Below, in pieces: positions 1 to 48,022 of a DNA stretch of 48,022 nt. The translations under genes and the position numbers were made by a program. The notes below the pieces were generated by a model. The model was not told where the DNA came from. It saw nothing but the letters and a program-made list of their open reading frames with translations, and searched no databases. Every line of letters begins with the position of its first letter. Position 1 is the stretch's first letter. The stretch is from Candidatus Bipolaricaulota bacterium (GTDB taxonomy: Bacteria > Bipolaricaulota > Bipolaricaulia > Bipolaricaulales > Bipolaricaulaceae): NCBI GenBank assembly GCA_938083225.1, contig CALKCH010000044.1:1-48022 (forward strand), in the 5' to 3' direction.

Positions 1-744
1 TTCCAAAACGAGGAGGCGGTCATGGACCTTCTTCGTCGGGCCGCGCTCAGGGCTTTGGGAGCATTTACGCCCACCTGGGGCGGCGGGGCAGTGCCCGTCT
101 CCCGGCCTGCCCCTCCTACCCAACCCACCCAGCCCGCGCGCGGAGAGGAGCTCATCTTCTTTGGCGAAGGAGAACCCTCAAGGGAAAAGCCCTGGCGCAT
201 CCTGGGCCAGATCGGGCGAACGTTCATCGTGGTGGAGACGCCCGAAGGCCTGGAGATCGTGGACCAGCATGTGGCCCACGAGCGCGTGCTCTTTGAAAAA
301 TTTCAGGATGGCGGGGAAATCCAGGTGCAGCGCTTCCTCATTCCCGTGCAGGTGGAGCTTCCCTTCGACCAGGCGGAGGCCCTGCGCGCGGCGATCCCCA
401 GCTTGCGGGCGCTGGGGGTGGAGCTCGAGCCCTTCGGAGGAAATGCGTTTCTCGTGCGGGGCTGGCCGTTGGTGCTGGCGGAACGGCAGGCCAAGCTGGG
501 ATTCGAAGGGCCACTACGGGCCGTGGCCACCCTCTGGCGGGAAGGACAAAGAGAGCTTTTGCAGTTGCGGCGGGAGGTGGCCTGTGCTGCGGCCGTGCGC
601 GCCGGGGAGGAACTTTCGCCGGAGGAACAGGAGGCCCTGATTGCGGCGTGGAAAGACACGAAGGAACCGGCTCGGTGTCCTCATGGGCGGCCCATCGCCG
701 TGAAGCTCACCTTCCCCGAGATCCGGGAGAAACTGGGCCGCTAG
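1..744 (+). CDS. mutL: DNA mismatch repair protein MutL, C-terminal part (5' end outside window)
   Basis: The reading frame is open from base 1, so this is the 3' part of a gene that starts upstream. MutL couples mismatch recognition by MutS to strand incision. About 247 residues are visible: a Pro-rich linker, then the C-terminal dimerisation/endonuclease domain. The metal-site motifs of endonuclease-type MutL are recognisable: DQHVAHER (family DQHAxxER), CAAAVRAG (family ACHSAVRAG, with the His replaced) and CPHGRP near the end. The N-terminal ATPase is not in the window. The stop TAG (742-744) interlocks with the stop of cysS on the other strand through the palindrome CTAG. Identification rests on the motifs and is firm; whether nicking activity survives the CHSA to CAAA change is open. 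Confidence 0.93.
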   Translation, partial: FQNEEAVMDLLRRAALRALGAFTPTWGGGAVPVSRPAPPTQPTQPARGEELIFFGEGEPSREKPWRILGQIGRTFIVVETPEGLEIVDQHVAHERVLFEKFQDGGEIQVQRFLIPVQVELPFDQAEALRAAIPSLRALGVELEPFGGNAFLVRGWPLVLAERQAKLGFEGPLRAVATLWREGQRELLQLRREVACAAAVRAGEELSPEEQEALIAAWKDTKEPARCPHGRPIAVKLTFPEIREKLGR

Positions 745-2126
745 GAGCGCAGGATCCAGCGGGTGCCCTCCGGCCCGTCCCGCAGCTCCACCCCCAGGGA
801 AGAAAGTTTCTCCCGGATCTTGTCGGCGAGGGCGAAATTCCTCTCCTGGCGCAGCTGGGCCCGCAGGTCCACGATCAGGTCCAAAAGCTCCTCGGAAAGC
901 TTGCCCAGCTCCGGCGAGCTCCCCTCACCCTGGAACAGGCCCAAGGGCCGGGCCAGGCGCCGCACGACCTCCCCCACTTCCCGCAGGGCACCGGGGTCGG
1001 CCCGCTTGTAGGCTTCACCAATGACATCCTGCAAAACCGCCAACGCGCCGGGAGTGTTGAAATCGTCCTCCAATTCTGCCCAGAACTTCCTTTCCGCTTG
1101 GGAAAGGAACGAGCGGAAGCCGGGGTCTTGGGCTTGCGCTTCGGGGGGAATGCGGCCGGCCTCGCTCAAGAAGTTGTAGACCCGGCCCACCGCCGCCTTC
1201 GCCTCCTCCAGGGCCTCAAACGAAAAATCCAGGGGCTTCCGCCAGTGCCGCGAAAGGTAAAAGTAGCGCACGGCCTCCGTGCCAAAGAGCTTCACCACGT
1301 CGCGGGCATAGTAGAAATTCCCCAGGGATTTGGCCATCTTCTCCCCGCGCACGGTGAGCATGCCGTTGTGCAGCCAGATCTTGACGAAGGTCTTTCCCGT
1401 GAGGGATTCGGCCTGGGCCCGCTCGTTCTCGTGGTGAGGAAAGACAAGATCGTTTCCGCCCGCGTGGATGTCCAAGGTTTCGCCGAGGAGGTACGTGGAC
1501 ATGACCACGCATTCGGTGTGCCAGCCCGGCCGGCCGGGGCCCCAGGGCGACGGCCACCACGGTTCCCCAGGCTTGGCCCCCTTCCAGAGCGCAAAGTCCA
1601 AAGGATCGCGCTTTCTTTCGTCCACCTCCACCCGCGCGCCCGCAAGCTCTTCCTCCACGCTGCGCCCAGAGAGCTCCCCGTAACCCGGGTAGGTGCGCAC
1701 GGAAAAATACACGTCCCCATCCACCACGTAGGCGTGGCCTTTGTCCAAGAGCTTTTGGATGAGCTCCACCATCTTGGGGATGAAGACCGTGGCCGGCGGA
1801 GAGTAAGTGGGCGGCCGCACACCCAGCCGCTCCAGGTCCGCAAAGTACTCCTGGGTGTAGTGCAGGGCGAGCTCCGCGGGGTCGCGGCCCTCCTCCTGGG
1901 CCCGCCGAATGATCTTGTCGTCCACGTCGGTCACGTTCTGCACGTAAACCACCCGCAAGCCCCGGGCCTCCAGGACACGGCGGAGGGCATCGAAGACGAT
2001 GAACGGCCGGGCATTTCCGATGTGGATGAGGTCGTAGACCGTGGGGCCGCACACGTACATGCGCACCGTGCCTGTGGGGCTGGTCAACTCCTCTACCTTT
2101 TTCGTCAACGTGTTGTAAAGGCGCAT
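741..2126 (-). CDS. cysS: Cysteinyl-tRNA synthetase
   Basis: Class I aminoacyl-tRNA synthetase charging tRNA-Cys; 461 residues, normal for the family. Near the N-terminus CGPTVYD holds the first zinc-binding Cys, followed by HIGN (the HIGH motif). The second zinc Cys lies in WHTECV and the HEN-type residues in HHENE. The class I lysine loop reads KMAKS instead of KMSKS. I chose ATG at 2126 because the family begins with a MRLYNT-type sequence there; a longer upstream reading frame runs into the neighbouring divergent gene and is not family-like. There is no Shine-Dalgarno sequence; a TTGGTG-N17-TACCAT promoter ends 7 nt before the ATG, so the transcript is probably leaderless. Confidence 0.97.
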   Translation of the reverse strand: MRLYNTLTKKVEELTSPTGTVRMYVCGPTVYDLIHIGNARPFIVFDALRRVLEARGLRVVYVQNVTDVDDKIIRRAQEEGRDPAELALHYTQEYFADLERLGVRPPTYSPPATVFIPKMVELIQKLLDKGHAYVVDGDVYFSVRTYPGYGELSGRSVEEELAGARVEVDERKRDPLDFALWKGAKPGEPWWPSPWGPGRPGWHTECVVMSTYLLGETLDIHAGGNDLVFPHHENERAQAESLTGKTFVKIWLHNGMLTVRGEKMAKSLGNFYYARDVVKLFGTEAVRYFYLSRHWRKPLDFSFEALEEAKAAVGRVYNFLSEAGRIPPEAQAQDPGFRSFLSQAERKFWAELEDDFNTPGALAVLQDVIGEAYKRADPGALREVGEVVRRLARPLGLFQGEGSSPELGKLSEELLDLIVDLRAQLRQERNFALADKIREKLSSLGVELRDGPEGTRWILRS

Positions 2127-2133
2127 CACGTTG

Positions 2134-2162
2134 ATGGTACCGGGTGCAAAAGGGCTCACCAA
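2134..2162 (-). promoter_or_regulatory. Promoter of cysS, leaderless type
   Basis: On the minus strand TTGGTG (2162-2157), a 17-nt spacer and TACCAT (2139-2134) lie 7 nt before the cysS ATG. The transcript would start at or next to the start codon. The -35 abuts the -10 of the divergent gene at 2176. Confidence 0.6.
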
Positions 2163-2163
2163 G

Positions 2164-2169
2164 TAGAAT
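2164..2169 (+). promoter_or_regulatory. -10 element of the COG2426 gene
   Basis: TAGAAT lies 6 nt before the GTG start at 2176, and there is no Shine-Dalgarno sequence. I see no good -35. It overlaps the upstream edge of the cysS promoter, so the two divergent promoters probably interfere. Confidence 0.4.
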
Positions 2170-2175
2170 CGGGGG

Positions 2176-2640
2176 GTGCCCTGGGGAAAGATTCTTTTGG
2201 TGTTAGGGGTTTCTGCGATACCTGTGAGTGAATTGCGGGGTGGAATACCTTTGGCTTTGGCCCTGGGTTTATCTCCCCAAGCCGCTTTTTTCTTGGCCCT
2301 GTTGGGAAACCTCTTGCCTTTGCCGTTCCTTCTTTTCCTCTTTCCCAAAATGGTTCGGGCGGTGGAGAAACTCCCGGGTCGAGCCGGACGTGCGGGAAGA
2401 GCGTATCTTGCCTGGCAGGCCCGCCGGCATGAGGCCCTGGCTAAATGGGGCCCTCTTGGTCTTGCCGCCCTGGTGGCTGTCCCTCTTCCGGGCACAGGAG
2501 TGTGGACCGGCGCATTGGTGGCCGCGGTTTTGGGGATACCTCCTCGACGAGCTTGGCCGGGGCTGGTCCTGGGTGCGGTGCTGGCCGGGGTCCTCGTCTT
2601 TTCGGCCAGTCTCTGGGGGCTGCGTTTCCTTGGACACTAA
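2176..2640 (+). CDS. Small multidrug export-like membrane protein (COG2426 family)
   Basis: A 154-residue, very hydrophobic protein with about four predicted membrane segments. The N-terminal SEIRGG-type signature (SELRGGIPLALALG, residues 18-31), the ELRG turn and the GTGVWTGAL segment match the COG2426/Sm_multidrug_ex family. The family name implies small-molecule export, but substrates are not established. Start is GTG 2176, 6 nt after TAGAAT; no other start leaves the conserved first helix intact. The gene is divergent from cysS and 27 bp upstream of mgtE, which has its own promoter. Confidence 0.75.
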   Translation: MPWGKILLVLGVSAIPVSELRGGIPLALALGLSPQAAFFLALLGNLLPLPFLLFLFPKMVRAVEKLPGRAGRAGRAYLAWQARRHEALAKWGPLGLAALVAVPLPGTGVWTGALVAAVLGIPPRRAWPGLVLGAVLAGVLVFSASLWGLRFLGH

Positions 2641-2659
2641 CACATCGTAGGGATAAACT
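2631..2659 (+). promoter_or_regulatory. Promoter of mgtE, leaderless type
   Basis: TGGACA (2631-2636), a 17-nt spacer and TAAACT (2654-2659) end 8 nt before the mgtE ATG. The -35 lies over the stop codon of the upstream gene. There is no Shine-Dalgarno sequence. Confidence 0.5.
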
Positions 2660-2667
2660 CAGCGCCC

Positions 2668-3981
2668 ATGGCCGAGCGCTCCTTAGATAAGTTCAAGCTT
2701 CAGGAGCTTCTTCGCCGCCATCCCGCGGATTTAGCGGAGATCATCTCTGCCTTGAACGAGGAAGAAGCCGTGGAGCTAGTGCGCCGGCTGTACGAGCGGC
2801 AGGCCGCGGCCCCACTCGGGGAGATGGACCCTGAGGAGGCCGCCCGCCTTCTCTCGCGGTTAAACCGGGAGGAAGCCGTTCGGATTCTCTCGCACATGGA
2901 TCCCGATGACGCCGCGGACCTCCTCGCGGAGCTGCCGCCAGAGACCATGCAGGAAATCCTTTCTCGGCTCGAACCGGACCACGCCAAGACGCTTCGGATG
3001 CTCCTTTCTTATCCGCCGGACACCGCCGCGGGCCTCATGTCGCCCGAGGTGTTGGCCCTGCCCCCGGACATGCGGGCCCGCGAGGCCATCAGTTTCATCC
3101 GCCGCAAAGCCGAGGAAATGGAGACGGTGTACTACGCCTATGTGGTGGACGGTGAAAACCATCTTTTGGGCGTCCTTTCCCTGCGGGATTTGGTGCTGGC
3201 CACCCTGGACACCCCCGTGGCCACGATCATGAACCCCAACGTGGTGACTCTCCCCCCGGACATGGACGCGGAAGAGGTGGCGCGCCTTTTCGACAAGTAC
3301 AACTTCCTCGCCCTACCTGTGGTTGACGAGGACCGCAAACTCCTGGGGATCGTCACCGTGGACGACGTCATGGACGTGATACGGGAGGAAGCCACGGAAG
3401 ACTTGTTGCGCGTGGGTGGTATTCCCGCCGGTGAGGATCTGCCTTTGGATCCCCCCATTTCCTCGGTGAAGAAACGACTGCCCTGGCTCATGGCACTCGT
3501 AGTTCTCGATATGAGCGTGGCCAGTTTGGTCAGGGGGTTCGAACACCTCATCGCTCAAATGGCGTTCGTAGCCTCCTTGATGCCTCTGATTGCGGATATG
3601 AGCGGGAATGCTGCCGCGCAGGCCCTCACGGTGACCATTCGGGGTATGGCGTTGGGCATGGTGGAGTGGAGAGACGTGCCGCGGATCATGTGGAAGGAGT
3701 TACGGGTGGGGCTCCTAGCTGGCCTGGGGCTGGGGATTCAGATTGGCCTGATCTCCGCTTTTCTCTGGAAGAAGCCGGTCTTCGGATTGATAGCCGGTCT
3801 GGGATTGGCCGGAACAACAGTGGGCGCCTGCCTGGTAGGAGGAACCATCCCCTTTGTGTTCCGGAGGCTGCGCTTGGACCCCGCCATGATGTCCGGGCCA
3901 GTGGCCACCACCATCGGCGATCTCATCGGAATTGGCCTCTTCCTGGGGTTGGCCACGCTGTTCCGTAGCCACCTCCTTTGA
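2668..3981 (+). CDS. mgtE: Magnesium transporter MgtE
   Basis: Mg2+ channel/transporter of the inner membrane; 437 residues, close to the structurally known MgtE. Domain order is normal: an N-terminal superhelical domain (about 1-135, with HPADLAEI, LNREEAV and MDPDDAADLL repeats), paired CBS domains (about 136-255) that sense Mg2+, a plug helix, then about five membrane helices (about 270-437). Conserved MSGNAAAQALT and the GGTIPF segment mark the pore domain. I see no M-box or other Mg2+ riboswitch: the -10 is only 8 nt before ATG, leaving no leader. Regulation is therefore more likely through the CBS gate. Confidence 0.95.
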   Translation: MAERSLDKFKLQELLRRHPADLAEIISALNEEEAVELVRRLYERQAAAPLGEMDPEEAARLLSRLNREEAVRILSHMDPDDAADLLAELPPETMQEILSRLEPDHAKTLRMLLSYPPDTAAGLMSPEVLALPPDMRAREAISFIRRKAEEMETVYYAYVVDGENHLLGVLSLRDLVLATLDTPVATIMNPNVVTLPPDMDAEEVARLFDKYNFLALPVVDEDRKLLGIVTVDDVMDVIREEATEDLLRVGGIPAGEDLPLDPPISSVKKRLPWLMALVVLDMSVASLVRGFEHLIAQMAFVASLMPLIADMSGNAAAQALTVTIRGMALGMVEWRDVPRIMWKELRVGLLAGLGLGIQIGLISAFLWKKPVFGLIAGLGLAGTTVGACLVGGTIPFVFRRLRLDPAMMSGPVATTIGDLIGIGLFLGLATLFRSHLL

Positions 3982-4007
3982 GGCCGAGCAAGCCTTGGGT
4001 TTTGGGC

Positions 4008-4013
4008 TATACT
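4008..4013 (+). promoter_or_regulatory. -10 element upstream of yajC-secD
   Basis: TATACT lies about 66 nt before the yajC ATG, implying a leader of about 60 nt with a Shine-Dalgarno sequence (GGGGGG at 4067-4072). No convincing -35 at normal spacing. Confidence 0.4.
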
Positions 4014-4079
4014 TCCCTAGCGTTTGGCCGCCGGAGAAAGTTTTCGCACTGGGCGGACATGCGAAAGGGGGGAAATGCA

Positions 4080-4379
4080 ATGGTGGCATTTGCGCAAACT
4101 ACACCTGCTACGGAAACGAGCTCACAGCTCATCTCGCTCGTCGTTATTCTCGTGATTTTTTTCGCTGTGTTCTATTTTCTGTTGATTCGGCCGCAGCGTC
4201 GTCGACAAAAGGAACACGTGGCTCTGCTCACCTCCCTCAAGCGAGGGGACCGGGTGCTCACCGCAGGCGGCATCATCGGGACCATTGAAGACATCGAGGA
4301 AAACGAGGTCGTTTTGGCCGTAGAAGAGGGGAAAATCAGGCTCGCCAAGACCAGCATCGTGGACAAAGTGAAGAAGTGA
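4080..4379 (+). CDS. yajC: Preprotein translocase accessory subunit YajC
   Basis: About 99 residues with one N-terminal membrane helix (LISLVVILVIFFAVFYFLLI) followed by the family signature RPQRRRQKEH and a small cytoplasmic domain with GDRVLTAGGIIGTI. YajC joins SecDF as an accessory of the Sec translocon. ATG 4080 was chosen because it sits a few bases after a G-rich Shine-Dalgarno stretch and puts the helix at the normal distance; an upstream in-frame start adds unrelated residues. secD follows after 7 bp. Confidence 0.94.
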   Translation: MVAFAQTTPATETSSQLISLVVILVIFFAVFYFLLIRPQRRRQKEHVALLTSLKRGDRVLTAGGIIGTIEDIEENEVVLAVEEGKIRLAKTSIVDKVKK

Positions 4380-4386
4380 GGTGACC

Positions 4387-5745
4387 ATGAAACGCCGGGA
4401 CTGGATTTATCTGGGTGTGACACTGGCGGTGCTGTTTGCCGCCGTGGGCCTTCTTTATCCGTTTTGGCCGTTCAATAGGGTGATTAAGCTCGGCCTGGAT
4501 CTCCAGGGTGGGGTCCGCCTTGTCCTGCAAGCCCAGGGGCTGGAAGAAATGACCCAGGCCCAGCGCAATGACGTGGTGGACCGCTTGGTCACCATCTTTG
4601 CGGAGCGTGTGGACCAATATGGCTTGGCGAACGCGGAAATCCGCCCCATGGGACAAGATCGGGTGGAGGTGCGCATCCCGGGCGCGGCCGACCCCGAACA
4701 GGCGCGGGAACTTTTGGGCCGCACGGCCATTCTGGAATTCCGCAAAGTCTTGGATGAAGCCCCAAACCCAGATGATCTGGCGGCCAAACGCGTGATCCCC
4801 CAGGAAATCCTTCCCGGGAAAGAGCCCAACCGCTATTACCTTGTGGAGGGCGATCCTCTCCTCACCGGTGAGGTTTTGGACAACGCGGAGGTTCGGGTGT
4901 CCACCGATCCCCGCCAGCCCGGGCTTTATATTCTTCTTACCTTCAACCGGGCGGGCGCGGAGAAGTTCGTAGAAGCTCTGCGCAGGCTTCAGGTCAACGA
5001 TCGGCTGGGCATCATCTTGGACGGTGTGGTCTACTCCGCGCCTGCCATTTCCTCCTCGATTAAAGAGGCGGCTGCCCAAGGCTGGCGGGCCGTCCAGAAC
5101 TCCACCACCATTACCGGACGCTTCTCCTACGAGGAAGCCAAGCTCCTCGTGGCCGTTCTTCGGTCCGGAGCGCTGCCCACGCGGGTGACCGTGCTAGAGG
5201 AGCAGCGAATCGGGCCCACTCTAGGTGCGGAGTACGTACGCCGCGGCGGATTGGCCTTGCTCGTGAGTCTCGTTCTCGTAACCCTCTACATGCTCCTTTA
5301 TTATCGGTGGTATGGAGTCATTGCGGCCTTGCACCTCATCTTGACCATGCTCATCGTTCTTGCTGCGCTGCGCGTGTTCAACGCTACGTTGACCCTCCCG
5401 GGGATCGGCGGTCTGATGCTCACCATAGGCATGGCTGTGGACGCCAACGTGCTCATCTACGAGCGCATCAAAGAAGAACGTCGAGCGGGCAAGAACCTGA
5501 CCGCGTCCATCACCGCAGGATTTCACCGTGCCCTTTCTGCCATCACTGACTCCAACATCACCACCATCATCGCCGCGTTGATCCTGTTCCTGTTAGGATC
5601 AGGGCCGGTGGAGGGGTTCGCCATCACCCTGGGCCTGGGCGTGGCGGCCTCCATGTTCTCTGCCCTAGTGTTCACGAGGCTGCTTCTGGAGCACACCGTC
5701 CTGGGCGAGCGGGTGCCGGTGAAGCTTCTCCCCACCTCAAAATAA
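4387..5745 (+). CDS. secD: Protein translocase subunit SecD
   Basis: Proton-driven accessory motor of Sec export; 452 residues. An N-terminal membrane helix is followed by LDLQGGVRL, the large periplasmic P1 region, and five C-terminal helices carrying GMAVDANVLIYERIKEE, the conserved SecD/RND core. ATG 4387 follows GAGGTG by 3 nt; GTG 4381 is an alternative. No secF follows, nor is the protein long enough to be a SecDF fusion. Its last 74 bp overlap the 3' end of the convergent holA. Confidence 0.95.
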   Translation: MKRRDWIYLGVTLAVLFAAVGLLYPFWPFNRVIKLGLDLQGGVRLVLQAQGLEEMTQAQRNDVVDRLVTIFAERVDQYGLANAEIRPMGQDRVEVRIPGAADPEQARELLGRTAILEFRKVLDEAPNPDDLAAKRVIPQEILPGKEPNRYYLVEGDPLLTGEVLDNAEVRVSTDPRQPGLYILLTFNRAGAEKFVEALRRLQVNDRLGIILDGVVYSAPAISSSIKEAAAQGWRAVQNSTTITGRFSYEEAKLLVAVLRSGALPTRVTVLEEQRIGPTLGAEYVRRGGLALLVSLVLVTLYMLLYYRWYGVIAALHLILTMLIVLAALRVFNATLTLPGIGGLMLTIGMAVDANVLIYERIKEERRAGKNLTASITAGFHRALSAITDSNITTIIAALILFLLGSGPVEGFAITLGLGVAASMFSALVFTRLLLEHTVLGERVPVKLLPTSK

Positions 5746-6604
5746 AGAGGTGAAGGGCGTCTTCTGGAGCCAAGGCGCCCAGTTTGATCTGGACCTCTAG
5801 CTCTTGGAGGAGCTGGAGAGCGCCGATGAGGCGAGCTTCGCCGTGCCGGCGGGCTTGGCTCAGACGCCGACGCACCAGCCACTCCGGCCCCTTCGCTTTT
5901 TCCCCTTGGGCTTCGGCGCTCAAGGCAAAAAGTAAAGCGCGCATGTGCCCCACCAGGAAATGAAACAGAACCTGGGGGTTCCAGCGCGCCCGCAGGAGGC
6001 GACCCAGGGCGGCCAAAGCCTCCAACGACTTGCCATGGCCCACTGCGTCCAGAAATTCGTAGGGCTGGGGTTGAGCAAAGAAGCAAAGTTCGGGAAGGCG
6101 AGCCCGACGAAGCTTCCCGCCCTTCCAGACCGCAAATTTCTCCACCTCCTGGGCCAACCGCAAAGTATCCCCTCCCGCGGCCTCCACCAGCATGCCCACC
6201 ACAAACGGGTGCGCAGCGAGACCAGCCTCGCGCAGGAGAGTCTCACAAAGCTCCCGAAGCTCTTGCCCCATGGGCCGGGGAAAGTGCCGAGCTTCCTCGG
6301 CACTTTCCGCAAGGGGACCACGCAGGTCCTCGCCCAAAAAGAACACGGCCACCCCAGGCGAGAGATGAGTTCTCAAGATCTGCCCTAGCTCTCGTTCTCC
6401 CCGCAGGGGGTCAGCCCTCCGCACCACCACAGCTTTTCGCTCCTCGAACAAATCAGGGGTTTGGAGCTCAAGGAGAAGTTGGGCGGGGGTGACCTCGTCA
6501 CCAAAAACCACGTGCTTATGTGCGGGCCCCAAAGCTACCAAGCGCTCCCGCAATCGCCGCTCTGCGCAAAGTGGATCTCCCGAGTAGACACCGAAACGAA
6601 CCAT
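5672..6604 (-). CDS. holA: DNA polymerase III delta subunit
   Basis: 310 residues, the normal size for HolA, the clamp-loader subunit that opens the beta ring. The sequence resembles the family along its length: an N-terminal degenerate ATPase fold (CAERRLRERL; ELQTPDLFEERKAVVVR), middle AAA lid, and a C-terminal helical collar domain. It lacks a P-loop, as delta does. The start ATG 6604 is preceded by GGGGAG and a TTGCCC-N17-TAGGTT promoter. The 3' end runs 74 bp into secD on the opposite strand; the last 20 or so residues are low-complexity (Pro/Ala-rich), consistent with recent read-through extension. Confidence 0.85.
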   Translation of the reverse strand: MVRFGVYSGDPLCAERRLRERLVALGPAHKHVVFGDEVTPAQLLLELQTPDLFEERKAVVVRRADPLRGERELGQILRTHLSPGVAVFFLGEDLRGPLAESAEEARHFPRPMGQELRELCETLLREAGLAAHPFVVGMLVEAAGGDTLRLAQEVEKFAVWKGGKLRRARLPELCFFAQPQPYEFLDAVGHGKSLEALAALGRLLRARWNPQVLFHFLVGHMRALLFALSAEAQGEKAKGPEWLVRRRLSQARRHGEARLIGALQLLQELEVQIKLGALAPEDALHLFILRWGEASPAPARPGRCAPEAAS

Positions 6605-6615
6605 CGCTCCCCTTC

Positions 6616-6644
6616 AACCTACCCGGCACTGCTCGCGCGGGCAA
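6616..6644 (-). promoter_or_regulatory. Promoter of holA
   Basis: Minus strand TTGCCC (6644-6639), 17-nt spacer, TAGGTT (6621-6616), 11 nt before the holA ATG. The short leader contains GGGGAG as a weak ribosome site. Confidence 0.5.
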
Positions 6645-6684
6645 CCTTGACCTGGGGGAGGGCCATCCCTAACATTGGTGCGCG

Positions 6685-6771
6685 GCCGAGGTGGCGGAAT
6701 TGGCAGACGCGCTGTCTTGAGGGGGCAGTGGGTTTCGGCCCGTGCGGGTTCGACTCCCGCCCTCGGCACCA
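6685..6771 (+). tRNA. tRNA-Leu (anticodon GAG)
   Basis: Acceptor GCCGAGG pairs with CCTCGGC, followed by ACCA, so CCA is encoded. The anticodon loop is TTGAGGG within a CTGTC/GGCAG stem, giving anticodon GAG. The long variable arm and the T arm (GGTTCGACTCC) are typical of class II leucine tRNAs. 87 nt. Confidence 0.95.
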
Positions 6772-6790
6772 AAAGTTTTCCTGCCCTCGG

Positions 6791-6818
6791 TTGACTTAGG
6801 CTCCACAGCGCGCACAAT
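6791..6818 (+). promoter_or_regulatory. Promoter of the fab operon
   Basis: TTGACT (6791-6796), 16-nt spacer, CACAAT (6813-6818), 12 nt before ATG 6831. The implied leader is only about 6 nt. I see no FapR-type or FabT-type palindrome. Confidence 0.5.
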
Positions 6819-6830
6819 GGGGCCTTGTCC

Positions 6831-7838
6831 ATGCCGCGACCACGCACCATAAAACCGTTCATCCCGCTTAGGATCAGCGGCGTTGGTGCCTACCTTCCCC
6901 CTAAACTTCTGACCAACGACGATCTCGCCCAATTTTTGGATACCAGCGACGAGTGGATCCGCACCCGCACGGGAATTCGTACCCGCCATATCCTCAGCCC
7001 CGAGGAGGTCCCGGCGGAGATGGGAATCCGCGCCGCCGAAAAAGCGCTGGCCATGGCAAAACGGAACCCTGCAGACATCGAATTTCTCCTCGTGGCCACC
7101 AACATGCCGGAGGAGCCTATCCCCGGAACGGCTCCCTACATCGCCCAGGGGCTAGGTCTGGAAAAAACCCCGTTTGCCGACATCACCGCCGGCTGCGCCG
7201 GGTTTGTCTATGCCTTGGCTTTGGCCGGGGCGCTCATCCAAACGGGCGTGGTGGGAAAAGCTCTGGTAATCGGCACGGAGGCCCTTTCCCGATTTGTGAA
7301 CTGGCAGGATCGCGCCACATGCGTGCTTTTTGGCGACGGAGCTGGGGCCGTAGTGGTGGAGGCTGCGCCGGGCCCGGCGGGGATCCTGGGCGTGGCCCTG
7401 CGCGGGGACGCCACGAAACTGGATCTTCTGCGCATTGAAGCCGGAGGGGTGAGGCTCCCAGCTAGTGCGGAAACAGTGCGCACAGGAAAACATTTTCTCC
7501 AGATGGAAGGTAAGGGGCTCTTTCGGGCAGCGGTGAGAATGATGGCCGAAGCCACCCGCGCGGCGGCGGTCCAGGCCGGCCTGCGCTTGACAGACATCGA
7601 CTGGGTCATCCCTCATCAGGCTAATCTCCGCATCATCGAGGCTTTAGTGAAACGTCTGCGCCTGCCCCCAGAGAAAGTGGTGGTCAATATCGACCGGGTC
7701 GCTAATACATCCACAGCTTCCATTCCCATTGCCCTGGAGGAGCTGGTGCGAGACGGAAAGGTTGAATCCGGGCAGATCCTGGCCCTCACGGCTTTCGGGG
7801 CCGGGGCCTGTTACGGCACAGTCATCCTGCGATGGTAG
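6831..7838 (+). CDS. fabH: Beta-ketoacyl-ACP synthase III
   Basis: Starts fatty acid synthesis by condensing acetyl-CoA with malonyl-ACP. 335 residues. The catalytic triad is present: Cys in DITAGCAGFVYAL, His in VIPHQANLRII and Asn in the NTSTASIP segment. DEWIRTRTGI near the N-terminus is family-typical. ATG 6831 is preferred; TTG 6825 is two codons upstream. The stop overlaps the fabD start (ATGGTAG), so translation is coupled. First gene of fabH-fabD-fabG-acpP-asnS. Confidence 0.97.
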   Translation: MPRPRTIKPFIPLRISGVGAYLPPKLLTNDDLAQFLDTSDEWIRTRTGIRTRHILSPEEVPAEMGIRAAEKALAMAKRNPADIEFLLVATNMPEEPIPGTAPYIAQGLGLEKTPFADITAGCAGFVYALALAGALIQTGVVGKALVIGTEALSRFVNWQDRATCVLFGDGAGAVVVEAAPGPAGILGVALRGDATKLDLLRIEAGGVRLPASAETVRTGKHFLQMEGKGLFRAAVRMMAEATRAAAVQAGLRLTDIDWVIPHQANLRIIEALVKRLRLPPEKVVVNIDRVANTSTASIPIALEELVRDGKVESGQILALTAFGAGACYGTVILRW

Positions 7839-8707
7839 CCTTTCTTTTTCCCGGCCAAGGCTCGCAACAAGTGGGAATGGGGCAGGAGCTCTTTTCCCGG
7901 CCAGAGGGGAGGGAGGTATTGGCGGAAGCGGCTCAACTGGGGTGGACCAAACCTGTTCCGGATTTGACTGAGAAAGAGCTATCCTGCACAGCTATTGCCC
8001 AGCCCGCCATTTTTCTCGTGGAGTGGGCGGCGTTTCTTGTGGCCAAACGGAAAAGGGCGCCGGACGCGGTGGCCGGGCACTCCCTGGGGGAGTTCTCTGC
8101 CCTGGCTGCCGCCGGGGTTCTGAACTGGTCCCATGCTTTCCAGATCGTGCTCTTACGCGGAAAACTCATGGAAGAAGCCGCCCAAAAACATCCCGGGGGG
8201 ATGCTCGCCGTGCTAGGGCTACCGTTGGCCACAGTGGAAGCAGGGGCTAAAGAAACCGGGTGTTTTGTGGCCAACGTGAACGCTCCCGACCAGGTGGTGT
8301 TGGCTGGGGAACTTTCTTCTTTGGAGGAAGCAGAAAAATTTGTTCAGAAGCAGGGTGGGAAAGCCATAAGGCTAGCCGTAGCCGGGGCTTTCCACTCCCC
8401 CTTTATGACTTCGGCCGCGGAGATTCTCGCGGAAGCCTTGGGGAAAACACCTTTTTGCGCCCCAAAAGTTACGTTCGTTTCCAGTTCCAGCGGGGAGGTG
8501 GAAAGGGATCCTGCTCGGATCAGGGCTATCCTTCGGGGCCAGATGACCGGGCCGGTGCGGTGGGTGCGCGCTGTGGAAACGCTGGCGGCACAAGGGGTGG
8601 AGGAAGCCTGGGAAATCGGTCCTGGTCAGGTTCTCACCCGCCTTGGCAGACGCATTTCTCCCCGGATACGCTTCCGGGCCCTGGCGGAGGTTTTGCGCGA
8701 TGTTTGA
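7832..8707 (+). CDS. fabD: Malonyl-CoA:ACP transacylase
   Basis: Loads malonyl groups on ACP. 291 residues, normal length. The N-terminal FPGQGSQ motif, nucleophile serine in GHSLGEFSAL and catalytic His in AGAFHSPFM are all present. The start overlaps the end of fabH by 7 bp and the stop overlaps the fabG start by 8 bp. Confidence 0.97.
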   Translation: MVAFLFPGQGSQQVGMGQELFSRPEGREVLAEAAQLGWTKPVPDLTEKELSCTAIAQPAIFLVEWAAFLVAKRKRAPDAVAGHSLGEFSALAAAGVLNWSHAFQIVLLRGKLMEEAAQKHPGGMLAVLGLPLATVEAGAKETGCFVANVNAPDQVVLAGELSSLEEAEKFVQKQGGKAIRLAVAGAFHSPFMTSAAEILAEALGKTPFCAPKVTFVSSSSGEVERDPARIRAILRGQMTGPVRWVRAVETLAAQGVEEAWEIGPGQVLTRLGRRISPRIRFRALAEVLRDV

Positions 8708-9434
8708 AGGGAAAGCAGCGGTTATTACCGGTGGAACATCGGGGATTGGGCTAGCCACGGCCAAGCTTTTTGTGGCCCGGGGAGGCAAAGCGGTGGTGGT
8801 GGGACGGGATCCAAAACGGGGGGCCCAGGCCCAGGAAGAACTGGGAGAACACGGGAAATTCATAGCTGCCGACGTCTCTGATCAGGAACAGGTGAAGAAG
8901 GTTTTTTCTGAAGTTTTGGGCTGGGCAGGCCGACTGGATTTTCTCGTGCATGCTGCTGGGCATACCCGGGATAAACTCGTGGTCCGCATGGCTCTGGAGG
9001 ACTGGGAAGAGATCCTGCGGGTGCACCTCACAGGAGGGTATCTCTGTGCGCGGGAGGCGGTGCGGATCATGATGAAGGCTCGGTCCGGGTCAATCGTGTT
9101 CGTGGGCTCCGTGGTGGGGCTCACGGGAAACGTAGGGCAGGCCAACTATGCTGCGGCCAAAGCGGGGCTCGTGGCTCTCACCCGAACCCTCGCTCAGGAG
9201 GCAGCACCCTGGGGCATCCGGGTGAACTTGGTGGCTCCTGGGTTCATCGACACCCCTATGACTGCGGCCTTGCCCGAAAAGATCCGCGCCGGGTATTTGA
9301 CACGGATTCCCTTGGGTCGTGCTGGCCGGCCGGAGGAGGTGGCGGAGGCCATCCTCTTCTTGCTTTCTCCCCAGGCCTCCTATATAACCGGCCATGTTCT
9401 CTGCGTAGACGGGGGGTTAATCCCCTGCGCGTAA
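8700..9434 (+). CDS. fabG: 3-oxoacyl-ACP reductase
   Basis: Short-chain dehydrogenase that reduces beta-ketoacyl-ACP with NADPH. 244 residues. TGGTSGIG is the cofactor loop; the catalytic residues are Ser in VGSVVGL and the YxxxK pair in NYAAAKAG; the C-terminus has the [13 protein letters not shown] signature. ATG 8700 was chosen because the upstream in-frame extension lies inside fabD. In the operon it sits between fabD and acpP. fabF, fabZ and fabI/K are not in the window. Confidence 0.96.
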
Positions 9435-9444
9435 GGAGGTGCGC

Positions 9445-9714
9445 ATGAGCGACGTCGGGAACAGGGTGAAGGAGATCATCGCTGAGCAGCTCATGTTGGA
9501 GGTGGAGGAGATCACCGAGGACTCCTCATTTGTGGACGACCTCAACGCGGATTCCCTCGATCGAGCCGAGTTGATCATGGAGTTCGAGGAGGAGTTTGGC
9601 CTCGTGATCCCCGACGAGGACGCGGAGAAGATCACTACAGTTGGGGAGGCCATCGCTTACATCGAGCGGCGGCTGGCGGAAAAGACTAAGGAGCCCAGCG
9701 ATTCTGGACTCTGA
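9445..9714 (+). CDS. acpP: Acyl carrier protein
   Basis: 89 residues, acidic, with the phosphopantetheine attachment serine in [10 protein letters not shown] strong Shine-Dalgarno (AAGGAGG) lies 6 nt before ATG 9445; GTG 9439 is less likely. A C-terminal tail of about 10 residues beyond the usual end is seen. asnS follows with one base between stop and start. Confidence 0.96.
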
Positions 9715-9715
9715 A

Positions 9716-11011
9716 ATGGTCCACGTCTACGTGGAGGATCTCCCGCGCCATGTGGGGCGGGAGGTAGTGGTGCAGGGTTGGCTTTACAACAAGCGCTCTT
9801 CAGGAAAAGTGCGGTTCGTGCTCGTCCGAGATGGTACGGGGATCGTCCAGGGGGTGGTGACCCCCGGGACTGATCCCGAGACCTTTGCCTTGGCGGAGCA
9901 TCTCCCGCAGGAAAGCTCGCTGCGCCTCTGGGGAACGGTGCGGGTCGATCCCCGTGCGCCCGGTGGATACGAGCTCCTCGTGCGAAAGATCGAACCGGTA
10001 CACATCCCGAAAGAGCCTTTCCCCATCGGCCTAAAAGAGCACGGAGTGGGGTTCCTCATGGACCACCGACACCTTTGGGTTCGCACGCGCAGGCAAGTTC
10101 CAATCCTGCGCATCCGCGACGCCGTGTTTTGGGCCATCCGCGCGTTCTTCAAGGAGCGCGGGTTTGTGGCCGCCGAGGCTCCCATCATCGTGGGCACCGC
10201 GGTGGAAGGCACCACCACCCTCTTTCCTCTCGACTACTTCGGCGAGCCTGCCTACCTTTCGCAGTCCGGCCAGCTCTATTTGGAGGCCGTTTGTATGGCC
10301 TTGGGCCGCGTTTACTGGATTGGGCCGTGCTTCCGTGCGGAAAAATCCAAAACTCGCCGTCATCTCACGGAGTTCTGGATGGCCGAAGCTGAGGCCGCCT
10401 TTTTGGAGCACGAGGAAAACCTCAAGCTCCAAGAGGACTTGGTGCGCTACATCGTGGAGTACGTGGTGGCCGAAAGAGGACGGGAGCTAGCCGAACTGGG
10501 GCGTGATTCCAAAGTCCTTCTTTCCCAGGTGCGCAGGCCGTTCGCCCGCATCACCTACAAAGAAGCCCTAGAAATCATCCGGGCCCATGGGGTTCCCATC
10601 GAGTATGGCGACGATTTCGGAGCTCCTGCAGAAGATGCTCTTTCTGCACATTTCGGCCAACCTGTGTTCGTGGAGCGCTATCCCAAAGAGGTGAAGCCCT
10701 TCTACATGAAGCGGGATCCTCAGGACCCTTCAGTGGTGCTCAACGCCGATCTCATCGCGCCGGAGGGTTACGGAGAGATCATCGGTGGCTCCCAGCGGGT
10801 GGACACAGAAGAGGAACTTTTAGCTCAGCTCAGGGAGGCCAATCTTCCGTTAGAGCCGTATCGGTGGTACATTGATCTGCGCAAGTGGGGTTCTGTACCG
10901 CATTCCGGCTTCGGATTGGGGGTGGAGCGCACCGTGGCCTGGATCGCTGGTGTAAACCACATTCGCGAGACAATCCCGTTCCCAAGAATGTTAGATCGCC
11001 TCTACCCTTGA
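9716..11011 (+). CDS. asnS: Asparaginyl-tRNA synthetase
   Basis: 431 residues, class IIb synthetase: an N-terminal OB anticodon-binding domain (about 1-100), then the catalytic domain with EGTTTLFPLDYFG, FRAEKSKTRRHLTEF (motif 2) and GFGLGVERTV (motif 3). AsnRS and archaeal-type AspRS are close relatives; the EGTTTLF stretch and overall length favour AsnRS. Start ATG 9716 is one base after the acpP stop, so the gene is the last member of the fab operon, an unusual partner. A hairpin with a T-run follows. Confidence 0.9.
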   Translation: MVHVYVEDLPRHVGREVVVQGWLYNKRSSGKVRFVLVRDGTGIVQGVVTPGTDPETFALAEHLPQESSLRLWGTVRVDPRAPGGYELLVRKIEPVHIPKEPFPIGLKEHGVGFLMDHRHLWVRTRRQVPILRIRDAVFWAIRAFFKERGFVAAEAPIIVGTAVEGTTTLFPLDYFGEPAYLSQSGQLYLEAVCMALGRVYWIGPCFRAEKSKTRRHLTEFWMAEAEAAFLEHEENLKLQEDLVRYIVEYVVAERGRELAELGRDSKVLLSQVRRPFARITYKEALEIIRAHGVPIEYGDDFGAPAEDALSAHFGQPVFVERYPKEVKPFYMKRDPQDPSVVLNADLIAPEGYGEIIGGSQRVDTEEELLAQLREANLPLEPYRWYIDLRKWGSVPHSGFGLGVERTVAWIAGVNHIRETIPFPRMLDRLYP

Positions 11012-11040
11012 CCCGGGAGGAGGGTCCGGCTACACTGATG

Positions 11041-11082
11041 TGGGTCGGTAGTAAAGAGAATGCCGACCCAAAGTGATTTTTT
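11041..11082 (+). terminator. Intrinsic terminator after asnS
   Basis: Eight-bp stem TGGGTCGG/CCGACCCA (11041-11048 and 11063-11070) with a 14-nt loop, then AAGTGA and six T (11077-11082). It closes the fab-asnS transcript. Confidence 0.65.
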
Positions 11083-11088
11083 ACGAAG

Positions 11089-11117
11089 GGCGGCTGCCCA
11101 TAAGGTGGGCAGCCGCC
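11089..11117 (-). terminator. Perfect 12-bp hairpin downstream of the HU gene
   Basis: GGCGGCTGCCCA (11089-11100) and TGGGCAGCCGCC (11106-11117) form a perfect stem with a 5-nt loop, 21 bp after the HU stop. On the minus strand no U-tract follows; the T-run on the other side belongs to the asnS terminator. Probably a 3'-end or stabilising hairpin. Confidence 0.5.
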
Positions 11118-11138
11118 TAACCCCCGGTCGTCCTGGCC

Positions 11139-11462
11139 TTAAGCCTTTTTCACTTTGAGCTCGCCTCGCTCTTCCACGGCCTTGAGCTTCTTGCCGACAA
11201 GGGTCTTCAGGTTCTTGCCAGGCTTGAAGGCCGGGACGACCTTCTCCGGTACGGTGATGCGCTTTTGGGTCTGGGGATTGATGCGCTGGGAGCGCTTCCG
11301 CGCCCGCACCTCAAACTTCCCAAACCCCGTGAGGAGCACAGGCTCATTGGTCCCGAGCGCCTCGGCGATGATGTCCACCGTGGCGTCAAGGGCTTTTCGC
11401 GCGTCCTTCTTGGTAAGCCCGGCTCGCTGGGCAATCCGATCAACCAGCTCGGCCTTATTCAC
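11139..11462 (-). CDS. hup: DNA-binding protein HU
   Basis: 107 residues. HU bends and compacts DNA. The N-terminal MNKAELVDRIA, GFGKFEVRARKRSQRINPQT and KVVPAFKPGKNLK motifs are standard; a basic C-terminal extension of about 15 residues beyond the usual 90 is rich in Lys. Start is GTG 11462, preceded by AAAGGAGGTGATCA, an extended perfect complement of the 16S rRNA 3' end, and by a consensus promoter, implying very strong expression. Confidence 0.96.
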   Translation of the reverse strand: MNKAELVDRIAQRAGLTKKDARKALDATVDIIAEALGTNEPVLLTGFGKFEVRARKRSQRINPQTQKRITVPEKVVPAFKPGKNLKTLVGKKLKAVEERGELKVKKA

Positions 11463-11495
11463 TCTTGATCACCTCCTTTCGCGCTAATTTCTTAG

Positions 11496-11525
11496 ATTAT
11501 AGTAGGGTTTGCGTGGGGCTGTCAA
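11496..11525 (-). promoter_or_regulatory. Strong promoter of the HU gene
   Basis: Minus strand TTGACA (11525-11520), 18-nt spacer and TATAAT (11501-11496): both hexamers match the sigma-70 consensus exactly. The leader of about 30 nt has a full-length Shine-Dalgarno sequence. Confidence 0.85.
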
Positions 11526-11561
11526 GTAGGGTGGCGATCCCTTGGGTGTTCCCGGCCGACC

Positions 11562-11590
11562 TTGCAGGACACCGGCCGGATCGGTAAAGT
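11562..11590 (+). promoter_or_regulatory. Promoter of the rpsF operon
   Basis: TTGCAG (11562-11567), 17-nt spacer, TAAAGT (11585-11590). It would give a leader of about 27 nt ending in AAGGAGGAGAACCC before the GTG start. The spacer region contains the inverted repeat CCGGCC/GGCCGG. Confidence 0.55.
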
Positions 11591-11623
11591 AGGACCGGAA
11601 AAACTTGCCAAGGAGGAGAACCC

Positions 11624-11929
11624 GTGGCTGGCGAAATGCGTGCCTACGAAGTGGTTTACATTCTTCGCCCTGACCTCACTGAGGCCCAGCGGCGAGAAAA
11701 AATGGCGAAAGTGGAGACGCTCCTCGCTCAGGAAGGAGGCCAGGTCCAGCAAACGGAAGAATGGGGTCAGCGCATCCTGGCCTACGAAATCGAGCACTTC
11801 CGGGAAGGATACTATGTGCTTGTGAATTGCACCCTGCCCGCGGATCGGGTGGAGAGCTTCCAGCAGCGGTTGGGCATGGACGACGCGTTCCTACGCTATC
11901 AAGTGGTGCGGGTGGACGGGAAGACATGA
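11624..11929 (+). CDS. rpsF: 30S ribosomal protein S6
   Basis: 101 residues. RAYEVVYILRPDL at the N-terminus and the C-terminal YQVVRVDGKT are typical S6, a ribosomal protein of the central 30S domain that binds together with S18. GTG 11624 is the chosen start: AAGGAGG lies 9 nt upstream, and ATG 11636 lies too far from it. The stop overlaps the ssb start (ATGA). First gene of rpsF-ssb-rpsR-unknown-SHMT/GcvT. Confidence 0.96.
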   Translation: MAGEMRAYEVVYILRPDLTEAQRREKMAKVETLLAQEGGQVQQTEEWGQRILAYEIEHFREGYYVLVNCTLPADRVESFQQRLGMDDAFLRYQVVRVDGKT

Positions 11930-12330
11930 GCGATCTGAACCGAGTGATTCTCACTGGCCGGCTCACTTCCGACCCGGACCTGCGTTATACCCAAACCGGG
12001 CGGCCTTTGGTGCGATTCGATTTGGCCGTGAACCGGCGGTGGATGAACCCGGAGACCGGGCAGCCCGAGGAAGAAGTGACTTTCGTGCCGGTAGTGGTGT
12101 GGGGCAAGCAAGCGGAGACGTGCGCGGCCTGGCTACGCAAGGGCCGGCAGGTCGCGGTGGACGGTCGCCTCCGCATCCGCTCGTTTGAGACGCAAAACGG
12201 TGACCGCCGGCGCGTCACTGAAGTGATCGCCCAGAGCGTCCACTTCCTCGGCCCCAAGCCCGAAACCCCCGAGGGGCCGGAACCGCCTGCCCCGGAGGAG
12301 CCGTATCCCGAAGAGGAGGTGCCATTTTGA
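11926..12330 (+). CDS. ssb: Single-stranded DNA-binding protein
   Basis: 134 residues: an OB fold (about 1-110; NRVILTGRLTSDPDLRYT, VPVVVWGKQAE), a Pro/Glu-rich linker, and the acidic C-terminal tail EEEVPF that recruits repair and replication partners. ATG 11926 overlaps the rpsF stop; its own stop overlaps the rpsR start. The rpsF-ssb-rpsR order is the classic bacterial one. Confidence 0.97.
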   Translation: MSDLNRVILTGRLTSDPDLRYTQTGRPLVRFDLAVNRRWMNPETGQPEEEVTFVPVVVWGKQAETCAAWLRKGRQVAVDGRLRIRSFETQNGDRRRVTEVIAQSVHFLGPKPETPEGPEPPAPEEPYPEEEVPF

Positions 12331-12539
12331 ACGCCAAATCCAAATCTTGCCGATTTTGTCAACAGGGACTGGAACCCACGTATAAAAAGCCCGAGGTGCT
12401 CAAGCAGTTCATGAACCGGCGGGGGAAAATTTTGTCCCGCCGCATTACCAAGCTCTGCGCTAAGCACCAACGGGATTTGGCCACAGAGATTGACCGAGCC
12501 CGAAAACTCGCCCTTCTTCCCTACGAAGAACGGCTCTAG
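12327..12539 (+). CDS. rpsR: 30S ribosomal protein S18
   Basis: 70 residues. PTYKKPEVLKQFMNRRGKILSRR-type core is diagnostic. It keeps a CxxC pair (CRFC) and a CAKH motif, so this is the zinc-binding (C+) form. Start is TTG 12327, overlapping the ssb stop as TTGA, with GAGGAGGT about 7 nt upstream. rplI, its usual follower, is absent; an unknown gene starts 3 bp later. Confidence 0.96.
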   Translation: MNAKSKSCRFCQQGLEPTYKKPEVLKQFMNRRGKILSRRITKLCAKHQRDLATEIDRARKLALLPYEERL

Positions 12540-12542
12540 TCC

Positions 12543-13640
12543 ATGCCGGAGACCACCGTCCTCTTGTTCGATCGCGGGGGGCGGGACATCGTGTCCCGAG
12601 TGCGCACAGCCGGGGCCAAAAGCGTGGTGGAGCGCCTTCACGCCTTCCCCGAAGTCCGGAAAATCGTGGTGGCCACAGCCGACCCCGTGGCGTGGGAAGG
12701 GGAAAACTGCGAGATCGCCCTCGACCCCCCGGGAAATTGGCACTTCGGAGCCCAGTTCGACGCGCTAGTGGCCAGGCATAAGCCCCGCCGCATCCTGTAC
12801 CTGGCCAGCGGGGCGGGCCTCCTCATGGCGGATGAGGAATGGCAAGGCCTTCTACGCGCTGATTTTCCCGAACCTTTCGCTGTCCTGAACAACTTCTACT
12901 CCACCGACTTGGCATTGATTGTGCCCCCTTGGCCTATTCCCGACCTTCCCCGAGACAACCCCCTGGGCATGCGCCTTTGGCAAGCAGGTTACACCTGCTA
13001 TGAACTGCCGCGGTCCGCTGCCACCCAATTGGACCTCGATACTCCCGGCGAGCTCCAGGTCCTCGCCCTCCATCCGGATCTTCCCCCGGGCGTTCGGGAA
13101 GTGTTGGCCAAGATTCCCACGGCCAAGGCCCAGGCCCTTTTGGAGGCCATCGTGGACCCAGAGGCGGAGGTGGTCCTCATTGGTCGGGTGAGTGGCCATC
13201 TCCTGCGCTATTTGGATCAGGAAGCGGCATGTCATTTCCGTGTGGTTTCTGAGGAGCGGGGCATGGAGGCCAGCGGACGGGCCGAACGCGGAGCCGTGCT
13301 CTCCCTCCTCGGCCTTTGGGCGGAGCGTACCGGTCCAGCTGGGCTCGTGCGGGCTCTCGAGCGCCTCGGCGATGTGGTGGTGTGGGACATCCGGGTGTTC
13401 ATGGGGCACTTGGGGGTATGGCCACCTCCGGAGGAGCGCTATGCCTGCGATCTCTTGGAGTACGAAAAGGTGGGGGACCCGCGCTTGCGGGAATTGGTGC
13501 AAACCTGCGCGGCAAGCGCTACTCCTTTCCTCCTCGGCGGGCATTCCCTCGTCTCCGGCGGCATGTATCTGGCCGTGGAGCTGGCCTGGCGAGAAAGACA
13601 TGTGGAACGCCGCTTTCGGCCCCTTCCATTTGGAGGATAG
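12543..13640 (+). CDS. Unknown protein, possibly with an N-terminal NTP-transferase-like fold
   Basis: 365 residues, cytosolic (no signal or membrane helix). I do not recognise the family with certainty. The first 175 or so residues run like a small nucleotidyltransferase of the MobA/CofC type: alternating beta/alpha, an acidic segment LYLASGAGLLM where such enzymes have a metal/nucleotide loop, and LDLDTPGEL, close to the DxDTPxDL end of that fold. The rest (about 190-365) is separate: LIGRVSGHLLRYL, a glycine-rich ESRG-like SEERGMEASG, and LLGGHSLVSGGMYL. It sits 3 bp after rpsR and 2 bp before the SHMT-GcvT fusion, so it is translated with them. A role in coenzyme or one-carbon metabolism is conjecture. 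Confidence 0.7.
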   Translation: MPETTVLLFDRGGRDIVSRVRTAGAKSVVERLHAFPEVRKIVVATADPVAWEGENCEIALDPPGNWHFGAQFDALVARHKPRRILYLASGAGLLMADEEWQGLLRADFPEPFAVLNNFYSTDLALIVPPWPIPDLPRDNPLGMRLWQAGYTCYELPRSAATQLDLDTPGELQVLALHPDLPPGVREVLAKIPTAKAQALLEAIVDPEAEVVLIGRVSGHLLRYLDQEAACHFRVVSEERGMEASGRAERGAVLSLLGLWAERTGPAGLVRALERLGDVVVWDIRVFMGHLGVWPPPEERYACDLLEYEKVGDPRLRELVQTCAASATPFLLGGHSLVSGGMYLAVELAWRERHVERRFRPLPFGG

Positions 13641-13642
13641 CC

Positions 13643-16600
13643 ATGGGAACGATGGACAAGAACATTTGGAAGATGGGGTTGGCGGAAATCGACCGGGTGG
13701 TGGCCGAGCTCGCAGAGGCTGAGGAACGTCGGCAACAGGAAAAAATCATTCTCATCCCCTCCGAGTCCCTAACGCCACGCGCGGTGCGGGAGGCTTTGGG
13801 CTCGGCGTTTACCTCGATCTACGCTGAAGGCTACCCGCGCGAAGAAAGCCTGCGTCTCCCTGAGGCGCGCCTTTCCGATCTTGAGGAACAACTGGCCTAT
13901 TACCGTCGCTACGGCGACCGTCGGTTCTATAAGGGTGTGGAGTTAGCCGATGTGGTAGAGGCTTTGGCCTGCCGAAGGTGCGCGGAGTGCCTGGCCACGG
14001 AAGATGTTCCGCCAGAGGCCATCTACGTGAACATTCAACCCCTTTCCGGAGCTGCCGCCAACCTCGCGGTTTACGAGGCCCTGCTCAAACCCGGGGACAC
14101 CCTCATGGCCATGGACCTCACCCAGGGCGGACATCTTTCCCACGGCTCCCCGTTCCACGTGTCCGGCCGCCGCTACCGCATCGTCACGTATGGCGTCGAT
14201 CCCAAAACGGAGCGTTTGGATTACGACCGCATTGCTGATATCGCCAAGCGCGAAAAGCCCAAGATGATCGTGGCTGGATACACTTCGTATCCTTGGGCTC
14301 CTGACTGGAAAGCATTTCGGGAGATCGCTTCTTCCGTGGGGGCTTTCCTGTTTGCAGATGTGGCTCACACGGCAGGAATGGTCATCGCCGGAGCTTATCC
14401 TACTCCCGTGGGCTACGCCGATGTGGTCATGTTCACCACCCACAAGACTCTGTGTGGGCCACGGGGTGCGGTCATCCTCTCTTTCGATCCAGAGATCGCC
14501 ACTCGCATTGACCAAGCCGTGTTTCCCGGAGCCCAGGGAGGCCCCCATGTGAACAAGTTTGCTGGCATCGCGGTGGCCTTCGCCCTGGCCAAGACCCCGG
14601 CGTTCAGAAACCTCATGTTCCGCATCGTGGAGAACGCCAAAGCCTTGGCGCAGGCTTTGGAAAAGGAAGGACTGCGCCTATGTTATGGCGGGACCAACAC
14701 CCACCTCCTCGTTTTGGATCTCCGGGCTATTCCCACCAAGAACGGGAATCCCCTCATGGGCGAGATCGCTGCCCGAATCCTCGATTTGGCGGGAATCGTG
14801 GCCAACAAGAACACCATCCCGGGCGACACCTCCGCGGCTGATGCCCGCGGCATTCGCTACGGAACCCCGTGGGTAACCCAGCGGGGCATGGGCGAGAGGG
14901 AAATGCAGGAAATCGCGGAGATCACAGGGATGGTGCTTCGGGAAATCCGCCCCTTCACGTACCACGGGGTACGCGGTCCCCTGCCGCGGGGAAAGATTCC
15001 TTCCTCTGTGCTGCGGGAAGCCAGGGATCGGGTACAAAGCCTCTTGGCCCGCTTCGGCGTAGCGGTAGTGGAGCGTGTTGGGGTAAGCACTTCTAACCCC
15101 AACGGAACCCAAGCGCTCCTGGTGCGAGGAGGCCGGGCCGATCATTTGTTGCACGAGGCTTCCACCGCCCACGTCTTAGGGCTTGAGGAAGGCCAAGCCA
15201 CCCGCGCTCTCTTCCTCACTCCCGAGGGCACGGTGCTCGGTGAAGCGGTGATCGGGAAATTGCCTCCGGACGAACTGGGCCGGCCGCGGTTTGTAGTCCT
15301 CACGCCAGAAAAATACGCGGAAGACTTACGAGAGTGGCTCTCCAGTTTGTCCGACGGATATGTGCTTTTTGATCCGCACGACATTTACCGCAAGGCACAA
15401 GGTCCAGCAGTGGTGGAGGAATTCTCTGGAACCGCCGCATTCTCCCTGGAAGGAAAGGAGATCCAGGTGAAAGATGGCTGCGCCCAAGCGCATTTCCTTG
15501 GCCTCACCGGCCGTGCCGAGGAGCTCGCCAAGACTCACCCCGAGCTTTTTGTTCTGAGCAAGCCCTATTTCGTGGGTGGGCAAAACCTTCGGGGAGAAGG
15601 GCAGAAGACCCCGTATTCACCCCGAGTTCCCGAGCGCCCGGTCCAGACCACGCCGTTGACTTCCTGGCATCGAGAGGTTAGGGCTCGCCTGACCACGTTC
15701 GCCGGCTACGAGATGCCCCTTTGGTACACCTCGGCTCTGGCCGAGCACCGGGCGGTGCGGGAAAGAGCGGGCCTCTTCGACCTCGGCCACATGGGGGTGT
15801 TCGAGGTTTCTGGCCGCTATGCCGAAAGCTTCCTTAACCTTGTGACCACCAATTACGCGGGCTGGCTCCATCCTGGCCAATCCCAGTACGGTTTTCTTCT
15901 CGATCCCGCCGGAGAGGTGGTCGATGATCTCATGGTGTATCGGGTGGCCCGGGATCGGTTCATCCTTGTCGTCAACGCGGCCAACGAGCTGAAGGATTGG
16001 GATTGGCTTTGCGCACTCAACGGCGGGCAGGCTCCGCTGGATCCTGATCGGCCGTGGGTAAAGCTGGACGGTCCAGTAGAGTTACGCAATCTCAAGGAGA
16101 AAGAGGGGCTAGTGGATGTGGCCCTCCAGGGTCCAGCTTCCCGCGCTATTCTTTTGCGTCTCCTTTCCAAGCGCGATCAGCGCCGCCTGGTAGCCCTCCG
16201 CCGCACCGAATTCCTCGAGCTCTCCCTACAGGGAGTCCAGCTTTTCTGCGCCCGCACGGGCTACACGGGCGAGCCCCTGGGGTATGAGCTTTTGCTCCCG
16301 AAATCTGCGGCCCAGAATATTTGGGAGAGTTTGTTGGATGCAGGACGGGAGAAGGGCTTGATCCCCTGCGGTTTGGCTGCGCGGGACTCCCTGCGTACGG
16401 AAGCAGGTTTGCCTCTTTATGGGCACGAGCTTGCTGGTCCCCATCACATTCTTCCCCACGAGGCGGGCTTTGCTCCCTATGTGAAGCTTCACAAAGCTTT
16501 CTTCATCGGCCGCGCCGCCTATCTAGAGATGTTGGCCCGCTGGACCCGGGAAGTGGTGCGGTTCATGGTGGCTCCAGGGCACCGGCCCATCCGGGCAGGA

Positions 16601-16849
16601 GCGCCTGTAGTGGATGAGACAGGAACCGTGGTGGGGACGGTCACAAGCTGCGTGGTCTTGGAGGAGGGACAGGTGGGGATGGCCGTGGTGCCGCGCGAGA
16701 TGGCTGAACCCGGAACCTCGCTCGGCTTTGGGGTGAGCGAGGGATCAGGTGAAATCAAAATAGGCTCGCGGCTTCCGCTCATCGTATGGGGCAAAGTAGT
16801 GCCCCGCTTCCTGCGGCGAGAGGCCTTGCCCGCGCCCGGGGAGGAATGA
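13643..16849 (+). CDS. Serine hydroxymethyltransferase / aminomethyltransferase (T protein) fusion
   Basis: A 1068-residue chain joining two tetrahydrofolate enzymes. Residues 1 to about 470 are SHMT (serine + THF to glycine + methylene-THF): ILIPSES, DVAHTAGM, and TTHKTLCGPRG with the PLP lysine at K268. Residues 669-1068 are GcvT, the T protein of glycine cleavage (aminomethyl-H protein + THF to methylene-THF + NH3): HMGVFEVSG, VVDDLMVYR with the conserved Asp at 761-762, and CGLAARDSLRTEAGLPLYGHEL. Between them (about 488-660) lies a third, degenerate GcvT-like half: GGRADHLLHEAST, LEEGQATRALFLTPEGTVLG and RFVVLT parallel the true GcvT segment but lack its Asp pair. ATG 13643 follows the previous stop by 2 bp; GGAGG is 7 nt upstream. 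The stop abuts that of the convergent Lon-like gene in TGATCA. Confidence 0.95.
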   Translation: MGTMDKNIWKMGLAEIDRVVAELAEAEERRQQEKIILIPSESLTPRAVREALGSAFTSIYAEGYPREESLRLPEARLSDLEEQLAYYRRYGDRRFYKGVELADVVEALACRRCAECLATEDVPPEAIYVNIQPLSGAAANLAVYEALLKPGDTLMAMDLTQGGHLSHGSPFHVSGRRYRIVTYGVDPKTERLDYDRIADIAKREKPKMIVAGYTSYPWAPDWKAFREIASSVGAFLFADVAHTAGMVIAGAYPTPVGYADVVMFTTHKTLCGPRGAVILSFDPEIATRIDQAVFPGAQGGPHVNKFAGIAVAFALAKTPAFRNLMFRIVENAKALAQALEKEGLRLCYGGTNTHLLVLDLRAIPTKNGNPLMGEIAARILDLAGIVANKNTIPGDTSAADARGIRYGTPWVTQRGMGEREMQEIAEITGMVLREIRPFTYHGVRGPLPRGKIPSSVLREARDRVQSLLARFGVAVVERVGVSTSNPNGTQALLVRGGRADHLLHEASTAHVLGLEEGQATRALFLTPEGTVLGEAVIGKLPPDELGRPRFVVLTPEKYAEDLREWLSSLSDGYVLFDPHDIYRKAQGPAVVEEFSGTAAFSLEGKEIQVKDGCAQAHFLGLTGRAEELAKTHPELFVLSKPYFVGGQNLRGEGQKTPYSPRVPERPVQTTPLTSWHREVRARLTTFAGYEMPLWYTSALAEHRAVRERAGLFDLGHMGVFEVSGRYAESFLNLVTTNYAGWLHPGQSQYGFLLDPAGEVVDDLMVYRVARDRFILVVNAANELKDWDWLCALNGGQAPLDPDRPWVKLDGPVELRNLKEKEGLVDVALQGPASRAILLRLLSKRDQRRLVALRRTEFLELSLQGVQLFCARTGYTGEPLGYELLLPKSAAQNIWESLLDAGREKGLIPCGLAARDSLRTEAGLPLYGHELAGPHHILPHEAGFAPYVKLHKAFFIGRAAYLEMLARWTREVVRFMVAPGHRPIRAGAPVVDETGTVVGTVTSCVVLEEGQVGMAVVPREMAEPGTSLGFGVSEGSGEIKIGSRLPLIVWGKVVPRFLRREALPAPGEE

Positions 16850-19243
16850 TCACTCCCCTTTTTCTTTCTCTTCCTCAACGCTTTTCTTGATCTCCTCGAG
16901 TTTTTTCTGGACGAGCCTGTAGAGAGTCCCCTCCGGATAAGCACCTGTTTCGTCGGGCCGACCGGCAGGCAATCCCGACAGGAGCTCCACCATTTCCTCC
17001 ACGGTATCACAGGCCCAAACGTGGAATTTCCCCTGGGCCACAGCTTCCACGACCTCTTCAGGAAGCATAAGCTCGTCCACATTCCGGCGGGGGATCACCA
17101 CCCCTTGTTCTCCCGTAAGCCCAAGTTCTTTGCACACGAGATAGTGGCCATAGATTTTCTCGTTGATCCCGCCCACAGGTTGGAGGTTCCCTTTTTGGTC
17201 AATGGCCCCGGTCACCGCGATTCCCTGTTGAAAGGGAACTCCCGAGAGGGCAGAAAGGAGGGCACAGAGCTCGGCGGCAGAGGCCGAGTCTCCTTCCACT
17301 CCAGAATACGCTTGTTCCATGGCCAAGCTGGCGGAGAGGGTGAGCGGAGCTTTCAGGGCAAAACGTTCCCCGAAGTAAGATTTGAGGATCATCACGCCCT
17401 TGGTGTGGATTTTTCCGCCCAGCTCGGCCTCGCGCTCGATATCCACGACCCCGGATTTACCGACAAACACGTTGGCGGTGACCCGTTGAGGCCGGCCGAA
17501 CGCGAAATCACCGAGGTCCACCACAGCCAGGCCATTCACCTGGCCCACAGCCTGGCCCCTAAGTTCCACCACGATCTTTTCCCGCTGGATCCACTCCCGC
17601 ACTTTCTCCGCCAGCAACGATTGCCGAGTTCTCCCCTTCTCAATGGCCCGGCGCACGTGCTCGGCCCCCACCACGCTTGCGCCGTCTTGGCGCGCCCAAA
17701 AACTGGCCTCCTCCACAAGGGCGGTGAGGACAGAAAATCGGGTGGAGAGCTTCCTCTGGTCACCGGCGAGCTCCGCTGCGTACTCCACCACCCGAGCCAC
17801 CGCCTCCGCGGAAAACGGGAGAACCTCGGGATTCTCCAGCTCCCGGGCGCGGATGAACCGGGCGACCGCCCAAGCCCCCTCCTCTGTCCAGGGCATCTCC
17901 GTATCGAAATCCGCGCGGATGGTGAATAGTTTCCGAAAGTCCTCGTCGTAAAAGTAGAGAAGATAGTAAAGCCAAAGCGGGCCGATGAGGATGACCTTTA
18001 CCTGGAGGGGCACAGGCTCGGGACGCAAGCCCTCGGTGGAGGCGTAGCCCAGCATTTGTGCGGGGTCCTCCACCCGAATCTCCCCGGTCTTGAGAGCAAT
18101 CTTCAGGGCCGTCCAGGAAAGGGGGAATTGCAGGAGGTTCAAGGCGGAGAGGACCAGATACCCGCCGTTGGCCCGGTGCAGCGCTCCCGCACGGATTTGG
18201 GTGAAGTCGGTGGTCACCACCCCGAACTGTACCCGCCGCTCCACCGTGCCAAACAAGTTGATGTAGGTGGCGTTTTCCTCCACCACCACCGGCGCACCCT
18301 TCGCGCCAGACCGATCCACAAGAAGATTGACGCGGTAGCGAAGGTATCGGTCGGGCTCAGCGAGAGGAATGGGCATTTGAGGTTTATTTTTTCCGGCAAG
18401 GAGCGTTTCCAGGTGGGTCACGATGTCGTCTTCTACGGCCTTGAGAAACTCCAAAACGCGGGGAATGTCTGCGTATTTAGCCCGCAGTTGAGCTAAGCGG
18501 GGGCTGATGAGAAAACGTACAGCCTCCTGGGTGAGCTTCTTTTGCTGTTCTTGCCAGGACTCCTCCAGCTCTCCCAGTCGCCGGAACGCTTCCCGCACGA
18601 GGTCCTGGATCTCGCCCTGCTTGCGCAAAATCCCCGCCCGTTCTTCCTCGGGCAGGGACTGAAACTCCTCGTGGGAGTAGGGAGAACCATCGGGCTTGAG
18701 AGGTATGGTGTTGAGGCCGAACGGAGTGCGCTGAAGCGTGAAACCGTGAGCCTTAGCTTCGCTCTCGAGCTCCCGAAAAATCTCCTCCCGGCGAGCCTCG
18801 AATCCCTCCCGCTCCCGCCGTACCCGAGCTTTCACCTCCTCCGCTTCCAGCACCCGGGGAAGCTCCCGGTCCAAAAAGACGAGGAACCTCTCCATATCCT
18901 CTTGAAACTCGCGACCCCGCCCCGGCGGAAGGAGAAGGTAGCGCGGCGTGTGAGGCGTAGAAAAATTGTGGACATAACACACGTCAGGAGGAACAGGCTG
19001 GTCTTTTGACAGCTCCTCCAAGAATTGGGTTACCGCTGAAGTCTTTCCCAAACCAGCCTCACCGGCTACGTACACGTTGTACCGGTGCTTAGACCCTTTC
19101 AGGCTCAAGCCCACCTGCAGGGCCTCCAGGGCCCGCTCTTGGCCGATGATGCCCGAAAGGGGGGCGAGCTCGGCAGTCGTGGAGAAGGTGAACACGTGGG
19201 GGTCCAACCGCCGCCGCAGCTTCTCAGGAGATAGACACTCCAT
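16850..19243 (-). CDS. Lon-like ATP-dependent protease (AAA_32 plus Lon C-terminal domain)
   Basis: 797 residues. Lon-family protease that unfolds and degrades proteins. P-loop GEAGLGKTS at 61-69 opens the AAA part; a long coiled insertion (about 130-270, Glu/Arg/Gln-rich) follows; the Lon peptidase domain closes the chain, with the Ser/Lys dyad in GDSAS (S653) and GINEKIYG (K696), 43 residues apart as in E. coli Lon. It lacks the classical Lon N-terminal LAN domain, matching the soluble LonC/AAA_32 group (often annotated as ATP-binding protein). ATG 19243 or GTG 19246 can start it; no Shine-Dalgarno is present, and a -10 lies 8-11 nt upstream. Divergent from the phospholipase D-like gene, 23 bp away. 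Confidence 0.92.
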   Translation of the reverse strand: MECLSPEKLRRRLDPHVFTFSTTAELAPLSGIIGQERALEALQVGLSLKGSKHRYNVYVAGEAGLGKTSAVTQFLEELSKDQPVPPDVCYVHNFSTPHTPRYLLLPPGRGREFQEDMERFLVFLDRELPRVLEAEEVKARVRREREGFEARREEIFRELESEAKAHGFTLQRTPFGLNTIPLKPDGSPYSHEEFQSLPEEERAGILRKQGEIQDLVREAFRRLGELEESWQEQQKKLTQEAVRFLISPRLAQLRAKYADIPRVLEFLKAVEDDIVTHLETLLAGKNKPQMPIPLAEPDRYLRYRVNLLVDRSGAKGAPVVVEENATYINLFGTVERRVQFGVVTTDFTQIRAGALHRANGGYLVLSALNLLQFPLSWTALKIALKTGEIRVEDPAQMLGYASTEGLRPEPVPLQVKVILIGPLWLYYLLYFYDEDFRKLFTIRADFDTEMPWTEEGAWAVARFIRARELENPEVLPFSAEAVARVVEYAAELAGDQRKLSTRFSVLTALVEEASFWARQDGASVVGAEHVRRAIEKGRTRQSLLAEKVREWIQREKIVVELRGQAVGQVNGLAVVDLGDFAFGRPQRVTANVFVGKSGVVDIEREAELGGKIHTKGVMILKSYFGERFALKAPLTLSASLAMEQAYSGVEGDSASAAELCALLSALSGVPFQQGIAVTGAIDQKGNLQPVGGINEKIYGHYLVCKELGLTGEQGVVIPRRNVDELMLPEEVVEAVAQGKFHVWACDTVEEMVELLSGLPAGRPDETGAYPEGTLYRLVQKKLEEIKKSVEEEKEKGE

Positions 19244-19259
19244 CACAGCAAAGTATCAT
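19232..19259 (+). promoter_or_regulatory. Leaderless promoter of the phospholipase D-like gene
   Basis: TAGACA (19232-19237), 16-nt spacer, TATCAT (19254-19259), 7 nt before ATG 19267. The -35 lies inside the coding region of the divergent Lon-like gene. Confidence 0.5.
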
Positions 19260-19283
19260 AGCTAAGATGACAATCCTTGCCAG
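19255..19283 (-). promoter_or_regulatory. Leaderless promoter of the Lon-like gene
   Basis: Minus strand CTGGCA (19283-19278), 17-nt spacer, TATGAT (19260-19255), 8 nt before GTG 19246. Its -10 occupies almost the same bases as the -10 of the opposite promoter, and the -35 lies inside the divergent gene. Confidence 0.5.
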
Positions 19284-20322
19284 CGCTTTTTTGCTCCTTT
19301 TCTTGGGTTTCGGAGCTCAGCCCTTCTCGGTCCTCCCCCTTTGGTCCACTCCCACCCATCCCCTCTATCTGCAAAACGTTCCTGCTCTCTTGTGCGGTGC
19401 AGAAGAAGAGGTTCTCGTAGCTCTTTCGGACATGCGGGCTTATCCCGACGGCACCACTGAGCCCTTCCTTTCTGCCCTAGCTGATGCCGCCGCACGGGGC
19501 GTTCAGGTCTACGTGCTCATGGAAAGGTCGACCCGCCCGTTCTTCCCAGCACAAGAGGCAGCGCTCGAGAAGCTCCGGCGGGCTGGCGTTCAGGTGAGAG
19601 AGGATTCCCCCGACATCACTCTACACGCTAAGTTCATCGTGATCGACAAGCAGTGGGTGATCGTGGGCTCCACCCATTGGACCAAAACAGCGTTGACCGG
19701 AAGCGTCCAAGTGGACCTTGTGTTGCAGGACCCCGAGCTCGGCGCCCTTTTCCGCCGCTTTTTCTTTTACCTCTGGGAAGGGAGGGTGGATACAAAGGTA
19801 CACCTCCCCCCTCCGCCCTGGCTGGAACCAGCCCTCGTCCCGCTCCTTGATTTTCCCGAAGCCAAGACGACCTTCGTCGCGATCGATGATGTCCTCAGAC
19901 GTGCAGAGTCCGAAATTCTTCTTCTCCTCTACCAGCTTACCCTGTACCCCCAGTATCCAGAAAGCCCTTCGACCTTGTTGTTACAGGCGTTGGCTGGGGC
20001 GGCGCAGCGCGGACTGCGCGTGCGCGTTCTCCTCGAAGGCGGGGAAGGCGATCCCAGTTTAGGGGAGACAAACAGGCTCAGCGGGGCCTGGCTCGCTGCC
20101 TACGGGGTAGAGGTTCGTTTCGATCCAGTACAAATCACCATGCATGCCAAATGCCTTGTGGTGGATAACCACCACGTCTTGGTCTCTTCCGCGAACTGGA
20201 ACTACTCCTCGCTTGTGAAAAATGCAGAAGCGGGAGTCCTTCTCCTCGGTGTTCCCCAATTAGCTCAGCTTTTCTCCTTTTGGTTCGCGGAGCTTTGGGA
20301 GCTCTCTCGGCCTCTGCACTAG
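19267..20322 (+). CDS. Secreted phospholipase D-like protein
   Basis: 351 residues with an N-terminal hydrophobic signal (TILASAFLLLFLGFGAQ). Two HKD motifs, LHAKFIVIDKQWVIVGS and MHAKCLVVDNHHVLVSS, mark two PLD-like halves of a bilobed phosphodiesterase; each HxKxxxxD is intact. Substrate unknown: phospholipid or nucleic acid. ATG 19267 lies 7 nt after a -10 and has no Shine-Dalgarno sequence. Stop TAG shares the palindrome CTAG with the stop of the convergent gene. Confidence 0.88.
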   Translation: MTILASAFLLLFLGFGAQPFSVLPLWSTPTHPLYLQNVPALLCGAEEEVLVALSDMRAYPDGTTEPFLSALADAAARGVQVYVLMERSTRPFFPAQEAALEKLRRAGVQVREDSPDITLHAKFIVIDKQWVIVGSTHWTKTALTGSVQVDLVLQDPELGALFRRFFFYLWEGRVDTKVHLPPPPWLEPALVPLLDFPEAKTTFVAIDDVLRRAESEILLLLYQLTLYPQYPESPSTLLLQALAGAAQRGLRVRVLLEGGEGDPSLGETNRLSGAWLAAYGVEVRFDPVQITMHAKCLVVDNHHVLVSSANWNYSSLVKNAEAGVLLLGVPQLAQLFSFWFAELWELSRPLH

Positions 20323-20966
20323 GGTCGGATTGCCCCTGCGATGGGGATTTCCACGCGCTTTCCCTCCACATAAGCGCTGACCAGACCCGTCCAGCTGAAG
20401 GACACGCCCGCAAGAGGATAAAGACGGTAAGTGAAGGTTACCGTTTGCCCGGGATCTAGGATGACAGGCCATATGGCCTCCAATTTTTCTGCTTTGCGCC
20501 AAAAAGCTCCGCCCTCTGCTACCACTTCTACTGTGAACCCGGCAGGAATTTGTTCCACGAAGCCTGGGGCGATGAGGGGGATCTTAGCTGAAACCGTGAT
20601 GGTGACGAGGAAATTGGGGCCTTCGGGAGTTACGCTGCGGGTAGCACCCAGCCGGGCGTCTGCCACCAGAGCCGAGGTGAGTTGAGCTAAAACTTTCCCA
20701 CCACTCACTACTCTTACCTGTACCAGCCTTAGCCCAGCGGGCACGACCACCGTGGCCCAAGGCTCCGCAGTAACGCGCTCATAAGCACCGTCCCCATCAA
20801 GATCCCAATGAAAGGAAGCGTCCGCGGGAGCACCTCTTAGGAAAAGGTTCACGGTACCACCGGGATCGGGGGTGAACGTGGAGGTTTCCAAGGTCAGAGC
20901 GGAAGCCCAACCCAAGATGCACAGAACCCCAGTGGCTGTGGCCAACATCAGCACCTTAAACCTCAT
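20319..20966 (-). CDS. Exported PKD-like protein of unknown function
   Basis: 215 residues with a signal peptide (KVLMLATATGVLCILGWASA) and a beta-rich mature part. The segment FHWDLDGDGAYERV is the Ca-binding-like turn of PKD domains; the rest resembles a membrane-distal beta sandwich. No catalytic motif. ATG 20966 follows AAGGAGGAGAAAC. Same strand and 75 bp after the larger PKD protein, separated by a perfect GC hairpin; it may be a second cistron, weakened by that hairpin. Likely a cell-surface or envelope protein. Confidence 0.7.
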   Translation of the reverse strand: MRFKVLMLATATGVLCILGWASALTLETSTFTPDPGGTVNLFLRGAPADASFHWDLDGDGAYERVTAEPWATVVVPAGLRLVQVRVVSGGKVLAQLTSALVADARLGATRSVTPEGPNFLVTITVSAKIPLIAPGFVEQIPAGFTVEVVAEGGAFWRKAEKLEAIWPVILDPGQTVTFTYRLYPLAGVSFSWTGLVSAYVEGKRVEIPIAGAIRP

Positions 20967-20989
20967 GTTTCTCCTCCTTCCCACCTAAC

Positions 20990-21017
20990 AGGCGGCGGGG
21001 GTTGGCCCCCGCCGCCT
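20990..21017 (-). terminator. Perfect 12-bp GC hairpin between the two PKD genes
   Basis: AGGCGGCGGGGG (20990-21001) and CCCCCGCCGCCT (21006-21017) with a 4-nt loop. No U-tract follows on the minus strand. It may end most transcripts of the upstream gene or protect its 3' end while reducing expression of the downstream one. Confidence 0.6.
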
Positions 21018-21041
21018 GAGGAAGATCAGCCCATCCCTATC

Positions 21042-23246
21042 TCATCGTCCCGCGCAGATGGACGGAGGCTGCCCGGGAAGCGGTTCGCAAATGGGCACCC
21101 CCGTGAGCCAGCGGGCGATGACCTCCTTGATGATCTCGAAGTTCACGATTCCCGGATCGCAGGTGTAGGGCACACGGCTGCCCTCGAGCCAGAAGGCTAT
21201 GGCTCTCTGCACCTGCGGGAACGTGATCTTGTCGGAGAGGGTGAGGTCCACGGTGTCCCGAGCCACATCCCACTTGGCGATGGCCGCAATCACGGTGAGG
21301 CAATCGGAGAGTTCCACGTTGGTGTGGCCAGTGACCTCCGCCTCCACGCAAGGTAGCCCAGTGTCCACTCGCCCGGCGATCGTCTTGTAGTCTGGGGGTA
21401 CACAGGGATCAGGCACGCGCTTTCGGTCTACCTGGATCGTGGGCGGGACGGTGACTTCGTAAATGATGGTCTTCACCTGGCCAGGTTTGAGCGTGCCCAA
21501 GTACACCCACTGGTCCGCCCCGGGCTTGTACACGAACCCGTCGTTCTGAATGGGGTTCACCCGCCAACCCACCGGCAGGTCCTCATCCAAGCCAACACCG
21601 ATCACGTCCCGGTCCGTGGTGATCTCCACCTTCACCGTGAACTTGTTGCCGATGGGGTTGCCGAGGCTATCGTAGAACCCAATGACGACGGCCCAACAGG
21701 GGATGGGGTAAAGGATGGTCCGGCGGGCCGTGATCTTGGCCTGAGGATAGGTGGGCAAGGGCTCGTCCACGGGGGTGCAGGAGTAGGCATACGCGGCGAT
21801 GAGCTTCATCTTCTCCAGATCGAGTTGTTCTCCGCACGCTCCCGGCACGGGCTGGCCCGTGCGCCACAGTTCCGCAGCCCGGTTCACCTGATCCACCCCG
21901 ATCAACTCCGAGAGACGCAGATCCAGACGATCCTGGTCTCCCGGTCGCTCCGCGGGGATGAGGTGCGCGATAGCCTCCAGGATGGGAAGACAAGTGTCTA
22001 CCATCACACAGGTTTCGCCTTCCACGTTCAGAACCAGGTCCGGAACTTTGGCCTGGAACACGCCGGAGATGCAAAACCGTTCAGGCAAACGCAGGGCGGT
22101 CATCTGCTCAGCGGGAGGAACTTTGAGGTCGTAGATGATGACCCGCTCCGTACCAGCTCGGATGGGATCCATGAACACCCACTGCACGTAAGGACGGTTG
22201 AACACAGCCCCCGCGTTCTGAATGGGGATGACCTCCCAGTTCACCGGCGGGTCCTCGTCCAACCCTACTCCCACCAGGTCCTGATCGGTCTTGATGGTCA
22301 CCGTGACCCGGAACACAGAACCTGGGGTAGCGTACGTGGTGGAGATCTCCCGGGTTACCTGCACGGTGATGGGCGAAACGTAGAGCGGATAAGTGATGGA
22401 GGTGGTCATGCCCGTGTTGTCCACCACGGTGAGGCCCACCGTGAAGTTTCCTCCGGCCACGTAGGTGTAGCGGACTTTGGCCTCGGTGCTGGTGAGATCG
22501 ACTTTCCCATCCCCGTCGAAGTCCCAGCGATATTCCTTGATCGTTCCGTCCGGGTCGTAGCTCGCGGAAGCGTCGAACAGGACCTCTTGACGGGCCCGCG
22601 GCGCCGCCGGGCTCACCACGAGTTTGGCCACTGGCGGCTGATTGCGCATCCCCTTGATCTCGATGGGATCGAGGGTGTTCAGCTCCACCCGGGAAGGACG
22701 ATTGAAGTCCCCGTGCTTGAACACGATGCGCCCGACGCCCGAGAGCGCCTGAGGCTCCACCGTCAAGGAAAACTCGTCGCCCAAGGGGCCGAACACTCCG
22801 CCGTCCGTGCGACCGTCCGTCCAGGTCCACATCACTTGATACTCGCCGTTGGTGAGGTTATAGGTGTCGTTGAGCTCGGGGAGGAGGGGGAAATAGAAAC
22901 CGTCGTCTTTCACCACGAAATCCGCGCCGATGGGGACGTTCTTGATGGTGAAGCGAGCATTCCCACCCGTTCCGGCCTCAGCCTTGCCCAGGATAAAAAA
23001 GAGGAACAGCTGGCCCGTCGGTTCCCGGTAGAGGAAAAGCACAGCAGTGTTGGCCTCTGCCAGCTGATTTCGGCTGCGGGACTGGCCAGAGTCGTAATCG
23101 TAGAATTCCTGAGCTGTTCGAGTGCCGACAAACGGCACGATCGCTACTTTCGTGGCCCCCTGGGTGATCTCGAAGTAGCCTTGACCCCACAAGGGCAGGC
23201 TCAACCCAAGGACCACTGCCGCCACAAGGCTGATCTTCCTCATCAT
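21042..23246 (-). CDS. Exported PKD-domain surface protein with two ~200-residue repeats
   Basis: 734 residues with a signal peptide (KISLVAAVVLGLSLPLWG). After an N-terminal beta domain (about 23-195) comes a PKD domain (about 203-290; FDASASYDPDG, WDFDGDG). Two related modules follow (about 293-492 and 502-732). Each has a beta part with VGVGLDEDxP, QWV and a VPP end, and a helical tail with DLxLS, QVxRAxxFW/ELW, and an xxxLIAxY/VIARW-like close, recalling dockerin-like pairs. No enzymatic motif. ATG 23246 follows AAGGAGGGAGGG. A perfect palindrome lies in the leader. Function probably structural or adhesive; family not recognised. Confidence 0.8.
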   Translation of the reverse strand: MMRKISLVAAVVLGLSLPLWGQGYFEITQGATKVAIVPFVGTRTAQEFYDYDSGQSRSRNQLAEANTAVLFLYREPTGQLFLFFILGKAEAGTGGNARFTIKNVPIGADFVVKDDGFYFPLLPELNDTYNLTNGEYQVMWTWTDGRTDGGVFGPLGDEFSLTVEPQALSGVGRIVFKHGDFNRPSRVELNTLDPIEIKGMRNQPPVAKLVVSPAAPRARQEVLFDASASYDPDGTIKEYRWDFDGDGKVDLTSTEAKVRYTYVAGGNFTVGLTVVDNTGMTTSITYPLYVSPITVQVTREISTTYATPGSVFRVTVTIKTDQDLVGVGLDEDPPVNWEVIPIQNAGAVFNRPYVQWVFMDPIRAGTERVIIYDLKVPPAEQMTALRLPERFCISGVFQAKVPDLVLNVEGETCVMVDTCLPILEAIAHLIPAERPGDQDRLDLRLSELIGVDQVNRAAELWRTGQPVPGACGEQLDLEKMKLIAAYAYSCTPVDEPLPTYPQAKITARRTILYPIPCWAVVIGFYDSLGNPIGNKFTVKVEITTDRDVIGVGLDEDLPVGWRVNPIQNDGFVYKPGADQWVYLGTLKPGQVKTIIYEVTVPPTIQVDRKRVPDPCVPPDYKTIAGRVDTGLPCVEAEVTGHTNVELSDCLTVIAAIAKWDVARDTVDLTLSDKITFPQVQRAIAFWLEGSRVPYTCDPGIVNFEIIKEVIARWLTGVPICEPLPGQPPSICAGR

Positions 23247-23288
23247 CCCTCCCTCCTTAATGCCCTGCATCGCGAGGGTACAACCACG

Positions 23289-23305
23289 GGTGAACTGAGT
23301 TCACC
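23289..23305. promoter_or_regulatory. 17-bp palindromic operator candidate upstream of the PKD surface gene
   Basis: GGTGAACTGAGTTCACC: 8-bp arms around one central base. It sits about 18 nt after the -10 TATAAC (minus strand 23328-23323), so a bound repressor would block initiation or early elongation. No regulator is identified. Confidence 0.55.
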
Positions 23306-23322
23306 TCCGTCATGTGGCCAAG

Positions 23323-23328
23323 GTTATA
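23323..23328 (-). promoter_or_regulatory. -10 element of the PKD surface gene
   Basis: TATAAC on the minus strand, with a weak TTCGCC at 16-nt spacing. Leader of about 70 nt containing the 17-bp palindrome and a Shine-Dalgarno sequence. Confidence 0.45.
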
Positions 23329-23358
23329 GCGGGAAACAGGAGAGGGCGAAGACCAGAG

Positions 23359-23399
23359 AGGTCACCCCAGCCGCCTTTTGTCCGCCACCGGGGTGACCT
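23359..23399 (-). repeat. Inverted repeat after rplM
   Basis: AGGTCACCCC (23359-23368) and GGGGTGACCT (23390-23399) are perfect 10-bp arms around a 21-nt loop, 10 bp after the rplM stop. Possibly the rplM 3' hairpin; no U-tract. Confidence 0.55.
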
Positions 23400-23409
23400 A
23401 TGTCACTTG

Positions 23410-23889
23410 TTAGGGGACGAGGGGAAGGGGGTTTTGGGCGTGATGGGGATGGTCCGGACCCGGGTAAACCTTGAGCTTGCGCAGCATCCGCCGGCCCAGC
23501 TCGTTTTTGGGAAGCATCCGCCGCACGGCGATCTTCAGGGGAAGCTCAGGATTCCTGGCCAAAAGCTCCGCGTACGGGATCTCCCGAAGGTTCCCGATGT
23601 ACCCGGAGTGTCGATAGTACCGCTTCTCCTCCCCCTTATTTCCCGTGAGCTTGATTTTTGTAGCGTTCACCACGATCACATAGTCGCCCACATCGAAATG
23701 GGGGGTATAGGTGGGTTTGTGCTTGCCCTGAAGGATCTTCGCGATGCGCGAGGCCAGACGACCCAAGGGCTGATCAGTGGCATCCACCACGTACCAGCGG
23801 CGTTCAAAGGTTCTTCCAGCGTCTTCCTTCTTGGCCATGTAAGTTTTCTGCTTTTGCAACAAGGGTTTGGGCAAAGGGGATTTGGGCAT
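23410..23889 (-). CDS. rplM: 50S ribosomal protein L13
   Basis: 159 residues: about 18 extra N-terminal basic residues, then the L13 core ([38 protein letters not shown]). L13 is an early 50S assembly protein. ATG 23889 follows AAGGAGGAACT. Its usual partner rpsI (S9) does not follow; a surface-protein gene does. It has its own promoter in the gap after purA. Confidence 0.95.
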
Positions 23890-23909
23890 AGTTCCTCCTT
23901 ATCGTCACA

Positions 23910-23937
23910 AGTATAGAGAAGCCTGGAGCTTTCTCAA
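23910..23937 (-). promoter_or_regulatory. Promoter of rplM
   Basis: Minus strand TTGAGA (23937-23932), 16-nt spacer, TATACT (23915-23910). The -35 overlaps the purA stop codon. Leader of about 12 nt with AAGGAGG. Confidence 0.6.
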
Positions 23938-25181
23938 CACCGGAGTTCCTCGCGCACAATGAGGTCGGTGGTTTTGGGACCGGTGCCGATGAGAGCCACG
24001 GGCACCCCCAAAGCGTCCTCCACAAAGCGCACGTAGGCCTGGGCTTCCTTGGGAAGGTCCTGGAAATCCTGAACCCCGCGGATGTCCTCCCGCCAACCGG
24101 GCAAAGTCTCGTAGAGGGGTTCGGCCTGGGCTAGTTCCCAGGAGGCCGCGGGAAACTGCTCGGTCCGGTTCCCATAAAGACGATAAGCCACGGCCACCTT
24201 GATCTGGGAAAACCCCGAAAGAACGTCGAGTTTCGTGAGGGCAAGGTGGGTGAAGTCGTTGACCTCGTGGGTGTACTGCAGAGCCACCAGGTCTAGCCAA
24301 CCGCAGCGCCGGGGCCTACCCGTGGTAACCCCGTATTCGCGTCCCCCTTCCCGCATTCTTTCGCCGAACTGGTCCTGGACTTCTGTGGGCAGCGGCCCGG
24401 CTCCCACCCGGGTGGTATAGGCCTTGGCCACCCCCACCACCGCGGAGAAAACCGGCCGAACCCCGGTTCCCCAGGGGATCCCGTGCACGGTGGTCGTAGA
24501 GGAGGTCACGAAGGGATAGGTACCGAAATCCACATCCAGCAAGGTCCCTTGTGCCCCTTCGAACACCACGCATTTCCCCGCCCGCAGAGCCTGGGAAATA
24601 ACAGCGCGCGCATCACCGATCCTCTCCCTAAACTCTTGGCCAAACCGCACGAGGTCAGCGAGGATTTGGTCCAGATCAGTCGTGCCTCCTTTCCCGTGCT
24701 CGGAAAGCACCTCGCGCATGTAGTCGGGGTTAGCCAAATCCAAAACGCGGATTCCCCGGCGGACCACGCGGTCCACATAAGCTGGACCAACGCCGCGCTT
24801 TGTCGTTCCCAGCCGCGCCGCTGGGCTCCCCCGCTCTTCCTCTCGGTGACCAGGAAGAATGAGGTGGGCGCGTCCAGAAATGAGGATTCCAGGCTCTGTG
24901 CGGCCTTGTGCTTTTAGGGAAGCCAATTCCTCGCGCAGGGCCCAAAGGTCCACCACCATCCCGTGGGCCAAAACCCCGAGACAGTGCGGATGCAGGGCCC
25001 CCGCGGGAACTTGGTGCAGCCTAGCCTCGCCATAGTCGTCCACCACCGTGTGGCCGGCGTTGGGCCCCCCGTTGAATCGCACGCAAAGGTCGGCCTTTTG
25101 GGCGAGGAAGTGCACGATCTTTCCCTTAGCCTCGTCACCCCACTGCGCACCGATCACCGCCAGCGCCGGAGCCACACCCAC
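23934..25181 (-). CDS. purA: Adenylosuccinate synthetase
   Basis: Joins IMP and aspartate with GTP in AMP synthesis. 415 residues. The N-terminal P-loop reads GDEAKGK rather than the usual GDEGKGK, and GGHNAGH reads GGPNAGH; the general-acid His is kept. TTKRGVGPAYVDR and TTGRPRRCGWLD are typical. Start GTG 25181 overlaps ileS by 28 bp; GTG 25175 is an alternative. Second gene of ileS-purA. Confidence 0.96.
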   Translation of the reverse strand: MGVAPALAVIGAQWGDEAKGKIVHFLAQKADLCVRFNGGPNAGHTVVDDYGEARLHQVPAGALHPHCLGVLAHGMVVDLWALREELASLKAQGRTEPGILISGRAHLILPGHREEERGSPAARLGTTKRGVGPAYVDRVVRRGIRVLDLANPDYMREVLSEHGKGGTTDLDQILADLVRFGQEFRERIGDARAVISQALRAGKCVVFEGAQGTLLDVDFGTYPFVTSSTTTVHGIPWGTGVRPVFSAVVGVAKAYTTRVGAGPLPTEVQDQFGERMREGGREYGVTTGRPRRCGWLDLVALQYTHEVNDFTHLALTKLDVLSGFSQIKVAVAYRLYGNRTEQFPAASWELAQAEPLYETLPGWREDIRGVQDFQDLPKEAQAYVRFVEDALGVPVALIGTGPKTTDLIVREELRC

Positions 25182-28100
25182 CCCCTCTTCCCGTGCACTT
25201 CCAACTCCGCCTGGTAGTCCGCGTCCGGAACTGGTCCCTCCACGAGCTCGTGGGCCAACACCTCGGCCTGGATCTTTTCGGGAAAGCCCTGAAAAATGCC
25301 GGCGAGTTCCCCTTCGTAGCCCAACACAATCCGATCCGTCACCTCAAACCCCGCTTCTTTGCGTAGGAGTTGGATGCGGTGCACGAGTTCCCGCAAATCG
25401 CCGAGCTTGCGGAGTTCTTCGTCCAGACGGATGTCCAGAGCTACCGCTCCCCCCGGGGTTTCCAGGCACATGAGCCCGGGAGCCGGTTCCCAGGCCACCT
25501 GAACCTCATCCACATGGATCTCCACTGCCTCCCCGTCCAAGTCCAACCGCGCCCGTCCCCCGCGCAAAAGCTCCCGGACCCACTCCGGAGAGGCGGCACG
25601 CACCCTCGCCCCAGCGAGCTGAGCCAGGCGCCCCAAGCGCGGTCCGAGCTTGCGGAAGTCCGGGGTCACCCGGGGCACGAGCACCGAAGAAAGATCCGAA
25701 ACGAAACGAAGCTCGAGCACGTTGAGCTCTTCTCTCGCCAACGCCCAAAGCTCTTCGGGTATGGCTCTGTCCCCCGATTTTTCCACAACGAACAGGGTGC
25801 GCAGAGGCTGACGAACCTTGATCTTCGCGCGGTTGCGGCCGGCCAAGCCTAGCTCCACCACTTCCCGCACCCGCTGCATTTGTCCTTCCAAAACCTCTTC
25901 CCGTAGGAACGGTTCTGGCCAGTCCGCCAGGTGCACGGACTCTGGATGGTCTTCGGTGCGGAGGTTTTGCCAAAGGGCCTCGGCCAAAAAAGGCGTGAAC
26001 GGCGCCAAAAGCAGAGCCAAGGTCCGCAGAGCGGTGTAGAGGGTGTGGTAAGCGGCGCGTTTGTCCCGTCCCAACCCTGGTCCCCAGAATCTCGGCCGCG
26101 AGGTGCGAATGTACCAGTTCGAAAGATCGTCCACGAAGTCCTGAAGCTCCCGGGTGGCTTGCACGACGTCGTAAGCCTCCAGAGCCTGGGTGACCCGTTC
26201 CACGGTGCGAGAGAGTCGGGACCCAAGCCAGCGATCCAGGGCCGACCGTTCTTCCCAGGGAACAAAGCCTTCCTTGGGATCGAACCCGTCGATATTGGCA
26301 TAGAGGGCAAAAAAGTCGTAGCAATTTCGGACGGTCTCCAAAAACCCGAACCGGGCCTCCTTCACCCCCTCCACGGATAGGCGGCGTTCCGTCCAGGGTG
26401 CAGACTCGGCAAGGAGATACCAGCGGATGGCGTCGGCCCCGTGCTCGTCGGCCAAAGGCACGGGATCGATGACGTTGCCGCGGGACTTGCTCATCTTTTG
26501 GCCCTGCGCATCCAACCCCAAGCCCGTCACCAAGACCCGGCGATAGGGGCTAGCGCCATGCACCAATACTCCGGTGGCGAGAAGGGTGTAGAACCAACCC
26601 CGGGTTTGGTCCAACCCCTCACAGATGAAGTCCGCCGGGTATGAAGCCTGGAACTCCTCCGCGTTCTCGAATGGATAGTGCCATTGGGCCGTGTGCATGG
26701 AGCCAGAATCGAACCAAGTATCAAGAACATAGGGTTCCCGGCGCATTTCTCCCCCGCAGGGACAACGCAACCTCACCTGATCCACGTAGGGCCTGTGCAG
26801 CTCCACGCTCCTGGCCAGTTCCGGATCCACAGCCCTCTCCACAAGCTCGGCGCGCGAGCCAATCACCTCTTCTCGGCCGCAATTTGGACAAGTCCACACC
26901 GGAAGAGGCGTTCCCCAGTAGCGCTCCCGGGAGAGGGCCCAGTCCCGCATGGACTGGAGGAAGTCGAGGAAGCGGCCGGTTCCTGCGTGCTCGGGATGCC
27001 ACATAATCTTTGCGTTTTGTGCGATGATCTCGTCCTTGGCCTGGGTGGTGGCGATGAACCAAGAGTCCAAAGCGTAATAGAGCAGCGGAGTGTCACAGCG
27101 CCAGCAGAAGGGATATTCGTGTTCATAGGTCTCGGCACGCAAGAGACGCCCACGGGCCTGGAGATCCTGGACAATGCGCGCGTCTCCGTCTTTCACAAAA
27201 AGCCCAGCCCCAAGAGGGAATTCCTCGGTGAACCGGCCAGCACGATCTACAGGCTGGAGGAAGGGCAAACCTTCCCGCTGGCCTAATTCGTAGTCCTCCT
27301 CACCAAAGGCTGGGGCGATATGCACAAGACCTGTCCCCTCTGCCATGGACACGAACTCTCCGGCCACCACGCGATAGGCGCCTTGGCCCGCAAGAGGGTA
27401 CAGAGGGACGTATTGGCGGCCCAAGAGCTCACGGCCTGGGAACTCCCGGAGGATTTGAGCTTCTTCGCCCAGAACCGCGGCCAGCCTGGGCTTGGCCAAG
27501 ATCAGCCGCTCGTCCTGGAACCACACCTCTACATAGGGTGCGTCAGGGGCCACCGCCACCGCCACGTTGGCGGGCAACGTCCAGGGCGTAGTGGTCCAAA
27601 CAAGGAGCGAGGTCTCCGGAGAACCCAAGAGGGGCAGGCGCACGAAGATCGAGGGATCGGAGACGCGACGATAGCCCTGGGCCACCTCGTGGGAGGAAAG
27701 AGGGGTACCGCAGCGCGGGCAATAGGGCAGAATTTTATGGCCTCGGTAGAGAAAACTCTTTTTGTACAGGTCTTTCAGCTCCCACCATAGGGACTCCATG
27801 TAGTCATCGGTGTAAGTCACATAGGGATGCTTAAGATCGATCCAGAACCCCATGCGGACGAGCATTTTCTCCCATTCGCGGATGTAGTAGTCCACAGAGG
27901 CCCGGCACGCCCGCACAAATTTTTCCACCCCAAGTTTCTCGATTTCGGCTTTTGTGGAAAGCCCAAGTTCCTTTTCCACCTCCAGCTCCACAGGAAGGCC
28001 GTGGCAGTCCCACCCCGCTTTGCGGGGAACGTAAAACCCCCGCATGGTCTTATAGCGCGGGAAAAGATCCTTATAGACCCGGGCCAGGAGATGCGCGAAG

Positions 28101-28261
28101 TGGGGACGGCCGTTGGCCGTGGGTGGTCCTTCATAGAAGACGAACCGAGGGCGGCCCTCCCGTGCCCGCACCGAGCGCTCAAACACCTCGTTTTTCTGCC
28201 AAAACTCTAAAATTTCGTGCTCGCGCCTCTTCGGATCCGCCTCGAGTTTTCGAAATGCCAA
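25154..28261 (-). CDS. ileS: Isoleucyl-tRNA synthetase, type 2
   Basis: 1035 residues, the size of the archaeal/eukaryotic-like (IleS2) branch. GPPTANGRPHFAH holds the HIGH motif (as HFAH), GQKMSKSRGN the KMSKS loop, WDCHGLP the catalytic-core signature, and a long CP1 editing domain lies between. A zinc-like YCPRCG and CPNCGRE pair are inside. Start is TTG 28261: GGAGGG is about 5 nt upstream, and the sequence AFRKLEAD matches where the family begins; a longer frame to 28336 lacks such a site. IleS2 enzymes are known for low mupirocin sensitivity. Confidence 0.94.
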   Translation of the reverse strand: MAFRKLEADPKRREHEILEFWQKNEVFERSVRAREGRPRFVFYEGPPTANGRPHFAHLLARVYKDLFPRYKTMRGFYVPRKAGWDCHGLPVELEVEKELGLSTKAEIEKLGVEKFVRACRASVDYYIREWEKMLVRMGFWIDLKHPYVTYTDDYMESLWWELKDLYKKSFLYRGHKILPYCPRCGTPLSSHEVAQGYRRVSDPSIFVRLPLLGSPETSLLVWTTTPWTLPANVAVAVAPDAPYVEVWFQDERLILAKPRLAAVLGEEAQILREFPGRELLGRQYVPLYPLAGQGAYRVVAGEFVSMAEGTGLVHIAPAFGEEDYELGQREGLPFLQPVDRAGRFTEEFPLGAGLFVKDGDARIVQDLQARGRLLRAETYEHEYPFCWRCDTPLLYYALDSWFIATTQAKDEIIAQNAKIMWHPEHAGTGRFLDFLQSMRDWALSRERYWGTPLPVWTCPNCGREEVIGSRAELVERAVDPELARSVELHRPYVDQVRLRCPCGGEMRREPYVLDTWFDSGSMHTAQWHYPFENAEEFQASYPADFICEGLDQTRGWFYTLLATGVLVHGASPYRRVLVTGLGLDAQGQKMSKSRGNVIDPVPLADEHGADAIRWYLLAESAPWTERRLSVEGVKEARFGFLETVRNCYDFFALYANIDGFDPKEGFVPWEERSALDRWLGSRLSRTVERVTQALEAYDVVQATRELQDFVDDLSNWYIRTSRPRFWGPGLGRDKRAAYHTLYTALRTLALLLAPFTPFLAEALWQNLRTEDHPESVHLADWPEPFLREEVLEGQMQRVREVVELGLAGRNRAKIKVRQPLRTLFVVEKSGDRAIPEELWALAREELNVLELRFVSDLSSVLVPRVTPDFRKLGPRLGRLAQLAGARVRAASPEWVRELLRGGRARLDLDGEAVEIHVDEVQVAWEPAPGLMCLETPGGAVALDIRLDEELRKLGDLRELVHRIQLLRKEAGFEVTDRIVLGYEGELAGIFQGFPEKIQAEVLAHELVEGPVPDADYQAELEVHGKRGWVWLRRWR

Positions 28262-28332
28262 TGAACCCTCCTTTCCCGAGAAAAAAACCTGCTTTTCCTT
28301 AAAGCCACTGCGCGGAGAGAGTAAGCTTAAAG

Positions 28333-28359
28333 TCATCCCTGCCCCGGGCGGGGCAGGAT
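28333..28359 (-). repeat. GC hairpin between purB and ileS
   Basis: CCTGCCCC and GGGGCAGG arms around GGGC form a strong hairpin just after the purB stop (28382). No U-tract on the minus strand. Candidate 3' end of the lpdA-purB transcript. Confidence 0.5.
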
Positions 28360-28381
28360 GATCAAGCGGATCCGGAAAACA

Positions 28382-29692
28382 TTAGCCATGACCAAGGGCA
28401 TTATAACCGCGGGAAAAAACGCGGTCGAAGGAGACCTTCACGTTCCTCAAAGTTTGGGGCAGGCTGAAGATCTCCGAAAGCTCCTCGGCCGTGAGTTTCT
28501 CCAAGACCTGAGGCTCGGAGCGGGCCGCCTCCGCCAAGCTCCGGCCGCTGCGCACCGCCTCCGCGCTCAGCTGTGCCACGAGCTCGTGCGCCTCCCTCCT
28601 GCCCATCCCCGCTCGCACCAACGCCAAAAGCAGGCCCTCCGAGAAGGGAACGTCCAAAGAGGCCTCCAGCGTTTTCCGCATGGTCTCCGGATGGACGCGC
28701 AGCTCCCTAAGGAGCCGTTCCGCCCGGTCCAACATGTAGTCCACGAGGAGAAAGCACTGGGGAAGGAGCACCCTCTCCACCGCGGAATGGGACATGTCGC
28801 GTTCGTGCCAAAGGGCGTTGTCTTCAAGCATGGGCTCCACCGCCGCCCTCACCACCCGGGCCAAGCCGCACAACCGCTCGGAGAGAATGGGGTTGCGCTT
28901 GTGGGGCATGGCGGAGGAGCCCTCGGGCTGGCCTTCCTCCACCTCCGCCACCTCCGCCCGGGACAGATGCCGCACCTCCAGGGCCATCTTTTCCACAAGC
29001 GAAGCAGCGCTGGCCAGAGCGAACACCACCTCGGCGTGGCGATCCCGGGCGATCACCTGGCTGGCCACGGGACAGGGCCGCAGGCCGAGCTCCCGCAGGG
29101 CCAATTCCTCGGCCTGCGGAGGAAAATAGGCGTGCGTGCCCACCGCGCCGGACAGCTTCCCCACCGAGATCTCCTCCAAAGCGCGGCGCAGGCGCCCCTC
29201 CACCCGGCCTAGCTCGTCGTACCACACGAGGACCTTGTGGCCAACCGTGGTGGGTTCGGCCCATTGCCCGTGGGTGCGCCCCACGATGGGGGTGTCGCGG
29301 AAGCGTTGGGCCAAGTCCCCCAGGACCCCCTTCAGCCGGGAAACTTTGCGCAAAAGGAGCTCCAGGGCCTCGCGGAGGATCAGGGCCAACGCGGTGTCTT
29401 TCACGTCGGAAGAGGTGAGGCCGAAATGGAGCCAGCGGCCGGGCTCGCCCACCTGCTCCTCGAAAGCCCAAAGGAAAGCCACAAGATCATGGCCGATTTC
29501 CCTTTCCAGCTCTTGAATCCTTTGCACATCGATCTTCGCCCTGCTGCGGATCTCCCCACTCACGCCTTGGGGAATGAGCCCCAGCTCTTCCAAGGCCGCC
29601 AGGGCCGCAAGCTCCACCCGCAGCCACTGCGCATACTGGGCCTCAAGGGTCCAGAGATCCTTCATGGGGCTTAAGGCATAGCGCTCAAGCAC
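28382..29692 (-). CDS. purB: Adenylosuccinate lyase
   Basis: Splits adenylosuccinate and SAICAR in purine synthesis. 436 residues with the fumarase/aspartase signature GSSAMPHKRNP and the TSSDVKDTA segment. Start GTG 29692; GGAG 7 nt upstream overlaps the lpdA stop codon, so the genes are translationally coupled. purA and purB sit in neighbouring minus-strand operons. Confidence 0.96.
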   Translation of the reverse strand: MLERYALSPMKDLWTLEAQYAQWLRVELAALAALEELGLIPQGVSGEIRSRAKIDVQRIQELEREIGHDLVAFLWAFEEQVGEPGRWLHFGLTSSDVKDTALALILREALELLLRKVSRLKGVLGDLAQRFRDTPIVGRTHGQWAEPTTVGHKVLVWYDELGRVEGRLRRALEEISVGKLSGAVGTHAYFPPQAEELALRELGLRPCPVASQVIARDRHAEVVFALASAASLVEKMALEVRHLSRAEVAEVEEGQPEGSSAMPHKRNPILSERLCGLARVVRAAVEPMLEDNALWHERDMSHSAVERVLLPQCFLLVDYMLDRAERLLRELRVHPETMRKTLEASLDVPFSEGLLLALVRAGMGRREAHELVAQLSAEAVRSGRSLAEAARSEPQVLEKLTAEELSEIFSLPQTLRNVKVSFDRVFSRGYNALGHG

Positions 29693-29701
29693 GGCGGGCT
29701 C

Positions 29702-31072
29702 CTAAACGACATGTAAAGGCCGCCCCAGGGCAACCAAAGCGGCCTCCCACACCGCCTCCGCGAACGTGGGATGGGCATGAATCGTTTGGGCCACTTGGTC
29801 CAAGGAGAGTCCCGCCTCCATAGCCAGCGTGACCTCCGCCAAAAGTTCAGACGCATGGGGACCAACGATTTCCGCACCCACGATTTTCCCGGAGGCATCG
29901 GAAGCGAGGGTCATAAACCCTTCAGGTTCTCCCTCAGCCCAGGCCCGGCCCAATGCGCCAAACGGGAAGCGGCCGAACACAAGCCCTGGGGTGTCCACGG
30001 GGATCCCCACCAGGGCCACCTCGGGCTGGGTGAACACGGCCCAAGGCACCGCGTGCGGGTTTTCCGGCGCAACTTGCTCGCCCCGCAGTTCCCGCGCCAA
30101 AAACTCGGCCAAAAGCAAACCTTCATGGCTGGCCTTATGGGCCAAAAGCGGGCCACCCCGGAGATCCCCAATGGCGTAGATGCCGGGGGCCGCGCGGAAT
30201 CCCGCGTCCGTTTGGACGAAACCCTTTTCCACGCGAACTCTGGCCCGTTCCAAGCCCAGCCCCGCCGGACGAGGCCGGCGGCCCACCGCCACGAGGACGG
30301 CCTCGGCTTCGAGCTCTTCCTCCTTCTGGCCGCGCACCAAAATCCCCTGGGGTGTGAGCCCCACCGCGCTGGTCCCGAGCCGCACCTCGATGCCCTGCCG
30401 GGCCAAAGCCTGACGGAGGAAAGCCTCGGCCCGGGAGGACAACCCAAGCCCGGGCAGGACGCTGTTCATCATCTCCACCACCGTGACCTGGGCGCCCAAG
30501 CGCCGATAGACGGTGGCCAACTCGAGTCCCACCACTCCACCGCCCACCACCACCAGGCTCTCGGGAACCCTGGGAAGCCGAAGGGCGTGGTCCGAGGACC
30601 ACACCCGCTCGCCGTCGAAGGGAAGGAAAGGAAGCTCGATGGGCGCCGAGCCGGTGGCCAGGATCACAGCCTTGGCCAGGATGCGCGTCTTACCCCCTTC
30701 GCCCTCCACCTCCACCTCCCTGGGCCCCACCAGGCGTGCTTCCCCGCGCAAGACCTCCACCTTGGACGCGGAAAGGACCCGCTGCACGCCAACCCGCAGC
30801 TTCTCCACCACGTCCGCAAGAAAGGCTCGGAGTTTGGGGAGATCCACCTGAACCTCGACGTTGAGGCCCATGCGCCGGTAGATCTCCTTCTTGCCCAGGG
30901 GCGCAGTGGCCGCGTACAGGGCTTTGGTGGGTATACAGCCGCGATTGAGGCAAACGCCGCCCAGGTGCTCGCGCTCCACGAGCACGGTGCCCACGCCCAA
31001 TTGGCCCAGCCGTCGGGCCGCGACATACCCGGCCGGACCCCCGCCGACCACCACTACCTCCGCTTCGGTCAT
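29702..31072 (-). CDS. lpdA: Dihydrolipoamide dehydrogenase
   Basis: 456 residues: FAD-binding GGGPAGYVAA, the redox disulphide GGVCLNRGCIPTKAL, NAD-binding GGGVVGLEL, and a C-terminal interface with HAHPTFAE. It regenerates lipoyl groups as L protein of glycine cleavage or E3 of 2-oxoacid dehydrogenases. No E1/E2, P or H gene lies nearby, though the T protein is in the window. ATG 31072 lies 8 nt after TACACT and has no Shine-Dalgarno sequence. Confidence 0.95.
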   Translation of the reverse strand: MTEAEVVVVGGGPAGYVAARRLGQLGVGTVLVEREHLGGVCLNRGCIPTKALYAATAPLGKKEIYRRMGLNVEVQVDLPKLRAFLADVVEKLRVGVQRVLSASKVEVLRGEARLVGPREVEVEGEGGKTRILAKAVILATGSAPIELPFLPFDGERVWSSDHALRLPRVPESLVVVGGGVVGLELATVYRRLGAQVTVVEMMNSVLPGLGLSSRAEAFLRQALARQGIEVRLGTSAVGLTPQGILVRGQKEEELEAEAVLVAVGRRPRPAGLGLERARVRVEKGFVQTDAGFRAAPGIYAIGDLRGGPLLAHKASHEGLLLAEFLARELRGEQVAPENPHAVPWAVFTQPEVALVGIPVDTPGLVFGRFPFGALGRAWAEGEPEGFMTLASDASGKIVGAEIVGPHASELLAEVTLAMEAGLSLDQVAQTIHAHPTFAEAVWEAALVALGRPLHVV

Positions 31073-31080
31073 GGCTCACA

Positions 31081-31086
31081 AGTGTA
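31081..31086 (-). promoter_or_regulatory. -10 element of lpdA, leaderless type
   Basis: TACACT on the minus strand, 8 nt before the lpdA ATG. No convincing -35. It overlaps the divergent promoter of the lipoprotein gene. Confidence 0.45.
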
Positions 31087-31088
31087 CC

Positions 31089-31117
31089 TTGGTCCTGCGC
31101 CCCAAAGAAGCTATGCT
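31089..31117 (+). promoter_or_regulatory. Promoter of the PKD lipoprotein operon
   Basis: TTGGTC (31089-31094), 17-nt spacer, TATGCT (31112-31117), 19 nt before ATG 31137. Drives the lipoprotein, the repair fusion, the radical SAM gene and coaE. Confidence 0.55.
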
Positions 31118-31136
31118 TTGCCGGAGGTTCCGAGTG

Positions 31137-31784
31137 ATGCGAAAACTTAGAACATGGTTAGTGTTGGGGGTACTCGCCCTTGGACTCTTGGGCTGCCTCC
31201 AAAGCAGCCCTTCGCTCCGGGCTGTGATCCGCACTGATCCATACCCCCCGCGAGGGCCATACCCGCTGCTCGTCAGGTTCGAGGCGCGGGATTCCACGAG
31301 CAACGCTACGGCATGGGTGTGGACGTTTTTCCGGATCGAGGAAGGAGAGGAAGTGCCGTTAGGGCTGGCCCTGTCCGGACCAATGGTGGAGCACATCTTC
31401 GAAACCCGTGGTCGGTATCGGGTTTATCTCACCGTGCGCTCCGCAGACCAAAATTTCGCCCAAGCTTTTGTGGACGTGGATGTGCGTTCCCAGCCTCCGG
31501 TGGCCAGGTTCACCGCCGACCCCTTCCCCGAGGTTCAGCAGGGAAAACCTGGGAATTTCGACGCCAGCAATTCCTTTGATCCTGACGGGGTCATCGTGAG
31601 CTACATCTGGAGCTTCGGGGATGGTTTTTGGGAGGAAACAGAGGATCCCCGGGTCAGCCACACCTACGACGAGCCCGGCGAATACTATGTTCAGCTCGTG
31701 GTCGAAGACGATTACGGCGATCGTTCGGAACCCACGTTGTTACGGGTGCGGGTAGTACCCAAGGGCTGTGGAAGCTGCCCCTGA
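31137..31784 (+). CDS. Lipoprotein with two PKD domains
   Basis: 215 residues. A lipoprotein signal with lipobox LLGC (cysteine at residue 20) is followed by two PKD-like beta domains: about 28-115, and about 120-207 with FDASNSFDPDG and WSFGDGFW. No catalytic residues. ATG 31137 was chosen because GGAGG lies about 10 nt upstream and it starts right at the signal peptide. The stop is 20 bp before the repair gene. Confidence 0.75.
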   Translation: MRKLRTWLVLGVLALGLLGCLQSSPSLRAVIRTDPYPPRGPYPLLVRFEARDSTSNATAWVWTFFRIEEGEEVPLGLALSGPMVEHIFETRGRYRVYLTVRSADQNFAQAFVDVDVRSQPPVARFTADPFPEVQQGKPGNFDASNSFDPDGVIVSYIWSFGDGFWEETEDPRVSHTYDEPGEYYVQLVVEDDYGDRSEPTLLRVRVVPKGCGSCP

Positions 31785-31803
31785 GTTTTCCGTTCCGGAC
31801 ATC

Positions 31804-32739
31804 ATGGGTGTCCTGCGGGATCTAGTTTTTCAGATCCCGGCTGGTCGGGTTAGCACTTTCCGTGCTTTAGCTGAGGCCTTGGGCGATCCGGATTGTGCGC
31901 CCTTTGTGGCTTCCTCTCTTATGAGCGAGTTAGCCAAAGACTGGCCGGTGCACCGGATAGTGCATAGCTCCGGCGGCGTGGGTCGGGTTTTCGGGGAAGA
32001 GCAAGGCCAAACAGTGGAGAAGCTTCGTCAAGAGGGGGTGAGGATCGTCGGGGATCGCGTGAGTCCTCTCCTAGCTTTCTTCTTCGCCGATTTTCAAAGC
32101 CCAAGGCCTCTGGCGCGCTTGCAGGAGGAACAAAAGGCGGTGGCACGAAAAGTGTGCCTCTCCCCTCTGGCTGAAGTGAGACACCTGGGCGCCGTGGATG
32201 TGGCCTATCGGGCAGACGAAGCTATAGCCAGCTTCGTGTGGACCGATGCTCAAGGTGAACCCCTGGATTTCCTCGTCGTTTCTGGGCCGGCGCGCTTTCC
32301 CTACATTCGCACGTACCTTTCTTACCGAGAACTTCCGACCTATTTGGCGGTCTTGCGGGAGGCCAAAGGGAAAGGACTTTGGCCGGACGTACTTCTTGTA
32401 GATGGAAACGGTATTCTCCACCCGCGGCGGGCGGGAGTGGCCACCCATCTGGGGGTGCTCTTGGACCTACCCACCGTGGGGGTGGCCAAGGGACATCTGT
32501 GCGGAGACGTGAACACCGAGGGCATGGTGGTGGGCGAGTGGCGGCCGGTTTTCCTGGACAGGGAGATGGTGGCTGCTGCCCTCCGCACTGGGCGTAACCG
32601 TACTCTTTTCATCTCCCCTGGCCACCGCGCCGACGTGCAAACCGCAGTCCAGCTTATCTCCGCCCTCCCCACAAAGAGGGACCTTCCCTTACCTTTACAG
32701 TTCGCCCACGAGATCGCCACCGAGGCCGCGCGTGCATGA
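31804..32739 (+). CDS. Alkyltransferase-like domain fused to endonuclease V
   Basis: About 311 residues. The N-terminal 75 or so match the DNA-binding half of O6-alkylguanine transferases: IPAGRVSTFRALAEALG and VHRIVHSSG. In true MGMT the site is PCHR; here it is PVHR, so the acceptor Cys is Val and the domain cannot take alkyl groups; it resembles an alkyltransferase-like (ATL) sensor. The rest is endonuclease V, which nicks near deaminated bases: AVDVAYR, SYRELP, LLVDGNGILHPRRAG and VGVAKG supply the acidic and basic active-site residues; the wedge PYIP reads PYIR. ATG 31804 fits the family; GTG 31768 would overlap the lipoprotein gene. Stop overlaps the next start (ATGA). Confidence 0.88.
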   Translation: MGVLRDLVFQIPAGRVSTFRALAEALGDPDCAPFVASSLMSELAKDWPVHRIVHSSGGVGRVFGEEQGQTVEKLRQEGVRIVGDRVSPLLAFFFADFQSPRPLARLQEEQKAVARKVCLSPLAEVRHLGAVDVAYRADEAIASFVWTDAQGEPLDFLVVSGPARFPYIRTYLSYRELPTYLAVLREAKGKGLWPDVLLVDGNGILHPRRAGVATHLGVLLDLPTVGVAKGHLCGDVNTEGMVVGEWRPVFLDREMVAAALRTGRNRTLFISPGHRADVQTAVQLISALPTKRDLPLPLQFAHEIATEAARA

Positions 32740-33827
32740 TGGCTCGTTGCCCCGTATGCACAGAGAAGACGCTCCTTTCGCAAGCGGTAGGAGTGTGTGG
32801 CCGGTGCCTCCGCGAAGACCCGGAGGCATGCATGCCGGTGGTGGAAAAAGCCCGCCGGCGTTCCCGCCAAACCTTCGGTCTTCCCTCCGAACCCCTGCGA
32901 GACCCTCTCGGCTACCCATGCAAGCTGTGCGTGCACGCCTGCCGAATTCCTCAAGGTGGAGTGGGATTCTGCGGGCTACCCCCCGGAGGTCGGGAAAAAG
33001 CCCGCGTGAGCTGGTATCACGATCCTCTTCCCACCAATTGTGTAGCAGATTTCGTGTGTCCAGGTGGAACGGGAGCAGGTTTTCCCCGCTGGGCCCACCG
33101 GGCCGGTCCTGAGCACGGGTATCAAAACCTCGCCGTGTTTTATGAGGCCTGCAACTTCGACTGCTTGTATTGCCAAAACTGGCACTACCGGGTGGACGGA
33201 CCTCAGCGAACGCCCCTTCCACCCGAGGATCTGGTTGAGGCTGTGACTCCTCGCACTTCCTGCATCTGCTTTTTCGGGGGGGACCCCACGCCCCAGCTTC
33301 CCCACGCTCTTAGGGCCGCGGAACTTTCTTTGGAAGCCAATAAACAGCGGATCCTGCGCATCTGCTTCGAGACGAATGGTAGCATGAACCGTAGGCTTTT
33401 GGCGCGCATGGTGGAATTGAGCCTGGCCTCCGGCGGGGTGATCAAATTCGACCTCAAAGCCTGGAACCCGCAGGTGCACTTCGCCCTCACCGGTGCACCC
33501 AATGACCGCACCCTCGAGAACTTCGCGTGGGTGGCGGAGAGGTTCACCCTGCGGCCCGAGGTGCCCCTCCTTGTGGCCAGCATCCTCCTTGTGCCCGGCT
33601 ACGTGGACGTGGAGGAGATCCGCCCCTTGGCCCAATTCATCGCCAACCTCAACCCCCAGATTCCCTTGAGCCTTCTTGCCTTTCATCCCCATTGCCTCAT
33701 GGACGACCTTCCCTGCACTTCTGCGGCGCACATGGAGCGCTGCGTGCGCGCCGCGGAGGAGGCAGGGCTCCTCCGGGTCCACGTGGGGAATCGGCATCTT
33801 CTTTGGCCGGGAGATTACGAGGAATGA
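32736..33827 (+). CDS. Radical SAM protein, PflA/AmrS type
   Basis: 363 residues. The radical SAM cluster motif is CNFDCLYC, with QNW as in pyruvate-formate-lyase activating enzymes and AmmeMemoRadiSam proteins (COG1180/COG1313). Upstream are a CxxC...CxxC zinc-ribbon-like start (C5, C8, C21, C24) and CKLCVHACRI...GFCG, the cysteine cluster of the AmrS-type group. No partner glycyl-radical enzyme or AmmeMemo gene is near, so the substrate is unknown. Both ends overlap neighbours as ATGA, tying it to the repair gene and coaE. Confidence 0.88.
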   Translation: MMARCPVCTEKTLLSQAVGVCGRCLREDPEACMPVVEKARRRSRQTFGLPSEPLRDPLGYPCKLCVHACRIPQGGVGFCGLPPGGREKARVSWYHDPLPTNCVADFVCPGGTGAGFPRWAHRAGPEHGYQNLAVFYEACNFDCLYCQNWHYRVDGPQRTPLPPEDLVEAVTPRTSCICFFGGDPTPQLPHALRAAELSLEANKQRILRICFETNGSMNRRLLARMVELSLASGGVIKFDLKAWNPQVHFALTGAPNDRTLENFAWVAERFTLRPEVPLLVASILLVPGYVDVEEIRPLAQFIANLNPQIPLSLLAFHPHCLMDDLPCTSAAHMERCVRAAEEAGLLRVHVGNRHLLWPGDYEE

Positions 33828-34441
33828 GGGTCATCGGACTTGCGGGACCGGCGGGGACGGGCAAATCCACGGTGGCGCGGATGCTGGCGCGCCGGCCCGG
33901 GTTCGCCCACCTGGACTGCGATGCCCTGGCCTGGGACACGTACCGACCCGGTGGCCCCGCGTATTTAGAGCTTTTGGCCCGCTTCGGTCAGGAAATCCTC
34001 AACCCTGATGGCACGGTGAACCGGGAAAAGCTGGGGGCCCTGGTGTTCTCCGACCCCCGTGCGCGCAAGGATTTGGAGGGGCTTGTGCATCCTTGGGTCA
34101 TGGAGGCCCTGCGGCGGAAGGCCGCAGAGGCCGAAGGGAAGGGAACACAATATCTACTCGTCGAGGGCGCGCTTCTTCTGCATTCCCCGCACGTGGAGCG
34201 GAGCTTTTTCGACCTTTTCCTTTGGCTTTCCGTGCCCGAGGGAGAGCGACGGAGGAGGCTACGCGCGGCAGGGGTTCCCGAGCGCCTGATCGCGCAGAGG
34301 TTGGCGGCGCAGGCGGGCCTCACGCCTCCGCTTCTTCCCAACCTTATTGTGGTGAACGGGGAGGGTCCGCCGGCCGAGGTGGCCCAGCGCGTGCTTCAGG
34401 TCATCACTGCCTATTTTGGGGCCACATCGACGAGGTCCTGA
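33824..34441 (+). CDS. coaE: Dephospho-CoA kinase
   Basis: Last step of CoA synthesis. 205 residues: P-loop GPAGTGKST, DCDALAW, the EGALLLHS core segment and the LID-like Arg-rich ERRRRLRAAG. ATG 33824 overlaps the preceding stop. Its 3' end overlaps murE on the other strand by 31 bp. Confidence 0.93.
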   Translation: MRVIGLAGPAGTGKSTVARMLARRPGFAHLDCDALAWDTYRPGGPAYLELLARFGQEILNPDGTVNREKLGALVFSDPRARKDLEGLVHPWVMEALRRKAAEAEGKGTQYLLVEGALLLHSPHVERSFFDLFLWLSVPEGERRRRLRAAGVPERLIAQRLAAQAGLTPPLLPNLIVVNGEGPPAEVAQRVLQVITAYFGATSTRS

Positions 34442-35826
34442 ACCACTTCCAAGTCGGAGAAGGGAAGGGCGCCATGGGCCAGGATTTGCCGGCGCTCATG
34501 CCCTTTCCCCGCGATGAGGACGCAGTCGCCTGGCCCGGCCAGGGTCAAGGCAAACCGGATGGCCTCCCCCCGATCCAGAATGACCGTGAAGGAGCCGCCC
34601 ACCTCGCATACACCGCGGGCCACGCCCTCCGCGATCCGCCGGGGATCCTCGGTTTTGGGGTTGTCGGCGGTGATCACCACGAGGTCCGCAAGCTGGCCAG
34701 CAATCCGGCCCATGAGGGAACGCTTTCCTTGGTCGGCCTCGCCCGGACAGCCGAAGACGCCGATCAGGCGAGCCGCCCGCGGCCGCAACTCCCTAAGCAT
34801 CCGGGCCAGGGCCTCGGGGTTATGGGCGAAGTCCACGACGACTTCCGCACCCCAGGACGTACGGAATTTCGCAAATCTTCCCGGCGGAAGGGAAAGACTG
34901 GCCAGGCGTGGCCGCAGCTCCCGCCAGGCGAAACCCAGAGCCCAGCTTAGGCTCAGCGCGGCCAGGGCATTTTCCACGTTGTGCGCACCATGGAAGGGCA
35001 CGAAGGCCTCGCCTCGGCCAAAGGGGCCCACCACAGTGAAAAGAGTGCCGTCCCTTTCCTCAAACAGGCGGGTGGCGTGCACATCACCGCAGCCGAGGCC
35101 ATAGGTGAGAAGGCGGACTTGGGACGCGGCCGCGCGCACCGCCTCCACCGGCGCCCGGGCGTTCACCACGGCCAGGGCACCCTTGGGAAGCACGCGGAAA
35201 AGGCGAAGCTTGGCGTCCAGGTAAGCCTCCAGGGTGTGATGGAAGTCCAGATGATCACGGGCAAAGCTCGTGAGAACTGCGGCGCAAAAGTGCACCCCGC
35301 CCACGCGCCGCTGCGCCAACCCAATGGAAGAGACCTCGAACGCGAAGAACTTGCGCCCCCTTCGCAGGGCTTCGGCCGCGATGCGCTGGAGATCGGGCGC
35401 CTCCGGCGTGGTCACACAGGAAAGGCCCTCTTCCTCAACCCGCACGGTGGTGAGCGTCTCGCAATCGGGAAGGAGCTGACCGAGAAAGTGCACCACCGTG
35501 GTTTTGCCGTTCGTGCCGGTGACGCCGACCGTGGGAAGCTTTTTCGTGGGGTGGCCGTAGAAGGCGCAGGCAGCCTGGGCGAGGGCTGCGCGGGCGTCGG
35601 GCACGAGGATCACGGGCACGGAAAGCCCGGGGAGGGGGCGCTCGGCCACCACGGCGGCTGCACCCCGCCGCACCGCCTCGCCGGCAAAGGCGTGCCCGTC
35701 ATGCTTGCTCCCAGGGAGAGCAAAAAAGAGATCCCCGGGTTGAACCTTGCGGGAATCCCAGGCCAGCCCGCTCACCCACACCCGGGGCACGTTTTCTCCT
35801 CCTACGAGCTCGTGGAGGTACGGCAC
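34411..35826 (-). CDS. murE: UDP-MurNAc-tripeptide ligase MurE
   Basis: 471 residues, muramyl ligase: VTGTNGKTT P-loop, KSLMGRIAGQ- and VDFAHNPEALARML segments, and a C-terminal domain with DNPKTEDP. The equivalent DNPR motif selects meso-diaminopimelate; the Lys replacing Arg leaves the third amino acid uncertain. No other mur/dcw gene is adjacent. GTG 35826 lies 8 nt after TACCTT and no Shine-Dalgarno is seen. Confidence 0.93.
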   Translation of the reverse strand: MPYLHELVGGENVPRVWVSGLAWDSRKVQPGDLFFALPGSKHDGHAFAGEAVRRGAAAVVAERPLPGLSVPVILVPDARAALAQAACAFYGHPTKKLPTVGVTGTNGKTTVVHFLGQLLPDCETLTTVRVEEEGLSCVTTPEAPDLQRIAAEALRRGRKFFAFEVSSIGLAQRRVGGVHFCAAVLTSFARDHLDFHHTLEAYLDAKLRLFRVLPKGALAVVNARAPVEAVRAAASQVRLLTYGLGCGDVHATRLFEERDGTLFTVVGPFGRGEAFVPFHGAHNVENALAALSLSWALGFAWRELRPRLASLSLPPGRFAKFRTSWGAEVVVDFAHNPEALARMLRELRPRAARLIGVFGCPGEADQGKRSLMGRIAGQLADLVVITADNPKTEDPRRIAEGVARGVCEVGGSFTVILDRGEAIRFALTLAGPGDCVLIAGKGHERRQILAHGALPFSDLEVVQDLVDVAPK

Positions 35827-35834
35827 AAGAAGCG

Positions 35835-35840
35835 AAGGTA
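35835..35840 (-). promoter_or_regulatory. -10 element of murE, leaderless type
   Basis: TACCTT on the minus strand, 8 nt before GTG 35826. No good -35 at normal spacing. Confidence 0.35.
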
Positions 35841-35907
35841 ACGCCCGAAGGTCAAGGAAGAGGGGACAAAGGGGACGCGGGCTCAGGCCGTTTGACAGGG
35901 AGGATGC

Positions 35908-36396
35908 CTACTTTGTGTGTTTGTCGGCGACCACGGAGGCCGCGTAGGCCTCGGGTTTGGTGCGCACAAAGAAGCCGCTTCCGCGGATGGCGCCCACCAC
36001 CTCTTCCACCAGCTCCCGGGTGCGGCCACCCCGGCCGATGTCCACGTGGATCTCTAGTCGGCAGTCGAAGATGCCCCGGTCCTTGAAGGCTTGGATCAGG
36101 GCTTGAGCCGTCTCGTAGGAGAGCCAGGCTTCCCGCCAGATCCGATCCCGCAGGGTCTTGGGCTTGCGCTCCACGGCCCGGCGCCAGAAATACCGACCAC
36201 CTTTACCCACCCGGTGGACCACAATGGCTGTGACGTATTCGGCCTCACCGTAGTAAGTCTGAGAGTCCGTGCCGACCACGATGGAGAAGAGATCCGCCGG
36301 GGCAGACGCCAGCATGGATATGATTTCGTCCACCACCGCGGAAAAACTCAGGCGACCCAAGGTGGGACTATGGTACATCGCATCTTTTCCAGTCAT
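35908..36396 (-). CDS. YkuK/DUF458 family RNase H-like protein
   Basis: 162 residues. Conserved blocks IVVGTDSQ, EIHVDIGRGGRT and VVADKHTK, with acidic residues spaced as in RNase H folds, place it in the YkuK-type family. Function is unknown; nuclease activity is only suggested by the fold. ATG 36396 lies 10 nt after TAAAAT. Between the histidine kinase and murE on the same strand. Confidence 0.8.
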   Translation of the reverse strand: MTGKDAMYHSPTLGRLSFSAVVDEIISMLASAPADLFSIVVGTDSQTYYGEAEYVTAIVVHRVGKGGRYFWRRAVERKPKTLRDRIWREAWLSYETAQALIQAFKDRGIFDCRLEIHVDIGRGGRTRELVEEVVGAIRGSGFFVRTKPEAYAASVVADKHTK

Positions 36397-36406
36397 ACGG
36401 GAACGT

Positions 36407-36434
36407 ATTTTAAGCGCATCTTAAGAAAACGCAA
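36407..36434 (-). promoter_or_regulatory. Promoter of the YkuK-like gene
   Basis: Minus strand TTGCGT (36434-36429), 16-nt spacer, TAAAAT (36412-36407), 10 nt before the ATG; leader of at most about 3 nt. Confidence 0.5.
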
Positions 36435-36476
36435 TAAAACCCAGCGCTCTCTTGAAGGCTCAGGAACTTTCCCGGT

Positions 36477-37847
36477 CTACGCGGCTGGCACAGAGAATGT
36501 GAAGCGCGCTCCGTTTTGGTTTTCCGCCCAAATGCGCCCACCGTGGGCTTCCACAATCTCCTTGGCGATAGCCAGACCCAGCCCGGTGCCACCCTCCGCC
36601 CGAGACCTGTCCACCTTATAAAAACGCTCGAAGATGTGAGGCAACTCCTCCTCGGGGATCCCCGGGCCCTGGTCCTGCACACTCACCCAAATTTCCTGGC
36701 CAGTGCGGTGAGCGGCCACGGTGATGCCTGAGCCCGGCGGAGAATAACGCAGGGCGTTGGAAAGGAGGTTCCCCAAAACTTGGCGAATCCGGCGAGGATC
36801 AACGTAGGCCCACAAGTCTGGATCGCGCTCAAAAACAATCTCTATCTCCTCTTCCTTGGCCACAGGCCGCACGGCCTCCACTACCCCCTCCACCAGCTCC
36901 CCCAGCTCCACCCGCTCCTTTTCCAGGGGGAGGTGGCCAGCATCGGCTAGGGTCAGAATGCGCAGGTCCTCCACCAAATCCCCCAAATGCAAGGTTTCCT
37001 CGTACACAGGGGCCAAGGACTCCGGAGTGAGAGGAAAAGCTCCGTCCAGAAGGCCTTCCAAGTTCCCGCGGATCACGGAAAGCGGGGTGCGGAGCTCGTG
37101 GGCGATGTCCGCCAAGAACTGCTTGCGGGCAGCCTCGGAGCGTTGGAGAGCCGCGGCCATGCGGTTGAAGGCTTCCGCTAGCCTCCCGATCTCGTCGCGG
37201 GTATGGACGGCCACACGATGGGAAAGATCGCCCTTGGCGATGCGTTCCGTGGCGTGGATGAGGCGCTGGAGGGGGAGGGAGAGCTGGGTGGCAAGAAGGG
37301 TGCCCAAAAGCAGAGCCACAGCGAACGCCACCGCTCCGCCCACCAGGGCCGCGCGGCGTACCGAGGCCAGGAAGTCCTGCTCCAAGGGGGTGAGAATGGC
37401 CGGATCAATGGGTACCAGCGTTCCTACCTGCCTGCCCAAAGCGGTCACGGGAATTCCGTAGCGCTGAACGCGGTCCCGGAGCTCTGCATCGTCTTCCGTA
37501 CAACGCCCCAACAGGCTTTGCTCCGCGCAGCCCACCACACGGCCTTCGCGGTCGAGGAGGAGGTACTGGGCCATGAACCCGCTCACGGACACCATCCGCC
37601 CCTGGCGGAAGAGAAATACGTCCACCCGCGTGCGGAAGAGCTGATCCACACCAGTCCAGCTTCCCCGAGCCTCCCAGAACTGCCCGAGGAGCCAAGCCAG
37701 CTGTTCACCGGCGGCTTTCCGTTCCTGTAACCGATAGGCTGCGAACCTCTCCCCCAGGGCCTTGGCGGTGAGGAAGTACGTACCCACTGCGGCCAGGATG
37801 GCCACCAGACTCAGCGCGCCCAACAGCTTCCAGCGGAAGGACATCAT
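36477..37847 (-). CDS. Two-component sensor histidine kinase
   Basis: 456 residues. Two membrane helices (about 8-28 and 165-187) bracket an extracytoplasmic sensor; HAMP (about 188-240), HisKA with phospho-acceptor H250 in DIAHELRTPLS, and HATPase with VLGNLLSNALRYS, DQGPGIP and GGTGLGLAI. The start overlaps the response regulator stop (ATGA), so they are one unit. Stimulus unknown; a cell-envelope role is suggested only by murE downstream. Confidence 0.95.
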   Translation of the reverse strand: MMSFRWKLLGALSLVAILAAVGTYFLTAKALGERFAAYRLQERKAAGEQLAWLLGQFWEARGSWTGVDQLFRTRVDVFLFRQGRMVSVSGFMAQYLLLDREGRVVGCAEQSLLGRCTEDDAELRDRVQRYGIPVTALGRQVGTLVPIDPAILTPLEQDFLASVRRAALVGGAVAFAVALLLGTLLATQLSLPLQRLIHATERIAKGDLSHRVAVHTRDEIGRLAEAFNRMAAALQRSEAARKQFLADIAHELRTPLSVIRGNLEGLLDGAFPLTPESLAPVYEETLHLGDLVEDLRILTLADAGHLPLEKERVELGELVEGVVEAVRPVAKEEEIEIVFERDPDLWAYVDPRRIRQVLGNLLSNALRYSPPGSGITVAAHRTGQEIWVSVQDQGPGIPEEELPHIFERFYKVDRSRAEGGTGLGLAIAKEIVEAHGGRIWAENQNGARFTFSVPAA

Positions 37848-38530
37848 CCCCCTTTTCCAGGATTGAACTTGTAGCCCACCCCGTGCACGGTAATGATGTA
37901 CACAGGATTGTCAGGGTCGGGCTCGATTTTCCTGCGCAGATTTTTGATGTGGGAGTCCACCGTGCGGGGGATGGTGGCGTAGGTGCGGTCACGCAAAGCC
38001 TGGAGGAGTTCCCGACGGGTGAACACCCGACCAGGATGGCGGGCCAGGATGGCCAGGAGATCGAACTCCGTGGGGGTGAGATCGAGAGGCTTTTCGGAAA
38101 AGTAAGCCTCGCGCGCCGCCAAATCCAGAACGAGCGGACCAGCGCGAATCATTTCGGAGGCCACAACCCCCTCCACCCGCCGCAACACCGCCCGCACCCG
38201 TGCTGCCAGTTCCCGCAGACTGAACGGCTTCACCACGTAGTCGTCCGCTCCCATCTCCAAACCCGCCACACGGTCAGCTTCCTCGGACCGAGCGGTGAGC
38301 ATGACAATGGGAACAGTGCTTTCCCGGCGAATCCTTTGGGCCAGTTCCAACCCGTTCATCCTGGGAAGCATGAGGTCCAAAATGACCAAGTCCGGCCTGA
38401 GCGTCTGAAATTTGACCCACCCCGATTCCCCGTCGAAGGCCACCTCCACCTGGTAGCCTTCCCGCAGAAGATAGGCCTGAACCATCCGGGCGATCTCCCG
38501 CTCGTCCTCCACCACGAGAATCGTGCGCAT
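37844..38530 (-). CDS. OmpR/PhoB-type response regulator
   Basis: 228 residues: receiver domain with VVEDE and phospho-acceptor Asp in VILDLMLP (D52), then a winged-helix DNA-binding domain with LTPTEFDLLAILARHPGRVFTRRELL and DSHIKNLRRKIEPDP. ATG 38530 is preferred (MRTILVV); ATG 38536 two codons upstream lies only 4 nt after the -10 TACGCT. First gene of the minus-strand cluster. Confidence 0.95.
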   Translation of the reverse strand: MRTILVVEDEREIARMVQAYLLREGYQVEVAFDGESGWVKFQTLRPDLVILDLMLPRMNGLELAQRIRRESTVPIVMLTARSEEADRVAGLEMGADDYVVKPFSLRELAARVRAVLRRVEGVVASEMIRAGPLVLDLAAREAYFSEKPLDLTPTEFDLLAILARHPGRVFTRRELLQALRDRTYATIPRTVDSHIKNLRRKIEPDPDNPVYIITVHGVGYKFNPGKGG

Positions 38531-38540
38531 TTCCATAAAT

Positions 38541-38546
38541 AGCGTA
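38541..38546 (-). promoter_or_regulatory. -10 element of the response regulator gene
   Basis: TACGCT on the minus strand, 10 nt before ATG 38530. No strong -35. The rest of the divergent gap to 38692 holds a GGGGCC-AAA-GGCCCC hairpin (38562-38576) and no gene. Confidence 0.35.
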
Positions 38547-38656
38547 CCCCCAAGGAGGGCAGGGGCCAAAGGCCCCCACCCTAGGGAAGCGGGCTCTTGC
38601 TTGGCCTCCCTCAAGCGATTGTCTTCCGGGGCTATCGAAAACCTCGGCAAAGTTCG

Positions 38657-38684
38657 TGGAAATTCTGTGGACGCCGGCTACGAT
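38657..38684 (+). promoter_or_regulatory. Promoter of the acetyl-CoA synthetase operon, leaderless type
   Basis: TGGAAA (38657-38662), 16-nt spacer, TACGAT (38679-38684), 8 nt before the ATG at 38693. No Shine-Dalgarno sequence. Confidence 0.4.
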
Positions 38685-38692
38685 CAAGGGCT

Positions 38693-40786
38693 ATGCCGCG
38701 AAACCTGGATGGACTTCTTTTCCCCCACTCGGTGGCAGTGGTGGGGGCTACGCCTGTATCGGGAAAGATTGGGCATGCCGTGATGGCCAACGTCCAGAGT
38801 TTTCCTGGCCCGGTGTTCGCCGTGAACCCCAAGTACTCCGAGGTCCTAGGGCGCCCATGCTTTCCCTCCATCCCAGATCTCCCTGAGCCGGTGGACTTGG
38901 CCGTGATCGTGATCCCTGCCGAAGGGGTTCGGGAGGTCCTCCGCCAGTGCGGGGAAAAAGGGATCAAAAACGCAGTGATCATCTCCGCGGGGTTCAAGGA
39001 GGCTGGCCTGGAGGGGGCTCAGCGAGAACGGGAGCTCGTCCGCATCGCCAATGAATACGAGCTGAACGTGCTCGGTCCCAATGTCCTGGGACTCATCTCC
39101 ACCCGGGTTGGCCTGAACGCCACGTTTGCCCCGCGAGGTGCTCTGCCCGGCTCGATCGCTTTTATGTCCCAGTCTGGAGCGTTTTGCACATCCGTTTTGG
39201 ACTGGGCTTGGAAAGAAAAACTTGGCTTTTCCCACTTCGTTTCCTTGGGCAACAAAGCAGTCCTCGACGAGTGTGATTTCCTGTGGGCCTTCGCCAACGA
39301 TCCGGAAACCAAGGCAATCGTAGGTTATCTCGAGGGTATCCGAGACGGGGCCAGGTTCATGACCATCGCCCGGGAGATCACCCAAGCAAAACCCATTGTC
39401 ATCCTCAAAGCTGGCCGAGCCGAAGCGGGCGCGCGGGCGGTGTCCTCCCACACAGGAACCATGGCCGGCGCGGACCACGCCTACGATGCGGCCTTCCGCC
39501 AGTGTGGGATCATCCGGGCGCGTACCGTGGAGGAGCTCTTCGATTTCGCCTACATCCTTTCCCATCAGCCTCTGCCCAAAGGCCGGCGGATTGGCATCGT
39601 CACCAATGCCGGCGGCGCAGGAGTCATGGCCGCTGACGCCGCGGAGTGGGAAGGCCTGGAAGTAGCGCGCCTCCGGGAGGAGACGCTCCAAGCCCTGGCC
39701 CAGACAGTTCCTGAGGAAGCAGCCATTTACAACCCAGTGGACGTGGTAGGGCACGCCACCTTGGAGCAGTACCAGGCCGCGCTGGAACTGGTGTTGGCCG
39801 ACCCTGGGGTGGACCTCGCCGTGGCCCTGTCCGCCCCTCACCCCATCTTGAAGTTCTCAGACCTAGCCCGGGTGGCACGTACAGCCCAAGAAAAAGCAGG
39901 CAAGCCCATGGCCGTAAGTTTCATGGCCGGAGAGCTGGGAGAGGAGGCTGAGGAAATCCTGCGCAGCGCGGGCATCCCCTCGTTCTTCGATCCAGCACGG
40001 GCTGTGCGCGCCGTCGCTACCCTCGTCAAGTACACAGGGATTCGCAACCGCCCGAGATCCCCCGCCGAGGAACTCCCCGCAGATCGAGGAAAAGCCCGCG
40101 AGATTTTGAGCGAGGCACGCCGCAAAAGGAGAGTCCGCCTGGGCTTGGAAACAATGGAGCTTTTGACGGCGTACGGCATACCATGTGCTCGGGGAAGGGT
40201 GGCCAAAACAGCAGAGGAGGCTGGTCGTATCGCCCAAGAGATCGGTCAGCCTGTAGCTATCAAAATCCTCTCCCCCGAGCTCACCCACAAGACGGAGGTT
40301 GGCGGTGTGCGCCTGGGTGTGCCGCCCGAGAACGCGGACCGCGTGGCCTGGGAGCTTATGGCTGGGCTCCGCCGACGTTTTCCTGAGGCCACGATCGACG
40401 GAGTATATGTACAGGAGATGCTGCCGCCCGGCCGAGAGGTGATCCTAGGCATGGTACGGGACCCCACGTTTGGTCCCCTCCTCATGTTCGGGCTGGGCGG
40501 AATCTACGTGGAAGTTCTGCGAGATGTGGCGTTCGCCGTAGCCCCCTTGTCCCGAGCGGAAGCCGAGGAGCTGGTGAGTCTCATCCGGGGCAAGAAGTGG
40601 CTCTACGGAGTGCGGGGCCAACCCCCCGTGGACGTGGCGAGCTTGGTGGACCTGATTTTGCGGGTTGGGCAGCTGGCTGTGGACAATCCAGAGATTTTGG
40701 AACTCGATTTGAACCCTATCCTGTGTTATCCAGAACGGGTGGTGGCGGTGGATGTGCGGCTGACGGTGAGCGAGGAGGGAGCATGA
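38693..40786 (+). CDS. ADP-forming acetyl-CoA synthetase, alpha-beta fusion
   Basis: 697 residues. Converts acetyl-CoA, ADP and Pi to acetate, CoA and ATP, the energy-yielding step of many anaerobic archaea and some bacteria. Domains: CoA-binding (about 1-130, SVAVVGATPVSGKIG), succinyl-CoA-ligase-like (about 130-450) with the phospho-His loop SSHTGTMAG, and ATP-grasp (about 470-697; PVAIKILSPELTHKTEVGGV). Alpha and beta parts are in one chain. Acyl-CoA specificity cannot be read from sequence. The stop overlaps the next start as ATGA. Confidence 0.92.
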   Translation: MPRNLDGLLFPHSVAVVGATPVSGKIGHAVMANVQSFPGPVFAVNPKYSEVLGRPCFPSIPDLPEPVDLAVIVIPAEGVREVLRQCGEKGIKNAVIISAGFKEAGLEGAQRERELVRIANEYELNVLGPNVLGLISTRVGLNATFAPRGALPGSIAFMSQSGAFCTSVLDWAWKEKLGFSHFVSLGNKAVLDECDFLWAFANDPETKAIVGYLEGIRDGARFMTIAREITQAKPIVILKAGRAEAGARAVSSHTGTMAGADHAYDAAFRQCGIIRARTVEELFDFAYILSHQPLPKGRRIGIVTNAGGAGVMAADAAEWEGLEVARLREETLQALAQTVPEEAAIYNPVDVVGHATLEQYQAALELVLADPGVDLAVALSAPHPILKFSDLARVARTAQEKAGKPMAVSFMAGELGEEAEEILRSAGIPSFFDPARAVRAVATLVKYTGIRNRPRSPAEELPADRGKAREILSEARRKRRVRLGLETMELLTAYGIPCARGRVAKTAEEAGRIAQEIGQPVAIKILSPELTHKTEVGGVRLGVPPENADRVAWELMAGLRRRFPEATIDGVYVQEMLPPGREVILGMVRDPTFGPLLMFGLGGIYVEVLRDVAFAVAPLSRAEAEELVSLIRGKKWLYGVRGQPPVDVASLVDLILRVGQLAVDNPEILELDLNPILCYPERVVAVDVRLTVSEEGA

Positions 40787-41829
40787 GAAAGGTCTATGTG
40801 GCGGGGGTGGAAGAGAAAGCTGGAAAAACTGTGGTGATTCTCGGGCTGGTCCAGGTATTGCGGGCCAAGGGAGTTCAGGTGGCCTACCGGAAGCCGGTGG
40901 GGCTGGCCCGAGCCTATCGGTTTGGTCGGCCGGCCGACCCGGACGGAGAGATCCTGAGCGAGGCTCTGGGCGTGCGGGAAGAGGAGCTCATCCCCGTGCT
41001 TTCTGGGGAGACCCCGCGGTCCTGGCGTCCGCCCATGGACGCCTGGGAGCGCATCACGGCTGCCGCCCAGGTAGCCGCGGACTTCCTTCTGCTCGAAGGA
41101 CGGGAGTGGCTGGGCCGAGGATTGCACTCTAGCCTTTCCGATCCCCATATTGCCGCAAAGCTCTCGGCTCCCATGCTCCTTGTGGCCAAGTACCGGGGCG
41201 AGCCTACCGTAGACGCAGTCCTGGCCGCGGTGCGCATCGTGGGCGGAGATACACCGGTGTTGGGCGTTATCCTCAACGAAGTTTCTCCAGAAGCCGAGCT
41301 CTCCGAGGTACAAACCTACGCCGCACCGTTCCTGGAGGAAAAAGGGATTCCCGTCCTGGGAGTCCTTCCCTTCGAGCAGCGCCTGCAGGCGGTGCGCATC
41401 CAAGAGGTTCTGGAAGCCCTGGGAGCGGAAGTCGTGGTGGAAGGGGATCTGCGGAGCGAGGTGGACCGGATTCTCGTGGGAGCCATGGGCGCGGAGGCCG
41501 CCCTGCAGCATTTGCGCCGCATCCCTGGGCAGCTCGTGGTAATCACCGCCGGCGACCGCGCGGACATCCAGGCGGCAGCCCTCTCGTTCCCTCGGGTGCG
41601 CGCCCTCATCCTCTCCGGCGGAATCCGCCCGGACCGGGCCATCGCCGTGCACGCTGCGGAACAACGCAAAACTTTAGCGGTGGCCCCGCAGGACACGTTC
41701 ACCGTGGCCGAGACCGCCGACCGTCTGTTCGGTCGAACCTTCCCGCCCGACCCGGAGCGCCTGGCCCTCTTGGCGCGAATGACCGAGGAAACCGTGAACC
41801 TGGAGAGGCTTCTTGAGCTTTTAGGGTGA
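40783..41829 (+). CDS. BioD-like/DRTGG domain protein (Pta N-terminal type)
   Basis: 348 residues. N-terminal P-loop ATPase of the BioD/AAA_26 type with VEEKAGKTVVILG, then a DRTGG domain (about 215-320, ITAGDRADIQ). The same two domains form the regulatory N-terminal part of long bacterial phosphotransacetylases, but the catalytic PTA domain is missing. ATG 40783 overlaps the stop of the acetyl-CoA synthetase, so a regulatory or accessory role in acetyl-CoA/acetate flux is inferred. The stop region overlaps osmC by 9 bp. Confidence 0.85.
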   Translation: MRKVYVAGVEEKAGKTVVILGLVQVLRAKGVQVAYRKPVGLARAYRFGRPADPDGEILSEALGVREEELIPVLSGETPRSWRPPMDAWERITAAAQVAADFLLLEGREWLGRGLHSSLSDPHIAAKLSAPMLLVAKYRGEPTVDAVLAAVRIVGGDTPVLGVILNEVSPEAELSEVQTYAAPFLEEKGIPVLGVLPFEQRLQAVRIQEVLEALGAEVVVEGDLRSEVDRILVGAMGAEAALQHLRRIPGQLVVITAGDRADIQAAALSFPRVRALILSGGIRPDRAIAVHAAEQRKTLAVAPQDTFTVAETADRLFGRTFPPDPERLALLARMTEETVNLERLLELLG

Positions 41830-42222
41830 GGCCCGCACGGAAAAAGAGATCTCGGCCGAAAGGGAGTGGGCCACAGAACAATAGCGCTCCTGGGAGAGTT
41901 CGGCGGCGTGGCGTAGGTTCTCTTCGGGCACACCCTCGGCCACATAGGTTAGATGGACCCGTTTGATCGCCTTGGGGTGTTGTTCGTTCCTTTCGGCGTG
42001 GATTTCAATCCAGAATTTTCTGGGTGGCGTTCGCATTTTCTGGAGAATCGAGACCACATCCATCCCGGTGCACCCACCCAACGCCAGAAGGAGAAGCTCA
42101 GTGGGGCGGGGGGCAGAATCCTCACCGCCCACGTTTTCTGCGCCGTCCATGAGCACAGCGTGTCCAGACGGAGGAAGTCCCACGAAGCGAAGACCCTCGT
42201 GCCAGACCACTTTGACCTCCAT
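41821..42222 (-). CDS. OsmC family peroxiredoxin-like protein
   Basis: 133 residues. The two redox cysteines are in LGGCTGMDV and RYCSVAHSL. OsmC/Ohr proteins reduce organic hydroperoxides using dithiols; which subgroup this belongs to is unclear (YhfA-like features). ATG 42222 follows AAGGAGGTCAC. Divergent from arsR across the inverted repeat at 42239-42264, so it may be co-regulated. Confidence 0.88.
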   Translation of the reverse strand: MEVKVVWHEGLRFVGLPPSGHAVLMDGAENVGGEDSAPRPTELLLLALGGCTGMDVVSILQKMRTPPRKFWIEIHAERNEQHPKAIKRVHLTYVAEGVPEENLRHAAELSQERYCSVAHSLSAEISFSVRASP

Positions 42223-42238
42223 GTGACCTCCTTGCCTT

Positions 42239-42264
42239 AAAGTTTCCAGAGTTTTAGAAACTTT
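42239..42264. promoter_or_regulatory. Inverted repeat operator between osmC and arsR
   Basis: AAAGTTTC (42239-42246) and GAAACTTT (42257-42264) are perfect 8-bp arms with a 10-nt spacer. The right arm overlaps the -35 of arsR, so the ArsR protein could repress its own gene and osmC. Confidence 0.6.
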
Positions 42265-42291
42265 GACAACCCCGGGCTAACCCAGTATACT
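42263..42291 (+). promoter_or_regulatory. Consensus leaderless promoter of arsR-grx
   Basis: TTGACA (42263-42268), 17-nt spacer, TATACT (42286-42291), 7 nt before the arsR ATG at 42299. Best example in the window of the leaderless pattern. Confidence 0.75.
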
Positions 42292-42298
42292 TGCGTCT

Positions 42299-42589
42299 AT
42301 GAGCGCGAATCTGGAGCAGTGGGCTAAGGTTTTCTCGGCCCTGGGCAACCCGGAGCGTCTGGCGGTGGTGGCCCACCTCCTGGCCCGAGGGCGACAGAAT
42401 TGTCGAGAGCTTGCGGAACACGTGCGTCTTTCCACGCCGGCTCTTTCCTACCACTTGCGCCTCCTCGAGGAGGCTGGGCTGATTACCCGGGAGAAGAGGG
42501 GGCGGCAGCGCTGCCTCCGGGTGAGCCCAGAGCTGGCCAAGATCTTGCGCCCAAAAGTCCTGGCCGCTCTGAAAAAGGAGGGAAAATGA
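42299..42589 (+). CDS. ArsR family transcriptional regulator
   Basis: 96 residues, a single winged helix-turn-helix: FSALGNPERLAVVAHLL, recognition helix LSTPALSYHLRLLEEAGLI, and the wing REKRGRQR. Only one Cys (residue 41) is visible, so this is not an obvious metal sensor of the CxC type; a thiol redox role would fit the neighbours. Leaderless start; the stop overlaps the glutaredoxin start by 4 bp. Confidence 0.93.
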   Translation: MSANLEQWAKVFSALGNPERLAVVAHLLARGRQNCRELAEHVRLSTPALSYHLRLLEEAGLITREKRGRQRCLRVSPELAKILRPKVLAALKKEGK

Positions 42590-42834
42590 TGCCACAAGAG
42601 CATGAGGTCACCGTGTACACCACGCCCACCTGCCCGTGGTGCCAGATGGTCAAGCGTTACCTACAGGCCCGCGGAATCCCCTACACCGAGATCGACGTTT
42701 CCACAGACTACAACGCCGCCATGGAGATGATCCGGAAATCGGGGCAGACCGGGGTCCCGGTGGTGGAGATCGATGGAGAGATCGTGGTCGGATTCGACCG
42801 CGAGCGGATCGACCAGCTTTTAGGTCTGGCGTGA
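42586..42834 (+). CDS. Glutaredoxin-like protein
   Basis: 82 residues, a small thioredoxin-fold protein with CPWC at 16-19 and the cis-Pro loop TGVPVVEIDG. The CPWC centre recalls NrdH-type or Grx-like thiol donors. ATG 42586 overlaps the arsR stop. With ArsR and OsmC it forms a thiol-stress unit. A bidirectional terminator follows. Confidence 0.92.
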   Translation: MMPQEHEVTVYTTPTCPWCQMVKRYLQARGIPYTEIDVSTDYNAAMEMIRKSGQTGVPVVEIDGEIVVGFDRERIDQLLGLA

Positions 42835-42839
42835 AAAGG

Positions 42840-42866
42840 AAGCGGGGCCACCTCGGCTCCGCTTTT

Positions 42867-42867
<1 letters not shown>
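42840..42867. terminator. Bidirectional terminator between glutaredoxin gene and tRNA cluster
   Basis: AAGCGGGGCC (42840-42849) and GGCTCCGCTT (42855-42864) with one G-T pair. On the plus strand TTTTT follows; on the minus strand CCTTTT follows the stem. It can end the arsR-grx mRNA and the tRNA transcript. Confidence 0.7.
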
Positions 42868-42942
<75 letters not shown>

Positions 42943-42944
42943 TC

Positions 42945-43018
42945 TGGCGGAGCAGGGAATCGAACCCTGAACCTCGCGGTTATGGGCCGCGCGCTCTCAC
43001 CAATTGAGCTACTCCGCC
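42945..43018 (-). tRNA. tRNA-Met, elongator (anticodon CAT)
   Basis: Acceptor GGCGGAG/CTCCGCC; anticodon loop CCCATAA in a CGCGG/CCGCG stem. The normal G1-C72 pair and GGCGG start favour elongator Met over tRNA-Ile(CAT). CCA is not encoded. Confidence 0.88.
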
Positions 43019-43095
43019 TGGTTGCGGGGGTGGGATTCGAACCCACGACCTCCGGGTTATGAGCCCGGCGAGCTTCCGGCCTGCTCCACCCCGCT
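43019..43095 (-). tRNA. Initiator tRNA-fMet (anticodon CAT)
   Basis: 77 nt, with CCA encoded. Anticodon loop CTCATAA with three G-C pairs (GGG/CCC) in the stem, as in initiators. The first base is A facing A72, so the required unpaired 1:72 position is kept, but as A:A rather than the common C:A. Confidence 0.93.
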
Positions 43096-43097
43096 TG

Positions 43098-43186
43098 TGC
43101 CGGGGGCGGGACTCGAACCCGCACGAGCAAGAATTTGCTCAAGGGATTTTAAGTCCCCTGCGTCTACCGGATTCCGCCACCCCGGC
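43098..43186 (-). tRNA. tRNA-Leu (anticodon TAA)
   Basis: 89 nt, class II with long variable arm. Acceptor GCCGGGG/CCCCGGC; anticodon loop CTTAAAA in a GGGGA/TCCCT stem. CCA is not encoded; the fMet gene begins 2 bp after its discriminator. Confidence 0.93.
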
Positions 43187-43194
43187 GGAGACTT

Positions 43195-43270
43195 TGGAGC
43201 GGGAAACGGGATTCGAACCCGCGACCTCCACCTCGGCAAGGTGGCGCTCTACCAGCTGAGCTATTCCCGC
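43195..43270 (-). tRNA. tRNA-Gly (anticodon GCC)
   Basis: 76 nt, acceptor GCGGGAA/TTCCCGC, discriminator T, CCA encoded. Anticodon loop TTGCCGA in a CCACC/GGTGG stem. Confidence 0.96.
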
Positions 43271-43282
43271 TTGCCTAACGGA

Positions 43283-43310
43283 ATTATAGCGGAGAGAAAG
43301 ACCTTGCCAA
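43283..43310 (-). promoter_or_regulatory. tRNA operon promoter
   Basis: Minus strand TTGGCA (43310-43305), 16-nt spacer, TATAAT (43288-43283), 12 nt before tRNA-Gly. Would drive tRNA-Gly, -Leu(TAA), -fMet, -Met and -Ala. Confidence 0.75.
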
Positions 43311-43311
43311 C

Positions 43312-43397
43312 TGGTGCGAAGGGCGGGACTCGAACCCGCACGCCTCAACGGCACTGGCTCCTAAGGCCAGCGCGTCTGCCTGTTCCGCCACCTTCGC
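43312..43397 (-). tRNA. tRNA-Leu (anticodon TAG)
   Basis: 86 nt, class II. Acceptor GCGAAGG/CCTTCGC with ACCA encoded; anticodon loop CTTAGGA in a CTGGC/GCCAG stem. It lies 10 bp after the PPC gene and may be co-transcribed with it. Confidence 0.95.
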
Positions 43398-43407
43398 CCT
43401 TTTCTTT

Positions 43408-43839
43408 TTAGCCGGAACCCGGGCGGGGCTCAACCCCCTGCGGGTACAGACCCAAAAGCCCCGTGGGCTCCGGCTTCCGCCAGAGCTTCACCCCGGGCAA
43501 ACCCAACATCACGACCTCCGCCGTGTTGTACACCCGTGCAGAAAGGAGGTGTCCGCCCAGAGCCACCCCGCCCTTCCTCCCCACCACCACGTGGAGGTGC
43601 ACCACCACCCCTTGTGGCCCTTCGCCGACGTTCCCCTGCAGCGAGAGGAGCTCGACCGGCTCAGAAATCCGTTCCTCCAGGTACTGACCAGCTTCCCAGT
43701 AGCCCAGAGCCACCTCCCGCAGCATTCCCACCCCGCACACCACCGCTCCCGGGTTGGCTACCCCTCCCAGGGCTGCGGGAAGTTCCTCCCCATCCTGAAG
43801 TCTCACCACGTAAACTGCTCCGCTTTTGGCTTTGATCAA
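43408..43839 (-). CDS. PPC/PCC-domain (DUF296) protein
   Basis: 143 residues, the single domain found in plant AT-hook proteins and in stand-alone bacterial proteins: RLQDGEEL, VALGYWEAGQYLEE, SLQGNVGEGPQGVVVHLHVVVG and GGHLLSARVYNTAEVVM. Bacterial members form trimers of unknown role. Start TTG 43839 follows AAGGAGG and overlaps the glycerate kinase stop as TTGA. Confidence 0.87.
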   Translation of the reverse strand: MIKAKSGAVYVVRLQDGEELPAALGGVANPGAVVCGVGMLREVALGYWEAGQYLEERISEPVELLSLQGNVGEGPQGVVVHLHVVVGRKGGVALGGHLLSARVYNTAEVVMLGLPGVKLWRKPEPTGLLGLYPQGVEPRPGSG

Positions 43840-45173
43840 CTGCGCCTCCTTTCCACCCCGACAAGCACTAAATCGGCCACGTTTGTCCCTGTGGGCCCAA
43901 GCCGCAGAAGATCGCCGGAGGCCAAAAGAGTTGGATAAGCGTCATTTTCGGCAAGGGCTCGGCCAGGGTCAAGCCCGAGGCATCTTATTCGGCTCGCCGT
44001 CTCCCCGTCCACCAGGGCTCCGGCTGCATCCGTGGGCCCATCTTTGCCGTCCGTGGCCAGGGCCAGCAACGCTGTCCCCTCCCGTCCCTCCGCTTCCACG
44101 GCAAAAGCTAAGGCTAACTCTTGGTTTCGCCCGCCTTTCCCCTCGCCCCGAACAGTGACCGTTGTTTCCCCGGCGAGAACGAACAGGGCCGGAGGGGAAA
44201 GGGGCCGACCATGCCGCACCTCTTCCTCCGCTAGGGCCGCGAGGAACCGGCCCACCTCCCTGGCTTCGCCCCGCAGGGTCGTGGTGAGAATCTGCGCCTG
44301 AAAGCCAGCCTTTTCCCCTAGTATTTTGGCCATTTCCGCAGCCTGCGTACCCGAGCCCACAAGAACGTGGGTCACTTTTGTGAGCAGATGATCACCCGGT
44401 TTTACGGTCTCTTCCTCCTCCCCACGTTCTCCTCTGAGGATATGCGCGCGCACCCGTTCCGGAAGCAAACTCCACAGATGATAACGTTCGAGGATGGCCC
44501 GGGCCTGGGCAAAAGTGGAGGGATCGGCCGCGGTGGGGCCGGAGGCCACGCTGGACAAATCGTCGCCAGGAACATCGGAAAGGACCAGGGACAAAACCAC
44601 GCCGGCTGTGGTATGGCGCAAAAGCCCGCCCCCTTTCACCGCAGACAAATGCTTCCGCACCACGTTCATCTCCACGATCGTGGCCCCGCTTTTCCAAAGG
44701 AGTTCCGTTACGTGTTGGATATCGGCCAAACTGAGGGGAGGAGGGGGGAGCTCGAACAGCGCCGAACCCCCTCCGGAAACGAGCACGATCAGGAGATCCT
44801 GGGGGCTCAAAGTGCGCGTGAGCTCCAGAAGCTCCTGGGAAGCGAGGAGGGTGCGTTCGTCTGGCACAGGATGGCTGGCCTCGCGCACCCCGATCCTCTT
44901 GAGAACATGCGTTTGACCTGGTGCTGTGATCACAAGTCCCTCGCTGACAAGATCTCCGAGCATTTCCTCCAAGGCTTGGGCCATGCCAGCCGCGGCCTTG
45001 CCAAACCCTACGACTGCCGCGCGTCGGAACCGAGAAAGATCGAAACACACCGGCCCGGCCCGTAAAACATTCCCCTCCCGGGCCAGCTCGCGCCGCAGGC
45101 ACCGTTCAGGAGCCATTTCCGCGAGCACAGCCCTGCCGATCTCCAAGAGTTTCTCTCGCAACACCTTGTCCAC
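43836..45173 (-). CDS. Glycerate 2-kinase, MOFRL type
   Basis: 445 residues with an N-terminal DUF4147 domain (VVGFGKAAAGMA, LVSGGGSAL) and a C-terminal MOFRL domain (VLAGETTVTVRGEGKGGRNQELALA, ATDGKDGPTDAAGA). It phosphorylates glycerate to 2-phosphoglycerate, joining serine/hydroxypyruvate metabolism to glycolysis. Start GTG 45173 has AGAGGTGGG about 4 nt upstream. Divergent from nth across 30 bp. Confidence 0.94.
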   Translation of the reverse strand: MDKVLREKLLEIGRAVLAEMAPERCLRRELAREGNVLRAGPVCFDLSRFRRAAVVGFGKAAAGMAQALEEMLGDLVSEGLVITAPGQTHVLKRIGVREASHPVPDERTLLASQELLELTRTLSPQDLLIVLVSGGGSALFELPPPPLSLADIQHVTELLWKSGATIVEMNVVRKHLSAVKGGGLLRHTTAGVVLSLVLSDVPGDDLSSVASGPTAADPSTFAQARAILERYHLWSLLPERVRAHILRGERGEEEETVKPGDHLLTKVTHVLVGSGTQAAEMAKILGEKAGFQAQILTTTLRGEAREVGRFLAALAEEEVRHGRPLSPPALFVLAGETTVTVRGEGKGGRNQELALAFAVEAEGREGTALLALATDGKDGPTDAAGALVDGETASRIRCLGLDPGRALAENDAYPTLLASGDLLRLGPTGTNVADLVLVGVERRRS

Positions 45174-45188
45174 GGCCCACCTCTTTCC

Positions 45189-45194
45189 TATCCT
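45189..45194 (+). promoter_or_regulatory. -10 element of the endonuclease III gene
   Basis: TATCCT, 9 nt before GTG 45204, with no Shine-Dalgarno sequence. -35 not clear. Confidence 0.35.
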
Positions 45195-45203
45195 TGTCCT
45201 TTT

Positions 45204-45896
45204 GTGACGTCAAAGGGTCTCGTGCGCGAGTTAGATCGCCAGCTTCGGGCAGCCTTCGGCGACCCGCCAGCGCCGCAAACTAAGGATCCTCTGGACCTTC
45301 TCATTCGGACCATCCTTTCCCAGAACACTACTGATCGTAATCGAGACGCGGCGTTCGAGGCCCTGCGCCGGAAGTTTCCGAGCTGGGAGGAAGTGGCGGA
45401 GGCGCCGGAAGGAGAGGTGGCGGAGGCCATCCAGCCCGCCGGTCTTCAGCGGGAACGAGCCCACCGGATCCAGGAGATCCTTCGCCGCATTAGAGCCGAA
45501 CGCGGTGCGTTTTCCCTGTCTTTTCTGGCCCAAATGGAACCCGTGGAAGCAGAGAAATGGGTTCTGTCTCTCCCGGGGGTGGGAAAGAAGACGGCGTACA
45601 TCGTGTTACTTTTTGCCTTTGGCTACCATCGTTTCCCAGTGGACACCCATATAAAGCGGGTTTCCCAGCGCCTTGGCCTTTGGAACGGGAAAGGAGATCC
45701 CCATCGCGCTTTGGCTCCGCTCATCCCCGAGGGAAGAGCTTATGAATTGCATTTGAACTTGATCCGCCTTGGCCGGACACTCTGCCGCCCCAAAAATCCG
45801 CGGTGCAGGGAGTGCCCGGTTCTCAGACTTTGCCCATTCGGGCAAGAGAAAGTGAGGGGGGAGCATGACCAGAGAGGAAGCGCTGAAGCTGGTTGA
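45204..45896 (+). CDS. nth: Endonuclease III-like DNA glycosylase
   Basis: 230 residues. Helix-hairpin-helix LPGVGKKTA with the catalytic Lys, catalytic Asp in VDTHIKRV, and a C-terminal 4Fe-4S motif C-x6-C-x2-C-x5-C. It excises oxidised pyrimidines. Compared with E. coli Nth it is slightly longer and may be of the related HhH group in archaea and thermophiles. Its end overlaps the HD gene by 32 bp. Confidence 0.93.
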   Translation: MTSKGLVRELDRQLRAAFGDPPAPQTKDPLDLLIRTILSQNTTDRNRDAAFEALRRKFPSWEEVAEAPEGEVAEAIQPAGLQRERAHRIQEILRRIRAERGAFSLSFLAQMEPVEAEKWVLSLPGVGKKTAYIVLLFAFGYHRFPVDTHIKRVSQRLGLWNGKGDPHRALAPLIPEGRAYELHLNLIRLGRTLCRPKNPRCRECPVLRLCPFGQEKVRGEHDQRGSAEAG

Positions 45897-46410
45897 GGAA
45901 AACGTGCGGACCAAAAACCTGGTGAAGCACATGCTGGCTGTGGAAGCGGGCATGCGGGCCCTGGCCACACATTTTGGGGAGGACACGGAGCGCTGGGCTT
46001 TAGCTGGGCTCCTCCACGACCTGGACTACGAGGAGACGAAGGAAAGGCCGGATCTGCATGGCAAGCGAACCGTGGAGATGCTTCGGGCCAGGGGATTCAC
46101 GGATGAAGGAGTGCTGCAGGCCATTTTGGCCCACGCGGGGCACAAAGAGCCCGAAAGACCCTTGGAGATCGGCCTCACCGCCGTGGACCCCTTGACCGGG
46201 CTCATTGTGGCCGCCGCCCTCGTCCATCCTGAACGCCTCGCCGGCTTGAACTCCCAAAACGTCCTCCATCGCTACAAGGAGAAGAGCTTCGCGCGCTCCG
46301 CCTCGCGGGAGGACATCGCCCTGGGTGAGAAACTAGGGCTTGACCTCTCCACATTTGTGGAGCTTGTGCTTACGGCGATGAAAGGAATTGCCCGGGAGTT
46401 AGGCCTTTAA
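45865..46410 (+). CDS. HD-domain hydrolase (COG2316 type)
   Basis: 181 residues. HD metal residues: His in LVKHMLAVE, the HD pair in GLLHDLDYE, and His in ILAHAGH. Members are putative phosphohydrolases without known substrates. ATG 45865 follows GGGGGGAGC. Its TAA shares TTAA with the kbl stop. Confidence 0.87.
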
Positions 46411-47582
46411 ATCCCCCCGAGTTTACGACCCACTTTGGCGAAGGCACCGAGGGCGAAATCCAAGTCTTCTTTCGTGTGGATGGCAGAGACCATCACGCGG
46501 ATACGGGCTTTCCCCTTTGGCACCGTAGGATAGGTGATGGCCTGGGCGAACACACCTTCAGCGAAGAGCATCTTGGAGAAGTCCCACGCAGTTTGGGCTT
46601 CACCGAGCATCACTGGCGTGATGGGGGTTTGGGATTGGCCCACATCGAACCCGAGCTCCACCATTTTGCTCTTGAAATAGCGCGTGTTTTCCCAGAGCTT
46701 TTTCACGCGGTCGGCGGAGCGCATGAGGATGTCCACAGCAGCGATGCAGGCAGCAACATCGGCAGGGGTGGCGGCACTGGAGAAGAGGAACGGCCGGCCC
46801 CGTTGGCGCAGGAATTCCACGATCTCCCGCTTTCCGGCCACGTAGCCGCCCATCACCCCAAACGCTTTGGAAAGGGTGCCCACCTCGATGTCCACCCGGC
46901 CATGTACCCCAAAATGATCAACGATGCCGCGCCCGTGGGATCCGAGAACCCCTTCTCCATGGGCGTCATCCACCATGATGAGGGCCTCAAACTTTTCGGC
47001 TACTTCCACGATTTCCCGAAGAGGAGCAAGGTCTCCGTCCATGGAGAAAACACCATCCGTGACGATGAGCTTCACCGGCGCACTCTTCTTTTCCTCTAAG
47101 GCTTTAGCCAGCGCCTGAACATCGCGGTGCGGATAGATGACTCGTTCGGCCTTGGTGAGGCGGCAGCCGTCGATAATGGAGGCGTGATTGAGCTCGTCGG
47201 TGAAGATTACGGCACCGGGGCCAGCGATAAGGGGGATGGTGGCGAGGTTCGCACAGAAACCGGACTGGAAGGTCACAGCGTCCTCACAGCCTTTAAACTC
47301 CGCGAGCTTCTGCTCCAGCTCGCGGTGCAGGGACATGGTGCCGGCGATGGAGCGCACCGCGGCCGGCCCCACCCCGTACGCCTCGATGGCCCGGATGGCC
47401 GCGGCCTTCAGCTCCGGGTCGTTAGCAAACCCAAGGTAGTTATTAGAACACATGTTGAGAACGCGTTTCCCGTCGACTACGGTCCAAGCACCCACCGGGC
47501 CCTCGATGGTGCGGATGATGTTGTACATGCCCTGAGACTTGAGGGCCTCCAGCTCCGCCACGATGAAATCGTACTTGCCCAT
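46407..47582 (-). CDS. kbl: Glycine C-acetyltransferase (2-amino-3-ketobutyrate CoA ligase)
   Basis: 391 residues, alpha-oxoamine synthase. The PLP lysine is in [27 protein letters not shown] and the [11 protein letters not shown] start are characteristic. With Tdh it cleaves 2-amino-3-oxobutyrate to glycine and acetyl-CoA. ATG 47582 follows GAGGAGGAACA. Divergent from tdh, 103 bp away. Confidence 0.94.
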
Positions 47583-47601
47583 TGTTCCTCCTCGAAGCGG
47601 A

Positions 47602-47630
47602 AGAGTAACCAGGAACACGATTTTGAGCAA
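47602..47630 (-). promoter_or_regulatory. Promoter of kbl
   Basis: Minus strand TTGCTC (47630-47625), 17-nt spacer, TACTCT (47607-47602); leader of about 15 nt with AGGAGG. Confidence 0.55.
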
Positions 47631-47640
47631 CCTTTGGCGT

Positions 47641-47669
47641 TTGTCTTTGCAAAAGGCCTGGGCTAGAAT
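47641..47669 (+). promoter_or_regulatory. Promoter of tdh
   Basis: TTGTCT (47641-47646), 17-nt spacer, TAGAAT (47664-47669), then AAAAGGTGA and ATG 47686. Confidence 0.55.
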
Positions 47670-47685
47670 GAGAAAAGGTGACGTT

Positions 47686-48022
47686 ATGACGAAAATTTTG
47701 GTCACAGGAGCAACAGGGCAAATCGGATCCGAACTGACCTTAGTCCTGCGGGAAAGATATGGCCAAGAAAATGTGATCGCTGCTGGCCATAAGAAGTCCC
47801 CACACCCCCGTCTCGCGGAGACAGGGCCCTTCATCACTGTGGATGTGACGGACCGTACACTGCTGGAAAAAACTGTGCGCGAGCATAGGATCACGGAAAT
47901 TTACCACCTGGCCGCGATCCTCTCGGCCAGCGGCGAACAAAATCCGCAGCTGGCTTGGCGAGTGAATATGGAGGGTCTATACAACGTGCTGGAAGTGGCG
48001 AGGACAGCGGGCATCCAAAAAA
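47686..48022 (+). CDS. L-threonine 3-dehydrogenase, SDR/epimerase type (3' end outside window)
   Basis: 112 residues visible, open to the window end. N-terminal NAD loop [10 protein letters not shown] and [15 protein letters not shown] match the short-chain (epimerase-like) threonine dehydrogenases rather than the zinc-dependent Tdh. It oxidises threonine to 2-amino-3-oxobutyrate, the substrate of the divergent kbl. Other SDR epimerases cannot be ruled out from the N-terminus alone, but the neighbour is strong support. Confidence 0.82.

Follow-up and report, generated by a model that had tools for sequence, protein, structure and literature searches.

Organization of the locus

The window, i.e. 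the whole 48,022-nucleotide stretch of Candidatus Bipolaricaulota DNA that was analyzed, includes an open frame that codes, in one piece and with zero internal stops, for a 1068-amino acid chain. The chain consists of a serine hydroxymethyltransferase (SHMT), a decayed copy of the glycine cleavage T-protein (GcvT), and a complete GcvT, in that order. The features of the locus are as follows.

12543-13640, plus strand: uncharacterized 365-amino acid protein, 2 bp upstream of the fusion gene
13643-16849, plus strand: SHMT - GcvT remnant - GcvT fusion gene, 1068 amino acids (frame, Pfam, AlphaFold2 full-length model)
13679-14944, plus strand: SHMT part, residues 13-434 (PF00464, NF000586, fold match)
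14444-14446, plus strand: PLP-binding lysine K268 (HKT), invariant in 69 homologues
14945-15058, plus strand: extension at the C-terminus of SHMT, residues 435-472 (within residues 153-472, which matched the longer SHMT model NF010094)
15104-15421, plus strand: core of the GcvT remnant, residues 488-593, comprising the GcvT middle subdomain and an insertion (PF01571, hhalign, PDB folds)
15353-15421, plus strand: residues 571-593 (DGYVLFDPHDIYRKAQGPAVVEE), the remnant's insertion, which aligns with that of the C-terminal GcvT
15422-15556, plus strand: fast evolving tail of the remnant, residues 594-638 (no GcvT sequence match, dN/dS)
15560-15577, plus strand: exit motif KPYFVG, residues 640-645, counterpart of KAFFIG at 951-956, aligned in the long forms
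15641-16810, plus strand: complete GcvT, residues 667-1056 (PF01571, TIGR00528)
15923-15928, plus strand: catalytic Asp pair D761-D762 of GcvT, invariant in 69 homologues
16004-16084, plus strand: insertion-bearing segment of the complete GcvT, residues 788-814 (comparison with standalone GcvTs)

The AlphaFold2 model of the full-length chain has a pLDDT of 91.4 and a pTM of 0.90, which suggests, as judged from pTM alone, that the domains are confidently positioned relative to one another. A gene for a Lon-like protease with a LonB-type AAA domain (16850-19246, minus strand) is convergent with the fusion gene and adjoins it in many Bipolaricaulota.

The SHMT and GcvT parts

The SHMT part matched PF00464 (E 2.7e-115, 385.6 bits, cut-off 27) and NF000586 (427.3 bits, cut-off 335), and its top fold match was the Bacillus stearothermophilus SHMT, with a TM-score of 0.95 by target. 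Residues H267 and K268 are invariant in an alignment of 69 homologues, and we take K268 to be the lysine that binds PLP, as established for SHMTs. This part resembles GlyA in the catalytic lysine and the fold but differs from it in that the C-terminus is fused to GcvT-derived domains. Residues about 64-92 (13832-13918) are additional residues between YAEGYP and RFYKG that are common to the fusion homologues; the usual arrangement is presumably YAEGYP-RYYGG.

At the other end of the chain, residues 672-942 matched PF01571 (GCV_T) with an E value of 2.7e-77 and 259.9 bits. The gcvT equivalog model TIGR00528 scored 237.1 bits, slightly above its cut-off of 235.85, while the score for PRK00389 was 290, below 300, and that for GCV_T_C was slightly below the cut-off. 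This region is like the known GcvTs (1yx2, 1woo, 3a8i) in its Asp pair, folate domain, and C-terminal barrel. The earlier note had read the chain as an SHMT with K268 and a complete GcvT with D761 and D762, a reading that these matches and the conservation of both sites confirm. Unlike the known GcvTs, the fusion version is joined to SHMT, is preceded by a decayed second copy, and has about 16 residues inserted behind the KDWDWL segment. This insertion was present in all fusion GcvTs examined and missing from 16 of 16 standalone GcvTs from Chloroflexota, Bipolaricaulota, and Bathyarchaeota; the GcvTs of B. subtilis and T. maritima have a gap at the same point.

The middle piece is a remnant of GcvT

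When scanned alone, the middle piece matched positions 50-127 of the 255 in PF01571 with an E value of 2.7e-5 and a score of 24.0, slightly below the curated cut-off of 25.6, and the middle pieces of relatives matched the same model with E values down to 1.1e-44. Comparison of the short middle pieces with the fusion's own GcvT using hhalign gave a probability of 99.3% (E 4.8e-20), while the negative control against SHMT gave 0.2%. This alignment reproduced the pairs of segments from which the homology had been proposed earlier, namely GGRADHLL with SGRYAESFL, EEGQATRALFL with HPGQSQYGFLL, and RFVVLT with RFILVV. The homology of the middle piece to GcvT therefore stands, although the proposed extent, the N-terminal half of GcvT, does not, since the first 50 or so GcvT residues are missing. 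What is retained corresponds roughly to GcvT positions 50-155 plus the C-terminal exit motif KPYFVG. The Asp pair, already described as absent, is replaced by GE in the window protein, which has also lost the NAAN segment, all of the outer subdomain, and the barrel. The alignments of the short forms by hhalign, together with the long forms, indicate that the ALQGP region was lost from the short-form middle pieces, and hhalign found no sequence match to GcvT for residues 594-638 of these forms. A conserved GP at residue 587 was considered as a candidate for the ALQGP motif and rejected, as both hhalign and the long forms place it in the shared insertion.

Searching the PDB by sequence with the middle piece returned a single chance-level match, and fold comparison was therefore needed. 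The AlphaFold2 model of the isolated domain is a confident compact fold (pLDDT 91, pTM 0.86), and its 49 matches in the PDB at E<=0.001 belong exclusively to the GcvT superfamily: GcvT, IBA57, YgfZ, dimethylglycine dehydrogenase/oxidase, sarcosine oxidase, and LigM or DMSP demethylase. The domain thus has the GcvT/YgfZ-type fold that the earlier note anticipated. The tightest superposition was with the E. coli GcvT 1vlo (83 columns, 1.9 Å); longer alignments had a large rmsd, so that good superposition is limited to the core subdomain.

The stretch between SHMT and the complete GcvT varied from about 170 to 420 residues across the homologues, and the copy of GcvT that it contains (the first copy) was found in a graded series. 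The first copy of the Chloroflexota homologue L150 matched the GcvT model from position 1 to 291 (8.7e-62) and retains the Asp pair, the NAAN segment, and much of the RNGYT and ARD regions. That of L089 shares 34% identity with the complete GcvT of the same protein across 310 residues (7.5e-49) and has also retained the Asp pair. These two are the least decayed first copies, in which several aligned pocket residues are still present. Less of the first copy is retained in L149, L091, L088, and L053, and only the middle subdomain is found in the window protein. Both residues of the Asp pair are kept in L149 and L091, one in L053, L088, and L117, and none in L151 and the window protein. The C-terminal barrel was absent from every first copy examined. 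These living sequences suggest an order of decay in which the barrel would have been lost before single catalytic residues, and these before the outer subdomain. Three homologues from one Chloroflexota group (L146, L147, and L157) have a longer middle piece and an additional segment, DPLAQVQLRGPVWGALLGGLWREGD, ahead of the complete GcvT.

The remnant evolves faster than both neighboring domains, and the middle domain was kept in every full-length fusion aligned. For pairs with dS below 1 the dN/dS of the remnant core was 0.12-0.30, and that of the highly variable tail was 0.2-0.53 (unsaturated pairs, dS below 1); the core is, as judged from these ratios, subject to purifying selection. Ten residues are near-invariant across phyla: G496, W565, D571, G572, D577, D580, G587, K640, F643, and G645, the last three of which are the nearly invariant positions of the exit motif in the 69 homologues. 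The insertion at 571-593 is the best-conserved stretch of the middle piece, and the strongest conservation in the remnant thus falls on the insertion and the exit motif, away from the former pocket.

Distribution and genetic context

The fusion chain had a match in 56 of 60 relatives. It was found in families f1, f2, f4, and f5, some copies there being truncated where a contig stops; in f3, f6, and f8, SHMT and GcvT are encoded separately. Of 301 evenly sampled Chloroflexota genomes, at least 53 (counted from the list) have a frame of this family with at least 1000 residues. Other records of the fusion came from Spirochaetota, Desulfarculaceae, Bdellovibrio, Deltaproteobacteria, and Actinomycetes, among which the labels of draft genomes need care. 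The survey across genomes that had been proposed earlier thus found a recurrent fusion that is widespread in Bipolaricaulota and Chloroflexota and extends to other phyla.

Among 24 fusion genomes, a further SHMT frame was found in three (G071, G072, and G091), a separate GcvT-sized frame in one (G066), YgfZ-sized frames in two (G062 and G067), and two fusions in another two (G050 and G083); the remaining genomes have the fusion alone. Two genomes outside this set (G010 and G024) have a separate SHMT besides the fusion. The fusion is usually the sole SHMT and GcvT of its genome. The two fusions differ from each other both in G050 (L117 and L116) and in G083 (L149 and G083:C263), and in the latter genome one middle copy is long and less decayed and the other is short.

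The P-protein was found in 56 of 60 relatives and in 14 of 15 other genomes, and is encoded in the flanks of the fusion gene at about 17 loci, mostly from Chloroflexota and Spirochaetota. The source genome of the window (920 kb, 61 contigs, 87% complete) has no second match to the fusion chain and includes a partial gcvH that runs into a contig end. A search of this assembly for gcvP did not find the gene, probably because the assembly is incomplete. The 365-amino acid protein encoded upstream had no match in Pfam or NCBIfam. It is also found directly upstream of the fusion in Bipolaricaulota, in L049 and L088 (Chloroflexota), and in L089 and L115, and its GHSLVSGG, NNFYS, and DTP motifs are strongly conserved. 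Its gene is a probable operon partner, and the protein a possible partner of the enzyme.

Origin and proposed role of the middle domain

The first copies carry the same insertion of about 16 residues as the fusion GcvTs. In a tree that included YgfZ-like sequences the first copies formed one clade (support 100/99) and the fusion GcvTs another (97/86), and both grouped together against standalone GcvT and YgfZ with a support of 100/100. Removal of the insertion columns lowered the support of this joint group to 90/99.8, with long branches present, and in a tree without YgfZ the fusion GcvTs were unresolved between the first copies and the standalone GcvTs. On the basis of the shared insertion and of the grouping against standalone GcvT and YgfZ, the middle copy is assigned to the fusion lineage itself, and the simplest reading would be that an SHMT-GcvT gene underwent a single internal tandem duplication in an ancestor of the sampled lineages. 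The ancestral GcvT would already have carried the insertion when the GcvT part was duplicated, and later losses from the inner copy would have comprised the C-terminal barrel, the residues for catalysis and folate binding, and the greater part of the outer subdomain. The proposal of the earlier note, that GcvT was duplicated long ago and its first copy turned into a linker, is thus supported by the fold, the near-complete intermediates, the shared insertion, and the trees. Some of the fusion's spread may be due to horizontal transfer.

Two other origins were weighed against tandem duplication. Faulty assembly or sequencing that merged two or three adjacent genes might be suspected from the fragmentation of the draft genome into 61 contigs, but most relatives have the fusion, and it is seen again in many independent assemblies and in several phyla, including two relatives assembled as one contig (G011 and G021) and a Spirochaetota chromosome record (L056), so that we regard such an error as excluded. 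The presence of YgfZ and IBA57 among the fold matches could instead point to a separate GcvT paralogue inserted between SHMT and GcvT; these are separate proteins that have a GcvT-like fold without a role in glycine cleavage. A clade of the long first copies and the YgfZ-like sequences was rejected (p-AU 0.009). With this value and the insertion common to the middle copy and the fusion's own GcvT, a YgfZ origin was rejected, and descent from a paralogue of this kind is extremely unlikely.

With tandem duplication preferred for the origin, the role of the surviving piece was considered. A decaying spacer free of constraint and with no role of its own would agree with the faster evolution of the middle domain relative to both neighbors and with its highly variable tail, but it is very unlikely given the low dN/dS of the core, the ten near-invariant residues, the compact fold confidently modeled, and the persistence of the domain in every full-length fusion aligned. 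The remnant could also still bind folate, for instance by its polyglutamate tail or as a THF awaiting use, which would aid the transfer of methylene-THF between SHMT and GcvT. Its descent from a folate-binding fold, the Asp pair and further pocket residues of the least decayed copies, the purifying selection, and the use of the same cofactor by SHMT and GcvT all speak for this. Nevertheless, the window protein lacks the Asp pair, the NAAN segment, and the outer subdomain, and the most conserved residues lie outside the former pocket. The folate-binding role suggested in the earlier note is thus weakened for the window protein, as other aligned pocket residues kept by L150 and L089 are gone as well, and we consider it unlikely. 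A structural docking linker is the likelier role in this protein because the remnant is under purifying selection yet has neither catalytic nor folate residues.

Proposed function

Our preferred interpretation, which we hold to be probable, is a bifunctional one-carbon enzyme in which an in-gene GcvT remnant probably acts as a docking linker. Since the catalytic residues are kept in both end enzymes, both reactions are expected: the SHMT part would interconvert serine plus THF and glycine plus methylene-THF, and the GcvT part would interconvert aminomethyl-H-protein plus THF and methylene-THF plus NH3. The fusion would then be the SHMT of the cell and would also supply the T component that works with H and P as separate proteins. 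The docking role is proposed because of the constraint on the remnant, the conservation of its insertion and exit motif, and the confident placement by pTM. The middle subdomain, insertion, and exit motif would survive as a folded module with no catalysis of its own, whose probable role is to pack SHMT and GcvT against each other. A link between glycine cleavage and the formation or breakdown of serine is putative; that the remnant lines a passage between the active sites, holding SHMT and GcvT so that the folate-bound methylene group would be handed over without release and cleavage coupled to serine synthesis on one protein, is a doubtful, speculative proposal.

SHMT, GcvT, and fusions of GcvT as such were already known. 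Dimethylglycine dehydrogenase/oxidase, sarcosine oxidase alpha, and trimethylamine N-oxide demethylase are also fusions of a GcvT-like domain with a one-carbon enzyme, but the partner in these is not SHMT and a decayed second GcvT was not seen among the matches listed. Searches of the open-access literature turned up no published SHMT-GcvT fusion, nor a chain of this kind that includes a decayed GcvT copy from within the gene. An Acetothermia genome paper mentions breakdown of glycine and serine via the glycine cleavage system, and the word "fusion" is absent from it (PMC6092417).

The fusion family is an unusually complete record of the change of a duplicated enzyme into a structural linker, with living relatives that display successive stages of wear of a duplicated T-protein joining two enzymes. 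Methylene-THF connects SHMT with the glycine cleavage system in photorespiration, in amino acid fermentation, and in the reductive glycine pathway, and it has long been asked whether the two pass it to each other directly. With SHMT and GcvT naturally on a single chain, which usually provides the genome with its sole SHMT and T-protein, this question becomes directly testable.
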